A model generated the notes under the pieces. That model was not told the DNA's origin, made no database searches, and worked only from the letters and a program-made list of their open reading frames with translations. A DNA stretch of 54,618 bases, taken from positions 1 to 54,618 of IMG/VR virus record IMGVR_UViG_3300025759_000009; one strand, written 5' to 3'. The position numbers were made by a program, and so were the translations under genes. The DNA is from a virus. Positions 1 to 54,618 of this stretch are shown one piece after another (the first letter of the stretch is position 1; every line of letters begins with the position of its first letter).

Positions 1-127
1 GCCGCTGCCAGTCGTCGTATAATCAACATCCGCAGCATAATCACTGTCCGTCAAATTAATCCCACCAGCAGCGTCAATAGCCGCGTTTAACTCATCAGAC
101 GTAGGCGTGTAATCCTCGTCGTCAAAA
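1..127. repeat. 127-bp direct terminal repeat, left copy
   Basis: The first 127 bases are identical to the last 127 of the window, with no mismatch seen. This shows that the contig closes into a circle of 54,491 bp. A length of exactly 127 equals the largest k-mer commonly used by one widely used assembler, so it is more likely an assembly-graph overlap than a physical terminal redundancy. The repeat lies inside a protein-coding gene that reads straight through it. Confidence 0.97.
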
Positions 128-927
128 TCAAGCGGAGTGTAAACGTCAGGAGTATCTGGCCCCTCAAAAGAATACCCTTCAAGATACCCACCAGATTCAC
201 CATCGTAAATTCCGCCATTTTTATTTGTAACTGTGCCATCACCGTTGTCTGTCCAGCCGTGGAGGGAAACAAGATTTTTTTCAACAGCATTTAACTCAGT
301 ATTAGTAGGAACCTCATCGTAAGTGCTGCCGAGGTTTGTGCCTTCTGTAACAAATATTGGAGTGTAATCAACACCAGAAGCATCAGAAATCCCCTGTATG
401 TTGGAAGTGTCAACGTAACTGTAATCATTGTCATTATCGCTGTAATCAACAGTATTGCCATAATTTACAGTGCTGGCACCCGGAGTCGATTCCGTGTAAA
501 TATTACCTGTGCCAAACGTATCATCAACGTAACTGTCATTAGCCGTATAACCACTGCCAGTATAACCGTCAGCCGTTTCAGCTAAAACATTCTGACCTCC
601 AATGCTAACCTCCTGACCTCCATAACCAGCATCAATCGCGTCATAGTAAGTATCAAATTCTGGTATGTCAGTCGTCGTGGTCGTAGTAGTGTTGTTGTCG
701 TCGTTGTCGGTGCTGTGCCCACCAACTGTACTAACCTGCGTACCCGGCGTGTTCGGGTCGGTGTCTAACTTAGGGCTGTTCGGATCACTGTAATCGTTTT
801 CATAAACCGTGGGAGGAGGTGCAGGGCTCGGGCTGTCGTCATTGTTACCCGTTTCGCCGCCGTTACTTTCAAAAGCAGCCATTTCCCAAAAGTTCAAATG
901 GCGCAAAGGCCCAAATAAATGTCTCAT
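1..927 (-). CDS. Large acidic virion-associated candidate, N-terminal part (split by the contig ends)
   Basis: This is the 5' part of one gene that continues at the right end of the window. Read through the circular junction it encodes about 1079 residues. The ATG at 925-927 overlaps the upstream stop as ATGA and has a strong AGGAAGG ribosome site, so it is preferred over an in-frame ATG at 880-882. The N-terminal half is unusually rich in Asp, Thr, Ser, Asn, Gly and Tyr, with a Thr/Asn/Asp run near residues 70-85, and no recognisable enzyme motif. It sits between a HlyC-like gene and the large terminase in the late operon, which suggests a structural or packaging role; the function is unknown. 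Confidence 0.85.
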   Translation of the reverse strand, partial: MRHLFGPLRHLNFWEMAAFESNGGETGNNDDSPSPAPPPTVYENDYSDPNSPKLDTDPNTPGTQVSTVGGHSTDNDDNNTTTTTTTDIPEFDTYYDAIDAGYGGQEVSIGGQNVLAETADGYTGSGYTANDSYVDDTFGTGNIYTESTPGASTVNYGNTVDYSDNDNDYSYVDTSNIQGISDASGVDYTPIFVTEGTNLGSTYDEVPTNTELNAVEKNLVSLHGWTDNGDGTVTNKNGGIYDGESGGYLEGYSFEGPDTPDVYTPLDFDDEDYTPTSDELNAAIDAAGGINLTDSDYAADVDYTTTGSG

Positions 928-1346
928 GCTACCTTCCTATGCCACTTCTCATCGCGCTTACTGCCATCAGGATATAACCTTAAACCCTCAGCAGTAGCAA
1001 TCTCAGGGTGATTATCCCACATAAATTGCTGAATGTCCCGTATGAACTTAATCACATCCCTGCGACCAGCACGGCACTGAAACTTCGGAAAGAACAAAAT
1101 CAAGTCCTCAGACCAATCGCGCGCAAAAACCTCAGAACCATCCCAAGAATCATCGTCTATCTCGCTACGAGTGAAAAATCCCCATGTGCAATAACCAACA
1201 ACCTCACCGTCAACCCTATGAACAAAACACTTGTCATGCTCAATAGCACGGTAAACAGAATTGCGCGTAGCCCAAGAAGGAGTCTTGGCGTAAAAATTGT
1301 CGTTCAAAACCAACGACATAACTCTGCCAAGAAGATCGTAGTCCAT
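924..1346 (-). CDS. HlyC-like (RTX toxin-activating) lysine acyltransferase family protein
   Basis: The 140 residues resemble HlyC/ApxC-type toxin-activating acyltransferases, GNAT-fold proteins that move a fatty acyl group from acyl-ACP to a lysine. The resemblance includes LGRV near residue 6, GEVVGYCTWG at 47-56 (compare PVAYCSWA of HlyC) and the ARDWSED segment at about 75. In my alignment by eye, the catalytic His of HlyC (SPLHRNWP) falls on Tyr19 and the catalytic Asp region also lacks an Asp. It may therefore be a binding fold or use another chemistry. The start overlaps the previous stop as TGATG, and the stop overlaps the next start as ATGA, so it is translationally coupled on both sides. 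The assignment is by motif only. Confidence 0.6.
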   Translation of the reverse strand: MDYDLLGRVMSLVLNDNFYAKTPSWATRNSVYRAIEHDKCFVHRVDGEVVGYCTWGFFTRSEIDDDSWDGSEVFARDWSEDLILFFPKFQCRAGRRDVIKFIRDIQQFMWDNHPEIATAEGLRLYPDGSKRDEKWHRKVA

Positions 1347-1837
1347 CAGTAACGACCTAACCCATTAAACAAAGGAACAACACCGCCGCTCATCATCTGA
1401 ACCGGAGCACTCCCAACACTCGTATTGTCACCAACCATCCGACCCGGACCAGCAACACCCATCGGAGGACCCCCCATAGGCTGCATCGGAGGTGGAGGAC
1501 GCATCGCACCAATAGGAGCACCGCCAACTTGACCAAAACTCGCGCCCGGACCCTGTGGAGGCATAGCCTGTGGTGGCATAGGAACCTGCGGCATCTGAGG
1601 CATCTGCATCTGCCGTTGCTGAAACTGCTCCTTGCGATTGCGCAACGATGCCTTAAAACCAGCACGGCCCTTCGCACTGCCGCCAAAACCAGAAACAACA
1701 GAAGAATTGCTACCCTGTGAACCAGACACAGGAGGAGCCATCCCACCCAAGTTGGGCATCACTGGAGGTGCAGCGGGTGGAGGACCCATCGGACCACCCA
1801 TAGGAGGTCCCATCGGTGCAGTCATAACAGCGGCCAT
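1346..1837 (-). CDS. Pro/Gly/Met-rich low-complexity protein
   Basis: This encodes 163 residues from the ATG at 1835-1837, chosen because it has an AGGAG site upstream; a longer frame begins before that site. The first 45 residues are MGPP/GGPMG repeats, the middle has a short basic segment (KGRAGFKASLRNRKEQFQQRQ), and the rest returns to PMPPQAMPPQG and PPMG repeats. It is predicted to be disordered, and no family was recognised. Its last base overlaps the start of the acyltransferase-like gene. Composition resembles the Q/M/G-rich protein near 10.4 kb, but the two are not obvious homologues. Confidence 0.75.
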   Translation of the reverse strand: MAAVMTAPMGPPMGGPMGPPPAAPPVMPNLGGMAPPVSGSQGSNSSVVSGFGGSAKGRAGFKASLRNRKEQFQQRQMQMPQMPQVPMPPQAMPPQGPGASFGQVGGAPIGAMRPPPPMQPMGGPPMGVAGPGRMVGDNTSVGSAPVQMMSGGVVPLFNGLGRY

Positions 1838-1884
1838 GTAAAAATCTCCTGAATTACAAAGTAACCATAACAAGAACAGAAAAT

Positions 1885-2124
1885 TTAATCAATAACCTCC
1901 AACAATCCACTCCGCAACATGCTGCCAGCTAAAGCATCACGACTGTGAAAGTAATAATTATCACCGCTCCACTCACACATCTCAATCGCAGCACGCCGCA
2001 TGAAATCACGCTCGTTATGACCAAAACCAATACGATGACGACCCTGCATAACAGGTACAACCTCACCAGCACCCTGAGCGTCAAACTCAAAACTCTCGCC
2101 GTAATTTAACCTGTATCTAGGCAT
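1885..2124 (-). CDS. Small uncharacterised protein (79 aa)
   Basis: The start at 2122-2124 (MPRYRLNYGE) follows a G-rich ribosome site and overlaps the end of the cupin-like gene by 8 bases. The protein mixes an N-terminal beta-like segment with a C-terminal helix (FMRRAAIEMCEWSG). No family was recognised. Its place in a coupled late operon supports a real gene. Confidence 0.65.
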   Translation of the reverse strand: MPRYRLNYGESFEFDAQGAGEVVPVMQGRHRIGFGHNERDFMRRAAIEMCEWSGDNYYFHSRDALAGSMLRSGLLEVID

Positions 2125-2689
2125 CAACAGCCCCCACAAATGAATTCGGAAAATGCTCCTCTAAACGAGCCGCATCACGCCACGTCAAATCACTCTTAAC
2201 CTCAGCATCTCCATCCCTAACACCATCCAAATGATCAGAACCCATAACAACACCATCGTAATCATGCGCAACACTGTGAGGCTCAACGCCATTCAACCAA
2301 CGCTGAATAGACATGAAAACACCACCACGAGGACCAAAAACACCACCGTGCAAATCGTCAGTCGCAACCTTAATCAAAGCGCCGCGAAAATCATCAGAAC
2401 CTCGAACCCGCAACAAATCATCGTCGCCAACCCAACGACCAGAATGCGAAAACAAAATGTCCCCGCCTAAATACATCTCGTAACTCTCAACATTCGGATG
2501 AGTGTGCTCAGGAATTATATAATTCGGTGGAACGATAAACAACTCAACCTGAAACGGGCCCTTGCGATACCAAACAACGCCAGTAACATCCTGAATCTTG
2601 TAACTCGTAACAATACCCGGAGGAATGTAACCAAAAACCTTCGCATTAGACGCAAAACCAAAAGCAAAACGATCAAGCTCTTTAGACAT
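2117..2689 (-). CDS. Cupin-like protein
   Basis: The 190 residues contain a cupin-type core: IIPEHTHPNVESYEMYLGG at about 58-76 gives the H-x-H...E pattern of cupin motif 1, followed by beta-rich sequence and a later His near LHGGVFGPRGG. Cupins are small beta barrels that often bind a metal ion. No substrate can be deduced. It is the first gene after a TTGACC-17-TACCGT promoter and leads a coupled cluster of four genes. It could be a non-enzymatic jelly-roll virion protein instead. Confidence 0.6.
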   Translation of the reverse strand: MSKELDRFAFGFASNAKVFGYIPPGIVTSYKIQDVTGVVWYRKGPFQVELFIVPPNYIIPEHTHPNVESYEMYLGGDILFSHSGRWVGDDDLLRVRGSDDFRGALIKVATDDLHGGVFGPRGGVFMSIQRWLNGVEPHSVAHDYDGVVMGSDHLDGVRDGDAEVKSDLTWRDAARLEEHFPNSFVGAVDA

Positions 2690-2713
2690 ACAAAACCCTC
2701 CAACTCAGATGGT

Positions 2714-2742
2714 ACGGTATGGGAAGATACGGGAGGGGTCAA
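2714..2742 (-). promoter_or_regulatory. Sigma70-like promoter for the cupin-led cluster
   Basis: On the minus strand, TTGACC (2737-2742) is followed after 17 bases by TACCGT (2714-2719), about 25 bases before the start codon at 2689. The -35 is strong and the -10 is weak. Confidence 0.5.
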
Positions 2743-2933
2743 TGGAATTTTTTGTAAAAAATTTTTTGACGGCCCATGGGTCCCATACGGACTAAAAAGG
2801 TTTTTACTGGTGATTGTAGGTGGGGAACACTGTGTGGGGCTGCTGTCCGATTGTCCGAATATAAGGGGGGGTGCACAGGCCCCATATACCCCGATTTCCG
2901 AACAATTGTTCGGGTTGCCTAGGGTACCTTAGA
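2743..2933. other. Intergenic control region with a perfect CCGAACAATTGTTCGG palindrome
   Basis: No gene is seen here. The stretch holds an AT-rich block (about 2745-2768), an inverted ATGGGACCCAT-like segment near 2775-2790, and the perfect 16-bp palindrome at 2898-2913, the best copy of a motif repeated across this genome. It separates the upstream terminator from the promoter of the cupin-led cluster. Confidence 0.6.
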
Positions 2934-2963
2934 AAAGCAAAAAGCCCGCGCTTGGCGGGCTTC
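2934..2963 (-). terminator. Intrinsic terminator after the 80-aa gene
   Basis: The minus strand reads AGCCCGC-CAAGC-GCGGGCT followed by TTTTTGC. The 7-bp GC-rich stem with a T run lies just after the stop at 2984 and would end leftward transcription of the amidoligase cluster. Confidence 0.85.
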
Positions 2964-2983
2964 TCTGTCGGTGTGAGATATAT

Positions 2984-3226
2984 TTAAAAGTCTCGATACC
3001 TATGCCTAACTCTGTCGCTGTCATTGTCAGAGTATTGGCGCGGCGTATCGTGCCCCTTGTCACCAAAAACCACGCAATCAGTTTTTGGATCAATTGGAAA
3101 ACCTGTATCACCATACATTCTATGATCGTGAATACTATGGACGAAATCCGGCTGTCCAAATACGCGAACAGCGTTGGTGAATTGTTGCTTTGTTCTGAAG
3201 CCCACAAAGTGAATATATCTTTTCAT
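2984..3226 (-). CDS. Small conserved-looking phage protein (80 aa)
   Basis: It begins MKRYIHFVGFRTKQQF and contains VFGQPDFVH and a Tyr/Asp/His-rich C-terminus. I recall similar short proteins in other phages but know no function. The start has an AGGAAACAGG ribosome site and the recurring leader TCTAGCAAAAAGG. It lies 56 bp downstream of the amidoligase and ends just before a terminator, so the two may share a transcript. An overlapping frame (2929-3207) is not supported by a ribosome site. Confidence 0.75.
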   Translation of the reverse strand: MKRYIHFVGFRTKQQFTNAVRVFGQPDFVHSIHDHRMYGDTGFPIDPKTDCVVFGDKGHDTPRQYSDNDSDRVRHRYRDF

Positions 3227-3251
3227 TGTCCTGTTTCCTTTTTGCTAGATT

Positions 3252-3274
3252 AGGCGGCGCGTTATTGCGCCGCC
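3252..3274. promoter_or_regulatory. Strong GC hairpin between the amidoligase and the 80-aa gene
   Basis: AGGCGGCGC and GCGCCGCCT form a 9-bp stem around a 6-base loop. The T run lies on the plus-strand side, so it is not a classical leftward terminator. It could stabilise or partly terminate the amidoligase transcript. The TCTAGCAAA leader of the next gene follows at once. Confidence 0.6.
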
Positions 3275-3282
3275 TGTTGTTT

Positions 3283-4356
3283 TTATCGCGTCAATGTTTC
3301 AACGCGGTTGTGCCACCATTCGAACAATTCATCTGACAAGCCCGCCCATATTGACGGGTTGCCTATGCGGTGCTCTGGCAACAGTGTCGCGCCGTCTGTT
3401 GTGGTCTCAAAAGAAAACAAAACGGTGTATGATGTGTGATGCGTGCCGTCACCATAGCGCGCGCCGTTCGCTTGTTGTGTGTTGGTGACCACGGCGGCGT
3501 CACCAACGCGCGCTCTGATTTCAGAGACGGCGGCGCGAACACGTTGCTCTGAGCATCCGGTTGCATCCATGATTTCTTGCGTGGTTGCGCCACCATCTGA
3601 GCGCATCATGGAATATTGAACGCCAACGCGCGCGCCGCGTCTGAATGGCTGTTCGGGTGTATCGGTAACAATTGTTCGGGTGCCACCCTCAACGCGTGCC
3701 GTGTTGGTGTGTTCGACTAGGTTCAACAGGAATTTCACCCAATTGATAATCTTGTCGGCTTCAACGGTGCCGGACGCTTGGCGGAATTCAATTGTGCCGC
3801 GTGACCATGTTTCCAAATTAACGGCGGTGAATTTGCCGAACGTCAATTCGCGGATTGTTGTGGCGCGCTCAATGCGTGCAAGCGATAGCGGCGCGCAATA
3901 GCGGTTGTCGGTGCGTGAGCGCGGGAACATTGTGTTAATTGTCGATTGTTGCCGCGTATAGCGGTACATAATATCTTGAACCGCGACAAAATCCATAGGG
4001 TCAGCATATGCGCCTGTGATATAGCGGCCAGTTCTATGGCGCTCTAAAATGCTATCGCCACAAAAGCGAACGGCGTGCGTGTCGTCATTCAACGGCGCGT
4101 TGCCAATGTGAACGTGTAAACCGCACTTTGAATTGACGCGCGCGCCAACGCGGTCCAACACGCGGCAAATTTTCTTGATATAATCGAATGCGAAATCGCA
4201 CGCGGCCAATGGTGGCAACACGATTTCGGCGTCAACGCTTGGCGTGCCGTCCGGTTTAACGTCACAGCCGCGGATTTCGGCGTTGCTTAATGCGCTTTTG
4301 ATTGCGCTGATGCTAGCGCCGCTTGTTTCGATTTCTATTCCAAAGGTGTAAGTCAT
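3283..4356 (-). CDS. Amidoligase-family COOH-NH2 ligase with C-terminal winged-helix-like segment
   Basis: The 357 residues show the amidoligase pattern: GIEIET at 6-11, a KPDGTPS...EIVLPPL strand block at 34-50, CGLHVHIG at 78-85 and TIEFRQASGT at 188-197. This family, related in fold to glutamine synthetase and gamma-glutamyl-cysteine ligase, uses ATP to join a carboxylate to an amine, often on peptides or proteins. Residues about 255-285 (TTQEIMDATGCSEQRVRAAVSEIR) look like a helix-turn-helix, an unusual addition. The coding sequence is full of GCGCG words and differs in base usage from its neighbours, hinting at acquisition. A cyclotransferase of the family that can reverse gamma-glutamyl linkages is encoded on the other strand at 7.1 kb. 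Substrate unknown. Confidence 0.8.
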   Translation of the reverse strand: MTYTFGIEIETSGASISAIKSALSNAEIRGCDVKPDGTPSVDAEIVLPPLAACDFAFDYIKKICRVLDRVGARVNSKCGLHVHIGNAPLNDDTHAVRFCGDSILERHRTGRYITGAYADPMDFVAVQDIMYRYTRQQSTINTMFPRSRTDNRYCAPLSLARIERATTIRELTFGKFTAVNLETWSRGTIEFRQASGTVEADKIINWVKFLLNLVEHTNTARVEGGTRTIVTDTPEQPFRRGARVGVQYSMMRSDGGATTQEIMDATGCSEQRVRAAVSEIRARVGDAAVVTNTQQANGARYGDGTHHTSYTVLFSFETTTDGATLLPEHRIGNPSIWAGLSDELFEWWHNRVETLTR

Positions 4357-4385
4357 TGTTTTTCCTATCTTTTCTAGAGTTAGTA

Positions 4386-4402
4386 GGGCAAAGCTGTCGC
4401 CC
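4386..4402 (-). promoter_or_regulatory. 5' UTR hairpin of the amidoligase
   Basis: GGGC and GCCC enclose a 9-base loop in the leader between the promoter and the start codon at 4356. A CTCTAGAAAA element and an AGGA ribosome site follow. It may affect translation. Confidence 0.4.
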
Positions 4403-4412
4403 TATACCTAGT

Positions 4413-4440
4413 AATATAAGCATATTTTCCCATATGACAA
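4413..4440 (-). promoter_or_regulatory. Promoter of the amidoligase
   Basis: On the minus strand TTGTCA (4435-4440) and TATATT (4413-4418) are separated by 16 bases. A repeated-motif copy, GAACAATTGTTCGGG, begins at 4462, about 20 bases upstream of the -35, placed well for a regulator. Confidence 0.5.
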
Positions 4441-4461
4441 GGGGTTTTGTGGGATTAATTA

Positions 4462-4478
4462 GAACAATTGTTCGGGTT
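4462..4478. promoter_or_regulatory. Copy of the GAACAATTGTTCGGG palindromic motif
   Basis: GAACAATTGTTC is a perfect 12-bp palindrome, extended on one side by GGGTT. It lies just upstream of the amidoligase promoter. Confidence 0.7.
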
Positions 4479-4552
4479 AGCGTTGGATGCCAACGCGCGG
4501 CGCTATTCAATCGGCACAAAAAAACGCGACATTCAGAAGGAATGCGCGCGAT

Positions 4553-4607
4553 CATGTGTGTATATGTGTGTATATATGTGTGTATATATTTATGTATATA
4601 TACTATA
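4553..4607. repeat. Alternating TG/TA tract
   Basis: About 55 bases of almost strictly alternating purine and pyrimidine (TGTG and TATA runs). Such DNA melts easily or adopts non-B form. It directly abuts the CCCGAA array, so the pair looks like an unwinding element beside iterons; this is inference. Confidence 0.8.
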
Positions 4608-4661
4608 CCCCGACCCCGAACCCCGAACCCGAAAGCCCGAAGCCCGAAGCCCGAAGCCCGA
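4608..4661. repeat. Short tandem array of CCCGAA units
   Basis: Eight or so units of CCCCGAC, CCCCGAA, CCCGAAC, CCCGAAA and CCCGAAG follow one another on the plus strand. The unit is the left half of the genome-wide AACCCGAACAA word. A second small array lies near 5329-5350 and a third near 5411-5433. Confidence 0.85.
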
Positions 4662-4665
4662 TTAA

Positions 4666-4872
4666 TTAGTAATGAGTCCACCCATAGTCATCGAACCTTG
4701 ACCTATAGTCTGTCCCACTCTCCCGAATCGCGATGTGATCATATCCCGATTTCTTGAGTCCATCAAACCGAACATATCCTACGACCCATGATTTTGCCTC
4801 GTCGTAATTGTCTGACTCGTGCAATGTAATCCGATCAAATTCAGTCTCACACCCTAAAACTTGATACTTCAT
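4666..4872 (-). CDS. Small uncharacterised protein (68 aa)
   Basis: It begins MKYQVLGCETEFDRI and is rich in Asp, Tyr and aromatic residues in the C-terminal half. Its ATG overlaps the stop of the 64-aa gene before it (ATGA), so the two form a small operon. The repeat array lies just past its stop. No family was recognised. Confidence 0.65.
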   Translation of the reverse strand: MKYQVLGCETEFDRITLHESDNYDEAKSWVVGYVRFDGLKKSGYDHIAIRESGTDYRSRFDDYGWTHY

Positions 4873-5063
4873 GCCGCTTCCTCCTGCTCTAATACTTCCA
4901 TAGCGTGCTCAAGTGCCTCTTGCTCGCTGTCGATTCCGTAACAAGTGAAGCAATGGTAATCGACCCACTGCCCTCCGATTGGCGTTTGCAAGTTAAAGTT
5001 GCTGGTTCCGTTCCACTCGATACGCAAGTGCTGCTCGTTGTGCTCTACTTCCCAATACTTCAT
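4869..5063 (-). CDS. Small uncharacterised protein (64 aa)
   Basis: It begins MKYWEVEHNEQHLRIEWNG and ends in an acidic helix (SEQEALEHAMEVLEQEE). The start follows AGAGGAAAG and the conserved TTCTAGTAGAG leader of a TTGACA promoter, which strongly supports it. It starts with MKY like the next gene and may be a diverged relative; otherwise unrecognised. Confidence 0.7.
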   Translation of the reverse strand: MKYWEVEHNEQHLRIEWNGTSNFNLQTPIGGQWVDYHCFTCYGIDSEQEALEHAMEVLEQEEAA

Positions 5064-5076
5064 TTTCTTTCCTCTC

Positions 5077-5120
5077 TACTAGAATAATCCCACACTATCC
5101 CACACTGTATAGTATGTCAA
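5077..5120 (-). promoter_or_regulatory. Shared-leader promoter (copy 3)
   Basis: The minus strand reads TTGACA (5115-5120), 17 bases, TAGTGT (5092-5097), GGGA, then TTCTAGTA (5077-5084) and the AGGAAAG ribosome site. The same order of elements is seen upstream of 6435, 8627 and 19799. Confidence 0.75.
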
Positions 5121-5166
5121 CAGGAAAAATCGCACCGGGTTGAATTTTCTTCCGGGCGCGATTCGT

Positions 5167-5183
5167 GAACAATTGTTCGGGTT
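5167..5183. promoter_or_regulatory. Copy of the GAACAATTGTTCGGG palindromic motif
   Basis: GAACAATTGTTCGGGTT abuts the first unit of the 46-bp tandem repeat, in the gap upstream of the 64-aa gene promoter. Confidence 0.7.
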
Positions 5184-5271
5184 ACGCTGCCGGGCAAAAC
5201 CACTGGCGCACAAAACACTGCTGTAGGTTACGCTGCCGGGTAACACCACTGGATACAATAACACTGCTGTA
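5180..5271. repeat. 46-bp direct tandem repeat, two copies
   Basis: GGTTACGCTGCCGGG opens both units (5180-5225 and 5226-5271) and ACACTGCTGTA closes them; 38 of 46 positions agree. A third GGTTA begins at 5272. The first unit starts with the GGTT that ends a palindromic motif. The stretch is non-coding and may be part of an origin or operator. Confidence 0.9.
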
Positions 5272-5500
5272 GGTTATCCGACGTAGTAACCCGAACAATT
5301 ACTCGGGTTGACCCCGACGCTGGCGAATCCCGAACCCCGAACCCCGAATATTGGTGATTTATCTGAGAGGCGCTGAGAGGCCCGTAGAATAACCCGAACA
5401 ATTTTCAGCACCCCGAACCCGAAAAAACCCGAATCGGCGCTGAGGGGGGCGTTTCTGTGGCTCTACGACCCCGCCAGCCGCCCCGCATGGAGCGCAGGCG
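5272..5500. other. Non-coding repeat-rich region upstream of the promoter at 5.1 kb
   Basis: No gene is supported. It holds AACCCGAACAATTACTCGGGTT-like (5288-5309), CCCGAAC runs at 5329-5350, AACCCGAACAATTT at 5391-5404 and CCCGAAC/CCCGAAAAAA at 5411-5433. It also has a repeated GAGAGGC near 5364-5380. With the arrays at 4608 and 5180 this is the densest motif cluster of the genome and the best candidate for a replication origin or master control region. Confidence 0.6.
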
Positions 5501-6127
5501 CTATTCGTCGGCTTCGCCGCTATAATCCGTTATAGGGATATGTTCGGGTTTTGTGGGATTTTGTTCAGGTGTTACGTCAATCATTCGATCTTTAGCACGC
5601 TGCATGAATTCTTGGAGTTGTTCAACGATTTGATCACGCGACAGGTTATCGACTGTTTCGTGCGTTACATGGCTACGAGCGACCATTAGGCCCGTCACTT
5701 TCAGGCGCAGTTCTTCTGCTTTGATTGCTGCACCGAAGTTCCCTGCTTCCCATGCTTCGTCCCGAAGTCTCTGCATATCCCGAACAGATTTCGTTATTGT
5801 GACCCCGTATTTGCTTTCGAGTTCTTGGCGCATTTCTTCCATGCGTTCTTTGACGCGCGGATTGTTTAGAAGCTGCACTGCTGATACGTTCGGGTTTTTG
5901 TATCCTGCTGCTCTGGCTGCTGCGGTCTGCGTCATATCTTTATGAATGTAGTTATCCAGAAACTTCTGCTGCGGTGGCGTTATTCGCTTTCCGCCTTTTT
6001 CGATTTGCTCCCCGACTTTCGGCACAACACTTTCCCCGCTTGATTTCCTGCCACACTCTACCGCGCGGCTTCGCCCCATGCAAGCCCAATAGTTCCCATA
6101 CTTCACATCAACATCATCAATCAACAA
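5501..6127 (-). CDS. terS: Terminase small subunit
   Basis: The N-terminal helix-turn-helix of small terminases is clear: ITPPQQKFLDNYI, then TQTAAARAAGYKNP and LLNNPRVKERMEEM, around residues 48-102 of the longest frame. The rest is helical with a charged tail. Small terminases form rings that recognise phage DNA and stimulate the large subunit. The frame opens with TTG and lacks a clear ribosome site; the ATG at residue 17 (about 6079) is an alternative. It lies nearly 8 kb upstream of the large subunit on the circle, though on the same strand, which is unusual. Confidence 0.85.
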   Translation of the reverse strand: MLIDDVDVKYGNYWACMGRSRAVECGRKSSGESVVPKVGEQIEKGGKRITPPQQKFLDNYIHKDMTQTAAARAAGYKNPNVSAVQLLNNPRVKERMEEMRQELESKYGVTITKSVRDMQRLRDEAWEAGNFGAAIKAEELRLKVTGLMVARSHVTHETVDNLSRDQIVEQLQEFMQRAKDRMIDVTPEQNPTKPEHIPITDYSGEADE

Positions 6128-6135
6128 TTACATCA

Positions 6136-6171
6136 GGGGGGGTAAGGTATATACCCCCCCCTATAGGGGGG
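6136..6171 (-). promoter_or_regulatory. Mutually exclusive G/C-run hairpins in the small terminase leader
   Basis: A G7 run (6136-6142), a C8 run (6154-6161) and a G6 run (6166-6171) let the middle run pair either way: CCCCCCTATAGGGGGG is a perfect 16-bp palindrome, and the other pairing has an 11-base loop next to the start codon. Such an arrangement can switch translation or transcription; this is inference. Confidence 0.55.
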
Positions 6172-6330
6172 TGACGTAGTTGACGTAAAATAACTCTTTG
6201 ATTTTATTAAACTATTTACGTCAAAACGGTTTTTTGACGTAGTTGACGTAAACTAATAAACCATTGGTTTTGTTTACAATTCTACGTTACGTCAACTACG
6301 TCAACTTTTGACGTGAATTTTTCTGACGTA
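6172..6330. promoter_or_regulatory. TTGACGTA operator array in the divergent early/late region
   Basis: About nine copies of TGACGTA or TACGTCA, in both orientations, occur at 6172, 6180, 6215, 6234, 6243, 6288, 6296, 6308 and 6323. Two pairs have the form TGACGTAGTTGACGTAAA. The array lies between the divergent small terminase gene and the rightward early operon, and its TTGACG half is itself -35-like. A phage helix-turn-helix or ribbon-helix-helix protein is a likely ligand. Confidence 0.7.
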
Positions 6331-6375
6331 AATAATGTAATGAAATCAACGCATAATTTTTTTTACCTTTTATGC

Positions 6376-6420
6376 TTGACGTGCCTATATGGCATGGGTA
6401 TATATGGGACATCTAGTAAA
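6376..6420 (+). promoter_or_regulatory. Early rightward promoter with shared leader (copy 1)
   Basis: TTGACG (6376-6381), 17 bases, TATATA (6399-6404), TGGGAC, then ATCTAGTAAA (6411-6420) and the ribosome site CGGAG. The expected start of transcription falls at or next to ATCTAGTA. Confidence 0.85.
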
Positions 6421-6434
6421 ACGGAGTATATGAC

Positions 6435-6860
6435 ATGACCAACGAAAACATCAGAACCCGCATCTTGCGCGACTTAGATGGTGACTTAACCACGGACAGC
6501 AACCACGCGACACGCCGTATGTTTCGCTGCTGGTTGGATGGTTCTTATTTGGGCGAGGATCACTACCGCTCTAATGTAGAATTCATCAAGGGTAATAGCC
6601 ATGACCGCAAAGCCATGCGGCGTTTTATTATTAGTGAGTTCGTGAAGTACATTGCACACGATGCACATTGTTCAGCAAGTTACGCGCAAAAAGTTATCGT
6701 TGAGCGGTTCAGCAAGGACTATCTGAATATGCTAAACGATGTCTTGATTGATGAGGCGATTGAGTTTGGCGCGGAGCATAGTTCGCAGTCTATGGATGAT
6801 CTGCGAGCTTTGGGCGTTGTCAAAGTTATTTTTACTCCTGTTAATACGGGGGCCGCGTGA
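6435..6860 (+). CDS. Uncharacterised early protein (141 aa)
   Basis: It is the first gene of the rightward operon, directly behind the strongest promoter seen here. The sequence is mixed alpha/beta, with DHYRSNVEFIKG, a helix HDRKAMRRFIISEFVKYI and an acidic middle. No family was recognised. Its position suggests an early host-takeover or regulatory role. Confidence 0.75.
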   Translation: MTNENIRTRILRDLDGDLTTDSNHATRRMFRCWLDGSYLGEDHYRSNVEFIKGNSHDRKAMRRFIISEFVKYIAHDAHCSASYAQKVIVERFSKDYLNMLNDVLIDEAIEFGAEHSSQSMDDLRALGVVKVIFTPVNTGAA

Positions 6861-7087
6861 TGCTGAAGGATAGACGCAAGCAATGGCAGAAAGACTGCAT
6901 CAACTATAGCTGGTCCCGTTGTGGCACTGTTGCGACTGAGCGTGGTTATAGCACTGATCTACGTTTAAAGCGCGTTAATGCGATGCTTGAGGCTGACGAT
7001 CACCAAGCCTCATTCACTTGGTACAATGAGGAGCTTTCGGCGCGTCACGTTGATCGCCCCGCGTCTGAATATAAGGAGGCTGCATGA
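6860..7087 (+). CDS. Small basic uncharacterised protein (75 aa)
   Basis: The ATG at 6860 overlaps the preceding stop (TGATG). The start MLKDRRKQWQKDCINYSWSRCG is strongly basic. The following gene starts inside its stop codon (ATGA). No family was recognised; the coupled translation supports it. Confidence 0.65.
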   Translation: MLKDRRKQWQKDCINYSWSRCGTVATERGYSTDLRLKRVNAMLEADDHQASFTWYNEELSARHVDRPASEYKEAA

Positions 7088-7488
7088 TGCTTTACATGGC
7101 ATATGGAATGAACACGAACAGGGACGCGATGGCAAATCGCTGCCCGAAGGCCAAACCATTGGGCGGGTTTTACCTGCCCGACACGCGGCTAGTCTTTCGA
7201 GGCGTTGCTGATATTGTGCCCGATCCAGATTATATCTGCCCCGTTGTTTTGTGGGAGATCACGCACGATTGTTTGCGTGCTCTTGACAGGTTGGAGGGTT
7301 ATCCGACTTTATACAATCGGCGCAAAGTTAACTGTGGCTGGCTTGTATATGAGATTAATGACAAAACCCGAACAAGTCCCCCGACTGGTGGGTATTACAA
7401 GATGATCGAGGACGGCTACAAAGAGTTCGGGTTAGACGACTATTGTTTGCGCCGTGCTTTATCCGAAGCTGAGGAGGTTGCGGCATGA
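7084..7488 (+). CDS. Gamma-glutamylcyclotransferase-like (GGCT/AIG2) protein
   Basis: The 134 residues match the cyclotransferase fold: YMAYGMNTN at 4-12 corresponds to the YGSN substrate loop, then GGFYLPDTRLVF, and LDRLEGYPTLYNR at 67-79, in which Glu71 is the likely catalytic base. Such enzymes release 5-oxoproline from gamma-glutamyl amines or peptides. Met9 replaces the usual Ser of YGSN. It sits in a chain of ATGA overlaps in the early operon. The phage also encodes an amidoligase, and such pairs have been noted in predicted peptide-tagging systems. Confidence 0.8.
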   Translation: MMLYMAYGMNTNRDAMANRCPKAKPLGGFYLPDTRLVFRGVADIVPDPDYICPVVLWEITHDCLRALDRLEGYPTLYNRRKVNCGWLVYEINDKTRTSPPTGGYYKMIEDGYKEFGLDDYCLRRALSEAEEVAA

Positions 7489-7787
7489 GTTACACAGCAA
7501 GAGTTTTAGGAATTACTGTTCACGAGTGGGGAGAAGAAGGACAAGGCGCTCTTGTTTGCAACAAGGGCGGCTATCGTATCGGGGAGTTCCCGACATTACA
7601 GGCCGCGCTTTTCGAGGTTCGCGACCAATTCGAAGACTATGTGGTCAACGAGAATGGTTTTATTCAAACGTCATTGATTGAGGACGCTGATTCATACCCC
7701 GACCCGAAGGGCGACTATATCGCTGACTATGACATTATCATTGAGCGCGTGGAGCGTGTAGGAGCAGAGGAGCTAGAAGCGGCATGA
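7485..7787 (+). CDS. Uncharacterised acidic early protein (100 aa)
   Basis: It overlaps its neighbours on both sides by ATGA. It begins MSYTARVLGITVHEWGEEGQ and continues with an ALVCNKGGYRIGEFPTLQAAL segment and an acidic tail (YIADYDIIIERVERV). It is probably a small alpha/beta fold; function unknown. Confidence 0.65.
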   Translation: MSYTARVLGITVHEWGEEGQGALVCNKGGYRIGEFPTLQAALFEVRDQFEDYVVNENGFIQTSLIEDADSYPDPKGDYIADYDIIIERVERVGAEELEAA

Positions 7788-7972
7788 GGTTTTTACAACA
7801 AACTGACATTGACGGCGGGGTGTATTTACTCCCTGCCGCGCAAGTGTCGATTACCGAAACTGAGCTTGAGTGGCTGATTGAGGGCTTAGATGCGCTTATT
7901 CTGCCCGATAGATCGAAACGCATTAAGCGTGCGCTTAAACGTGCGCTTGGTGAAATTGAAGGGGCGGCGTGA
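7784..7972 (+). CDS. Small protein with weak IS66 Orf2-like C-terminal similarity (62 aa)
   Basis: GGVYLLPAAQVSITETELEWLIEGLD resembles the C-terminal end of IS66 accessory (Orf2/TnpB) proteins, which may be chance. The C-terminal third is a basic helix with two RALKRAL-like repeats. No transposon is nearby. It is coupled to both neighbours. Confidence 0.55.
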   Translation: MRFLQQTDIDGGVYLLPAAQVSITETELEWLIEGLDALILPDRSKRIKRALKRALGEIEGAA

Positions 7973-8118
7973 TGGATAAGAAAGATTTATTTATTGCGAT
8001 GCTTGAGGAGATGGATCGCGATTTAAAGAGCATTGATTGGCAGGATGTTTTCATTGCTATTGCTTGCTTTGCTCTTGTTGGTCTTTGGATTGCTGGCGTT
8101 TCTGCTGGCTGGTTTTAG
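7972..8118 (+). CDS. Small single-pass membrane protein (48 aa)
   Basis: The ATG overlaps the preceding stop (TGATG). The protein runs MDKKDLFIAMLEEMDRDLKS, then a hydrophobic stretch at about 26-46 (VFIAIACFALVGLWIAGVSA) and ends in GWF. A short charged cytoplasmic part and one transmembrane helix would suit a membrane-targeted early inhibitor, but the function is unknown. Confidence 0.65.
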   Translation: MDKKDLFIAMLEEMDRDLKSIDWQDVFIAIACFALVGLWIAGVSAGWF

Positions 8119-8128
8119 GAGAGATAGC

Positions 8129-8338
8129 ATGACTAAAAAAAGAACATATAAAGTTTGGACTGAGTACGATGACAAGACCCTTGATGATTTGAGGCGCAAG
8201 AATGTTTCTATTCGGCATATTGCTGGGATTTTAGGGAGGACTGAATCTTCTATCAACAATCGCCTTGCTTTTTTCAAGCCTCTTGATCCGCCCGAGGTTA
8301 AAAAGAAATCTTGGCTTGATTGGATTATGGGCAGATAA
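8129..8338 (+). CDS. Small helix-turn-helix (SANT/Myb-like) DNA-binding protein
   Basis: The start at 8129 (MTKKRTYKVW) has a GGAGAG site; a longer frame upstream would run through the membrane protein gene out of frame. YKVWTEYDDKTLDDLRRKNVSIRHIAGILGRTESSINNRL is the classic Trp-anchored three-helix domain with a recognition helix near residues 35-45. It is the last gene before a terminator and is a candidate regulator for the motif arrays. Confidence 0.7.
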   Translation: MTKKRTYKVWTEYDDKTLDDLRRKNVSIRHIAGILGRTESSINNRLAFFKPLDPPEVKKKSWLDWIMGR

Positions 8339-8339
8339 A

Positions 8340-8367
8340 AGAGGGGCGGTTTTTCCGCCCTTCTTTA
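8340..8367 (+). terminator. Intrinsic terminator of the first early operon
   Basis: GGGCGG and CCGCCC form a 6-bp stem around TTTTT, followed by TTCTTT, directly after the stop at 8338. Confidence 0.9.
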
Positions 8368-8374
8368 TGTTTGC

Positions 8375-8495
8375 AACCCGAACAAGTGTGCGATATGTAT
8401 AAGGGGCAGGTATCGCTGAGTCTGTGCGTATTCTTGGCGATAAACTCCCCCCCCGCCCGGCTAGGATTCGCACTGCAACGGCGGGGGTTTTTTTG
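8375..8495 (+). ncRNA. Possible small RNA between two terminators
   Basis: This non-coding stretch starts with an AACCCGAACAAG word, has a perfect GCGATA/TATCGC stem (8390-8395 with 8411-8416) and ends in a second, very strong terminator. No convincing promoter was found, so it may be just a double terminator. Conservation of the stem would decide. Confidence 0.3.
8450..8494 (+). terminator. Second intrinsic terminator
   Basis: CCCCCGCC (8450-8457) pairs with GGCGGGGG (8480-8487), followed by TTTTTTT. The loop is 22 bases. Confidence 0.85.
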
Positions 8496-8567
8496 TGCGT
8501 TCTATGACAAAACGGATTTAAATCCCGATTATAATCCGCCCCGAACATAATTTTTCTTATTTAACTA

Positions 8568-8611
8568 TTGACCCAAATCATAAGATTTGTTATGTAGGGT
8601 TATCTAGTAAA
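8568..8611 (+). promoter_or_regulatory. Second rightward promoter with shared leader (copy 2)
   Basis: TTGACC (8568-8573), 17 bases, TATGTA (8591-8596), GGGTT, ATCTAGTAA (8602-8610), then ATGGAG as ribosome site before 8627. It restarts transcription after the two terminators. Confidence 0.85.
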
Positions 8612-8626
8612 CAATGGAGAATTATC

Positions 8627-9028
8627 ATGGGATTAGATATGTATCTGACGGGCGACAAGTACACGCCTTCTTTTGGTGACAACAAGCGCGAGGTTGTTGA
8701 TGGCTATGAGGTTGAGGGCTTGCGTCTAAAGCTGGCTTACTGGCGTAAGCACTGGGCTTTGCACAATTACATTGAGGATCATTACGACTCCAACGACGAC
8801 CACAGGTTTTATCTTGAGAGTGATGACTTGCGGGACATTGCCAACGCTGTTGAGGGTGGCAAGTTGGTTGACCCGAATGATCTTGATGAGATGCCGAGCT
8901 ACCGCAGCGTTTATGCTCATTGGCGCGAACCCGAACAAGTTCGTGAAACTGTCAATGCGCTGCGCAAAGCTGCTGACTGGGTTGATGGCGGGGATTGGCG
9001 TTCTGTTGAATATGTAGGGAGTTGGTAG
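8627..9028 (+). CDS. MGLDMYL-family phage protein (133 aa)
   Basis: It begins MGLDMYLTGDKY and contains LAYWRKHWALHNYIE, features I recall from a widespread phage and bacterial family of unknown function. It is the first gene behind the second early promoter. The C-terminal half is helical and acidic. An in-gene copy of AACCCGAACAAG occurs at 8928. Confidence 0.75.
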   Translation: MGLDMYLTGDKYTPSFGDNKREVVDGYEVEGLRLKLAYWRKHWALHNYIEDHYDSNDDHRFYLESDDLRDIANAVEGGKLVDPNDLDEMPSYRSVYAHWREPEQVRETVNALRKAADWVDGGDWRSVEYVGSW

Positions 9029-9029
9029 G

Positions 9030-9236
9030 ATGAGTAAGATGGGAAATTATGTTGTGAGTTTGCAAGAAAGCGCGATGATGCCGTGCCCCGACTGCGATGG
9101 TGATGGCGTTGTGGCTGTTGAAGTCCCGAAGCCACATTCACCGAGCCGCGATATTGGCGAGCTTTACGAGGAGTTGCATCATTGTGAGCTTTGCGATGGC
9201 TTGGGAGAGATTGAGCGGGAGGACGAAGATGAGTGA
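9030..9236 (+). CDS. DnaJ-type zinc-knuckle protein (68 aa)
   Basis: Two CxxC pairs followed by glycines, CPDCDGDG at 19-26 and CELCDGLGEIE at about 52-62, match half of a DnaJ zinc-finger domain. Such domains bind zinc and unfolded peptide. There is no J domain, so it is a stand-alone zinc knuckle that may act as adaptor. The gene ends in the next start. Confidence 0.75.
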   Translation: MSKMGNYVVSLQESAMMPCPDCDGDGVVAVEVPKPHSPSRDIGELYEELHHCELCDGLGEIEREDEDE

Positions 9237-9297
9237 GCGTGAGATGGACAAGATGTTGGACGATGTTTTTCGCAAGGTATTTGGAGAGCTATGGTGA
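9229..9297 (+). CDS. Very small ORF (22 aa)
   Basis: The reading frame MSEREMDKMLDDVFRKVFGELW starts seven bases after a GGGAGG site, overlaps the stop of the zinc-knuckle gene and ends inside the next start. It would form one amphipathic helix. It could be a real micropeptide or only a coupling leader. Confidence 0.45.
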   Translation: MSEREMDKMLDDVFRKVFGELW

Positions 9298-9584
9298 TGG
9301 AGAAACCGACATTCCGCTACTTGCTGGATCGTTTGGACGAGGTGAAAACGCAGTCTGATCTGGACAGGATTAAGGACGAGGTTGAGGGTCTTTTGCCCCT
9401 TGATCGTTTCGAGGGTGAAGAGAAGGGCTTTGATGTGCTGGGCGCGATTGACGATGTTAAGCGCGATTACATTAGTAGAGCCTTGAAGAAAGCCCCGACA
9501 TTGCACGAGGCGGCAGATTTGCTTGGGCTAAAGAGCTATCAGGTTCTTGTAAATTGGATGAAGAAGCTAGGGGTAAGCAAGTGA
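9291..9584 (+). CDS. Fis-type helix-turn-helix protein (97 aa)
   Basis: The C-terminal half, YISRALKKAPTLHEAADLLGL followed by YQVLVNWMKKLGV, matches the Fis/NtrC C-terminal DNA-binding helix-turn-helix. The N-terminal half is a charged helical pair (RYLLDRLDEVKTQSDLDRIKDEVEGLL). The start may be 9291 or 9297. It is a candidate early-to-late regulator. Confidence 0.75.
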   Translation: MVMEKPTFRYLLDRLDEVKTQSDLDRIKDEVEGLLPLDRFEGEEKGFDVLGAIDDVKRDYISRALKKAPTLHEAADLLGLKSYQVLVNWMKKLGVSK

Positions 9585-9823
9585 TTGAGTTCTTTACTGC
9601 GTTGCTTATTGATTACACCTTGCAGGGCAACAAGATGAGGACAACTGTTTGGTTTGAAACTGAGCGCCATTGTCAGGAGGTCATGGATCGGAACATTGCA
9701 GAGCCTTTGTACAATTACTTGTACGCGCTTTATGGAAATGACATGATGATGACGTGTTATGTATCGGAGGAAGTATCTCATGATTTGGTTAGGCCAAAAC
9801 TTAGACCGAAGGGTTTGAAATGA
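9581..9823 (+). CDS. Small uncharacterised protein, GTG start (80 aa)
   Basis: The GTG at 9581 overlaps the preceding stop (GTGA) and follows GGGGTAAG, so it is preferred to an upstream ATG in the same frame. The protein is VIEFFTALLIDYTLQGNKM then an alpha/beta stretch rich in Met and Tyr (YGNDMMMTCYV). Unrecognised. Confidence 0.6.
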   Translation: MIEFFTALLIDYTLQGNKMRTTVWFETERHCQEVMDRNIAEPLYNYLYALYGNDMMMTCYVSEEVSHDLVRPKLRPKGLK

Positions 9824-10029
9824 GCTTGAGTCCAGAAAAAACGGAGAGGATCATTAGTGATCTTCTCCAAGAGTTGCCCGAGAAGTTTTCTTTGTCTGAC
9901 TCGCGCAACTTAGTTTGCGAACTTTTGTTCGGGTTAGGTATAAATCCAGATGATTTGCCTGTCTTTTTGCTGCTTGTTGTTGATGCTTACATGGGAGACC
10001 GCGCAGTTGATCGGATGAAAGAAAGGTGA
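9820..10029 (+). CDS. Small acidic helical protein (69 aa)
   Basis: It overlaps the previous gene by ATGA. MSLSPEKTERIISDLLQELPEKF is followed by CELLFGLGINPDDLPVFLLLVVDAYMG, a hydrophobic helical part. Within it, at 9918-9931, lies a perfect CGAAC-TTTT-GTTCG motif. Function unknown. Confidence 0.6.
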   Translation: MSLSPEKTERIISDLLQELPEKFSLSDSRNLVCELLFGLGINPDDLPVFLLLVVDAYMGDRAVDRMKER

Positions 10030-10061
10030 TATAACCCGAATAAGTTTACTTGGAGATCGTC

Positions 10062-10817
10062 ATGACCCCTTCCCCATTCGCAAATTCGATTCGGCCTCTT
10101 CAGGCTCGAACTATGGAAGTTAGAGCGGGTGACTCTGCTTATGATCCACGAAATCAGGGAATTATGGGGTCACTGATGTCGCAATTTTCTCGACCCGCTC
10201 CAGTTGCGGCGCAACCCATCAACCCATTCGAGGGCAACGAGCAGTATCAGGCGTTGATGGAGTATCAGAAGTCTATATCCCCACAGCAGGAGCAGCTTGA
10301 TCGTTTGAACGAGTTACGCACATCATTTGAGGGCACTGGTGGATACAAGGATTATCGCATTCAGCAGATGGAACAGCAGATGCAACGTATGCGTCAGCAA
10401 CCCCGAATGGGAATGGGGCTTGGCGGTATGCGCCCGACTGGCATGGGAATGTTTGGCGGGTTTCCACAGCAACCACAGCGCCAATTTGGTCAGATGCCGA
10501 TGCTTCAGCCTATGGTAACACCGCGTGGTGGATACAATCAGTATCAAAACCAGTTCGGCGCTATGGGATACAACCAGCCACAGCAAAATCCATATCAGCA
10601 GCAACCGTATCAGCAGCAGCAGTATGGCATGATGGGCGGTTATCAGCAGAATCCGTATCAACAGATGCGTCCGCAGCCACAGCAGTTTGGCGGTTACGGC
10701 ATGGGTCAAAGCATGGGTGGATATGGCGGCTATGGCGGTATGCAAAATTATTACGCGCCGCAGCAATACGGTCAACAAAACATGGGTCAACCCCAACAAT
10801 TCGGTAGAATGTATTAA
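10062..10817 (+). CDS. Prion-like Gln/Met/Gly/Tyr-rich disordered protein (251 aa)
   Basis: The ATG at 10062 follows TTGGAG; an in-frame TTG lies 12 bases upstream. Residues about 1-110 are mixed, with a coiled-coil-like QQMEQQMQRMRQQ; from about 120 to the end the chain is almost only Q, M, G, Y, N, P and F, with repeats such as NPYQQQPYQQQQYG and GGYGGYGG. That composition is typical of prion-like, phase-separating chains. It is the last gene of the rightward early operon, which argues against a plain virion protein. It is also odd that no acidic or basic residues occur for long stretches. Confidence 0.75.
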   Translation: MTPSPFANSIRPLQARTMEVRAGDSAYDPRNQGIMGSLMSQFSRPAPVAAQPINPFEGNEQYQALMEYQKSISPQQEQLDRLNELRTSFEGTGGYKDYRIQQMEQQMQRMRQQPRMGMGLGGMRPTGMGMFGGFPQQPQRQFGQMPMLQPMVTPRGGYNQYQNQFGAMGYNQPQQNPYQQQPYQQQQYGMMGGYQQNPYQQMRPQPQQFGGYGMGQSMGGYGGYGGMQNYYAPQQYGQQNMGQPQQFGRMY

Positions 10818-10839
10818 ATTTTTTTGTTAAAGTTTTTGC

Positions 10840-10938
10840 GCGGATGACTTTATATTAACAATCGCTTACACGGGGTGTAGTTGTTGTTGGTTCGTGCTAC
10901 CAAATTGCGCCACCAGTTTAACTGTCACGGTCATCCGC
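10840..10938. ncRNA. Cloverleaf-like structured RNA candidate between convergent operons
   Basis: A perfect 9-bp stem (GCGGATGAC 10840-10848 with GTCATCCGC 10930-10938) closes three hairpins: 10866-10880 (6 bp, GGG loop), 10887-10903 (TTGGT/ACCAA with a 7-base loop) and 10914-10924 (4 bp, TTA loop). The layout is tRNA-like, but there is no T-arm GGTTCGA, the loop lacks U33 and the spacing is wrong for a working tRNA. It has no ORF, and either strand could be transcribed by read-through. It may be a tRNA mimic, a transcript-end stabiliser or chance. Confidence 0.45.
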
Positions 10939-10945
10939 ACGATAA

Positions 10946-11098
10946 TTATATTACAGTAAGTTTACAGACCGCGCATTTCTGCACGATCTTTTTTTCTTCT
11001 ATTAGCAAGTCTTGCAGAGGTAGAGCGCATTTAGGGCATAGGTTTTGTTCCAAAAGTTTTTGAAACATTCCCTCTTCCTGTAGCTCTATCTTTTTCAT
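10946..11098 (-). CDS. Small zinc-ribbon protein (50 aa)
   Basis: The ATG overlaps the stop of the preceding gene (ATGA). The protein is MKKIELQEEGMFQKLLEQN, then CPKC at 21-24 and CAVC at 42-45, a four-cysteine zinc site with a short helix between. It is the last gene of the leftward replication block. Such tiny zinc ribbons in phages often modify host transcription, but that is inference. Confidence 0.7.
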   Translation of the reverse strand: MKKIELQEEGMFQKLLEQNLCPKCALPLQDLLIEEKKIVQKCAVCKLTVI

Positions 11099-11418
11099 TT
11101 CTCTGTTTCTCTTGGCAGATTATATCTGTTTTTTACCTGCGTTACAGCTTGGTGAGATTTGCCAAGTATGTCAGAGATTTCTGCTACGGTCATGCCTTTT
11201 ATGAGCATTTTGTTTATAACTTTGGCATTTTCGGATAGAGCCAGCTTTGGTGCTCCACCCATCTTTCCGAATTTTCCTGCATTATGTCCGTTTTTTGCTT
11301 GAGGTGATGGCATAATTTTTGGGTTTGCAATTCTGTCGATTTTGTTTTGTCGATCCCAAGCCCTTTTGTATATGTCTTGATACTTATCTATTTGCCACTG
11401 TTTAGGTTTCTGATTCAT
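11095..11418 (-). CDS. Helix-turn-helix DNA-binding protein (107 aa)
   Basis: MTVAEISDILGKSHQAVTQVKNRYNL near the C-terminus is a clear helix-turn-helix. The N-terminal part is basic and rich in Trp, Lys and Gln, and the middle carries AGKFGKMGGAP, a flexible linker. The ATG at 11418 is better spaced from AAGG than the one at 11424. It overlaps the genes on both sides and may regulate this block. Confidence 0.7.
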   Translation of the reverse strand: MNQKPKQWQIDKYQDIYKRAWDRQNKIDRIANPKIMPSPQAKNGHNAGKFGKMGGAPKLALSENAKVINKMLIKGMTVAEISDILGKSHQAVTQVKNRYNLPRETEK

Positions 11419-11581
11419 TTTCATCTACCTTTTCAAGTTTTCTTTCTAGTATGTCGATCAGAGCCTCTATTTCTTCCATTTGCTGTTTAACCATATGGTT
11501 ATTGTTATTTAAGGCTCTGACCTTAGATGTGTTTACGCACCGCTTTATGCGGTTAAGCACTGTAATGGCGTCTACGTCCAT
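11402..11581 (-). CDS. Small coiled-coil protein (59 aa)
   Basis: It reads MDVDAITVLNRIKRCVNTSK, then an Asn run and MVKQQMEEIEALIDILERKLEKVDE, a heptad-rich helix. Its start overlaps the end of the DUF3846-like gene by 10 bases and its end overlaps the helix-turn-helix gene. It may dimerise; function unknown. Confidence 0.6.
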   Translation of the reverse strand: MDVDAITVLNRIKRCVNTSKVRALNNNNHMVKQQMEEIEALIDILERKLEKVDENESET

Positions 11582-11799
11582 TTCGCAGACCCTTTTAGAA
11601 TCACAACGTCACCAACAATCCCAGTGCCGCATAGTTCTGTAGCCTCTTTGTTGAAGGGCATTCCTCTAAGCAATCCCTCTTCATTAACAAGGACTTGAAT
11701 TTCTGTGTCAATTGGCGACCGAACCATTTCGACCAAGCCACCGACCAGTTCTTGCGCCTTTTCGAGTGTCGGCGCTTCTTTTTCAAATACATGAATCAT
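11572..11799 (-). CDS. DUF3846-like protein (75 aa)
   Basis: VGGLVEMV, VNEEGLLRGMPFNKEATEL and GIVGDVVIL follow the DUF3846 pattern (a Gly-Gly strand, NEEG...N..A, and a final GD). These small proteins are common in phages and plasmids and lack a firm function. The start follows AAAGGAG. It is the first gene of a separate short leftward transcript. Confidence 0.75.
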   Translation of the reverse strand: MIHVFEKEAPTLEKAQELVGGLVEMVRSPIDTEIQVLVNEEGLLRGMPFNKEATELCGTGIVGDVVILKGSAKWT

Positions 11800-11914
11800 G
11801 TTGTTCTCCTTTTTGTAGATATGGGATTATTACCATTTAGTCCCAGAGTAATCAAGCGAAAAGTTAACCGGGTACATAATCCAATTAACTTTTTAACCCG
11901 AACAAATTGTCGGG
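11800..11914 (-). promoter_or_regulatory. Control gap with TGGGA inverted repeat and AACCCGAACAA palindrome
   Basis: TGGGA (11822-11826) and TCCCA (11841-11845) form an inverted repeat just upstream of the ribosome site. A gapped palindrome, AACCCGA...TCGGGTT, spans 11895-11916 and overlaps the stop codon of the primase-helicase. A promoter is likely here (TTAACT or TTGATT with TACTCT) but is not clear. Confidence 0.5.
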
Positions 11915-14137
11915 TTATATGTTATCCCGCCCGGTCTGTCGTTCGTATTCGCCGCGAGCGAGTGGGCCATCCATAGCTCCGAGCCATTTCTCTGTTCCGC
12001 CTGCTGTCAGCGTGTACCTACGAATTAGTCCAGCCGATATTGCGGCGGTGATAGCGGCTTTGATTGTTGACTCTCTTCCTGCGCCTTTAAGGAATATAAC
12101 GCACGGCTCACCTGAATTTGATTCGTGTACGGCAGGATATAGGCCATCATCTTTCCCACCGAAAGACACTGCACGACCTTCGTTTTCTCGCATACGCACG
12201 AACTCAGCAATGTGTTCTAGGCGCTGACGAACTGTTGTGGACATTGCCAATGAGCGAATATCTGCCGAGCGGTCTTCGAGCAAGCCTGTGTTCGGGTTAC
12301 GAATGAAGTGTCTGATGTCTCGATTAGCTGGGCCGTTTGATTTAACGACCGCGCCATCGAACACGCCATTGCGTGTGTATTCTATGTTCAGGTCTCTACA
12401 CCGTTGCTTGCCTGTGCTTTCGTCCACTGACCAAACTGAGAACGCGCAGCGCACGCCATCAACGATAGCTGATGTACCGCGAATAAGGTTCCGCGCTTGC
12501 TCTGGCGTCTTGACAGGTTCGTTGTCCTTAATCTTAGCCATGTGGTGATTAACCATGACCGTTGCGCCTGTTTCGGTTGCCATCTGAGCAAGTAGGCCCA
12601 TGAATGCAGCCCCAGCGGCGGGATCAGCGTTTACATCTGCGTGTACGAATGATGCCATAGGGTCAATGACGATGAGCTTGAGGTTATCCATTTCCAGCAT
12701 TTGATCGTAGATGCGTTCGAACTCTGCACCCATGAGATAGCTATTGTCGAACTTCTGCATAATAGGGAACACGCCACCGAGGTTGGGCAGGGGGAGGATG
12801 CGGAGCTTATGATCGTAATGCTCACGGTATCGCTTTGGATCGAGGCGTGAGATACGTCTGTGCATCTCTCCCTTATCGTCTTCTGCCGTGATTAGGATCA
12901 CATCGCCGTGTTCTGCTACGAGGCCACCGAATGCGCTTTGCATAGATGCGCCTGATGCGACCTTCATCGCGAGATCGAGTGTCATCATGCCTTTACCGCT
13001 ATCGCCTGCTGCGGCAAATACTGTGGGCACTCCGAGCGGAATTGTATCGCCAATGAGGAACTTTTGCTCTGGCGGCGATCCAACGAAATACTGGTCAATT
13101 AGCAGGCTTTCGTCTAGCAGGGAGATCGGCTTTTTGATTTTGCTTTCTTGCGACTTGATAAACTTGTTAATATCAAAGCCTTCATCAATCGCGTCTGCGG
13201 CATCCCACTTCTCTTCTTTTGTAGCGGGGATTTGCAAAATCAGTGTACTTTTGGCTCCTGCTTCTTTAGCTTGCGCTTCCACAATGCGAGCGAGCTTTTT
13301 TCCAGCTTCGTCATTGTCAGGCCATAAGATTAATTCTTTGTTGCGCAGTTGCGTAAATTCAAACTTATGGGCTGTGTTTTCGGACAGCATACCCGCACCA
13401 CCGATGGTGCATGTTGCAGCGTATCCTAAATCATTTAAAGCGTTGGCGCACTTTTCGCCTTCGACCCATATAACTTTATCCGCACCTAAAATGTTCGGGA
13501 TGTTATACAAGGGGCGCGGTTCTGGCACGCCTTGGCGACCATTCATGAACTGGCGGAATTGTTTCTTTGGCTTACCGGAACTATCCCGAACAATTTCTCC
13601 GGTTACGTCCCGATCAAAGTATTTGCGCACAGTAACGAGAACTACACCATCCTCATCTGTATAGGCATATTCCTCTTCGAACGGCGTACTTGGGTTAATA
13701 GTTTGCTTTTGTTCGGTTTGTTGTGGAACCTGCGGCGGTGGGGATGATGCCATTACAGAGAAGTTAATGGGATTGTTCGGCTTAACAATATTTTCTGGCG
13801 GAGCAACGTAGTCTGTGGGCAGATGATGCTTGAAGTAATCTAGGCATTCTGTGAGCGAATATCCGCGACCTTCTTTAAACACCTTGCAGATACCACCGAT
13901 GCCATCGCCTGATTCGAAATCTTTGCCAGTCATAAACCACGGACTGCTTGTGTCGATGTTAATGCGGAGTGATTGACCCGCTTCGCCACGCAACGAACCT
14001 AGAAAGAATTCCTTACCGCGCTGCACCCCTTGGGGGTATGTTTCGAAAAGTGCGGACAATTGGACACTACGGGGAACTTCTTCCGAAATTCTCTTTGCTA
14101 CCTCTTGTGGTGTCTTGCCATATCTTAATAGATTCAT
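11915..14137 (-). CDS. Toprim-helicase replication protein (primase-helicase / RepA-like ATPase)
   Basis: The 740 residues join a toprim-type region (WVEGEKCANAL near 225, LILWPDNDEAGKKLA near 280) with a RecA-like hexameric ATPase: Walker A AAAGDSGKGMM near 380, Walker B LKLIVIDPMAS near 490 and the sensor VNHHMAK near 535. The last 100 residues look like a winged helix. The N-terminal 110 residues may be a primase-like or DNA-binding domain. It would unwind and perhaps prime phage DNA. No phage DNA polymerase was found, so it must recruit a host polymerase. An ATG with AGGGA upstream is preferred over a GTG 18 bases earlier. Confidence 0.85.
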   Translation of the reverse strand: MNLLRYGKTPQEVAKRISEEVPRSVQLSALFETYPQGVQRGKEFFLGSLRGEAGQSLRINIDTSSPWFMTGKDFESGDGIGGICKVFKEGRGYSLTECLDYFKHHLPTDYVAPPENIVKPNNPINFSVMASSPPPQVPQQTEQKQTINPSTPFEEEYAYTDEDGVVLVTVRKYFDRDVTGEIVRDSSGKPKKQFRQFMNGRQGVPEPRPLYNIPNILGADKVIWVEGEKCANALNDLGYAATCTIGGAGMLSENTAHKFEFTQLRNKELILWPDNDEAGKKLARIVEAQAKEAGAKSTLILQIPATKEEKWDAADAIDEGFDINKFIKSQESKIKKPISLLDESLLIDQYFVGSPPEQKFLIGDTIPLGVPTVFAAAGDSGKGMMTLDLAMKVASGASMQSAFGGLVAEHGDVILITAEDDKGEMHRRISRLDPKRYREHYDHKLRILPLPNLGGVFPIMQKFDNSYLMGAEFERIYDQMLEMDNLKLIVIDPMASFVHADVNADPAAGAAFMGLLAQMATETGATVMVNHHMAKIKDNEPVKTPEQARNLIRGTSAIVDGVRCAFSVWSVDESTGKQRCRDLNIEYTRNGVFDGAVVKSNGPANRDIRHFIRNPNTGLLEDRSADIRSLAMSTTVRQRLEHIAEFVRMRENEGRAVSFGGKDDGLYPAVHESNSGEPCVIFLKGAGRESTIKAAITAAISAGLIRRYTLTAGGTEKWLGAMDGPLARGEYERQTGRDNI

Positions 14138-14167
14138 TATCTTGTCCCTGTTCACAACTTAACTACT

Positions 14168-14205
14168 AAATATGGGATGCCGCCGACCAAGCGCGTCCCA
14201 TATTT
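14168..14205. promoter_or_regulatory. AAATATGGGA / TCCCATATTT inverted repeat
   Basis: A perfect 10-bp inverted repeat with an 18-base spacer lies between the nuclease and the primase-helicase. Its half-site TATGGGA resembles the discriminator of the shared-leader promoters, and TTTAGTAGTTAAG follows it. It is placed as an operator or a transcript hairpin of the primase-helicase gene. Confidence 0.6.
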
Positions 14206-14209
14206 TTTA

Positions 14210-14989
14210 CTAATTCCAGCATGTTTCACAAAACTCGCAGAACTTGCACAGAAAAAAATCTTTACTTTGCGCAACACGCGGTAGAATGTCACCAGCTTTT
14301 GATGCCGTCAAGATATTCACGGCTCGATCACTTGCCTCTTGAGCCAAGGCTTTATTGTAAGGCACTAGCTCATAATAGACCTCTGAGGTGTTTTTATTGA
14401 TAACGGTAAACAGCGCAGGGTTTTCAGTTAACTCCATATAGGTCTGGTACAGAGCCAACTGAGTTGCGTATGTTTTGTTCGCTTTTTCGACGCCATGACG
14501 TACAAACCCTTTGAACTTGCTATCGTTGGCTGACTTGCACTCCCACAGCGCAGGGTAGCCCATAGCTACAGGGCCATCGCATATCACGCCGTCTATGTGA
14601 CCGCGTATCTCGCCGTCAGCGATAGAGAAGCCAAATTGCTTATTGTCTTTGTCTTCTGTGCGCAGATCGAAACCAGCGTCTTTGAGCCACTTTGCAGCAA
14701 AGTCCTCAATCTCGTGGCCGAACTGGAATATACGCAGTGTACGGGCGCTAAATGCCTTGTCAGCATCTATGGGGTAGTTGAGGTATCTGTACTGTATTTT
14801 GCGCGAACACTCGTCGCCAATACTTGATGCCCCGATGTATTTACGGCGCTCTCTTTTTTGCTCACCCGCAACGACTGCTTTATCCACAGCTTCTTTGATG
14901 CTTTCCGCTACAGGATCGACCCTAGAACGGGATTGAAGTAGAGGGCCAAGTGCCTGTTGACTTAAAGTAGGTGTCTTCGAGTTGCCCAA
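14210..14989 (-). CDS. Cas4/RecB-like PD-(D/E)XK exonuclease with predicted Fe-S cluster
   Basis: The nuclease core is EIRGHIDGVICDGP with Asp133 and LWECKSAND with Glu150 and Lys152; a QLALYQTYM helix follows, as in the RecB family. Cys61 (GDECSRKIQYR) plus Cys248, Cys251, Cys254 and Cys257 at the C-terminus form the ligand pattern of the Cas4/AddB 4Fe-4S cluster. Such enzymes resect DNA ends. With the Sak4-like ATPase and SSB-like protein it forms a recombination set. The 5' end overlaps the previous gene by 68 bases, so the true start could be a later GTG. Confidence 0.85.
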   Translation of the reverse strand: MGNSKTPTLSQQALGPLLQSRSRVDPVAESIKEAVDKAVVAGEQKRERRKYIGASSIGDECSRKIQYRYLNYPIDADKAFSARTLRIFQFGHEIEDFAAKWLKDAGFDLRTEDKDNKQFGFSIADGEIRGHIDGVICDGPVAMGYPALWECKSANDSKFKGFVRHGVEKANKTYATQLALYQTYMELTENPALFTVINKNTSEVYYELVPYNKALAQEASDRAVNILTASKAGDILPRVAQSKDFFLCKFCEFCETCWN

Positions 14990-15149
14990 TGTTAATCTCC
15001 TGATCTAATCTTTTTGCTTCTTGGATACCGAATATCAGCGTATGTACTTGCTCTTCTGTTAAATCAGAAAACCTTGTGTTCCAGCCGAATACTCCAAGTA
15101 TGTGTGCCAATTCTTTCATTGGCTCTGGTGCTGTTGAATTATCGCTCAA
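14922..15149 (-). CDS. Small uncharacterised protein (75 aa)
   Basis: It begins MSDNSTAPEPMKELAHILGVFGW and has a helical, acidic middle (LTEEQVHTLIFGIQEAKRL). The start overlaps the previous stop as ATGA, but the 3' end overlaps the nuclease by 68 bases in another frame, which lowers confidence in one of the two boundaries. Confidence 0.55.
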   Translation of the reverse strand: MSDNSTAPEPMKELAHILGVFGWNTRFSDLTEEQVHTLIFGIQEAKRLDQEINIGQLEDTYFKSTGTWPSTSIPF

Positions 15150-15451
15150 TGCTCAATTTCCTCTCCTGTCGAAATAAGGTCTATTACCTCGTCAATTTTA
15201 TCGGGGTCAATTTCGTTGTTTCTGAATCCTAGATTCATAACCTCTTCCCCTCTAACCATTATGCTTGCGGTTCCAAACATAACTGTGTTTTCAGCTTCTT
15301 CTATGTGGGTGTTGATTACATCATTCGCCACTGACTGAATTTCATTAAGGTCTTCGCTATTTTTTACCCAACAGATCAATTCATATTCAGAGCTTTCTAT
15401 CGTCTGTTTTTCTGATTCGACCATAAATAGGTACATTTCAAAGCGAGCCAT
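15146..15451 (-). CDS. Uncharacterised acidic protein (101 aa)
   Basis: The ATG at 15451 (MARFEMYLFMVESEK) follows AAGGAAT. The protein alternates strands and helices and is strongly acidic (DLNEIQSVANDVINTHIEEAEN, split here by prediction only). Unrecognised; translationally linked to both neighbours. Confidence 0.65.
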   Translation of the reverse strand: MARFEMYLFMVESEKQTIESSEYELICWVKNSEDLNEIQSVANDVINTHIEEAENTVMFGTASIMVRGEEVMNLGFRNNEIDPDKIDEVIDLISTGEEIEH

Positions 15452-15453
15452 TT

Positions 15454-15720
15454 TTATTCCTTGCTGGACAATTCGTTGCCACACGCCAAGTAACCACAGC
15501 CGTCGATCCAGTTGTCTGCATTTTGGGGATTGGATTTTATGCGAGCAATTTTGAGCATAGCCATCATAGCCCCTACGTCATGCGGCTTGATTAACGTGTC
15601 TAAGTAAATCGACCATAGGTTTGCTATAGTTGTCAGGTTTGACTCCATATCACCATGCGTAGCGGCACGATCCTTGGTGACATATTCCTTAGCCGTATCT
15701 AATGTTTCAGATCGTTCCAT
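15454..15720 (-). CDS. DUF6378-like protein (88 aa)
   Basis: RAATHGDMESNL, IANLWSIYL and MMAMLKIARIKSNPQNADNWIDGCGYLA match a small helical phage family that I recall as DUF6378, of MazG-like look. A nucleotide-pool or dNTP role has been suggested only by analogy. It overlaps the end of the helicase gene by 14 bases. Confidence 0.7.
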   Translation of the reverse strand: MERSETLDTAKEYVTKDRAATHGDMESNLTTIANLWSIYLDTLIKPHDVGAMMAMLKIARIKSNPQNADNWIDGCGYLACGNELSSKE

Positions 15721-17401
15721 GTTCTTCTCCCGTTAGTCTTTCCCAGTTATCTGCAATCAGTCTATCAATTTGTGTTCGATTAAAATAGTATCCCAAACAA
15801 CATGCAGCTTTGTACTTTGTCCAAGAGAAATCCATTTCGCTGATCTGCACGCCTTTATTGCGCAGAATTTCTTTTTGCTTTGGCGTAGCGGCTTGGTTAA
15901 GCCACCGCTTTGACTTGTTTGCTGCGCTACTATCTTCAATCTCGCGCAAGAAATCATCCGCTGCGGCCATCGCTTGCACCTTCTCACCGATAGATACCAC
16001 TCTAACGCGCCCTGTCTGCGGCTTTACAATCGCCATCCAGTAGTTTCCGACCTTCGCCACCATAGTAAAGCCTTGGAAGCCTGTAGCCATCATTGCAGTG
16101 CCAAGACCATATGGATCAATCCACATGAATGGTGACATTTCCATGAGATCGTATTCGGTCATGACGAAGTTGTGCAATTCGTCTTTTTGCTTTTGCTGGA
16201 ACTCGTGTTCACAGATTGGGCAGACGCGCGTATTTGTTGCGACTTCGCTTTCGCACTCTGGGCAAACCTTAGTGGGAGCTTCCTCTCCTTCGCGCTTCTC
16301 TGCACCGTCTAGGTTTGCTGTTTCATCTAGCGTACCATGCGTGATGATTGATGTGCCAAAGTCCATGACGATGCAATCGGTCTTGATGGTATTTGGATAT
16401 AGCTCAGGATCAACGATGCGCAGTCCACGACCGATCATCTGCACCATTGTGCCCTTCTGAGAGCATGGGCGTGTCAAGACAACACACGAGACTGGGGGTG
16501 CATCAAAACCCTCTGTCAGCACCATTACGTTGACGATCACTTGCAGATCACCGAACTCAAGATCGTGCAGCATTTCGGCGCGTTTGTCTTTGGGCGTTTC
16601 TCCCGTAACAAAATTGGCTTTGATGCCAGCGCGAAGGTAGGCTTCGCAAACGTGTTCGGCATGTAAGACGGTTGAGCAAAACACTACTGTCTTGCGATCA
16701 CCAGCTTTCTCCATCCACTCATCCACGATACGTTCGTTGATGACTTGGCGATCCATAATCGCTGCGACCTCTTCCATGTCGTACTCTTTGCCACGGCGCG
16801 TCACATTATCCAGTTGGTCATTAACGCCCAGATCAACGACATAAGATGTAGGGCGCACAAGAAATCCTTCGCGGATTAGTGTCGCCATTTCGATCTGGTG
16901 TGCGCAGTTGTTGAATACATCGCGCAGACCCTTGCCATCCCCCCGGTTTGGAGTGGCTGTAAATCCCACAATCTCTGCGTCTTCGTTGTCTTCGATCACA
17001 GCGTCGATCACCTTGCGATAGGTGTCTGCGGCGGCGTGGTGGCTTTCGTCGATAACTACCATGTCAAACTTCGGGCGTTTGCGCAGGTTATTATCTCGCG
17101 ACATTGTTTGAACCATTGAGAATACAGCTTCGCCGTCCCAATGCTTTACAGTGCCGTTCACAATGCTTGTTGTGATGTATGGGTTAACGCGCTCGAACTT
17201 CTCTTTGTTCTGCTCAACTAGCTCATCCCTATGCTGGATGATTAGAACGCGCTTTCCCTTTTTGTATCTCTTGCCAACAAGGGCGGATAACATGATCGTT
17301 TTGCCTGCACCTGTGGGCGCGACTACGAGTGTGTTTTTGTGTTTGTCTAACGCTGTGCAAGCGTCAGATACAGCAACTTCTTGATAAGGTCTAAGTAACA
17401 T
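15707..17401 (-). CDS. Superfamily II DEAD/H-box helicase (RadD/UvsW-like) with zinc ribbon
   Basis: Motifs are complete: RPYQ Q-motif-like at 4-7, Walker A APTGAGKT at 28-35, DESH at 118-121, TATP at 148-151, FCSTVLHAEH motif IV and the QMIGRGLR arginine finger near 320. A four-Cys zinc ribbon (CPECES...CPICEHEF) sits at about 379-402. The family remodels branched DNA and restarts forks, and may start recombination-dependent replication. Length (564) fits YejH/RadD. It lies between two predicted nucleases. Confidence 0.9.
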   Translation of the reverse strand: MLLRPYQEVAVSDACTALDKHKNTLVVAPTGAGKTIMLSALVGKRYKKGKRVLIIQHRDELVEQNKEKFERVNPYITTSIVNGTVKHWDGEAVFSMVQTMSRDNNLRKRPKFDMVVIDESHHAAADTYRKVIDAVIEDNEDAEIVGFTATPNRGDGKGLRDVFNNCAHQIEMATLIREGFLVRPTSYVVDLGVNDQLDNVTRRGKEYDMEEVAAIMDRQVINERIVDEWMEKAGDRKTVVFCSTVLHAEHVCEAYLRAGIKANFVTGETPKDKRAEMLHDLEFGDLQVIVNVMVLTEGFDAPPVSCVVLTRPCSQKGTMVQMIGRGLRIVDPELYPNTIKTDCIVMDFGTSIITHGTLDETANLDGAEKREGEEAPTKVCPECESEVATNTRVCPICEHEFQQKQKDELHNFVMTEYDLMEMSPFMWIDPYGLGTAMMATGFQGFTMVAKVGNYWMAIVKPQTGRVRVVSIGEKVQAMAAADDFLREIEDSSAANKSKRWLNQAATPKQKEILRNKGVQISEMDFSWTKYKAACCLGYYFNRTQIDRLIADNWERLTGEEHGTI

Positions 17402-17404
17402 AGC

Positions 17405-17824
17405 TCAATCCAAATACTTAAAATCAGACAAAGGAATATGGACAACAGGTTCTACATCCTGCCAATCTCCACGATCAGTGCGACCACCAACAAGTACAGG
17501 CCAACCATAATTGAACGATGTATAACCTGTTCGGTCTTTCCACTTTACAACAAGAACACTAGATAATCCGCAAGCGTCCTGTAAGTTTTTAGCCGCTGAT
17601 ACTTTCGCTAAAGAAAGAATATATGTCCTGTATTTATCGTGAGTATTTTTTCGAATTTTTACTTCGCAAAATCCTGTGACTGCTTCACCAACCATTAGGC
17701 AGTAATCAAGGTGATATTGTTTAGGCATTTTTTCAAAACGTAACGGCGACCAGTAATTACAAAAACTTGAAATTACACTTTGCTCATTAATCAAATCTTG
17801 ACTTGTCTCATACGTTGGACGCAT
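17405..17824 (-). CDS. Small PD-(D/E)XK nuclease-like protein (139 aa)
   Basis: HLDYCLMVGEAVTGFCEVKIRKN carries a D...ExK pattern (Asp40, Glu54, Lys56), followed by a helix (YILSLAKVSAAKNLQ), as in small VRR-NUC and resolvase-like folds. A catalytic nuclease role is inferred. The gene has its own leader TTCTAGCAAATAGGAG and follows two alternative hairpins. Confidence 0.55.
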   Translation of the reverse strand: MRPTYETSQDLINEQSVISSFCNYWSPLRFEKMPKQYHLDYCLMVGEAVTGFCEVKIRKNTHDKYRTYILSLAKVSAAKNLQDACGLSSVLVVKWKDRTGYTSFNYGWPVLVGGRTDRGDWQDVEPVVHIPLSDFKYLD

Positions 17825-17856
17825 GTGATTTCTCCTATTTGCTAGAATAGTAAGTT

Positions 17857-17891
17857 GGGGGGTTCGCGGCCCACGGCCCCCCTATCCGTGG
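17857..17891 (-). promoter_or_regulatory. Overlapping alternative hairpins after the SSB-like gene
   Basis: GGGGGG (17857-17862) can pair with CCCCCC (17877-17882), or CCACGG (17871-17876) with CCGTGG (17886-17891); the two stems exclude each other. The element lies between the SSB-like gene and the small nuclease gene and could act as a switch or terminator. Confidence 0.55.
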
Positions 17892-17923
17892 TCTAGCAGG
17901 CGCGGAATGGCCCTGCCGCTAGA

Positions 17924-18538
17924 TTACCTTTGCGCCCAAGAAGGAACTGCACCGCTATTTTGTGCAGGAGCTTGTGGTGCAGCATTCGGAGCAATTGTGG
18001 TTTGTTGCATTGGAATACTGCCTTGGGGCAAAAATTCTGAGTTATCCGGCGTGAGAGCAGCCATAAGTTGGTTATTGTCTTTATAACCGTTGGTGCCCTT
18101 CTTAATGCCAACCTTAGCGCAAATCTCCATACCGCTCAAGTCCATCATACTGCTGATGTTGCGGTTTTGTTGCGCTTGTGGAGATACGTCCGCTGGGCTG
18201 ATGTTTCGTGCGCTTTCGACAATAGACTTCAACGTGCGCAGACCAATCTCTTTAGCAAGAGGCATACCGCTTGGGCCAATCTTATCGCCATCTACGAATA
18301 CGCTGTGCCAAAACTTGCGGCGGTCATACTCGCCACCGATGATTGTGAACTCAAGGTTCATCCACTTAGCGGATGTGCTTTGTGATTTCTTGAACCATGC
18401 GCCTTGACCGAATTCAGGCAATTCGATGTCGCCCTGTTGAACAAGAACTACTGCGCGAACCACAGAGCCACTAGGAATCAGAGAAAATTCTTGGTTATTT
18501 GGGTTTTCGTCTGCGGGTACATTATTAAAATTAAGCAT
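17924..18538 (-). CDS. Single-stranded DNA-binding-like protein (DUF669 type)
   Basis: Residues 20-110 form a beta-rich domain (SLIPSGSVVRAVVLVQQGD, AKWMNLEFTIIGGEYDRRKFW) like the DUF669 phage SSB-like fold, which binds ssDNA. The C-terminal 50 residues are disordered and rich in Ala, Pro and Gln and end in PSWAQR, not the acidic tail of bacterial SSB. Its start shares bases with the stop of the Sak4-like gene, so they are made together. Confidence 0.7.
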   Translation of the reverse strand: MLNFNNVPADENPNNQEFSLIPSGSVVRAVVLVQQGDIELPEFGQGAWFKKSQSTSAKWMNLEFTIIGGEYDRRKFWHSVFVDGDKIGPSGMPLAKEIGLRTLKSIVESARNISPADVSPQAQQNRNISSMMDLSGMEICAKVGIKKGTNGYKDNNQLMAALTPDNSEFLPQGSIPMQQTTIAPNAAPQAPAQNSGAVPSWAQR

Positions 18539-19401
18539 TATACTTCTCCTTCGCTAGAAGTTTGAGTTGTAGGATCGACAAACGTAAGATCGTTGTCGGT
18601 TAATGGTGAGCCACTATTCATCTTTTCAATCAGCTTGCCAAGATGCGGCTCTTCTAATACGTCGAGACGCCCAGAACGGTCCTTGGCTGGGTAGCCCCAT
18701 TCGTTTAGCGGCTGACATACAAAGGCGCGATACTGACCATGATCTCCTGAGAGAACTGCCATTGTGATAACTTCGTCCACAATTCCCGGCAATTCACGAC
18801 CAGTCTTTGCGCCTTCGATCTGCATGTTGTATTGCTTGCGACCGTAATCGTCTGTGACTTCATCCAAGATGCCGACAAAGATCACGTTCTTTGTGCGGAT
18901 GTGCTGAATGTGTGTAAGCCACGACATCATCTCACGACCGTGCATTCCGTAAACAGCGCGAGTATCGACCTTGCCAGAACGCTCAGAGCGCGCTTCAGGC
19001 TGTTGTAAGCACCACTGGAAGCACAAACGTCCTGCTACGGTGATTGAGTCCACAAACAGCGTATCGTACTTCTGCCATACGTCTGAGGAGTCGCCATACA
19101 TCTGCGCCACATAGTCGTAGTGCGACTGACCATATGGCTGGTCTTCTGATAAGGATGGGTTTGCACCGCCCAAGAAGCACGCAAGGTCACGACATTCTAC
19201 CCATGTGCGAGGACGCACAACATCGATAGGATGTCCTTCGATTGCTGTATCACCAGCTTCCAAGTCCATAAACAAGGTAGTTGCTGGATTGAGCGTGCGA
19301 GCCAGTGTGGTTTTACCCACACCGCTTGATCCACACACCACAATCTTGTGGCCCTTTTTCTCAGCTAAACGCTGATCTGCTGTGATAATCTGCAAAGCCA
19401 T
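18538..19401 (-). CDS. Sak4-like RecA-fold recombinase ATPase
   Basis: The ATG at 19401 sits behind a perfect AGGAGG and overlaps the previous stop (TAATG). Walker A GSSGVGKTTLA is at about 23-33, LFMDLEAGD follows, Walker B DTLFVDSIT lies near 110 and a GREMMSWL helix near 155. Phage Sak4 proteins are minimal RecA/Rad51-like annealing ATPases that act with an SSB, as the next gene suggests. Length (287) fits. Confidence 0.8.
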   Translation of the reverse strand: MALQIITADQRLAEKKGHKIVVCGSSGVGKTTLARTLNPATTLFMDLEAGDTAIEGHPIDVVRPRTWVECRDLACFLGGANPSLSEDQPYGQSHYDYVAQMYGDSSDVWQKYDTLFVDSITVAGRLCFQWCLQQPEARSERSGKVDTRAVYGMHGREMMSWLTHIQHIRTKNVIFVGILDEVTDDYGRKQYNMQIEGAKTGRELPGIVDEVITMAVLSGDHGQYRAFVCQPLNEWGYPAKDRSGRLDVLEEPHLGKLIEKMNSGSPLTDNDLTFVDPTTQTSSEGEV

Positions 19402-19799
19402 TATTCTACCTCCTCGACTGTAACGCGGCCTGTCTCTACTGTACGGCACTCTTCAAGCTCACTTCTGATAGCTGGAGGTGCGGCTGTGAATTTGCGCTCT
19501 TCTACGGCAAACGTCAGCTTTCCGTAGTGATGTGCATCTTCTGGAGACATAGCGTTCAACTTGTCACGCAGCTTGTCTTGATCCCATGATACTTTCTTAC
19601 CAACAGTTACCTTGAGCCTTTGGTTGCCCTCTGTGATTTGGGCAGTGCCAAAGTCTTTACCGTTGGAGCGCAGCACATCTTTTGCTACAGGTAGAAATAT
19701 ATCTGAGAGTTGTTCTTCAACGTCTTTGAGTTCAAGGCGCATCTCACTGATGACGTACTTGAGTTCGTCTCGACGCTCGAATAGCTCACGACTGTTCAT
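19401..19799 (-). CDS. Uncharacterised recombination-associated protein (132 aa)
   Basis: Starting at 19799 (MNSRELFERRDELKY) behind GGAAAGG and the shared TCTAGTAA leader. The N-terminus is a long coiled-coil-like helix, then TAQITEGNQRLKVTVGKKVSWD and EERKFTA strand-like parts. Proteins of this shape sit next to Sak4-like ATPases in phages, so a partner or inhibitor role is inferred. Confidence 0.65.
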   Translation of the reverse strand: MNSRELFERRDELKYVISEMRLELKDVEEQLSDIFLPVAKDVLRSNGKDFGTAQITEGNQRLKVTVGKKVSWDQDKLRDKLNAMSPEDAHHYGKLTFAVEERKFTAAPPAIRSELEECRTVETGRVTVEEVE

Positions 19800-19822
19800 G
19801 TCGTTTCCTTTCCGCTTTAAGT

Positions 19823-19865
19823 TACTAGAGTCCCAAACATAACCATATGGCGTGGGGTACGTCAA
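19823..19865 (-). promoter_or_regulatory. Shared-leader promoter of the recombination cluster (copy 4)
   Basis: The minus strand reads TTGACG (19860-19865), 17 bases, TTATGT (19837-19842), TTGGGA, then CTCTAGTAAC (to 19823). The -35 overlaps the end of the DUF1064 gene. Confidence 0.75.
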
Positions 19866-20236
19866 GCACTTTTTTTAGAAAGAAATATTTCTATGCCCAG
19901 ACAGGCCTTCATGAGCTTCTTTTTTAGTTTAAATTCAGGAGTTTCAACGCCCTTGGCATCTTCAACAATTTCGTGCCACTCGCCGTCCTTGTCTTCGCGC
20001 TTGTAGCGGAAGTCAGCAATATAGGCGCATATCTTTTGTTCGTTAACGATCAGGTTGTAGCGCACTTGTAGCTCTAAGTCTTTAACACGCCCAGCGCGTT
20101 CGAGCGACTTGATGTACAGATAGCGTTCGCCTTCCCACTTAGAATCGAACTTGATGCCATCTATCGTGACCTTCTTATTTCCATACTTGGGTCTTGACCC
20201 ACGCCGCTTGGGATTATATACAGTTGAAAAGGTCAT
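19862..20236 (-). CDS. DUF1064 phage endonuclease-like protein
   Basis: KYGNKKVTIDGIKFDSKWEGERY, ADFRYKRED and VEDAKGVETPEFKLKKKL are the hallmarks of DUF1064, a PD-(D/E)XK-fold family linked to resolvase-type nucleases (Glu in KWEGERY, Asp in ADF, Glu-x-Lys in VEDAKG). At 124 residues it has the usual length. It may cut branched DNA before packaging. The start lacks a clear ribosome site, so it may be nearly leaderless. Confidence 0.8.
   Translation of the reverse strand: MTFSTVYNPKRRGSRPKYGNKKVTIDGIKFDSKWEGERYLYIKSLERAGRVKDLELQVRYNLIVNEQKICAYIADFRYKREDKDGEWHEIVEDAKGVETPEFKLKKKLMKACLGIEIFLSKKSA
20194..20222 (+). promoter_or_regulatory. Promoter of the ribbon-helix-helix gene
   Basis: TTGACC (20194-20199) and TATACA (20217-20222) with a 17-base spacer point rightward, inside the divergent DUF1064 gene. 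Regulation of both genes by the ribbon-helix-helix product would be natural. Confidence 0.75.
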
Positions 20237-20255
20237 TTATGGGAAGGAATCTCCA

Positions 20256-20471
20256 ATGCCAAACCCCGGTAAGTACAAATCCGTAGGTGTTTCTATAGAC
20301 GCTTATGACAAGTTGGTAGCCATTGCGGATCACGAGGATCGTGCGATTGGCCGTCAGCTTTCGCGTATGATTGAAGAAACATACGAAAACATTCGGCTTG
20401 ATGTCAAGCCGTCCTATACGATCCCAGCCGCTTCGGGAATTGGTGGGATCGCGTCAGTCATTGAAGACTAG
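20256..20471 (+). CDS. Ribbon-helix-helix (CopG/Arc-like) regulator (71 aa)
   Basis: The ATG at 20256 follows GGAAGG. KYKSVGVSIDAYDKLVAIADHED then AIGRQLSRMIEETYENI fits a ribbon-helix-helix dimer, with the strand giving DNA contact. It is the only rightward gene in the left arm of this block and stands between late and replication genes, so it may repress one of them. Its TAG stop lies inside a CTAG shared with the stop of the converging 1010-residue gene. Confidence 0.75.
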   Translation: MPNPGKYKSVGVSIDAYDKLVAIADHEDRAIGRQLSRMIEETYENIRLDVKPSYTIPAASGIGGIASVIED

Positions 20472-23400
20472 AGTAAACCAGCGTTACCTAATCCACCTAG
20501 TAAAGTCGATGCAATGTACGGGTTAGATTTCGCTCTTTCCCGTAAGTTCATTTGCTGTCTAATGACTTCTGGATTTATTGACTGAGTTATTTGCATGTCA
20601 TCAATAGAGACTGGCATTGCAACTTCTGGAACACTTGTTCGGGTTGGAGCGGGTGCGGGGCCAACAGCCTCTTGATCTGCCAGTAACGCTCTTGCGCCAC
20701 CTTGACGAATCGCAGTCTTTCCACGGTTAGCGGCTTGCAATCCTGCGAGTAAACCTTGCCCAGCACCAGTTGCTCGCTCTGTAAGAGAGGCACCAGAGCC
20801 TGTGACCTGAGCAAATGATTCATTCAGCACTTGTGATAAACTTTGCGCGGTGGCTTGTGGGCTTGTGCGGCCAGCCTTTAATTCTATTGCCGCTCTTATG
20901 GTTTGTGGGTTGTTGAGAACATAGTTCAATGCTTTGAACCTAATTCCCTTTTTGAAGTTCTTAGCTGGGTTTGTGACCATACCTGTGCGAATAGCGTCTG
21001 CTGCAAGAGAGCCTGCGCCAGTTTTACCCGTATCGCTGAGAAGAACTAACATGTCAGAAAGCTCTTTAATGTCTGCAACTTGCTGCTTACCCAAAACTTT
21101 GTTTAACATGTCTGGCTTGTAAGCCTCTAAAGCCTTTCGTAGCGAAGACGCTGCTGCTTCATTTACAAATATATCTTCATCTACTGAGCCAAGAATATCA
21201 CTTATAATTGTTCGTTTTATTGTTTCTTTGGCTGCGTCATTGCCGTCAAAGAACTTCATAACTCTGTCCATTTGTGAGGCAGAGGTGTTTTTGTTTAGGA
21301 GAATAGTAGCTGCCTCTTCAGGCTGTATGGTTCCGTCAGCCAAATCCTTCAAGGCTTTGGAGGACAGTGCTTTTTCAAGACCGATCTGAGCATCCTGAAC
21401 GCTACGCAATGTTGTAATGATGTCATCGCTAGGATTCTGAGCCACAATCCTTTGCATCATTTGGTCGTCAATTTTCTTGACGCCATTAAAAGAAAGAGCT
21501 TTAGCCAGATTCTGAACTTCGCCCCACTGATCTTCAAACAACAGCTTGCCAGACTTGCCCAGCTTCTTAATCTTGTTGTTAAACTGAACACCATTGAAGG
21601 CTAATGGATCACCGAAGTCTTTGTTCGCTACCAGCAATGCGTCATCGAGATAGCTCTTCGCCAATGTCTGGCGTAGCTCATCACGACTTATTTGTGATAT
21701 AGAGCTATCGGCAGCATTCAAGACTGCGGCTATTCTTTTAGGGCTATCAGTAATTCTGTCAAAAAGACGACCTGCCGTTAGCTTTACGTTCTCACCTGAA
21801 TCACCAAGATTCCGAATGATCCCTAAAGTCTCTAGCTCGTTAAACAGCTTGATCTCACTTCGGTAAGCATCGCGAGCATCTAGCAATTGACCCATCGCTT
21901 TTTTGACTGTTTTTGCGTTTTGAGGCCCACCTACACCTGTGAGCTTCAGGCCACCAGATTTATAATTACTAGGGTCCATCATGCGATCAATGTCGCCCTT
22001 CAAGCTATTTAACAGGCGTCTAGGTGTGGTGTCTTTGATTCCCAGTGCTGGGTCCATCAGTGTGTCGTTTATATTTTTGCGAAGCTCTTTCAGGCCGTTG
22101 AAGGTTGTGAACCCTTCCTTAGCACCAGATGAATTCAACTGATCTATCTGACGGCCTATCTCCAAAAACTCATCAGGCGCAACTTTGTTCGCACCCGCGT
22201 ACTGACTGTCTATAATGTCTCCGAATCTGGTCTGCATTGCCTTTATATCAAAAATAGGCAATTCTCCGCCGACAACTTCTCTTGTAACGCCATTGAGTGT
22301 TACAGGGCCTTTCACTTCGGACAAAGTGTCGTCAACCAACTTGAACTGTTGCTTGCTTTGTTTCATGAACTCTTCGTAGTTCTTAACAAGGGACTCAAGA
22401 ACGAAATCGTCTATCTCTCCACCAGTCTTTGTGGTTTTGGTGAGCATAGATATTGTGTCATCAATAGCTTTCATGTGAGCGTCTTGTGCAGACTTCAATC
22501 CAGATTCAAGCTGTTTAGCCTTTTGCGGAACTGAGTCTTTTATTACTCTAGCCAAGTCATCAATGGTAGAAATGCCAGCTTCCCCAAGCAATTTATCACG
22601 CTCGTTTAGGGCAAATCTAATATTCGTCATGGCTCTTTTTTGTTCGTTGCCGCCTATAGCCCCTGCGATCTGTGATGTCTTTGATAGGCCAGCGGGAAGA
22701 CCTGCCGCGCCATAGCTAGGCAAGCCCGGAACATCCGCGTCCATAATTTTTAAAGCAAGGTTAGCCTGATCTGCACCTAGCTCGCGTTCGACTTGGCCCA
22801 TAGCACGAGCGCCTGCGTTTACGCCTTTACCAGCCGCACCTATTGCAGCTTTGCCAAGTTTAAAGATAGCGTTACCCGCGAAGTCCAAAGTACCCGCAAG
22901 GGCAGCTTCTCTTGCTACATCAACACCAATTTCGCCTAAAGACTGTCTTTGAATGCCCAATAGGCTTTCAATACCTTCTTCAGCCGCTTGACCTAAGCCT
23001 GCGCCAGCGGCTGCACCAGCCGCGCCTGTCACCAAGCCCGGAGCGCCTAAGATGCCACCAATAACCGCGCCAATTGTTTCGGGGGCAATACCTGCTAAAT
23101 CTGATACGTCCCGAAAGCTAAGACCTTCTTCCTCAAGAATAAGGTTTTGACCAATAGGCTCCATGCCTTGACTAACCTGACCAGCCTCAGTCAGTGCGAG
23201 ACGACCTTTTGAGTCTTTTGTGTAGCCTTCTTCACCCACCATTTTACGCAGAATAAGTTCTTTTTCTTCTGGGGTTTCTCCAAAAGAAACTAGAGAACGT
23301 ATCTTGCCACCAGCGCCAGTTTCGTAATCAAAACCTTCGTCTCTTCCTGAAAGTGACTGGTCTAAATCGGCAAAACTTTTAGGGCGGCTCATGCCAAGAG

Positions 23401-23500
23401 AACTGCCTTGAGACGCTCGAAACTCTTTCAACAAGTCTTGAGGAGACCGTTCTGCTTTTTGACTATCTCTAAATTGACGCAGTTGCTCTTGAGGGGTCAT
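20468..23500 (-). CDS. Ejection-type internal virion protein, 1010 aa
   Basis: A very long, mostly helical protein. Residues 130-250 hold Gly/Ala-rich hydrophobic stretches (IGAVIGGILGAPGLV, GAAAGAGLGQAA) that could insert in a membrane; the middle is coiled-coil-like and charged. No enzyme motif was seen. It is the last gene of the late operon, after two other large virion proteins and a gp10-like protein, as ejection proteins are in podoviruses. Role by position and composition only. Confidence 0.65.
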   Translation of the reverse strand: MTPQEQLRQFRDSQKAERSPQDLLKEFRASQGSSLGMSRPKSFADLDQSLSGRDEGFDYETGAGGKIRSLVSFGETPEEKELILRKMVGEEGYTKDSKGRLALTEAGQVSQGMEPIGQNLILEEEGLSFRDVSDLAGIAPETIGAVIGGILGAPGLVTGAAGAAAGAGLGQAAEEGIESLLGIQRQSLGEIGVDVAREAALAGTLDFAGNAIFKLGKAAIGAAGKGVNAGARAMGQVERELGADQANLALKIMDADVPGLPSYGAAGLPAGLSKTSQIAGAIGGNEQKRAMTNIRFALNERDKLLGEAGISTIDDLARVIKDSVPQKAKQLESGLKSAQDAHMKAIDDTISMLTKTTKTGGEIDDFVLESLVKNYEEFMKQSKQQFKLVDDTLSEVKGPVTLNGVTREVVGGELPIFDIKAMQTRFGDIIDSQYAGANKVAPDEFLEIGRQIDQLNSSGAKEGFTTFNGLKELRKNINDTLMDPALGIKDTTPRRLLNSLKGDIDRMMDPSNYKSGGLKLTGVGGPQNAKTVKKAMGQLLDARDAYRSEIKLFNELETLGIIRNLGDSGENVKLTAGRLFDRITDSPKRIAAVLNAADSSISQISRDELRQTLAKSYLDDALLVANKDFGDPLAFNGVQFNNKIKKLGKSGKLLFEDQWGEVQNLAKALSFNGVKKIDDQMMQRIVAQNPSDDIITTLRSVQDAQIGLEKALSSKALKDLADGTIQPEEAATILLNKNTSASQMDRVMKFFDGNDAAKETIKRTIISDILGSVDEDIFVNEAAASSLRKALEAYKPDMLNKVLGKQQVADIKELSDMLVLLSDTGKTGAGSLAADAIRTGMVTNPAKNFKKGIRFKALNYVLNNPQTIRAAIELKAGRTSPQATAQSLSQVLNESFAQVTGSGASLTERATGAGQGLLAGLQAANRGKTAIRQGGARALLADQEAVGPAPAPTRTSVPEVAMPVSIDDMQITQSINPEVIRQQMNLRERAKSNPYIASTLLGGLGNAGLL

Positions 23501-23514
23501 TTCAAATCTCCACG

Positions 23515-25278
23515 CTATTTAAAGTCATCTAATGTATAATTAGTACCATAAGTTTTGTTCATTGCGTCAAGTTCAGCTTGAGTAGGCACGTCTGAAACAT
23601 TTCCGCCAAACTTAATTCCTGCGTTTTGCTCCAGCCACCCTACAGCACGATCAAGGTTTCTTTGAGGCTTCAAGACAGTCAAGTCATAAATTTCATCAAG
23701 TTGCTTTTTAATCAACTCAACGTCACCACTTGTCCAAGAAATCTTGCCAATACGATCTTTAACAAGTTGTCGATCAGTATCCGAGAGGGTTTTTCCAGAC
23801 TCTTTTAAAATGTTTGTAGCCTCATCAATCGCTAGATTGTTCAACATACGCTTGGCGTCTGATACTGTGCTTGGCATATCCCCCGCAGCAATACCAAAAT
23901 TTCTTAATGTTTGCTTCATTCCACCCAAAATTTGTTTTGGAACAGATATGCCCTCATTTAAATTAGCTATCAAAACTTCAAACTTTTTTGCGCCTGAGTT
24001 AATACTGTCTTGGTACTCTATAAAGCGTTGAGCGATTGTTTCGGGGGTTTCAGCCAACTTAAACGAAGTTGGCGTAATTCCTTTGTAGTTTGATGCGGCA
24101 GGCGCAGCTAATACTTGAAGTTCAGGTGGAACATCATCAGCTTTTCCTCCGATCAAAGATACTCGTTCATATGAATCCCATTGGTCCCCAAGGTCAACGC
24201 CTTCTGCACGTTTCTCTAAAATAGCCATGCGATCAGAGCCATTAACAAAATCAAACTGCTTTTCAAAGTTTGGGTCCATGATTAGCTTGTTAAGCTCATA
24301 TTTATTAAGATCAACAAACTGACCCTGATCGAAGCCTTCAAACTCAGAACCTTCAGCGCCTTTTTTGTAAACCCAATACTTGCCACGATCCATAGCCTTT
24401 TCGCGCGCGGCTGCTCGCTTTGCAGTATCCGCAGACTCCATCTCTAGGGCATACTTGCCACCAGCCAGAGCGCCCTGTCTAGCGCGCTCCTTCGCTCGCT
24501 GTAACGCAGGCATTGCCTTGTCGCCAGCTTCGCCAACAGACTGTAGCATCTTGCCAACATTGAATTTCTTGCCTGCCTTGTTTTGCATAAGAGCAAGACC
24601 AAACGCCATAAGAGCGTCTTTCTTGTCTACTTTGCCGCTAGTATTAATGCCCGTAGCTTCTGAGAATGCCTTTTTGTACTCTTCAATAGTCCGCTTTTTA
24701 GGGGCATCTGGACCCGCACCACGAGCAGCTTCAAAAAAATCATCCATAGCCGCAAGGAAGCCTTCATCGGCTTGCTCTTGAGTGACCGCAGCTTCAGAAA
24801 TACCCATAGAGTTTAAGCCACCTTGCGAACCTGCAAGTTTTGCCTCATTTGCTCTAAATGCTTCTGCGGCTTCGCCTTGTGCTTTTTTCTTAGCGGCTTG
24901 CTCCATTTGGTATTCTACGTCTAAACCAGACATATCTATTTCTGGCAATTCTAGTGCTTGATCCGTAGCAGAATCTAATGGAAGACCAAGACCTCCAAAC
25001 TCACCTTCACGGTTGGCTAGTTCAGCGGCGGCAAGTGCGTTTCCAGCTTCGGCTTGATTTGCGAGAACGCTAGGATCAATTCCTTTATAAGCACCTTTTG
25101 CCCTGTCTTCGAAAAAAGAATCTATGCCTCCTATGTCGGAAAAGTCACTGCCCAAACCGGGAAACTCAGTGCTAACAGGCATTCTACCCAAACCTTGCCC
25201 TTGAGCCATCTGTAAAAATTCTTCTGGCGTCATGTTGGCAAATGGGTCTGCGCCGTAAATTCCTGATAGTTCAGCCAT
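23515..25278 (-). CDS. Ejection-type internal virion protein, 587 aa
   Basis: The N-terminal 190 residues are disordered and Gly/Ala/Glu-rich, with NMTPEEFLQMAQGQG near 15. A Lys/Ala-rich helical part (residues 230-300) and a mixed C-terminal half follow. No motif was recognised. It lies 12 bases after the 657-aa gene and starts with TGAACTATCAGG-type sequence. It is assigned to the internal or tail virion proteins by context. Confidence 0.6.
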   Translation of the reverse strand: MAELSGIYGADPFANMTPEEFLQMAQGQGLGRMPVSTEFPGLGSDFSDIGGIDSFFEDRAKGAYKGIDPSVLANQAEAGNALAAAELANREGEFGGLGLPLDSATDQALELPEIDMSGLDVEYQMEQAAKKKAQGEAAEAFRANEAKLAGSQGGLNSMGISEAAVTQEQADEGFLAAMDDFFEAARGAGPDAPKKRTIEEYKKAFSEATGINTSGKVDKKDALMAFGLALMQNKAGKKFNVGKMLQSVGEAGDKAMPALQRAKERARQGALAGGKYALEMESADTAKRAAAREKAMDRGKYWVYKKGAEGSEFEGFDQGQFVDLNKYELNKLIMDPNFEKQFDFVNGSDRMAILEKRAEGVDLGDQWDSYERVSLIGGKADDVPPELQVLAAPAASNYKGITPTSFKLAETPETIAQRFIEYQDSINSGAKKFEVLIANLNEGISVPKQILGGMKQTLRNFGIAAGDMPSTVSDAKRMLNNLAIDEATNILKESGKTLSDTDRQLVKDRIGKISWTSGDVELIKKQLDEIYDLTVLKPQRNLDRAVGWLEQNAGIKFGGNVSDVPTQAELDAMNKTYGTNYTLDDFK

Positions 25279-25289
25279 GATTTACCTCT

Positions 25290-27263
25290 TTATTGTGCGC
25301 CTTGGTAGGTAGCATACATGCCTACACCTTGAAGGAATGGGTTAGGAGACTGTGACGGTTGCTGCGTATAAGCTCCGTACATTGAGGCAGATGGAGCGCC
25401 AGTCAGGAAGTTCTGAGCGTAGCTATAAGGCGCAAGAACCTCTTGAGTGTATCCAAGCTGGTTCTGACGCTTGAACTCTTCAGCTTGCTGATCGTACTCA
25501 CGCTGTTTGCCACCAATGCCGTACATGTAGCTAAGGTCAGCGGGAGCCATGCCAGCGTAGGCAGTACCAATGTCAGCGGAAGTTCCAGCCAACGCGCCGT
25601 AGCCCTTACCGATATTAGCCTCTGCCGTACCGAGATTGCCAACTGCCGATCCCAAACCACCAGTCAAACGGCCTGCTTCAAGGTTGCGTTTGTTTTCGTC
25701 TTCTTCCGCACGAGCTTCTGCTTCTGCACTAGATAGCCCCATGCTGCGATACATATCAGCGGCTTTCAGCATACGGTTTTCAGCGTCTTGGAACGCACCC
25801 ACTTCAGCAGAAAGCTGTGATCCAGCCAAAGAGCCAAGTGCTGTACCAGCGGTTTGTTGCCGCTTTTCGCCAGACTCAAATGCGCTTTGACGGGCGTTCT
25901 CAACTGCCTGAGCAATTGAAGTTTCAAGCTGCGCACCTGTAAGGCCACGCGCTTTGCCATCTTCAAAGGCTTTTTGTCTTGCGCTGTTGATCATTTGTTC
26001 GGCATTCATAGTGCGTGATGCACCTGACTCGAATGCTTTCTGACGAAGCTGCTCTTCTGTCTGTGACAGGCCAGCAGACGTTCCAGCCGCAGCCAATCCA
26101 CGGCTTGCCGCATCTTCAAACGCCTTTTGCTCAATAGTTGTGCCACGAGCGCCTAGCTCTCCTGTGAGGCCAGATGCTTGTAGCGCACGTTTGCGAGCGG
26201 CTTCATCTGTTGCCATCGCACTTGCCAACGCTTTGTCATATCCTTGCGACATCAAGTTAGCTATTGTGTTTTGCTTTGTTTCTTCGATAGCGCGTTCTGT
26301 TTCAGCAGCTTGTACGCCTGCACGAGAGCCACCAAATGCGCCTGCGCTTATTGCTTTTGCTGCGTCACCTTGACGACGCTTTGCGCCCTCACGGTTGATT
26401 CTATCCATTGCCGCATCAACGACTTGAGCCTTGTAAGGGTCCATGAATGCTTGCGTTGCGGATGATGGGTCAAATGATCCAAGCCCCTGCTCTGCGAGTT
26501 CAAATGCACGACCTGTTCCACGCTCAAATGCTTCACGCGCTCCAAATTCACCTTCGCCAGCTTTTTTCAGGGCGTCACGAGCTTCGCCTAAACCACCGCT
26601 AAGTTGATAGTCACCTGTGCCTTTACGGAGATTTGCCTCATCAACACCAAACGTCCCTTGCGCACCCGTGATGCCTGATCGTGCTGTATCATAAGCATTT
26701 TTATCCACGCCGAACACATCACGCCCGCCTTCGATAGATAAGCGAGCATCGCCGTATAGATCATCGGCTCTTGTCTTGGCGTCGAATGCTTGGGTTCCTG
26801 CGTCTGCCTTGGTTCTCGCGCTTGTAAGCGCAGTGTCGTATATGCTTTTTGCGTCTACACTGCCCGTGCCAGCATCAATGTAAGTCTGGGCATCTGGAAA
26901 GTAATCAGTAAGGGCATCCGCAATGGTGGTTGCACCAGTTTTGAACTGATCAGCGGCATCTGGAAGATAACGAGCTTTGCCCTCTGCATCCATGAAGTAT
27001 GGGTTGGCGCGATCCATAAACGCTTGACGCTCTTCAGGAGTGTCAAATGTTTCGTAAACAGCACTTTGAAGCGGGTCTTCACTAGCTTGAACGTAATCAG
27101 GAACTTTGAATAAGTCTGGATACGCTTCCGCATCCATAATACCGCCCTGAAGAACGCCGTCCTCGTCTGGTACACCAAATATCTGAGACAGCAACGCCTC
27201 ATCGTATTCTTGCATGTACGCAGGGAGTTGGCGTATGGCTATACTTGTGGTTGGGTCGCTCAT
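25290..27263 (-). CDS. Repeat-rich virion protein, 657 aa
   Basis: Residues about 370-510 contain at least four units around ARQKAFEDGKARGL and ARQSAFESGEKR, separated by 25-30 residues, giving a helical rod. The C-terminus (QREYDQQAEEFKRQNQLGYTQ) is shared, from memory, with structural proteins of other marine phages. Its start overlaps the stop of the 336-aa gene. Probably a virion shaft or ejection protein. Confidence 0.65.
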   Translation of the reverse strand: MSDPTTSIAIRQLPAYMQEYDEALLSQIFGVPDEDGVLQGGIMDAEAYPDLFKVPDYVQASEDPLQSAVYETFDTPEERQAFMDRANPYFMDAEGKARYLPDAADQFKTGATTIADALTDYFPDAQTYIDAGTGSVDAKSIYDTALTSARTKADAGTQAFDAKTRADDLYGDARLSIEGGRDVFGVDKNAYDTARSGITGAQGTFGVDEANLRKGTGDYQLSGGLGEARDALKKAGEGEFGAREAFERGTGRAFELAEQGLGSFDPSSATQAFMDPYKAQVVDAAMDRINREGAKRRQGDAAKAISAGAFGGSRAGVQAAETERAIEETKQNTIANLMSQGYDKALASAMATDEAARKRALQASGLTGELGARGTTIEQKAFEDAASRGLAAAGTSAGLSQTEEQLRQKAFESGASRTMNAEQMINSARQKAFEDGKARGLTGAQLETSIAQAVENARQSAFESGEKRQQTAGTALGSLAGSQLSAEVGAFQDAENRMLKAADMYRSMGLSSAEAEARAEEDENKRNLEAGRLTGGLGSAVGNLGTAEANIGKGYGALAGTSADIGTAYAGMAPADLSYMYGIGGKQREYDQQAEEFKRQNQLGYTQEVLAPYSYAQNFLTGAPSASMYGAYTQQPSQSPNPFLQGVGMYATYQGAQ

Positions 27264-28273
27264 TACGCTTTCCTCTCTAGTCGGTCCATCATGCCGTACA
27301 TTTTGTTGATACCGCTATTTAAGTTGCCGTTTCCAGCACCTTTTACCGCATCGCGGGTCATTACAAACTCTCCAGCGGTTAGCATCGCTGGGACATCATC
27401 TTTTGTCCCAGAACCCTCGCTTGGCATAATGCCACCGTTTCTGCGAGGGAAGTATGCCACTCCACCGTCAGCGTATTGTGGAACACGACGATCAGGAAGT
27501 GGACGTGGCTTTAAGCTAATTGGCCCTTCTCCAGCGCCACGCTCGAAACGCGCTCTGTTGCCATACGGATCAGGGTCCACATCTTCGCTGAACAGACTGT
27601 CTAATAGCTGAGAGCCAAGCCCCATTGCTATAGATTCACCAAACTTTGTGTTTAGCATTTTACCTATAACGCTATCAGGGTTAGTGCCAAAAAACTCACC
27701 AATGCCCATAAGACCTTCAGCGCGCTTAGGACCTGCTGCATCTTTTAGATTATTGGCGATTATTTGTTCTGCCGCTTTGCTTCCTTCTTTACCGCCAAAA
27801 GCGGTTAAGGGATTAGAACCACCTGTTAACTGGTTCACAACTCCGGGGTCAGCATCCATCATGCTATCTAAAAACGGAATTCCAGTTCCACGGCCTGACA
27901 TAGCTCCAAGTCCACCACCTACAGCAGCACCAAGAAGCGCGTCACGCAATGACACGTCTTTGCCCTGCAACTTACGCAGAGCGGCATTACCAATGGCCCC
28001 TTGAACCGCAGGGTTAGAAGCGGCTTTGGTCAAGAATGGAATTAATTTATCAAGAAAAAACTCAGGCTTTCCAGTCATAGGATTTATGCTGTTTTGACCT
28101 GACCCAACGACATAACGCCGAGGGTCAGCGCCTACATCTTGAAACGCACGACCAAGGCCGCGAGCCACTTGAGGGTTTCTCTGCAATACTTCGCGAGGAA
28201 CAACTGTCTCACCGGGGGTGAGGTGCGCCATCGCCGTGTCGCCGTTTCTCCCGTAGCGTTCCATGTTTTGCAT
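27263..28273 (-). CDS. Virion-associated protein with paired GE(T/F)V motifs (336 aa)
   Basis: Two related motifs, HLTPGETVVPREVLQ at 17-31 and MLTAGEFVMTRDAVKGAG near 300, flank a Gly-rich middle. The second form (GTKDDVPAMLTAGEFVM) is widespread in phage structural proteins of unknown role. The middle has GGGLGAMSGRGTG-type stretches. It precedes the ejection-protein genes. Confidence 0.6.
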   Translation of the reverse strand: MQNMERYGRNGDTAMAHLTPGETVVPREVLQRNPQVARGLGRAFQDVGADPRRYVVGSGQNSINPMTGKPEFFLDKLIPFLTKAASNPAVQGAIGNAALRKLQGKDVSLRDALLGAAVGGGLGAMSGRGTGIPFLDSMMDADPGVVNQLTGGSNPLTAFGGKEGSKAAEQIIANNLKDAAGPKRAEGLMGIGEFFGTNPDSVIGKMLNTKFGESIAMGLGSQLLDSLFSEDVDPDPYGNRARFERGAGEGPISLKPRPLPDRRVPQYADGGVAYFPRRNGGIMPSEGSGTKDDVPAMLTAGEFVMTRDAVKGAGNGNLNSGINKMYGMMDRLERKA

Positions 28274-28326
28274 TGTGCTAACCTCGTCGTTACTTATCTA
28301 AAACTACCAAATATTCCTGAAAAATA

Positions 28327-28557
28327 CTAGAGTGTTGATCCAGAAATTGCTTCAGGCATCGTAACCTGAACATTTGTACTTCTTTTTTCTGATCCTGTCC
28401 AATTTTGACCGCAATTTGGGCAGTTTCCTTCTGGATAGGATGCTATTTCTTCTGGCGTATCTACCGCATTTTCGCAGTTTGCGCAATGAACCGTGTCCAC
28501 GCTACCAGATGGACGCCATGTAGAGCCGTTAGACATTGTAATAATTGTATCATTCAT
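28327..28557 (-). CDS. Zinc-ribbon protein (76 aa)
   Basis: CANC (24-27 region) and CPNC (46-49 region) make a four-Cys zinc ribbon, followed by a hydrophilic tail. Such proteins next to tail genes have been seen in other phages; the role is unknown. The start shares ATGA with the preceding stop. Confidence 0.65.
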   Translation of the reverse strand: MNDTIITMSNGSTWRPSGSVDTVHCANCENAVDTPEEIASYPEGNCPNCGQNWTGSEKRSTNVQVTMPEAISGSTL

Positions 28558-28850
28558 GAGATTGTCACCGTCACTGTTCCTACTGTTCCTGTTGCTTGAG
28601 AGCCTCTGACATACGGAGAATAAGCCAAAGGCACACGAAGTTGCCCATTATGCTCAAACACCGCGCCAGCTTCCAAACCGCTGTCGTCTGTTTGCAAGTT
28701 TGTAAATACTGTAAACGTGTTACGCCCTTCGCCGGGGTTTTGCATGTTCTGCAAGTACGTTGAGTAAGACCGCAGAACCTCCGCAAAATACTCTTGGTTG
28801 TAAACATCAGGAGGTATGGGGAAGTATGGGAGGTTTAGATTCCTCGACAT
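28554..28850 (-). CDS. Small virion protein with C-terminal GTVGTVTV tail (98 aa)
   Basis: It starts MSRNLNLPYFPIPPDVYNQEY and ends GSQATGTVGTVTVTIS. That ending matches the ends or repeat units of two other late proteins (39.7 and 37.8 kb), so the three may share an assembly interface. Confidence 0.65.
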   Translation of the reverse strand: MSRNLNLPYFPIPPDVYNQEYFAEVLRSYSTYLQNMQNPGEGRNTFTVFTNLQTDDSGLEAGAVFEHNGQLRVPLAYSPYVRGSQATGTVGTVTVTIS

Positions 28851-30973
28851 TAACGTCTCCCGTCAGGTCTGATTTCCACTCTTGGAGAACCAAGCCTCCA
28901 GCCAACACCCGTGTCATCTGTTTCGATTCTAAACGCAAACGATCTACCTCTAAGCCGAACAAATATCTGTTCTGTAAATTGCTCAACCGGGACAGATGCA
29001 GTTTTTGCAACCGAACCATTGTTCGTGTTAGTGTAATTACCACCGGGGAAGTTACGCACCTTGAGAGTCATAACGGCGCTAGGTGTAGGGTTGGACGAAT
29101 TTCGGAACGTCATGTCTGGGATCATCCGCCTCATAAAGACAAATTGTTCGCCTTCGCCCAAGTCCATCTGGCTACTTTCGATATACGATGTTATCGCTGT
29201 CGCAGGTGAAGTGCTGCCGTCATCAAAGCCGATTTCCTGCAAGTAAAGATAGTGATCAGAACCAGCAGCAATTGGGTCAGAATTAACACCACGATCCAGC
29301 CAAACTGTACGGTTTAGCGTTCCATAGTACCATATTTTTTGATCGTAGTTGTACGTTACATAACTGTCGTTTTCGTTGCTAGAAGCAGACGGATAGAACC
29401 ATGTGACTTCAGAAAATGCAGTGTTTGTTGACGCAGTAACTTTTTGCAACTGATCGTTGTTGATGTTGGAAAAGACGTAATCGCGTACTGAACAGGGCAA
29501 ACGCTGAACTGCACCACCGTAGACGTAGAACTCTTCAGCACCCATCCAGAACACATTATCCTCAACAGCGATAGCCGAAAGCGGTCCAGCTATTGTAAGG
29601 TTTGTAGAAATTTCATTAATACCGAAAGTAAACGGCGGCCCTAAATACTGCATCGCGTGTAGCGATACATCTGTAAATACAAGAACTTGTTGGCGTGTCT
29701 CAATCGCTGTAACGATTTCAGAACCGGAGCCAATACGCAAATCACCAGCAGTGTTTGTGACCGTAGACTGCCATTCCAATATGTTTTCTTGATCAGAAAA
29801 CCTAATCAACAAAGGGTCTTGAACTCCGGGTTCCAACTCTGAATCACACCCAAAGGCAATAACATGACGATCTCGGTCTGAAACCAAGACCTGCTTTGCA
29901 ATCGTTGGAACCTTGTTAGCCCCTGCAATCGAAGCTAATTCTACGGCTCGACCCATTGGATTAACAGCTTTCGTGCTTTTATCCCAATAGTATATATCTG
30001 CATTTCGCACGTTGATGATTAAATCCTCACCAAAATTGTCATGCGACCAAATACGAAGCGTTTGACCAGATGCAGACAAAGACGTACTGGAACCCCAAGC
30101 GCCACGGCTCCAAACCCCCGCACCCCAGCCATTACCAGATATTGTTGTATCAAGACCTGTATTGATTTGGTAAGTTCCAACAACAGAAGACCCTCCGTTT
30201 CCTAAATCAGTTGCTGTGGCAAAAACATAGATTGGGCTTAGTCCCGTTGTTGTCGTAATGCTAGGTATTGTAGAAACCTCACGAACCTCGACTTGGTAAC
30301 TATCATCACTAATAATTGAAGTTATTTGATATTCTTGATTCAAAACATTAGCTGCAACTGCGTCACCCAATGTTACAGCACCAGAAAATGTCACGAAGTC
30401 GTTGTCTAAGGCCCCATGGTCTGTGTCAAAAACAATTATTGTTGCGCAATCAACCGCATCTCCAGACGTATGCGCAGCAGGTGTTGTCCCGTTTTGTCCG
30501 CGAACACATCCTGTCAAATCATTTCCTGAAACAGAAGCATAAGTAATAATTTCACTGTTAATCTTAATGCGACCAGACTCGGGAAAGCCTGATGCAGACG
30601 ATAGCGTTATCGTTGAATCAATTATTTCTACGTTTGCACTCAAGGTGTTTGCACTTGCAGAAAATGTTACATCTCCCGCTGCTGTGGTAGATCGAATAGG
30701 TGTAATGTCGCTATATCCACCACCTTCATTGATATAATACTTGAGATGCGTTCCAACACCTAAATAGTTTGATCCATCGAGCGCGATCCAAGGATGCAAT
30801 GCCCGACAAGTCCCTAAAAAAGCGTTGCTGGATTGCTTGATCCAACCGCCAATCTTTTCAGGGTAGCCAAAGCGAAACCTCACTTTGTCCATGTCAAACC
30901 AACCACCTTCATTGCTATATGAGGTAGTTTCGCGGTTGATACCGGGGCGGAATTGAAGTTTCTGTAACGGCAT
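28850..30973 (-). CDS. gp10-like tail-entry/stabilisation protein (707 aa)
   Basis: The ATG at 30973 (MPLQKLQFRPGINRE) follows AGGAG; a longer frame has no site. GGWFDMDKVRFRFGYPEKIGGW and WIALDGSNYLGVGTHLK are features I recall in the P22 gp10-like stabilisation proteins of marine podoviruses, here with a beta-rich middle (residues 100-280). It is longer than P22 gp10. It would close the portal channel and hold the needle or spikes. Confidence 0.65.
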   Translation of the reverse strand: MPLQKLQFRPGINRETTSYSNEGGWFDMDKVRFRFGYPEKIGGWIKQSSNAFLGTCRALHPWIALDGSNYLGVGTHLKYYINEGGGYSDITPIRSTTAAGDVTFSASANTLSANVEIIDSTITLSSASGFPESGRIKINSEIITYASVSGNDLTGCVRGQNGTTPAAHTSGDAVDCATIIVFDTDHGALDNDFVTFSGAVTLGDAVAANVLNQEYQITSIISDDSYQVEVREVSTIPSITTTTGLSPIYVFATATDLGNGGSSVVGTYQINTGLDTTISGNGWGAGVWSRGAWGSSTSLSASGQTLRIWSHDNFGEDLIINVRNADIYYWDKSTKAVNPMGRAVELASIAGANKVPTIAKQVLVSDRDRHVIAFGCDSELEPGVQDPLLIRFSDQENILEWQSTVTNTAGDLRIGSGSEIVTAIETRQQVLVFTDVSLHAMQYLGPPFTFGINEISTNLTIAGPLSAIAVEDNVFWMGAEEFYVYGGAVQRLPCSVRDYVFSNINNDQLQKVTASTNTAFSEVTWFYPSASSNENDSYVTYNYDQKIWYYGTLNRTVWLDRGVNSDPIAAGSDHYLYLQEIGFDDGSTSPATAITSYIESSQMDLGEGEQFVFMRRMIPDMTFRNSSNPTPSAVMTLKVRNFPGGNYTNTNNGSVAKTASVPVEQFTEQIFVRLRGRSFAFRIETDDTGVGWRLGSPRVEIRPDGRR

Positions 30974-31030
30974 CAGCAATCTCCTATTAAGGCGATTATA
31001 CACAAAAGTTAAATTTACACCAGTGTTCGG

Positions 31031-31486
31031 TTAGTCGATTAGTTCAAAGTGTGGGCCGTCGATAAATGGGGATTTTCCTTGGCTGCGGCGCAAGTCAACG
31101 TAGGCATTGTACGCTTCTTCCATTGTTCCATCCCACTCTCGAATGTCGTTGATATGCCAAGAAGCGCCCCATCGCACAGCCACGCCCACGTCAATAGCTC
31201 CCTGCTTCACAGCATCCGCAATGTCAAAATACAACTTTATTTCCCACGATGCCCGAGAACCGACATAAGCCATGAGGTCGAGAGCGTTGCCGTCAATGTG
31301 CTTAGACTTCATAGTTTTTGACGCACCTTTGTTATAAAGCTCACGCTGCTCTTCAATGGTTCTTAGTCCACAAATTACACCAAAGTCGGTATTTGTGTGG
31401 CCTATAGCTGCTTTTGCAACGGCTACTAGCCGCTCGTCTACGCCTTCCATTCGGTCAAGACTGCGTTGTGATAGTTTGTATGTCAT
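31031..31486 (-). CDS. Endolysin: M15-family (VanY/L-Ala-D-Glu type) peptidase
   Basis: The ATG at 31486 follows GAGG. SKHIDGNALDL gives His63 and Asp70, and GPHFEL gives His146, the zinc triad of M15 peptidases. GLRTIEEQRELY helix precedes them. At 151 residues it has no cell-wall-binding domain. It cuts peptidoglycan stem peptides after the holin opens the membrane; the two genes overlap their neighbours in a lysis cassette. Confidence 0.85.
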   Translation of the reverse strand: MTYKLSQRSLDRMEGVDERLVAVAKAAIGHTNTDFGVICGLRTIEEQRELYNKGASKTMKSKHIDGNALDLMAYVGSRASWEIKLYFDIADAVKQGAIDVGVAVRWGASWHINDIREWDGTMEEAYNAYVDLRRSQGKSPFIDGPHFELID

Positions 31487-31487
31487 T

Positions 31488-31877
31488 TCATTTCCTCTTA
31501 AACAAAGCCTGCGCACCCCGAACGCCAAAGCTGGCGCTTATCGCGATACCTAAGCTGTAAAAATACCAGTCCGGCGCTTTGGAAAGTTGCTCAAACCCAC
31601 GATCTACCCACCCTTCTGCACCGGGAATGAAGGCTAAAATCAACGGGATTGACAGCACAATTACAAACCATTCGTCTTTCCAGCTTGATTTTGCGCCCTC
31701 GGCCATGATGCGCTCCCAGTCGGCAACGCTAGTCTTCTCAGAAAGAAGTATCTGTGCCTTGGCTTTAGCCTCGGTCAACTTTAACTCGGCAGCGGCAGCG
31801 TTTTTATCAGCTTTACCTTGCAGCCAAGAGCCCGCGAGGTTGGCTATCGGTCCTAGTGCGGCAGTGAATATACTCAT
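31488..31877 (-). CDS. Holin-like membrane protein (3TM type)
   Basis: A hydrophobic N-terminus (LGPIANLAGSWL), a charged helical part (residues 20-60), a transmembrane stretch WFVIVLSIPLILAFIPG at 68-84 and another near the C-terminus (WYFYSLGIAISASFGV). The shape fits phage 3TM holins. The next gene is the endolysin. Confidence 0.75.
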   Translation of the reverse strand: MSIFTAALGPIANLAGSWLQGKADKNAAAAELKLTEAKAKAQILLSEKTSVADWERIMAEGAKSSWKDEWFVIVLSIPLILAFIPGAEGWVDRGFEQLSKAPDWYFYSLGIAISASFGVRGAQALFKRK

Positions 31878-32188
31878 TTTCTACCCATCCATGCTGTTGC
31901 GCCCATAAATGCACCGACGATTCCTGCGCCGCTAATATAAAAAAGGTTGCTTATGTCGCTAAGTGCCGTGACACGGTCCAAAGGTATAAAGAACATTGTA
32001 ACCGTAAAGACGCCCATGCCTATCAGTGTCCAACGGGCCATGCGCAGTTGAGCTAGGTGTTTGCGCAGCGCATCTTCAGTCTCTCTAATCTCTTTGGCCT
32101 TCATCATCTCCGCGTCAGAAACAATTCCATCGCCATCCATATCGTAAGCATCGTACTTACTTTGGTCTTCTAACTTTTTTGCCGCCAT
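31874..32188 (-). CDS. EF-hand membrane protein of the lysis cassette
   Basis: DAYDMDGDGIVSDAEMM at residues 13-29 is a canonical EF-hand loop (DxDxDGxVxxxE). A charged helix is followed by two membrane segments (WTLIGMGVFTVTMFFI and a Gly-rich AGIVGAFMGATAW). It sits directly upstream of the holin, so calcium control of lysis is possible but not shown. Confidence 0.75.
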   Translation of the reverse strand: MAAKKLEDQSKYDAYDMDGDGIVSDAEMMKAKEIRETEDALRKHLAQLRMARWTLIGMGVFTVTMFFIPLDRVTALSDISNLFYISGAGIVGAFMGATAWMGRK

Positions 32189-32235
32189 CTTCTATACTCC
32201 TTGCAGATGTCTCTGCTACTCTCTTGTTTGACGTT

Positions 32236-32263
32236 ATTATAACGATATTTCCTGATTTGTCAT
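32236..32263 (-). promoter_or_regulatory. Possible promoter of the lysis cassette
   Basis: A perfect minus-strand TATAAT (32236-32241) with ATGACA (32258-32263) 16 bases upstream lies between the 54-aa gene and the EF-hand gene. Confidence 0.5.
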
Positions 32264-32283
32264 ATACAACGTACTTTCCATGT

Positions 32284-32448
32284 TTATTCTGGTATAACCT
32301 CAAAGCAATACACCACCGTGGTACTGTTTGTTATCAACACTTTAGCCCTCTCAAGCTCTTCTTGGCACTCCAACTCTGTTGGAAATTGCTCAAGCTGGTA
32401 ATGCTCTAACTTATTGTTTGTAAACATGAACCACACTAAGAACCACAT
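32284..32448 (-). CDS. Small membrane or secreted protein (54 aa)
   Basis: The ATG at 32448 overlaps the preceding stop (TAATG). MWFLVWFMF is a hydrophobic N-terminus, then a charged part with Cys at ELECQEEL and VVYCFEV. It might be a spanin-like or periplasmic peptide; unproven. Confidence 0.55.
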   Translation of the reverse strand: MWFLVWFMFTNNKLEHYQLEQFPTELECQEELERAKVLITNSTTVVYCFEVIPE

Positions 32449-32921
32449 TACCACTTCCCCTGTTGTTTTCCGAGAAAGTACCCAACGACAACAAGACCCG
32501 CTATTCCAGATAAACCAACTAGAATACCTACAGTCCACTCTATTAGGGCGCGTTTGAGTTCTGCCTTGCGGTAAACCTCTTCTTTACGCTGCTTTCGCAT
32601 CTGCGCCTCAATGTGCAGCACTTCCTCCCAAGCGGACGGTCCGTACTGAAAACTGATGAAGTTTTTGATTTCCTTGCGCATTTCGGACATCTTTTTCTTC
32701 TGCGCAAATATCTCAATGGCGCTGTGCGTGTCCGACCCCCTGAATGAATACCACGGAGGGTTCTTAACCTGCTCTTCGGCAAAGGAAAAATCGCTGTAAG
32801 CCTTGCCCCACTTACCAAGCTGCCCTGTAATATCTTGCAATTCACGGCCTACGGCAACGCCCTGCTTGATGGCGTTATAAGCAGATGTGGCGAGGCCAAC
32901 GGCTGTGATAGGATCAATCAT
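32448..32921 (-). CDS. Single-pass membrane protein in the lysis region (157 aa)
   Basis: The C-terminal segment TVGILVGLSGIAGLVVVGYFLG at about 130-151 is transmembrane. The bulk is helical and charged (KKKMSEMRKEIKNFISFQYG). I recall similar proteins near lysis genes of marine phages; it may be an inner-membrane spanin component, although orientation is reversed. Confidence 0.6.
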   Translation of the reverse strand: MIDPITAVGLATSAYNAIKQGVAVGRELQDITGQLGKWGKAYSDFSFAEEQVKNPPWYSFRGSDTHSAIEIFAQKKKMSEMRKEIKNFISFQYGPSAWEEVLHIEAQMRKQRKEEVYRKAELKRALIEWTVGILVGLSGIAGLVVVGYFLGKQQGKW

Positions 32922-33100
32922 GTGTCCATGTACCTCTCAGGGCAGTAAGCGTCTGAATGGACAACGTGCCGTTTATCGTACCATTGACCGTTCTTTCCGC
33001 CCGGTGCACCACAGTCGTAGTAGCAAGCCTTATAAAACTTTGTGCCGTAGTTGTTTACGAAAGTGTGTCCGTACCCGACAAATACAAGAACACACCACAT
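32918..33100 (-). CDS. Small Cys-rich, signal-peptide-like protein (60 aa)
   Basis: A hydrophobic start (MWCVLVFVGYGHTF) and Cys residues in ACYYDCGAPGGKNG and AYCPERY suggest an exported disulfide-bonded peptide. It overlaps the next gene by ATGA. Function unknown. Confidence 0.5.
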   Translation of the reverse strand: MWCVLVFVGYGHTFVNNYGTKFYKACYYDCGAPGGKNGQWYDKRHVVHSDAYCPERYMDT

Positions 33101-33101
33101 T

Positions 33102-33335
33102 TCACCGCTCCATCAAGCGGTCTATTTTCTCTTCAAGGCGGTCAAACTTATTCATAATTTGCGAGAGAACTTCAGAACTGTCAGACTTAGTGACGTATTC
33201 TTTAGCCATCTCTTCGCGGGTTCTGTTGAGCAGAATGGTGACGCGCTTTATCTCATCGTGCTGGGATTTAATCCACCACCCTAAACCGCTGATTACTGCG
33301 GCAAATACTAGGTTCAAAAGCGCGTCCATTTCCAT
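33102..33335 (-). CDS. N-anchored coiled-coil protein (77 aa)
   Basis: LLNLVFAAVISGLGWWI at 6-22 is a membrane anchor; the rest is a long coiled coil (VLSQIMNKFDRLEEKIDRLME). The shape is common in phage lysis regions. It starts inside the previous stop. Confidence 0.6.
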   Translation of the reverse strand: MEMDALLNLVFAAVISGLGWWIKSQHDEIKRVTILLNRTREEMAKEYVTKSDSSEVLSQIMNKFDRLEEKIDRLMER

Positions 33336-33568
33336 TAGTTTACAACTTCTGCTTCCTCGACTTCCTCTGGGTTCTCCAGAGATTCAGCCAAGAGTTCTAC
33401 GAACTTCTGACGCCCAATAGACAGTTGGTCCAAGTTGAACTGAGCGTTGCCCAGCTTGCGGTCCAAATCCTGAACGTGGTTGAGCAGAGCTTTCTGCTCA
33501 TCCGTAAAGTCGTTTACATCATACTCAACGTCATTGACTGTGATGGGGGTCTTTTCATTTTTTCCCAT
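33335..33568 (-). CDS. DUF6447-like small protein (77 aa)
   Basis: ITVNDVEYDVNDFTDEQKALLNHVQDLD is the pattern I recall for DUF6447, with two short strands and an amphipathic helix. It is a frequent small phage protein near tail fibre genes, role unknown. Confidence 0.65.
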   Translation of the reverse strand: MGKNEKTPITVNDVEYDVNDFTDEQKALLNHVQDLDRKLGNAQFNLDQLSIGRQKFVELLAESLENPEEVEEAEVVN

Positions 33569-33590
33569 GCTAGTCTCCTATGTTAAAGTT

Positions 33591-33812
33591 TTACGAGTTC
33601 GCTGCGATTGCAGCGTTTACCGCAGTCATATCTTCCGTTGTCCAGAAGTCTTTTGCAACCATTAGCTGTAGATGCTCTACGTTGCGTGACACAGTGTCAG
33701 TCCAATCGGCGTCTTCCATGTCCTCTGGTTGCCCAGCGTTTAGCAAGTCAACAGAGTGACCCATTGCTGTGTAGTGTTGTGCGATTTCTTCCGCAGTTGG
33801 TGTATCAGTCAT
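33591..33812 (-). CDS. Small acidic protein near the tail fibre (73 aa)
   Basis: MTDTPTAEEIAQHYTAMGHSVD starts it and DADWTDTVSRNVEHLQLM follows; mostly helical. I recall similar proteins following tail fibre genes. It may be a fibre chaperone, which is inference from position. Confidence 0.55.
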   Translation of the reverse strand: MTDTPTAEEIAQHYTAMGHSVDLLNAGQPEDMEDADWTDTVSRNVEHLQLMVAKDFWTTEDMTAVNAAIAANS

Positions 33813-33840
33813 GTCTTTCTCCTTTTCTGACTGGTTACGG

Positions 33841-36800
33841 TTAACAGGCCATCAGCACACATGGCACACAGTATGAACCATCGTCATATGTGCAGGTAAC
33901 GTGCGTTGATGTAACTTTAGCGATAGTCTTGCTGCGAACAATGTCATCACCTTGAGGTTTGGCTGTGCCATCACCCGCTGACATTAGCAGATCACCACGA
34001 GAAACTGTTGTGCCTTGAGCAATTCGGATGATTAAATCACCAGTCATAGCTACGTTCATGTCTGTGGTGTAATCTTCACGCTCATCCCAATTTACAAATA
34101 CACCCGCAACATTTGTATCACCTTCGACAGATGACACAGCCATGCAGTTAAGCTGTTCGTTATCTTCATCACCCCACACAGCCATTTGATCCAAGTTGGT
34201 CATAACTGTACCTTTAAGAAGGCCATCAATACGAGTGTTGTCTGCGGTCTGCGACCAGCGAGATAAGTGTCCACCGTTATAAGATACGGTTGTGCCTGAA
34301 ACGCTAATGGAACCTTCTTCGGTACCAGCACTACGCAGAGACAGGATAACACCATCTGCAAATCTATTAAACCCGTGATCGGCTCTACCCGAAGCCCAAA
34401 ACCTTGCGGTAGTTTCTACGCCATCAGAAGCAAAACCAACGCCTGAAACATTAGAGCCATTACCCGGAGTGGATGACGGCGTAGAGATGCTAGCTTCACC
34501 AAAATAAAAGTCCCCTCCAGAGGAGACACGCATTCTAGGAACCCCAGACCCATCCGACAGCACGATGTTGTTGCTTGAGGTGCGGAGGTCCAAGCCGCTT
34601 TGGTTGCCGTTGTAGCGTCCAAGGAAGGTGTTCCTTTCTCCAGTTTCAACAAGATATCCAGAGACTTCACCAATAAATGTGTTTTGCGCTCCTGTTGAAT
34701 ATTGACCAGCGTAAGCCCCCACAAAAGTGTTATAGGCACCTGTGCTGTTTGTAAATCCAGCAATATAACCCAAACTAGTGTTGCGGGTACCTGTGGTGTT
34801 GTTAGCTATTGCCTGATAGCCCACCCCTGTGTTCTTGTCTGCGGTGGTGTTGGATTGAAGTGCCTGACGACCCAACGCCGTGTTATAAGTGCCTGTCGTA
34901 TTTGCATACAACGAAACAGATCCGACCGATGTATTTTCGCTGCCTGTAGTAGTGCTACGGAGAGCGTCTCGACCAATAGCAACCATTTCTGCGCCACCGT
35001 TTGCGCTTTTAGCAGCACTACTCCCAATAGCTATATTGTTGTTTTGACTGGTATTTGACTGTAGTGCATAGCTTCCTATAGCAATATTTTGCACACCAGT
35101 GGTAGTGCCTTCTGCGGAAGCATACCCAATAGCCACATTGTCACCACCAGTGGAGCAAGTTTGCAAAGCAAATGCAGCAGCAGCGAAATTTCGGTATCCT
35201 GTTGTGATGTTTTGACCTGCTCTATGCCCAATACCTGTGTTGTAAGTACCCGTGCTAACATCATACAATGCTTGATAGCCAACGGCGGTGGTGCCAGTTG
35301 CAGTGGTATTACTGTATGCCGCCTGATACCCCACAGCCGTGTTGTTGCTGGCGGTGGTGTTGTTAGCTAAAGAATATGTACCCACAGACGTATTACTAGA
35401 ACCAGTGGTGTTTTGTAAGAAACTTTCTGCACCTACAGTTACGTTCTCTTGACCACTAGTATTATCCTCAAGCGCCCTATACCCGACTGCCGTGTTGTAG
35501 GATGCGGTGGTGTTGGCTTGGAGCGCAGACATACCAAGAGCCGTGTTGTAGGAGCCTGTTGTGTTCGAAACTAAGGAACTTTGCCCACTTGCCATATTAT
35601 TGATGCCAGAAGTATTGTTGTATAAAGCTGACATACCTAGTGCTACATTATTATAACCAGTAGTGTTGCTCCTTAGAGATCCATGACCAAATGCCGATAA
35701 GTTTACCCCTGTAGTATTAGTATAAGCAGCCTGATAACCAACCGCTGTGTTGTTGCCAGCGGTGGTGTTGGAACGAAGTGCATCCTTCCCCATTGCTGTA
35801 TTATAAGCACCCGTAGAGTTGCTTTGCAGAGAATCGTACCCGTAGGCTGAGTTGTTGCTGGCGGTGGTGTTGGAACCTAAAGCAGTCTGACCAAAACCAG
35901 AGTTGTTTTCTCCTGTCGTGTTATTAGACAATGTACCATAACCAACGGCTGTGTTTCTTGACCCCGATGTGTTGTCCCTCAGGGCTTCGTAACCAACGGA
36001 TGTCACAGCCTGACCTGACGTATTTGCAAAAAGAGCCTTATGCCCTACCGCAGTGTTTAAAGTGGTGGCGTTGTTATATAAGGCCTGATAACCGATTGCA
36101 GTTATTGAACTTTGGTTATTACTATAAGCAGCCTGATACCCAACAGCTGTGTTGTTACTGGCGGTGGTGTTGGTTTCAAGTGAGCTTTGCCCTAAAGCGG
36201 TGTTATAATTACCCGTTGTCGTGCTTTGCAAAGCATTTGTGCCAACACCTGTATTGGCGCTTCCTGTGGTGTTACTTAAAAGAGCCGTCCTGCCAACTGC
36301 AACAATCCCAGAACCAGTAGTATTAGCATTCCCCGCTTGATACCCAACAGCGGTGCTGTTGCTGGCGGTGGTGTTGTTTTCTAATGCTTCTGCCCCAAAA
36401 GCCGTGTTGTTGGCACCTGTGGTATTGTCGTATAACGCACTATATCCAACTGCGGTATTATAGCTTGCATTTGAGTTAGTATAAAGTGCCCGCCAACCCA
36501 ACGCAGAATTATAATACCCAGTTTCGTTAGAGAATAATGCAGTATGACCAACCGCTGTGTTGTAGTACGCTGTAGTGTTTGAGCCTAACGCCCCTCCACC
36601 AACGGCTACGTTGCTCCCACCTGTAGTATTTGCATCTAAAGCTGTGCTGCCAACGGCAGTGTTATTCAAGCCTGTTTCATTGGAAAGCATGGCATTGTAA
36701 CCAATAGCCGTGTTTTCATACCCTGAAGTGTTTGCGGTTAGAGCAGATGTGCCTACCGCTGTGTTAAAATTACCGCCAGTGATTATTGCATCTAATGCAT

Positions 36801-37806
36801 TATTACCCAACGCCACGTTATTGGAACCCGTAGGATAATTCCCGTCCAGCTTGATCGTGCCGCCATCGACTGACAGGTTGCCAGCTACAGTTAAACCGTC
36901 CGTGACGGCTGTGCCTGTGATGTCTACGCCAGAAGTCGTTGTAATTATTTTTTCAGCGTTATCGTAGTATAAAGAAACACCCGCATCGACCTCCGCTAAA
37001 ATCATTCTTTCAGTGTTACCTGTGTTTCGTAATTCAAAGTTACCTGCGAGGATACGCAGGTTACCCTGACCCACGTCACCCACATAACTATGAGTCCCAT
37101 CATGGTAAAGCTGTAGGTCAGACCCTGCGCCGAAGATGGCTTTGTCGTCGTCACCGAACAGGATGTCATTACCACCTGTCGTGTTGCCGTTAGCAAGAAC
37201 CTCGGACAGTTCGTTGTTTGCACCAACCTGCGCGTCAACGTAAGCCTTGATGGACTCAGATGTCGCAATGTTCGTCGCAGTCGCCGTACCCATTGTATCG
37301 TCGTCAATAATCGCGGTCACAGACACTCCGCCCAAGCGCAGGCTGTCAAAGTACGCATTGTTAAAGACGTTCGCAGCTACAGCACCAGAACCAGCGCCGT
37401 CAAAGTAAACAACCGCAGTCGTCCCCGCGGGAACCTCATAATCGTTGCTCGCGTTGTACGTCCCTTGAAACAGGATAATGCTGCGCGATCCTGCCAGATT
37501 GTTGCGCACATAAATGATCTTTTCAGAGTCGTTCGGCGTCAACTGCACAAAAGCCGTCGCGCCCAAGTCGCCGCCGTCGGCAAATGTAACCATGCGGTTT
37601 CGGCCATCGGACGCCTCACCGTCTGTAATCGCTAGAGGGTTCGGAGAACCAGATGTCCCCGCACTCGGCAATGTGACAGTAACCTGACCGTCAAGAGCCG
37701 TATCCAAAAGACTTAGGTTTGTGTTCGTTGTATCGCCCCATGTACCGGACTGTTCGCCTGTGCCGATAAGCTCGATACCGTTGTTTAATGTATATGTACT
37801 AGGCAT
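33841..37806 (-). CDS. Giant tail fibre/adhesin with YadA-like 17-residue repeats (1321 aa)
   Basis: Residues about 325-1070 carry roughly 43 copies of a 17-residue unit, NNTAVGYQALYNNTTGS in its commonest form, the left-handed beta-roll repeat of trimeric autotransporter heads. The N-terminal 320 residues (YTLNNGIELIGTGEQSGTWGD) attach to the virion, and the last 250 residues, after DLRTSSNNIVLSDG, include a globular tip with a four-Cys end (CTYDDGSYCVPC). It would recognise the host surface. The DNA repeat has a 51-bp period, prone to slippage and recombination, so the count may vary. Confidence 0.9.
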   Translation of the reverse strand: MPSTYTLNNGIELIGTGEQSGTWGDTTNTNLSLLDTALDGQVTVTLPSAGTSGSPNPLAITDGEASDGRNRMVTFADGGDLGATAFVQLTPNDSEKIIYVRNNLAGSRSIILFQGTYNASNDYEVPAGTTAVVYFDGAGSGAVAANVFNNAYFDSLRLGGVSVTAIIDDDTMGTATATNIATSESIKAYVDAQVGANNELSEVLANGNTTGGNDILFGDDDKAIFGAGSDLQLYHDGTHSYVGDVGQGNLRILAGNFELRNTGNTERMILAEVDAGVSLYYDNAEKIITTTSGVDITGTAVTDGLTVAGNLSVDGGTIKLDGNYPTGSNNVALGNNALDAIITGGNFNTAVGTSALTANTSGYENTAIGYNAMLSNETGLNNTAVGSTALDANTTGGSNVAVGGGALGSNTTAYYNTAVGHTALFSNETGYYNSALGWRALYTNSNASYNTAVGYSALYDNTTGANNTAFGAEALENNTTASNSTAVGYQAGNANTTGSGIVAVGRTALLSNTTGSANTGVGTNALQSTTTGNYNTALGQSSLETNTTASNNTAVGYQAAYSNNQSSITAIGYQALYNNATTLNTAVGHKALFANTSGQAVTSVGYEALRDNTSGSRNTAVGYGTLSNNTTGENNSGFGQTALGSNTTASNNSAYGYDSLQSNSTGAYNTAMGKDALRSNTTAGNNTAVGYQAAYTNTTGVNLSAFGHGSLRSNTTGYNNVALGMSALYNNTSGINNMASGQSSLVSNTTGSYNTALGMSALQANTTASYNTAVGYRALEDNTSGQENVTVGAESFLQNTTGSSNTSVGTYSLANNTTASNNTAVGYQAAYSNTTATGTTAVGYQALYDVSTGTYNTGIGHRAGQNITTGYRNFAAAAFALQTCSTGGDNVAIGYASAEGTTTGVQNIAIGSYALQSNTSQNNNIAIGSSAAKSANGGAEMVAIGRDALRSTTTGSENTSVGSVSLYANTTGTYNTALGRQALQSNTTADKNTGVGYQAIANNTTGTRNTSLGYIAGFTNSTGAYNTFVGAYAGQYSTGAQNTFIGEVSGYLVETGERNTFLGRYNGNQSGLDLRTSSNNIVLSDGSGVPRMRVSSGGDFYFGEASISTPSSTPGNGSNVSGVGFASDGVETTARFWASGRADHGFNRFADGVILSLRSAGTEEGSISVSGTTVSYNGGHLSRWSQTADNTRIDGLLKGTVMTNLDQMAVWGDEDNEQLNCMAVSSVEGDTNVAGVFVNWDEREDYTTDMNVAMTGDLIIRIAQGTTVSRGDLLMSAGDGTAKPQGDDIVRSKTIAKVTSTHVTCTYDDGSYCVPCVLMAC
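34600..36830 (-). repeat. 51-bp-period coding repeat of the fibre
   Basis: About 43 imperfect units of GCGGTGGTGTTG-type sequence and TATACCCAACAGCGGTG recur every 51 bases. They encode the YadA-like roll. Units such as those beginning AACAATACAGC resemble each other closely enough for recombination. Confidence 0.85.
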
Positions 37807-37815
37807 TTTTCGATC

Positions 37816-38601
37816 CTATGCTGCTATGTCATCCCAGCTTGGAGTTTGAGACGGTGTTTCGTCACTCCACGCAGGGGTAGAAGATGGTGTTACGGGACTA
37901 TAACCCGGATTTTGATTTGGAACAATACGTCCCCATACAAGAACTTGACCTGCCTCGCCAGTTCCTTCGACGCCAATTACAAGAACATCTGAGTTTGCTG
38001 TGATTGAAACTTCGCCAACTTCACCTGTGCCTTCAACACCAGTGACATTAACATTGACAACAATTTCCACGATAACGGAGCCAACAGTGCCTGTCGCCTC
38101 TAATCCTGTAACAGGCGCATTAGCGCCCGCAATAACCTCAATAAAGCCGCCGTAGACAAAACCTTGAGCCTGTAGTCCGCTTGGTATCTCTACAGTTGCG
38201 TCTGCCTCAACAACAACGCCGCCCTCTGCTGTTGTTGCTTCAAGTCCAGTAACAGGAACATTCGCTCCACCCACAACAGCAGCAGTGCCAACCTCACCCG
38301 TAGCCTCAACACCTGTTGGGAATACATTAGCCTCGGCAACAACCGAAACACTGCCAACGCCGCCAACGGCTTCAAGCCCCGTTACCGGGACATTGGCCTG
38401 ACCAGTCGCCGTTACTGTGCCAACGCCGCCTGTCGCCTCTAAGCCCGTTACGTCAACATTGGCCTCGGCAATAACCGAAACAGACCCCACCGCTCCTGTG
38501 GCGGAAACACCGTCCACAAAAACCTTGAGGATAGGAGTGCCAAAAGAACCATCACTCCAAGTGGATCGACCCCACCCTTCATATAGAGTTGACGAGGCCA
38601 T
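37816..38601 (-). CDS. Repeat protein built from VTGLEATGxVGxVxV units (261 aa)
   Basis: After 30 residues (GRSTWSDGSFGTP) come about eight units of 22-24 residues, for example VPVTGLEAVGGVGSVSV. They alternate strand and turn and look like a beta fibre. The C-terminus (PSSTPAWSDETPSQTPSWDDIA) is Pro/Ser-rich with repeated W. It directly follows the adaptor group and precedes the fibre in transcription, so it may form part of the tail or a decoration. Confidence 0.7.
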   Translation of the reverse strand: MASSTLYEGWGRSTWSDGSFGTPILKVFVDGVSATGAVGSVSVIAEANVDVTGLEATGGVGTVTATGQANVPVTGLEAVGGVGSVSVVAEANVFPTGVEATGEVGTAAVVGGANVPVTGLEATTAEGGVVVEADATVEIPSGLQAQGFVYGGFIEVIAGANAPVTGLEATGTVGSVIVEIVVNVNVTGVEGTGEVGEVSITANSDVLVIGVEGTGEAGQVLVWGRIVPNQNPGYSPVTPSSTPAWSDETPSQTPSWDDIAA

Positions 38602-38611
38602 AAACTAGACC

Positions 38612-39040
38612 TTACGCGATACGAATGATGGCGTTAGATGCGTCCGCTGTTGGGAATACGATTGTGAAGTCACCAGCCGTTGACGTTTTGTCAGCACCAA
38701 AATCAAGTACAACAACCGCACGGTTGCCGTTTGTAGAATTGTAAATCAGTGCCCCACGCGCTGTGATCGTTGCTGTTGTAAAGGTAAAATCAGCAAAGTC
38801 AGAAAACGCAGTCGTTCCAGAAGTTGTAGGATCAATGTTTGTTAGCGTCCCGCCACCCGCAGAATAGCCTGTGCCGCTAATCTCACCGGAAGTTGTATAT
38901 ACCGTCGTAGAAGCATCAAGCGTTGCGGTGTTGTCGTACAACGCAATTTTGTAGGCATTCGCGCCTACGTTAAAGTCGTGCAAACCTTCCAAGATTTCTT
39001 GCTTGAAAGATGTGCACATATAGTTACCTGTAAATGCCAT
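38612..39040 (-). CDS. Virion/tail beta protein, MAFTGNYMCTSFK type (142 aa)
   Basis: The start MAFTGNYMCTSFKQEILEGL and the core YKIALYDNTATLDASTTVY are shared with many marine phage structural proteins that I recall, of unknown exact position. Beta-rich. It lies between the adaptors and the repeat fibre. Confidence 0.7.
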   Translation of the reverse strand: MAFTGNYMCTSFKQEILEGLHDFNVGANAYKIALYDNTATLDASTTVYTTSGEISGTGYSAGGGTLTNIDPTTSGTTAFSDFADFTFTTATITARGALIYNSTNGNRAVVVLDFGADKTSTAGDFTIVFPTADASNAIIRIA

Positions 39041-39051
39041 TTCTAGTCTCC

Positions 39052-39699
39052 TTATGTTTTCTCTCTCAAGATTAGCCCAGTGCGGTACGCATCTGTAACT
39101 TCTTGTGACTCACCAAAGTTTTTAACACGAGATAGAGCCTCAGTAAATCTCTGGGTATAGTTCTGCACCAAGTCAGCCTCACCCTTCATAAAGGTGTAAG
39201 CCTCGATCAGACTGCCGTAAAGCAACGCTACAGAAGCATTTGTGCTCAACCATGTAGTTCCACTATCACCCCCAGATGTTAGGCTTGCAGGGCGATAGAA
39301 ATAATGAAGCTCAACGTCATACGCTGCGTCAGGCGTGGGACCCAATATGAAGTTTTCTATATCGAACTGGGCGTAGTATCGAGGTGCGCCAGTCGAAGAA
39401 TTGTTCGGGTTAAATGACTGAACAAAGTTAACATCTTTAAACAAGACGAACTCTTTGTTGCCATTCGATGTAAATGAAAGGCTAAATGGAGCCAAATAAT
39501 CGCTAGGAAGTGCCAAATACTGGTTTCCAAGAGTCATATTGCCCGTCTGGTTCTTTCGAAACACTTCTAACTGAGCAATCTTCAAGATACGCTCTTCAGT
39601 ATTCTTGATAAAAACATCTAAGTTATTCACAAAGGTTGTCTCTGTGTTCTCAGTGTAATCCTGAATCGCTGTCTTCAGTTCTGCGTATGTAAAGCTCAT
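39052..39699 (-). CDS. Head-tail adaptor (SU10-type) protein (215 aa)
   Basis: MSFTYAELKTAIQDYTENTETTF and RILKIAQLEVFRKN followed by LALPSDYLAPFSL are typical of the connector proteins that bind under the portal in SU10-like and P22-like phages. The C-terminal half is helical. It is the second of two consecutive adaptors. Confidence 0.75.
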   Translation of the reverse strand: MSFTYAELKTAIQDYTENTETTFVNNLDVFIKNTEERILKIAQLEVFRKNQTGNMTLGNQYLALPSDYLAPFSLSFTSNGNKEFVLFKDVNFVQSFNPNNSSTGAPRYYAQFDIENFILGPTPDAAYDVELHYFYRPASLTSGGDSGTTWLSTNASVALLYGSLIEAYTFMKGEADLVQNYTQRFTEALSRVKNFGESQEVTDAYRTGLILREKT

Positions 39700-40022
39700 G
39701 TTATGCTCACCGTCACACTACCAACAGAGCCAGTAGCTACCAAATTATTAGGCGTTAGCCCACCATCATACGTCAATCCTACAGGATTCCATCCCCATTG
39801 TATATTGTCTTGCTGAGGCACGTTCTGTTCAGGACGCGGATTTCGCAATGCTTGGGGATCAGGAGTGGCTCGAAGAGGCTCAAGCTGTGGTTGCTTGGCT
39901 TCCCACTCATCTTTGCCCACAAGAAGTCCATTCCATTCCTTGCGCATGTCTTTTAGGCGGTATCTGAAGCCAGATCGGTCAGATATGCCATATGCCCACT
40001 TTCCTGTGGCATACTTAGACAT
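39696..40022 (-). CDS. Small virion protein with C-terminal GSVGSVTV tail (108 aa)
   Basis: It begins MSKYATGKWAYGISDRSGFRY and ends NLVATGSVGSVTVSIT. The end is the same motif as in the 28.6 and 37.8 kb proteins. Coupled by ATGA to the adaptor before it. Confidence 0.65.
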   Translation of the reverse strand: MSKYATGKWAYGISDRSGFRYRLKDMRKEWNGLLVGKDEWEAKQPQLEPLRATPDPQALRNPRPEQNVPQQDNIQWGWNPVGLTYDGGLTPNNLVATGSVGSVTVSIT

Positions 40023-40683
40023 AACGATAATTCCTTAAATCTGGTGCAACGCGGAACGATGCACGGTCACGGTCTTCGTCCATAGCGCGCCCAATTTCCT
40101 CTTCATACACTGATTTTAGCATCTGAGAGCGGTCTGGAGCGCGTTTTATACTGATATAATAAGCTAAACCAGCCGCTAAAGCAGGGTAAAATCGAAACGG
40201 AACTTGCAGTGTATTTGTGTAATTATCGGCGTCATCTAGCCGTATTAGAGAGTCATAATACACTACATCAGTGCTATTATCGGGCAAAGGCCACAATTTT
40301 AAGACAGGATTGATCTGTCTGTCGATAAAATACTGAGTAGGGCGACCAGTTGTCGATTTAGTAGGAATATTAAGGTATTCGTCACGACTAATGCGGTCTA
40401 AGGCGTAATCTGTGCCGTCTCGGCGCACCACAAGCGAAAGAACGTCAATTGTGGACGTTCCAAGGTCATATTCTCCATCACCAGAGACCAAAGCCAAGTT
40501 TCTTTGAGATATAGTCCACTGATTAAGGCCACGGTTGGCCCAGTCAGCAAACATTAGGTTCATAGAACGCTTGGCGGTCTTGAGATCGTATCCTGTACGA
40601 ACTTCTAGCCCACAACGCTCAAACGCCTCTTCGACGTAATCGGCAACATCTAATTCAAAGTCTGTTGATCCAGATACAGTCAT
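40015..40683 (-). CDS. gp4-like head-tail connector / DNA-stabilisation protein (222 aa)
   Basis: FELDVADYVEEAFERCGLEVRTGYD and SMNLMFADWANRGLNQWT match the helical start of P22 gp4-type tail accessory factors, and PFRFYPALAAGLAYYISIKRAPDR its helical end. It attaches to the portal after packaging. Stop and next start are coupled. Confidence 0.75.
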   Translation of the reverse strand: MTVSGSTDFELDVADYVEEAFERCGLEVRTGYDLKTAKRSMNLMFADWANRGLNQWTISQRNLALVSGDGEYDLGTSTIDVLSLVVRRDGTDYALDRISRDEYLNIPTKSTTGRPTQYFIDRQINPVLKLWPLPDNSTDVVYYDSLIRLDDADNYTNTLQVPFRFYPALAAGLAYYISIKRAPDRSQMLKSVYEEEIGRAMDEDRDRASFRVAPDLRNYRYV

Positions 40684-40958
40684 TTCTTTTTCCTTTTAAG
40701 AGACTTAACTCTTTTTGGCTTGCCAGCAGGCTGTCCAAGTCGCTTCTTTTGTGCCACTCTACTACGCTTTTCGCTCGTTGTCATCTCTGAAGCGGTCTTG
40801 GGTGTCTTTGAGTTAACGCGCTTGCTTGGTCGGCAGTAAGGAGTTCCTCGCTTTTCGCCTTCTTTGCGACCACAGGCTTTACCAGTGCGGACATCTTTCC
40901 AGTCCTCTTTGAACCATCTCTTTAAAGCAGCGCCTTTTTTCGTTTTTCTAACAGCCAT
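40680..40958 (-). CDS. Basic DUF5872-like protein (92 aa)
   Basis: KGAALKRWFKEDWKDVRTGKACGRKEG and YCRPSKRV fit a phage family I recall as DUF5872. It ends in KSLKRKKK. The charge suggests DNA binding in the capsid. Cys pair conserved in place. Confidence 0.65.
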   Translation of the reverse strand: MAVRKTKKGAALKRWFKEDWKDVRTGKACGRKEGEKRGTPYCRPSKRVNSKTPKTASEMTTSEKRSRVAQKKRLGQPAGKPKRVKSLKRKKK

Positions 40959-41236
40959 TAGCTCATCTTCGTTACTTTACGGCGATTTGAGGCAACCTTA
41001 CCGCATCCATTCGCGATAACCTCTCCACCAGCCATCATACGACGCACTGGACGCTTACGATACTCGTTAGATGGCCCAATAGCGCCACCCATAGCCTTCT
41101 TTACAGGCTTTTTCTTGCTGTTTCCCCAGTTTTTAGCACCTACTTTACGACACTTTGCGATTGCGCCGCTTGCGTATGCGCTTGGGAACACTTTGTACCT
41201 TGCTTTTACCTTTTTGTAGCACGCGTCCTTTGGCAT
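40958..41236 (-). CDS. Basic Cys-containing phage protein, KDACYKKVK type (92 aa)
   Basis: MPKDACYKKVKARYKVFPSAYASGA and KCRKVGAKNWG recur in many marine phage genomes that I recall. The remainder is basic with Gly. It could bind nucleic acid or metal in the virion. The start has AGAGGAAG, which lies inside the overlapping frame upstream. Confidence 0.65.
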   Translation of the reverse strand: MPKDACYKKVKARYKVFPSAYASGAIAKCRKVGAKNWGNSKKKPVKKAMGGAIGPSNEYRKRPVRRMMAGGEVIANGCGKVASNRRKVTKMS

Positions 41237-41300
41237 TTTTCTTCCTCTTCATAGGCGGCTTGGTCACTTGCTGCGCCATCTGTGAGCGGCCTATAGCCAT
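41145..41300 (-). CDS. Basic overlapping ORF (51 aa)
   Basis: The frame MAIGRSQMAQQVTKPPMKRK continues into an Arg/Lys-rich tail (RIRKRRNRKVS). The start resembles small basic phage proteins (MAI.RSQM..Q.TKPP) I recall, and GGAAG precedes it. It overlaps the 92-aa gene by 92 bases out of frame, so either both are expressed, or a frameshift joins them. Confidence 0.45.
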   Translation of the reverse strand: MAIGRSQMAQQVTKPPMKRKKNAKGRVLQKGKSKVQSVPKRIRKRRNRKVS

Positions 41301-41301
41301 A

Positions 41302-41595
41302 TTAACACTTCCAACGCTTACGCGCCTGCCTCAAGCGACTATTAGGGTCCTTTGCCGCTTTTGGGAACTTCTTCATTTGACCTGCCGAACGAGCGCAGTA
41401 GGATTTACGCCGCTTGGCATCCTTGCTGCCCTTTTTGACCTTACCAGTCACAGCAGTTTTTAATTTTGAACCGGGATTAGCTTTTTTGTAGGCTTCCACA
41501 CCTTTTTTGGTCATACCCGCGCCAGACTTGGTTTTGCGGTAATTACCGCCTTTACCAGTGGTTTTGCGTATTGGATTCTCTTTTTTACGAGCCAT
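41302..41595 (-). CDS. Basic DUF6321-like protein (97 aa)
   Basis: The ATG at 41595 (MARKKENPIRKTTG) overlaps the preceding stop. GAGMTKKGVEAYKKANPGSKLKTAVTG and RRKSYCARS match a basic phage family I recall as DUF6321. A DNA-condensing or capsid role is possible. Confidence 0.65.
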   Translation of the reverse strand: MARKKENPIRKTTGKGGNYRKTKSGAGMTKKGVEAYKKANPGSKLKTAVTGKVKKGSKDAKRRKSYCARSAGQMKKFPKAAKDPNSRLRQARKRWKC

Positions 41596-42338
41596 CAGGA
41601 CCAATCCTCGTTTTTAATCAATACACCCTGAAAGACCGCACTAATCGCATTGTTTTGGTTTTTGCTACACTTAGCTCTAACTTCTACATCGGTCTTTTCT
41701 TCAATTTTCAAAGGCTGCGTGAAGGGGAAAATTAATTCACCGCCAATAATATCCACTTTAACGCTAGTTCTGAAAACACCGTTATTTCTACGAGTCAAAA
41801 AACGCACAGTCATAAACGCACCAGAAGTATCTGTCCCGTGAGTAGCTATGCCCTCTGTGACGTACAAAGTATGCCCAGCAGGCACAGTGTAAACAGCCAT
41901 TAAGGTTTGATTTTCACCTAACGTAATTTGTGCATACGTCGTGCTAGAATTGGCAATCGTGACGTTTCCAGTCGGTGCCTGCGATCCAGAAACAAAAGCT
42001 CTATAGAGGCGCAAGAAAAACGTATCAGATTCTGCGAATCCAGTTCCATCCAAAACCACGACTTCGCTTACTTCGTTATAGTCCGCGTCGAGTCCCACCA
42101 TGGTAATTTCAACGAACTCATCGTCAGCACCACCCGCAGAAGTTGCTGTCATTTTTACCGCAGAAGTTGGATATGCGTAGATTCCACCAACATCCCATAT
42201 AGTTTCTTCTACGTTAACAATCAGTGGATTGTAGCCGTACTTAAACAGCGCAGTATGGCCCGTAATATCACCACGGGCCACCTGTAGCTCAAATGGCTCA
42301 GATGTTCCAATCTGTGTTATGGAACGATAATTAGCCAT
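41595..42338 (-). CDS. Beta-sandwich virion protein (247 aa)
   Basis: The chain alternates short strands throughout, for example NVTIANSSTTYAQITL and TLYVTEGIATHG. It resembles small tail or head-fibre proteins. It follows the two small head proteins behind the capsid gene. Confidence 0.6.
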   Translation of the reverse strand: MANYRSITQIGTSEPFELQVARGDITGHTALFKYGYNPLIVNVEETIWDVGGIYAYPTSAVKMTATSAGGADDEFVEITMVGLDADYNEVSEVVVLDGTGFAESDTFFLRLYRAFVSGSQAPTGNVTIANSSTTYAQITLGENQTLMAVYTVPAGHTLYVTEGIATHGTDTSGAFMTVRFLTRRNNGVFRTSVKVDIIGGELIFPFTQPLKIEEKTDVEVRAKCSKNQNNAISAVFQGVLIKNEDWS

Positions 42339-42348
42339 CCAACCCTCT

Positions 42349-42630
42349 TTATGACAAAAAGATTGTCAATTGGTTGCTTGCACCTGTGAACGCACTTATA
42401 TAAGCGCCATTCGTCGCAAGAATGCCATCATCTGGAATGTTCAAATGATGAATCCCTGTTGGGAATGTCTGTGTAATCAGCGTATCACCAGACGCGCTAC
42501 CGTTCTTGATTGTGAATGCGCCAGCCGCAGCCGCGTAAATTACAATCTGACGGATACGCGAACGTGAGTCGCCAACAACAGCAGCAGTAGTGCCCTGCGT
42601 CCAATTATATGCTTTTACTGGACCTGCCAT
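42349..42630 (-). CDS. Small virion protein (93 aa)
   Basis: MAGPVKAYNWTQGTTAAVVGDSR is followed by beta-rich sequence with Ala and Gly. A surface head or tail decoration is likely. Spacing to its neighbours is short. Confidence 0.6.
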   Translation of the reverse strand: MAGPVKAYNWTQGTTAAVVGDSRSRIRQIVIYAAAAGAFTIKNGSASGDTLITQTFPTGIHHLNIPDDGILATNGAYISAFTGASNQLTIFLS

Positions 42631-42642
42631 AAACGCCTCCTA

Positions 42643-42852
42643 TTATGTTAGAGCAGCGCCAACAGCAGTAACCCAAGCGGCTCCTGTATTGATTACTAAA
42701 CAGTATTCGTTGTTGCCTGCGCCATTGTCGCTGACAATGTAAACAGTACCAACAGTAGTATCTGCAAAAGCAGGTAAGTTAGCAGTTGTTACAACTGGAA
42801 CCTCAAAGCCATTGGTTGACTGTACTGGGCCTGAAAAATGTGTAGTTGCCAT
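42643..42852 (-). CDS. Small virion protein (69 aa)
   Basis: MATTHFSGPVQSTNGFEVPVV is a start I recall from other phage structural proteins; the rest is a beta strand set. It is the first gene after the capsid terminator, with a good GAGAGGAG site. Confidence 0.6.
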   Translation of the reverse strand: MATTHFSGPVQSTNGFEVPVVTTANLPAFADTTVGTVYIVSDNGAGNNEYCLVINTGAAWVTAVGAALT

Positions 42853-42906
42853 GTTTTTCTCCTCTCGTGTCCGAGGTCAACTCCATATGCGTGCAAAACA
42901 TATGGA

Positions 42907-42935
42907 TATATACCGAGCATTATTACTCAAGTTCA
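42907..42935 (-). promoter_or_regulatory. Possible promoter after the capsid gene
   Basis: TGAACT (42930-42935) and TATATA (42907-42912) with a 17-base spacer on the minus strand. An inverted repeat CCATATG...CATATGG lies at 42892-42906 just downstream. The -35 is weak. Confidence 0.4.
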
Positions 42936-42944
42936 GAATAACAC

Positions 42945-42985
42945 AAAGAAAGAAAAAAGAAAGGGGCCACCGAAGCAGCCCCTTT
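42945..42985 (-). terminator. Terminator after the major capsid gene
   Basis: On the minus strand GGGGC-TGCTTCGGT-GGCCCC is followed by TTTCTTTTTTC. It would let the capsid transcript end, raising capsid expression over downstream genes. Confidence 0.85.
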
Positions 42986-43005
42986 CAAATGACGTTTCAA
43001 CCGAA

Positions 43006-43914
43006 TTAGGCTCCGGGTGAACCAAATACTGCGCGTGGATCGGAATAGCCGAAGCTATAACGCTCACGAGCTTTAAAGCGCATGTTGCCTGTGTCGAAGT
43101 CAGCTTCCATGTTTGTCCGCATTGGCGAACGCTCAAAGTGCTTGAATCCGTTAGGCGCGTCAGTCTTGATGAAGAACGCATCTGGGTCTGTCAAGAAGTG
43201 GTTAACAGTGTAACCCTCTGGAAGCATACCCATGTTACGAATTGCGTTTACATCATTATCGGCTGTGCCAACACGCAATGTTGATTCCAACAAACGATCT
43301 GCAACGAATTGCAGTTGTGGTGGAATGATCATTTTTGTGCCGCGCAAAGCGATAATCATGTTACGCTCATCTACGAAGGTCGAGATGTCAATCAACGCAT
43401 TTTCCAACGATGTTTCGTTGAGATCAGCCGCTGTTGATGGCTCGTTGCGGAAAGTGCCGCCACCTGCAAGTGGGTGAGCAGTCGAGCAAAGCTCAACGCC
43501 GTCACCACCAGCGAAGCTAGAGTTGAACGCGTTGTTCAATACTGCCGCCGCTTTAACCTGCTTAGTGTGTGCCATAGAACGCGCAAGCGCCTTCGTATAG
43601 CGAGCACCAAGACGGTCATACAGGTTGTCTTCGATTGCTTCTTCGGTCAATGCGAAAGCTAATGCAACGGTCTCATGTGAGTAACGTGCAGTATATGCTT
43701 CGTTTGCATTGTCGAACTCAACCCCAGAACCCTCTGATTTTGTTGGAGCATTTCCAAATCCGACGAGCATAACTTCTTCTTCGAATGCACGGTCTGATGT
43801 TTCCGTATCAAAGATTTCAGCGTGCTCGCCTTCATAGCGATCATACTCCATGCCGAACAAAGCGTTGAGGCCCGGTTCTAGCTCTTTGACCAGTTGTGAA
43901 CGTGAAATAGCCAT
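43006..43914 (-). CDS. Major capsid protein
   Basis: The 302 residues have the pattern of HK97-fold coat proteins: N-terminal MAISRSQLVKELEPGLNALFG, an E-loop-like stretch EEEVMLVGFGNAP, the YTARYSHETVALAFALTEEAIEDNLYD helix, and a C-terminal AFFIKTDAPNGF...GNMRFKARERYSFG A-domain. It follows the scaffold and decoration genes and is followed by a terminator, as expected for the most abundant virion protein. No fusion protease is seen. Confidence 0.85.
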   Translation of the reverse strand: MAISRSQLVKELEPGLNALFGMEYDRYEGEHAEIFDTETSDRAFEEEVMLVGFGNAPTKSEGSGVEFDNANEAYTARYSHETVALAFALTEEAIEDNLYDRLGARYTKALARSMAHTKQVKAAAVLNNAFNSSFAGGDGVELCSTAHPLAGGGTFRNEPSTAADLNETSLENALIDISTFVDERNMIIALRGTKMIIPPQLQFVADRLLESTLRVGTADNDVNAIRNMGMLPEGYTVNHFLTDPDAFFIKTDAPNGFKHFERSPMRTNMEADFDTGNMRFKARERYSFGYSDPRAVFGSPGA

Positions 43915-43926
43915 AACTCAGTCTCC

Positions 43927-44505
43927 TTATGCCAGACCCGCAGTGCCAGCACTGAACAGGTGATTGTTGATTTTTACGATCACGTTAGTGTTCGCAGACG
44001 AAACATCGCTGTTCTCAGGGTCTTGAGAAATGTCGATGGCTTTCAACGGCAATGTTGCCGTCACAGCGCCAGTAGACACAGCCAATTCCAAGCGAGAAGT
44101 ACCAGATGTGGTATCTCCTACTGGGGATTGGTCAACGATGTCAAAGTTACCAGCCAAATCAGCTACTGGGAAAGCAGCGTTGGCTTGTACTTCGAATGTT
44201 GCACCCGGATCATCAATAACATTTGCCATGATGTCGGAAGCAGCAACGCCACCGGGGTAGCTGTTTGCATATGTTGGCTTGCCAGTTGTTGGATCAGTAT
44301 AGAAGCAACCGTTGAATACGCCAAGGATCAAACCTGATCCTCCTGCTGCAACACGCTCAATACCACCACCTGTTACCATTGCGACAAGATCGCCTTGGAA
44401 AATGGCAGTTGCGTAGCTTGAAGCAATGCGGTAGCGATTCTGCTGCTGCGAACTAATACTTGTACGAACTGGACGAAGGCCAAAAGAAGCGTCTTGATTA
44501 GACAT
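43927..44505 (-). CDS. Capsid decoration/cement-like protein (192 aa)
   Basis: MSNQDASFGLRPVRTSISSQQQNRY is a typical start for the small head proteins beside marine capsid genes. The body is beta-rich and non-charged with many Asn/Thr/Ala. It lies 12 bases upstream of the capsid gene. Confidence 0.65.
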   Translation of the reverse strand: MSNQDASFGLRPVRTSISSQQQNRYRIASSYATAIFQGDLVAMVTGGGIERVAAGGSGLILGVFNGCFYTDPTTGKPTYANSYPGGVAASDIMANVIDDPGATFEVQANAAFPVADLAGNFDIVDQSPVGDTTSGTSRLELAVSTGAVTATLPLKAIDISQDPENSDVSSANTNVIVKINNHLFSAGTAGLA

Positions 44506-44511
44506 AGCTTA

Positions 44512-44979
44512 TTATCCTTCAGATGATCTGCCCTTGGCAGCGCCAAAAGAGACAGAAGATTTACGTTGCGGACTCAGCTTCGGCATAGCTGGATTGTTTT
44601 CACGCATCCAGTCACGATCCACTGCGTCCAATTGGTTTTTAGAAACACCTTGATAGTGTTTATTCCGCTGTTCAGCCATTTCGTTGGGGATGCGTGCGAG
44701 AACAAGTCCACCAACACCAATGATGCCAGCGTTGCGTCCCTCATCTACTACAGGCCCTACATATTCGGGATATTCCTCAGCGCGAACGAGGTCCCAGCCT
44801 TCTTGCCGTTTCTTGTGTACGTTAGTTTTGTCATCGAATTCCATTACAGATTCTCGAATCCAGCGGTGCTTATAACCGATTGGTGGTTCAGGAGCTTCCA
44901 AAGCAGAACCGGGTCGCCATTCTTGAACGCGCTCTGCGCGCTCCCGCGTGTTTGTTTCGCGTGGTGTACGATCTGCCAT
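44512..44979 (-). CDS. Conserved head-region protein (155 aa)
   Basis: The ATG at 44979 (MADRTPRETNTRERAER) follows GGAGAG. PIGYKHRWIRESV and KKRQEGWDLVRAEEYPEY are familiar from the region between scaffold and capsid genes in marine phages. The C-terminus is basic. Function unknown; may assist scaffold or protease. Confidence 0.65.
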   Translation of the reverse strand: MADRTPRETNTRERAERVQEWRPGSALEAPEPPIGYKHRWIRESVMEFDDKTNVHKKRQEGWDLVRAEEYPEYVGPVVDEGRNAGIIGVGGLVLARIPNEMAEQRNKHYQGVSKNQLDAVDRDWMRENNPAMPKLSPQRKSSVSFGAAKGRSSEG

Positions 44980-44980
44980 T

Positions 44981-45922
44981 TTAATCTCTCCGACTACTAA
45001 TTTTAGCGACTTCTTTTGCGTACTTTTCAAGAGGAATCCTCATCTTTTTCGCAAATGCCACTTGTCCCGGTGTTAATTCCACCGCCTTCTTCCGCCCTGA
45101 TTTTACTGACCGTCCACTGGACGCAGGAGCAACAGTCTGAGCGTTGGACCGCTTCTCCCGATTAAATTTCTGAGGCATTTCTCTGCGCATACGAGAGTCG
45201 ATTTCTTTGTAGTAATCGTCTGACGTAGGGTCAAAGTCCTCTTCAAGAACAAGCTGTTCATGAATAGCCTGAGCAGCGCGCGTCATGATGCGGTCACTGC
45301 CAAACCAAGAATTCTTTTCCAACCAGCCTTCGAGCTTAGGATCACGAGGCGGTGGTGCTTGAGGCGCAGGCTGTCGCGGAAGAGCTTGCTGCGCTTGTTG
45401 TTGCTGTTGTTGAGCAATTTGTTGATTGCGCTGAAGTTTTGCCTTCTGCGCACGAACTTTTTCCTTAGCTACGGCAATTTGAGACAACGCTTGCTGCGCT
45501 TTTGCAGCTTTTTCGTAATCTCCAGCCTCACTAGCTTCGGCGTATGCGCGAGTAGCTTGAACTTCCTGAGCTTTCAAACGGTTTTCAGTTTCAGAATTAT
45601 AACCAACACTCATTTGCTGCAAACGCTGCTTCATTTGAGCGTTTTCTTGCTGCATGTTTTGAGCATACTGAACCGCAGCCTGAGCCTCTTCAGCCGCCTG
45701 CTTACGTTTTGCTGTTAGTTGGTTAATACGGCGCTGGACAGACTCGCTATAATTTTCAAGCTCATCATCGCCATTAGATTTTTTACGAACATTTGTTCGG
45801 GTTTCTTCGCTATCCTCATCAGATGCGGCAACCTCGTACTCATCAGATGGGTCCTCTTCGACCTCAACAGATGCGCCGTTTTCAAATTCGTCGTCTTCAC
45901 GAATATCTTCAGCCATAGCCAT
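44981..45922 (-). CDS. Capsid scaffolding protein (313 aa)
   Basis: An acidic, disordered start (residues 1-60), a long coiled coil rich in Gln and Ala (AKRKQAAEEAQAAVQYAQNM to QIAQQQQQQAQQA), a central Pro-rich linker and a basic helical C-terminus (residues 250-313, with KKAVELTPGQVAFAKKM) form the classic scaffold layout. Its basic end would bind the coat. It lies between the co-chaperonin and the coat genes. Confidence 0.85.
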   Translation of the reverse strand: MAMAEDIREDDEFENGASVEVEEDPSDEYEVAASDEDSEETRTNVRKKSNGDDELENYSESVQRRINQLTAKRKQAAEEAQAAVQYAQNMQQENAQMKQRLQQMSVGYNSETENRLKAQEVQATRAYAEASEAGDYEKAAKAQQALSQIAVAKEKVRAQKAKLQRNQQIAQQQQQQAQQALPRQPAPQAPPPRDPKLEGWLEKNSWFGSDRIMTRAAQAIHEQLVLEEDFDPTSDDYYKEIDSRMRREMPQKFNREKRSNAQTVAPASSGRSVKSGRKKAVELTPGQVAFAKKMRIPLEKYAKEVAKISSRRD

Positions 45923-45942
45923 GTTCCTTGTTCTCCCCTACA

Positions 45943-46431
45943 TTATACATATGAAATGTCTTTTGGGTCAAGAATCGTGGCGATAATATTATCGTCATTT
46001 ATGATACGAACCTCAAGACCTTCCACTTTGAACCTATTTCCACTATATCTTCCTATAAGAACCCAATCTTTCTCATTACACCAAGGACCATTTGGGAACT
46101 TCTGGGCGTCCGCATAGGCATCTGGACCTAGCTTGACAACATAAGCCGCTACTGTTGCGAACGACTCACGCTCACGCACGGCGTCAGGAACAATAATTCC
46201 GCCCTTTGTGCGCTCACTTGGATAATAGGGAATAATTAAAACGCGGTATCCTGTAGGTTGTGGTAGCCGCGCCAGTGCAGAAGTATCCATAGTCGATGGG
46301 TCTTCTGCGTTTTTGTCTTCGCCACTTTTACCAAACGCATTATCAAGCGGTTTTGGTATTGATGTGTTTTCTTGTATTGCCTTTTTTGCTGCTTTAGCAA
46401 CGTGATCAGGCACAAATAACTTGCTAGTCAT
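45943..46431 (-). CDS. groES: GroES-like co-chaperonin (162 aa)
   Basis: Residues about 60-160 have the GroES barrel: YRVLIIPYYPSERTKGGIIVPD, the mobile-loop TKGGIIVPDAV and WCNEKDWVLIGRYSGNRFKVEGLEVRIINDDNIIATI. The first 55 residues are an extension. No GroEL is encoded, so it would cap host GroEL, as T4 gp31 does for its coat protein. Placement just before the scaffold fits. Confidence 0.85.
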   Translation of the reverse strand: MTSKLFVPDHVAKAAKKAIQENTSIPKPLDNAFGKSGEDKNAEDPSTMDTSALARLPQPTGYRVLIIPYYPSERTKGGIIVPDAVRERESFATVAAYVVKLGPDAYADAQKFPNGPWCNEKDWVLIGRYSGNRFKVEGLEVRIINDDNIIATILDPKDISYV

Positions 46432-46621
46432 CTGCGTACTCCATACCTTTCATCGCGGTTTTAATTTCGTCTTCGACGTAGGCCATTCCGCGTATTTCGC
46501 CTACTATATACCGATACTCTTCAAAGGTTTGTATCGAACCATCCGCGAGCTTGTCCTTCAGACGCGCATCACGCTCTCTTATGCTTTTCAGCAAATAATC
46601 TACTAAGTGTATAGCATCCAT
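46424..46621 (-). CDS. Small head-region protein (65 aa)
   Basis: The ATG at 46621 (MDAIHLVDYLLKSIRERDARLK) gives a helical, acidic protein. It overlaps the co-chaperonin start by 8 bases. Unrecognised; conserved-looking. Confidence 0.6.
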   Translation of the reverse strand: MDAIHLVDYLLKSIRERDARLKDKLADGSIQTFEEYRYIVGEIRGMAYVEDEIKTAMKGMEYADD

Positions 46622-46719
46622 GCCACATATAGTATGGCAATGTGCGGGAAACACAAGTACAAATACCAGAAAGTCAGAATATTCCTCGGAATATCTGGGG
46701 TCTGGCTATTTTGCTAAAC

Positions 46720-46950
46720 CTACTTATTTTTTTTGGCTGCGGCTTTTTTCTTTGCGGCAGGCTTTTTCTTGGCTTTTGGCTTTTCAACCCACGCCTCATT
46801 TTCTGGCGTGCTTGGGTCGTCCTTGACGAAGTGCCCTGAGTCATTACGCGCCCTCACCATTTCTATTGCTACAGGATTTTCAGATGCGCGTTGAGCCACC
46901 TTTTTTTCTTTTTCCTGTTGCGCCATTTTTTCTCTAACAGAAGATGCCAT
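46720..46950 (-). CDS. Histone H1-like Lys/Ala-rich tail protein (76 aa)
   Basis: The C-terminus is PKAKKKPAAKKKAAAKKNK, much like the H1 tail or a bacterial histone-like tail. The N-terminus is charged and helical (REKMAQQEKEKKVAQRASE). It could bind DNA during packaging. It begins two bases after the portal stop. Confidence 0.65.
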   Translation of the reverse strand: MASSVREKMAQQEKEKKVAQRASENPVAIEMVRARNDSGHFVKDDPSTPENEAWVEKPKAKKKPAAKKKAAAKKNK

Positions 46951-46951
46951 A

Positions 46952-49468
46952 TCACTGACCTTTCATTGAAGCGTTAAGAGCGGCAATCTCGCGTTGAGAT
47001 TGAATGCGCTCTTCGGCAATTCTAGTCTTGTCTTCTAGAGCGGCTTCAGAAACATCAATGCGCTGCTGCGCTACCAATACATCGTTACGCTCTTTTTCTT
47101 CGTTGAACGCCTGCTTTGCATCAAACTCAAATTGTTTGCGCTGCAAATCTGCGGCCTTCAGTTGAAGCTCTTGATTGCGAATGTCCACCAAAGGATCACT
47201 TTCTGGTGCTTCAGGCTCCATAGCCTGCACAAGCTCTTCAGTAAGATCAGCAATAATCTGAGCCGCCAAAGCGTCAATCTGAGGCTGAATTTGCTGCATC
47301 ATCATTTGCTGTGGGTCCATCTGAGGTTGACCCGGTGGTGGGGGTGGCTGCATCATTGCCTGTTGCTGCATCATCTGCATTTGCTCAGGCGGAATCTGGC
47401 TCATAACCTCTTGCTGGGCCTGCGCCTCAGCCAATAGCCCTATGTGCTCCTGTATGTGACCTTGCAGCGCCATAATGGCGTTAGGGTTAAGCTGCATAGC
47501 AGGAGAGGACATCACAGCCATGTGAGCCTCTATGTGAGCCTCGTGGTCTTGCTGTGGGAAAGCCTGCAAAGGAGCGCCCATAATAGCGTTCTGGTTTTCC
47601 TTAGATGGGTTCACAGGAGGTGGTGGAGGCGGGGGTGGTGGCAAGATGCCATCAATGTTGTTTACGCCCAAAGCCTCGTACATCTTGCGGTATGCTTGAT
47701 ACAAGCCTTGAGGTCCGCCATGAATCTCTGGATTAGACTGAACCATCTGCAACTCTGTCTGTGCCAAAGCAATGCGCTGGGACATAGAAAAGATGTTAGG
47801 ATCGGATACAGGCAGTACATCAATGCGCTGGTCAAAATCCTGCACAAAGATTTCTGGACCCATCTGCATGTCCGCAGGGTACGGGTAAGCCTGAACTGTC
47901 TCTGCAAAAATCTTGGAAAGCAGCTTAAACTCAATCTTTTGAGAATAATGCAAACGCTTGTGAATCGCGGACATAACCTTCGTGCCACGTTCCATGATTG
48001 CCATCGTGGTGCCTACGGGCGTCTCACCGCTCATTTCACCGACCTTCATGTCAGCCATAGACGCAAACCTGCGGCCAGCATCAACAAGCGTGCCTAGCAG
48101 GTTGTAAAGCGTCCCTGAAGGCTCCTTGAAGGGGAGTGGCATCAAAGAGCCTTGCAGGGTGCCCCCAACCACATCAATGTCTCGGAATTCACCCGGTTGA
48201 AGTGGGTTGTCTTCATCACGAATGCGAGCACCGCGAGCCTTAAAGCCTGCGGGAAGGTTGGAGAGCGTGCCTGCATCAATCAACTGACGCAAGATAGACG
48301 TAGATGCCTGAGCCAAGCCACCAATCATGTGAGTTAAGCCAAGCCCATAGAACCCAAGACCCGGAAGAAACTTGTAATGCACAAAGTATTGCTTCGCACG
48401 TTTCATTGGGTCAATCGGATCATAGTTTCTACGAACAGATAAAACATCGCCGCTGTCAGCGATAACCGTAACGATATAAGGCAACTTCAAGCCTGTAGGC
48501 TCTCCATCAGCGCCCATATCTTCAAAGCCCTCGATGTCTAAAGACGTATGAACTTCGTAAAGCGTAATTTCTTCAGACGGGCCAGACGGGTGAATACCCT
48601 GAATATCATCAATTGACTCTTCAACTTCCCCCATGCTCGCTTCGTCGTAGCCAGCGGCATCAGGCAAGTCTATGTCTTTATAAAACCCAACAAGCTGCAA
48701 CTTGCGGATGTCATTCGAATCCATAGTTAAGCGGTGCGTAATGCGAGGAGACGAAATCAAGTCAGTCGCGCCGTAAGGCACAATTACATCCTCAGCATGA
48801 ATAAACTTGCTAACCGCACGACCCTTCAAAGGATCGAAGTAAACTTTCTTGAACGTAGAACCAATCACAGGCAAATAAAACAGCATCTGATCCAACTCAG
48901 GATCGTACTCTTCCATTTCGTAAGTGATCATGTAATTCATGTAGTCTTTAACACGCTCAGACTGGCGAGCCAAAATGTCATTCTGTGCGCCGACAACAGC
49001 CGTGCGAACAGGCCCAGTCGCTGGCAATAATTCACGATACGCTTGCGCTTGGAACTGTGTAACACTCTCAGCCAAAAGCGGATGAATAACGCCAGAAGAA
49101 CCCTCGAAAGGCTCAGAACGCTCTTCAGTCTTCATGCCTAAAAACTCAAGACCCTTTTTGTAAGTGTCTTCCCAGTCCTGACGTGCTGCAAAATCATCTT
49201 CAATCGAGCTAACAAGATCAGATGAAATAGACATTAAAACATCTTCATCAACCACATCAGCCAAGTTGCCGTCAAACGGAATATCTTGTACAGGCTCTGC
49301 CTCTTCTTCATACTCGCCAACAACAGCACTGCCGTCATCAAACTCAGTAATGCCCGGAGTTTCTGGAAGTTCAGGTATTTCCTGCATACGCGTAGTGTCC
49401 TCAACAGACGCCTCTATTAAAAGGTCCTCTGGAGCACCACCCGCGCCTAGTCCACGCTCAATCGCCAT
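46952..49468 (-). CDS. P22-type portal protein (838 aa)
   Basis: After an acidic N-terminus, residues 65-480 have the layout of P22 gp1-type portals, including GSSGVIHPLLAESVTQFQAQAY near 122, YLPVIGSTFKKVYFDPLKGR near 210 and GLGFYGLGLTHMIGGLAQA near 370. The C-terminal 220 residues add a Pro run (PPPPPPPPPV near 610) and a Gln/Met-rich helical barrel (690-735). It is longer than P22 gp1. The stop of the preceding gene overlaps its start. Confidence 0.85.
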   Translation of the reverse strand: MAIERGLGAGGAPEDLLIEASVEDTTRMQEIPELPETPGITEFDDGSAVVGEYEEEAEPVQDIPFDGNLADVVDEDVLMSISSDLVSSIEDDFAARQDWEDTYKKGLEFLGMKTEERSEPFEGSSGVIHPLLAESVTQFQAQAYRELLPATGPVRTAVVGAQNDILARQSERVKDYMNYMITYEMEEYDPELDQMLFYLPVIGSTFKKVYFDPLKGRAVSKFIHAEDVIVPYGATDLISSPRITHRLTMDSNDIRKLQLVGFYKDIDLPDAAGYDEASMGEVEESIDDIQGIHPSGPSEEITLYEVHTSLDIEGFEDMGADGEPTGLKLPYIVTVIADSGDVLSVRRNYDPIDPMKRAKQYFVHYKFLPGLGFYGLGLTHMIGGLAQASTSILRQLIDAGTLSNLPAGFKARGARIRDEDNPLQPGEFRDIDVVGGTLQGSLMPLPFKEPSGTLYNLLGTLVDAGRRFASMADMKVGEMSGETPVGTTMAIMERGTKVMSAIHKRLHYSQKIEFKLLSKIFAETVQAYPYPADMQMGPEIFVQDFDQRIDVLPVSDPNIFSMSQRIALAQTELQMVQSNPEIHGGPQGLYQAYRKMYEALGVNNIDGILPPPPPPPPPVNPSKENQNAIMGAPLQAFPQQDHEAHIEAHMAVMSSPAMQLNPNAIMALQGHIQEHIGLLAEAQAQQEVMSQIPPEQMQMMQQQAMMQPPPPPGQPQMDPQQMMMQQIQPQIDALAAQIIADLTEELVQAMEPEAPESDPLVDIRNQELQLKAADLQRKQFEFDAKQAFNEEKERNDVLVAQQRIDVSEAALEDKTRIAEERIQSQREIAALNASMKGQ

Positions 49469-49911
49469 TAGAAAATATCCTTTTCGTTCCCCTCAAGCGG
49501 CTCATAAATGTCAACGTCATCGAAATCGGTGATAGGGCCACCCTTTTCCCAATCGTTACACACATTCTCCGCCATGCAGGTGAAGTCTAACTTTTCGCAG
49601 TACCCAACTTCATCGCCATCTTCCATGCCAATGCCACTTTGCACACAGTCCAGCATCTTAGAGCGAATGTTGTAATATTCGCAAGTGCCGCATATCTGCT
49701 TCTTCTTTTCCCAGTTTTTAACTGAGTGGCCGTAACCATTGTCCTGAATAGCAGCTTCACGATTCTCATCGTTGATTTTCGAATCTTGAGTGGAAAGAGG
49801 ACAAATGAAGTCCTCCTCCGTTTCATCGCCCTCAAAAACCTCGTCATCAACAACTTGGTTAATGCCAGACGTAAGCTCGTCCATGTCGATGTTGATAACG
49901 ATTTTAGCCAT
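49468..49911 (-). CDS. Cys-rich metal-binding virion-region protein (147 aa)
   Basis: CGTCEYY, DCVQSG, GYCEK, FTCMAEN and VCNDWE give at least seven Cys in 60 residues, an arrangement like small zinc or Fe-S domains. The first 60 residues are acidic. I recall similar proteins between portal and terminase in marine phages. Function unknown. Confidence 0.65.
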   Translation of the reverse strand: MAKIVINIDMDELTSGINQVVDDEVFEGDETEEDFICPLSTQDSKINDENREAAIQDNGYGHSVKNWEKKKQICGTCEYYNIRSKMLDCVQSGIGMEDGDEVGYCEKLDFTCMAENVCNDWEKGGPITDFDDVDIYEPLEGNEKDIF

Positions 49912-50303
49912 TACTTTACTCCAGAAAACTTAGTGCCACTAACAGCAGCGCCACCGCCACGGCATACGCCGCCACCGTCTTTGTAGCCACGGACTTTACC
50001 GCCGCCCATATACTTCTTGACAGCCCCGCCCTCCATGTACTTCATGGCGGCGTCATTTCCGTAACTTCGAGCAATCATATCTCCATAAGTGTATGCTGAA
50101 GTTTTGCCACTCTCTTCGGGAGTTATTTTCCCTTCTTTTCTCCTATTCTTAATAGAACGGTCAATTAACCTTTCTATTTCCGCGCCTCGGGACGGGCGAT
50201 TGAGCATCTGTTCTTTTGCCTCGTCGGACATAAAAAGTTGAGCACCAGAACGGGCCTTTGAAGTCTTGAGCTTCTTTTTTCTCTTATCTGCATAATTAGC
50301 CAT
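49911..50303 (-). CDS. Basic protein with Cys-Arg-Gly C-terminal motif (130 aa)
   Basis: The N-terminus is Lys-rich (ADKRKKKLKTSKARSG), the middle a charged helix, and the C-terminus a Gly-rich repeat, GGAVKKYMGGG then VCRGGGAAVSGTKFSG. The end resembles the CVMKGRGGKYKG end of the previous gene, so the two may share a binding motif. Confidence 0.6.
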   Translation of the reverse strand: MANYADKRKKKLKTSKARSGAQLFMSDEAKEQMLNRPSRGAEIERLIDRSIKNRRKEGKITPEESGKTSAYTYGDMIARSYGNDAAMKYMEGGAVKKYMGGGKVRGYKDGGGVCRGGGAAVSGTKFSGVK

Positions 50304-50683
50304 TAGCTTTGTCCTTTGTATTTTCCGCCGCGTCCCTTCATGACACAGCCCATCTTTGGTTTTTTCGTGCGCTTAGTCCTAACAGCACCGCCGCTCTCAA
50401 AGCCCATAGGCTTCTTCATGCCGCCACTTTTCTTCCGCAGCATATTCATGACTCGCATCTTATCAGCGTCAGAAATAGTCTTACCGGACTCACCCATGCC
50501 CTGATTGAGCAAACGCATTAAACCTTCTGGGCTATAGTTCTCAGCAGGGTCAATGCCGCGTGTACCACCGCTGGGACTGGCACCAATCATATTCGGACGC
50601 GCCATAGGACGCCTTGATTTCATAGGGGCAGAACTGCCCATCGCCTCTTGCAAGGCCCTCATGATTGCTTGTTTATCTGCCAT
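50303..50683 (-). CDS. Protein with GCVMKGRGGKYKG C-terminus (126 aa)
   Basis: ENYSPEGLMRLLNQGMGESGKTI is a helical core after a basic Met-rich start. The last 15 residues, GCVMKGRGGKYKGQS, are a Gly/Lys tail with a Cys, common in marine phage proteins beside terminase. Function unknown. Confidence 0.6.
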   Translation of the reverse strand: MADKQAIMRALQEAMGSSAPMKSRRPMARPNMIGASPSGGTRGIDPAENYSPEGLMRLLNQGMGESGKTISDADKMRVMNMLRKKSGGMKKPMGFESGGAVRTKRTKKPKMGCVMKGRGGKYKGQS

Positions 50684-50692
50684 AACAGCCTC

Positions 50693-52174
50693 CTAATAAT
50701 ACTCGCGCTTGCGCCGCATAAACGCAGCCTCTTCTTCGTCATCATAGTCGGATGGAGTCATGATAAACCCACCCTGTCTAAAACGTAGTATAGCCTGTGT
50801 CATCGAATCCGCCAAGTCATCATGTTCACCATTGGGAAAAGCAGCACATTCTTCCATAACTTCATCAGAAAAATTAGTCTCAGGTGCCCAAACCATACCA
50901 CTCTCAAACACAGGCGCACACGCGTGCATACGCGTAAACTTATCAGCACCACGGCTCGGAGTAAACGGCGTCACGGGAATTCCCATACGGCGCAATTCCT
51001 GCGTCAAAGGCATACCACTCGCCTTCTGCTCAACCAAAACCATGTCAGGCTCATAGAGCTTATAAGACTCTAAAGCCGCTTCTTTTAGCTCAGGAAACTC
51101 CCAGCGACCACGCTCCGCGTCCAAAAGGATAATATCATCCTGACGCGTCTCCTCATTGTGAAATATACCCCAAGTCGTAATCGCACTGTAGTCAGCACGG
51201 TCACTCTTACTAAACGCAGTATCATAACTCTGAATGATATAGCTACACGCAGGAGGGTCTTCCTTCTGCCACATCTGCCACCACTCACGCTTGATAATCG
51301 CACCCTCTTCAGCAGTAGGGTTCTGCATGTACTGAGCATTCCACTTGCCAACAGGAATAGAAGCCTTAACACCCTCTAACTCATCAAGCGTCCAATACTC
51401 AGGCCACAAAGGCTCACCAGAGGGCATGATCGCAGGAAACTCCACAACCTCCCACTTGTCAGCACCCTTTTCACCCTGCTTACTTAAAACCTTTGCTGTC
51501 AAATCACGAATCGACCAACGAGTCATAACAATGATAATCGAGCCACCGGGCTGTAAACGCTGACGTGGGCCAGATGTGTACCAATCGTAAATGTGGTCTA
51601 AAGCCGTTACACTTAACGCATCTTGTTCCGAAACAGGGTCGTCAATGATAGCCAAATCCGCACCACGGCCAGCAAGAGCGCCCCCCACGCCCACAGCATA
51701 ATACTCACCACCGCCGTTAGTGCTCCAACGACCACTCGCCTTAGCGTCACTAGCCAAGCTGACATTCGGGAAAACATCTTTAAAATCCTCACTCTCGATT
51801 AAGTTCTTGATCTTGCGACCAAAACCAACAGCCAACTCAGCCGTGTGAGTCGCCTGAATAATTTTCAAATCAGGACGACGACCCATCAACCAAGTTGGAA
51901 ACAAATAACTCGCAAACTCAGACTTCGTATGTCTCGGAGGCATGTTAACAATAAGCCGCTTTAACTTACCGTCAGCCACATCTTGCAGCTTCTGTGCATA
52001 AATCTTGTGATGCCTGCCCTCAATAAACTGAGGCCAAACATGCTTCACAAAATCCATAAAACCGCCCTGCTTCGTATTGCGGTCGTCAAGCGTCTTTAAA
52101 CGCTCCAACATAGGAGCAACCTTAGCTAACTCCTCGTCAGTTAGAAACTTGGAAAAGTCGCTAAGGTCATTCAT
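50693..52174 (-). CDS. terL: Terminase large subunit
   Basis: The ATPase has NMPPRHTKSE at 77-86 (Walker A) and LAIIDD at 174-179 (Walker B); the nuclease carries QSYDTAF with Asp318, VLVEQKASG with Glu382 and HDDLADS with Asp452/453. The protein (493 aa) is of the usual length for headful-type terminases. It powers DNA entry through the portal and cuts the concatemer. It lies directly after the acidic ~1079-aa gene, and the small subunit is far upstream. Confidence 0.95.
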   Translation of the reverse strand: MNDLSDFSKFLTDEELAKVAPMLERLKTLDDRNTKQGGFMDFVKHVWPQFIEGRHHKIYAQKLQDVADGKLKRLIVNMPPRHTKSEFASYLFPTWLMGRRPDLKIIQATHTAELAVGFGRKIKNLIESEDFKDVFPNVSLASDAKASGRWSTNGGGEYYAVGVGGALAGRGADLAIIDDPVSEQDALSVTALDHIYDWYTSGPRQRLQPGGSIIIVMTRWSIRDLTAKVLSKQGEKGADKWEVVEFPAIMPSGEPLWPEYWTLDELEGVKASIPVGKWNAQYMQNPTAEEGAIIKREWWQMWQKEDPPACSYIIQSYDTAFSKSDRADYSAITTWGIFHNEETRQDDIILLDAERGRWEFPELKEAALESYKLYEPDMVLVEQKASGMPLTQELRRMGIPVTPFTPSRGADKFTRMHACAPVFESGMVWAPETNFSDEVMEECAAFPNGEHDDLADSMTQAILRFRQGGFIMTPSDYDDEEEAAFMRRKREYY

Positions 52175-52178
52175 CCTA

Positions 52179-54618
52179 TTATCTCATGCCACTCATGAAG
52201 TTGTCTATATTGGGAGTCACAACACCGCCATTAGCAAACTTATCAATGTTACGCGTTACAACTCCGCCCTTGTTAAAGCTCGGGCGACGAATGGTTAGTC
52301 CACCCACTTTAGGCAGAGACGTTTCAGGCGGAGCAGGGTCGTCTATCACCGGCAATGGTATTCGCGGCTTGAGTTTAACTTTGCCTGTGCCGTCACCTAT
52401 TTCATCAATAGGCATACAAATGCCCTCTACTGGATCAAATTCAAAGCCCTCTTCACAAATCGGAATGTTATCGTCGTTGTCATTATCAACTCCTACTGTA
52501 GACGTTGTTGTAACCACGCCGTCCTCAGTGTTTGTGTAGCCACGATCAGAATCTACAATATCAATGTCAAACTCTTCACCGTCAGCATTCGCATTAGATG
52601 TTTTCACATCATCTACACCAATAGCGTCGCCAGTAACCTGAATTTTTCCATCTTCGTCGTAAAGAACTACCGTGTCGTTCTGACCATCGTTATCAGCGTC
52701 ATAGTTAGCTTCCGCAATGCCAACAACAGTCTTGCCATCATCGTCGTAAACAAACGTGCCGCCATTCTTGTAAGCATCAAGCTGCTCTTGAACATACTTC
52801 TTGTTTTGACCAACAATCGTAAAGTCCTCGCCAAAGACGCTCAATGGATTAATAAACAGATCAAAAGCACTAGCCGCAAAATCACCTAGCTTGTCGCCAA
52901 AGCTCTGCGCCGTCACATAATCACCAGCCTTGTAAATCGGCTCCCCGTCAGCACCAATTATTTCGCTGTCCTTCGCGTGACGCGCATTACTCAACAAGTC
53001 ATTTAGATAAGCCGTCTCAGCCGCATTCGGTGTCTGGCCGCGAGCACCATACAAAGCACGCTGCTCTTCGTCACTTAGTCTGACTGTAGAGTTTGGATCA
53101 TTAGGATCGTAGTTAGGATCAGATACCTTCGCCATAGCCGACAAATACAAGTCAGTACCACTCTGACCAGTCTCAGTAGACGCAGCCTGATTGATCTCTT
53201 GCTCGGTAGGTATGTCGGTAGTTGTAGCTGCTCCAGTGTCTTCCTGATTGTTCTGATCAGATAAGATGTCCAAGCCGCTCATGTCAGCTTCAGCGCGAGC
53301 TAGAGCCTCGTCAGAAGACACTGAAGTCTCAACGGGACTCATGCCTAAATCCATTCTGTAATCACGAAGGGCTTCAGCGCCTTCATTTTGGAAAATATCC
53401 GCCGCATCTTCGATGGCTTCAATATCACTGGTTGTCTTATCAACAAGGAAGTCAGGAACAACATCGCTTTGTTCATCATTGTATAAATCTTGCTCAAACG
53501 CCTCTAAGCCAGTTAGGGAAGGGTCAGTGAAGTCCGTATCAACCAAGCTATCAAGGTAATTCTGAAACGCTAAGTCTTTGCCAGCCTCAGCTAAAGTCTC
53601 ATTCGGCACAAGTGATTCCTCTAAAGCATCCCTTTCATTAATCAAAGCCTCTAGTTCAACATTGCCGTCAGTAGAAACCGTACTAAAGTCAGTAGATAGG
53701 TCATCGTCCGTAGCTCCAACCCCAGTAGGAATCGCACTAAAGTCTGTGGCAAGATCGTCGTCTGTAGCTCCAACACCAGTATTAACAAAATCTAAAGCAT
53801 CGTCAGGCAAGTCATCAACATAGTCATAACGACCAGTATCTAATCCACCAGAAGCACCCAACGCCTGATCGCCATCGTAAGTAATCGGAGCATCATCACC
53901 ACCAAGAGCCATGTCAGTTATAGCCGAAGGTGTTTTATTAGCACCCTCAAGATTAATACCCGTATCACCAACCTTGGTCAAAGCATCAACATCAATTGGA
54001 GCGACGCCAAGCTCGCCTAAAAGCTCATTCGTTTCATCCAAGAAACTAAAGTCCAAAGGCTCTAAATCATAATCAGTGTCACCAGTCAGTATGTTCTCAC
54101 GCATACTGTCAATCTCTTCATCAGAAACACCAGCACTACTTAAAATATCCGCGTAACTTATTTCAGAACCAGTCGGATCAGGAACCGCCGAAGAAACAGG
54201 CTGTGACATGACCGTGTATTCGTCTTCGTCATACGCCTCGCGCTGGGCCGCAGCATTTGCCGCTGCTATCTCAGCAGCCGTAGGCTCATCAAAAGCCGCC
54301 GCCATATTAGCCGCCGCTTGCGCCGCAGCCTGTTCAGCCGCCGCATCAGCCGCAGCCGCTTCAGCTTGCGAGCCATAAGGGTTTCCAAGAGCGTCATAAT
54401 AAACAGAAGGTGGAGCAGGAGGATCAAGATCAGGAATAGGAGCTACATAAAGATCATCATCATCCGCAGTGGCAGTAGACGTGTAATCAGAGCCGCTGCC
54501 AGTCGTCGTATAATCAACATCCGCAGCATAATCACTGTCCGTCAAATTAATCCCACCAGCAGCGTCAATAGCCGCGTTTAACTCATCAGACGTAGGCGTG
54601 TAATCCTCGTCGTCAAAA
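52179..54618 (-). CDS. Large acidic virion-associated candidate, C-terminal part
   Basis: This is the rest of the gene begun at 927; the frame runs unbroken through the repeat, so the internal TTG near 54545 is not a start. Residues after the junction include an Ala-rich helix (QAAAQAAANMAAAFDEP), two copies of GVGATDDDLxTDFS, a pair of Cys in ICEEGFEFDPVEGICMPI, and two copies of GGVVTxNIDxF near the end. The chain is extremely acidic until its basic end. It is coupled to terL at its 3' end (5 bases). Function unknown; possibly a virion or packaging factor. Confidence 0.85.
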   Translation of the reverse strand, partial: FDDEDYTPTSDELNAAIDAAGGINLTDSDYAADVDYTTTGSGSDYTSTATADDDDLYVAPIPDLDPPAPPSVYYDALGNPYGSQAEAAAADAAAEQAAAQAAANMAAAFDEPTAAEIAAANAAAQREAYDEDEYTVMSQPVSSAVPDPTGSEISYADILSSAGVSDEEIDSMRENILTGDTDYDLEPLDFSFLDETNELLGELGVAPIDVDALTKVGDTGINLEGANKTPSAITDMALGGDDAPITYDGDQALGASGGLDTGRYDYVDDLPDDALDFVNTGVGATDDDLATDFSAIPTGVGATDDDLSTDFSTVSTDGNVELEALINERDALEESLVPNETLAEAGKDLAFQNYLDSLVDTDFTDPSLTGLEAFEQDLYNDEQSDVVPDFLVDKTTSDIEAIEDAADIFQNEGAEALRDYRMDLGMSPVETSVSSDEALARAEADMSGLDILSDQNNQEDTGAATTTDIPTEQEINQAASTETGQSGTDLYLSAMAKVSDPNYDPNDPNSTVRLSDEEQRALYGARGQTPNAAETAYLNDLLSNARHAKDSEIIGADGEPIYKAGDYVTAQSFGDKLGDFAASAFDLFINPLSVFGEDFTIVGQNKKYVQEQLDAYKNGGTFVYDDDGKTVVGIAEANYDADNDGQNDTVVLYDEDGKIQVTGDAIGVDDVKTSNANADGEEFDIDIVDSDRGYTNTEDGVVTTTSTVGVDNDNDDNIPICEEGFEFDPVEGICMPIDEIGDGTGKVKLKPRIPLPVIDDPAPPETSLPKVGGLTIRRPSFNKGGVVTRNIDKFANGGVVTPNIDNFMSGMR
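54492..54618. repeat. 127-bp direct terminal repeat, right copy
   Basis: Identical to bases 1-127; see the left copy. The coding frame of the large acidic protein passes unchanged from this copy into base 128. Confidence 0.97.

Follow-up and report, generated by a model that had tools for sequence, protein, structure and literature searches.

A widespread phage membrane protein with a conserved EF-hand loop is often encoded beside lysis genes

Introduction

In known holins, timing depends on how far the protein has accumulated and on membrane potential. Class II holins, of which the phage 21 pinholin is an example, are proteins with two transmembrane (TM) segments and N-in/C-in topology. The phage protein described here resembles them in that it is small, has two TM segments, is N-in/C-in as judged by charge and is encoded directly upstream of an endolysin in many loci; it differs from them in carrying an N-terminal EF-hand and in often coexisting with another holin. 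With the EF-hand superfamily it shares a 12-residue loop with all canonical ligands and a helix on either side, while departing from typical members in that its hand is single, unpaired and fused directly to a membrane hairpin. The family constitutes a widespread variant of lysis-cassette membrane protein, and among the open-access literature matches listed we found no earlier report of it, nor of any EF-hand protein beside a phage holin or within a lysis cassette; the portion of one article that was retrieved mentions an EF-hand orphan protein of an Acinetobacter phage without a link to lysis (PMC5795418).

We analyzed a stretch of 54,618 nt from a marine virus of bacteria (record IMGVR_UViG_3300025759_000009, positions 1 to 54,618; hereafter the window), for which an original prediction had described an EF-hand membrane protein next to the holin. 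Four Roseobacter phages out of 50,697 records (CRP-902, CRP-901, CRP-7 and CRP-1) were compared with the window, and at most 3% of the 25,000 bases between positions 20001 and 45000 match any of them.

Results

A single EF-hand loop in a 104-residue phage protein

The EF-hand gene, delimited by its open reading frame (ORF) and its homologues, lies on the minus strand at 31874–32188 and encodes a two-TM membrane protein of 104 aa. Its loop (residues 16–27, DMDGDGIVSDAE; minus strand, 32108–32143) is the sole strict EF-hand match when all six frames of the window are translated (109,232 residues). From residue composition, 0.03 matches are expected among the 24,238 residues in ORFs that run from stop to stop over 100 aa or more. 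The protein matches phrog_27150 (E 4.4e-6), as do 33 of 53 diverse family members sharing 26–82% identity with it (best E 2.4e-39); this PHROG is annotated as unknown function only.

Profile searches place the family close to known EF-hands. At E 0.01, Pfam EF-hand_5 matches 27 of the 53 members and EF-hand_1 matches 23 (best E across the 53 members 1.4e-5), with the window protein itself missing the curated EF-hand cut-off (12.4 vs 25.9 bits) and the best bit score among the relatives' matches listed, 21.3, also falling below it. The family profile matches calmodulins with a whole-sequence E of 1e-8, a value summed over four hands, with a best single stretch at E 0.28. NCBIfam gives weak matches only, most commonly to XopAW, an EF-hand effector model (8/53 members, best E 0.0028). 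Each protein has one loop in the alignments examined, and no paired EF-hands were found in them.

The family is large, with at least 590 confirmed relatives from one query. A scan of a genome collection, with one relative as the sole query, gave 188 pattern matches and no confirmed cellular copy. One phage contig (L067) carries the gene for the EF-hand membrane protein twice, in differing versions, at 3282–3599 and 4980–5306, and is unique in this among 403 loci.

Loop ligands are retained throughout the family

We next asked how well the loop is conserved. A count based on a regular expression that demands D at position 1 and E at position 12 is circular. The 60 representatives used below were likewise chosen with a similar D1/E12 filter and a length limit, which 396 of 404 homologues pass, and the rows of two alignments (A2, holding 57 of the 60 after exclusion of three with long tails, and A3) are filtered for the loop as well. 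Because our first count was circular in this way, we recounted without the filter and, separately, with the membrane part alone as query.

The unfiltered alignment of 404 homologous ORFs contains 259 distinct rows. Across these, all ligands are kept: D1 in 255/255, D or N at position 3 in 258/258 (D 221, N 37), D or N at position 5 in 258/258 (D 256, N 2) and E12 in 258/258. Two positions that are not ligands, G6 and I/V8, are equally constant (258/258 each), and the only gaps within loop columns come from four rows that end at contig ends. The profile that gathered these homologues spans the loop region, and some search peptides overlap the loop too. In the loop-independent check, the membrane part alone found 80 loci with 69 distinct proteins, some on contigs that repeat earlier ones; the loop is present in all 67 complete N-termini, the remaining two proteins being truncated. 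No dead-loop variant occurs among the 259 distinct rows or these 67 N-termini. The canonical EF-hand loop is thus confirmed, and the loss of loop residues among relatives that, according to the original prediction, would refute it is not seen.

Within the whole protein, D16, G21 and E27 are the sole invariant columns among the 53 diverse members; these were picked with the loop filter, so that the independent measure of conservation is the 259-row count. At the nucleotide level, pairs drawn from 64 close relatives show 4,785 synonymous and 348 non-synonymous differences at loop codons 1, 3, 5, 6 and 12. In the same pairs, the loop as a whole has a non-synonymous/synonymous ratio of 0.52, compared with 0.47 in the exit helix and 0.26 in the hairpin, and is thus less constrained than either. 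Together, these values indicate that, among close relatives, it is the ligands and not the loop at large that are constrained.

Isolated phages encode the protein as well. Of 21 isolate-phage records matched in a protein search, 15 have E-values no higher than 2e-3, and the loop is kept in all seven that were translated (CRP-1, CRP-9, CRP-207, Melnitz-3, DC31, phiN3 and phiM12). It is equally intact in the freshwater Limnohabitans phage DC31 and in the Sinorhizobium phages.

The EF-hand is predicted to run into a membrane hairpin

In an AlphaFold2 monomer model (mean pLDDT 76.4, pTM 0.47), the protein folds as a helix at residues 11–15, a loop with a bridge at 22–23, and two long helices at 25–66 and 70–103. 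The model is metal-free and reproduces the helix-loop-helix fold of an EF-hand, with residues 1–30 modelled less confidently (block means 53, 63 and 68; pLDDT 63–68 in the blocks that hold the loop). The exit helix of the predicted EF-hand and TM1 form one continuous helix (residues 25–66; minus strand, 31991–32116), and the second membrane segment (residues 79–97; minus strand, 31898–31954) falls within the last helix.

By hydropathy, the window protein has segments at 55–73 and 79–97 at a threshold of 1.2, and the first only at 1.4; at the latter threshold, 50 of the 60 representatives have two segments and 10, the window protein included, have one. The two membrane segments of the original prediction are therefore also predicted by hydropathy at 1.2 and by the two long model helices. 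In the 50 two-segment representatives, the mean number of lysines and arginines is 3.0 before TM1, 0.9 in the loop between the segments and 2.2 after TM2. By the positive-inside rule, these flanking charges suggest N-in/C-in topology, and hence, most likely, a cytoplasmic EF-hand. Neither PDB nor viral structures gave a Foldseek match at E 0.001 or lower, the nearest viral fold match being A0A142EZX3, above that threshold (E 0.0075, rmsd 10.4).

The EF-hand gene overlaps a putative holin gene in the window

Directly downstream of the EF-hand gene is a putative holin of 129 aa (phrog_2524; minus strand, 31488–31877), whose ATG overlaps the TGA of the EF-hand gene in an ATGA at 31874–31877 (minus strand). 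PHROG 2524 is annotated as 'unknown function', and the putative holin has no good Pfam match; its family and GTA_holin_3TM have an N-terminal motif in common (hhalign 92%, 27 columns), and in the relative L001 its place is taken by a PF11351 GTA_holin_3TM protein (E 5.4e-24). The next gene encodes an M15-like peptidase endolysin lacking a membrane segment (phrog_465; 151 aa from the ATG at 31486; minus strand, 31031–31486; E 9.1e-49 for the ORF as listed).

Upstream, also on the minus strand, are a phrog_32327 protein with one C-terminal TM (32448–32921), which is a frequent partner by neighborhood, and a 77-aa protein with an N-terminal TM (phrog_462, 'lipoprotein'; 33102–33335), a further partner in some relatives. 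The C-terminal TM of the phrog_32327 protein resembles a tail anchor; this protein is frequent both in EF-hand cassettes and in the EF-less cassettes described below, and it may itself be a lysis component. The window also encodes, at 33841–37806, a putative tail fibre of 1321 aa with many degenerate NTAVG-type repeats.

Linkage to lysis genes persists across many relatives

To quantify this association, we removed 98 redundant entries from the 404 homologues, leaving 306 distinct ones. An endolysin is found within 3 kb on the same strand in 182 of these, a holin only in 38 and neither in 86. With at least 2.5 kb of flank on both sides, the corresponding counts are 87, 12 and 33 (neither recognized) out of 132. 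Gene labels came from profiles built for this analysis, with some seeds verified against PHROGs or Pfam and others carrying database annotation (chitinase in CRP-902, lysozyme in HMO-2011); labels for a second M15 group and for GH108 are presumed, having been assigned by eye. The neighboring endolysins fall into five profiles, suggesting that the link between the EF-hand gene and lysis survives endolysin exchange.

Frequently, the phrog_32327 protein is encoded first, followed by the EF-hand protein and then by a holin, a spanin or an endolysin. GTA_holin_3TM (PF11351) or phrog_2524 holin candidates lie directly downstream, with stop/start overlap, in some of the loci. The ATGA overlap with a phrog_2524-type gene occurs in at least 10 cases, and 30 of 33 GTA-holin-type next genes overlap the EF-hand gene stop to start (redundant contigs included); overlap with a holin or endolysin is common across loci. 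The EF-hand protein itself shows no clear homology to GTA_holin_3TM or phrog_2524 (hhalign 0.2% and 21%), and no holin family matches it above cut-off: Phage_holin_3_6 is a sub-threshold match in 9 of the 53 members at E 0.01, scoring 15.3–17.3 bits among the matches listed against a cut-off of 28.4. Of the coupling by overlap to the holin that the original prediction had described, the overlap itself and a strong link to lysis genes hold, while the neighbor is a putative holin only and the link is not universal.

Two isolates illustrate how far gene content can identify a holin. CRP-1 encodes the EF-hand protein directly upstream of the annotated endolysin, and among the products of its 67 CDS no other has more than one membrane segment at a threshold of 1.5. 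The product of the gene after the endolysin has a lipobox and, at its C-terminus, a hydrophobic segment; at 1.2, among the CDS re-examined, it shows a second one, and its counterpart in CRP-9 matches an Rz-like spanin family (E 1.2e-4). As CRP-1 has no other two-segment protein, the EF-hand protein is by elimination the best holin candidate there, with the single-TM phrog_32327 protein also a possible one. In DC31, the EF-hand gene is followed by an Rz-like spanin and then the endolysin, and elsewhere in the genome are genes for three more small proteins, each with two or three segments. The elimination argument therefore fails for DC31 and holds for CRP-1 only.

An EF-less protein occupies the same slot in other phages

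The holins of CRP-902 and CRP-901 are 97.7% and 90.6% identical to the putative holin of the window. Directly upstream of them is a gene for a two-TM protein of 66 or 64 residues without an EF-hand (2804–3004 in CRP-902, locus L089; 2807–3001 in CRP-901, locus L090). This protein has at least 576 confirmed relatives in the viral collection, annotated as hypothetical or 'TMhelix'. Within the locus stretches examined, the EF-less and EF-hand genes never occur together (0/403 EF-hand loci, 0/83 EF-less matches). Homology to the hairpin of the EF-hand protein, an idea formed by eye, was rejected on an hhalign probability of 0.7%, and we therefore treat the EF-less protein as a positional substitute only.

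Some loci lack a lysis neighbor

Several loci place the gene elsewhere. In the T4-like phages Melnitz-3, phiN3 and phiM12, and in some contigs, it is flanked by gp51 on one side and a tape-measure-like gene on the other; at locus L233, the neighbor matches tape-measure PHROGs. This class accounts for 22 of 403 loci, redundant contigs included. In CRP-207 (61 of 76 CDS examined), the EF-hand gene lies among genes for other membrane or secreted proteins, and its endolysin candidate, a GH19-profile protein with a multi-span neighbor, is found about 25 kb away. In L417 it directly precedes a large gene that by eye appears terminase-like.

Two further observations concern annotation at such loci. 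A CRP-207 gene annotated 'putative lysozyme' (locus L490, 46124–46705) has the look of a TM and coiled-coil protein without a Pfam match at E 0.01, and is likely misannotated. In L416, the gene upstream of the EF-hand gene (3304–3918) appears by eye to be adenine methyltransferase-like, and none of the five neighbors shown carries a lysis label.

Many relatives of the EF-hand protein also encode a recognized holin, so that the EF-hand protein need not be the holin there. A role as universal sole holin is ruled out by these loci together with CRP-207. The T4-like loci, CRP-207, L417 and the sub-threshold holin similarity make a lysis function likely at most, and perhaps not one that all members have.

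Discussion

Our data point to a likely function in lysis for this EF-hand protein. At roughly even confidence, we propose that it is a calcium-binding inner-membrane lysis protein, either a two-span class II-like holin or a holin partner, with a single cytoplasmic EF-hand. Loop conservation, gene linkage and the stop/start overlap are observed and fold and topology predicted, whereas calcium binding in vivo, the lysis role and the direction of any effect are inferred; a single EF-hand may bind calcium only weakly. Control of lysis by calcium is a plausible hypothesis. As the exit helix of the EF-hand continues as TM1 in the predicted model, metal binding could be transmitted to the hairpin by mechanical coupling. 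While phages assemble, free calcium in the cytosol would be low and the loop empty or partly filled. Once the membrane began leaking, calcium would enter and fill the loop, which might alter how the hairpin packs or how it contacts the co-translated holin, giving abrupt lysis. Extended to the whole family, the protein would be a widespread built-in calcium sensor in marine, freshwater and soil phages, in which leak calcium fills an EF-hand rigidly joined to TM1, the holin hairpin opens and lysis becomes calcium-gated and feed-forward; this extension we regard as doubtful. The original prediction had also raised lysis timing by sea-water ions. With a predicted cytoplasmic site and an intact loop in freshwater DC31 and the Sinorhizobium phages, direct sensing of sea-water ions is not supported, and calcium entry upon leakage is the simpler reading.

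A purely structural EF-hand, always filled with calcium or magnesium and serving to fold a cap at the N-terminus of a lysis membrane protein without any sensing, is unlikely in our estimation. Absolute conservation of the ligands suits a sensor and a structural site equally, and the hand is single with no dead-loop variant found. Glutamate at EF-hand position 12, however, favors calcium over magnesium, and it is present in all 258 rows; moreover, the EF-less two-TM protein, to which no homology was detected, fills the same slot, suggesting that such a cap is dispensable for it. That the motif is merely a chance match in a short ORF has a negligible probability: the window protein alone does fall below the Pfam cut-off, but ligand retention in 259 distinct rows, set beside the 0.03 expected matches, rules this out, in agreement with the membrane-part-only query and the calmodulin match of the family profile.

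Two other explanations would place the protein outside lysis. It could be a late envelope protein guarding the infected cell, for instance through superinfection exclusion, whose lysis neighbors merely reflect a shared locus of late membrane genes. Small two-span exclusion proteins exist, T4 Imm among them, and the setting of the gene in CRP-207, with membrane and secreted protein genes and far from the endolysin candidate, fits such a role. We nevertheless think it quite unlikely, given an endolysin or holin within 3 kb in 99 of 132 well-flanked distinct homologues and the frequent stop/start overlaps with these genes. Still more improbable is a protein carried in the virion or associated with the tail and moving into the host membrane upon infection. 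The position between gp51 and the tape-measure-like gene in T4-like relatives would fit such a role, but this placement is confined to the 22 of 403 loci noted above; the literature matches listed include no virion proteomics for or against it.

We favor the calcium-binding lysis protein over these alternatives. It offers a likely role for a family listed only as unknown function, and, if true, would make ion binding an input to lysis timing, a new kind of clock. Since the family is large, the trigger of lysis in marine bacteria becomes a testable question.
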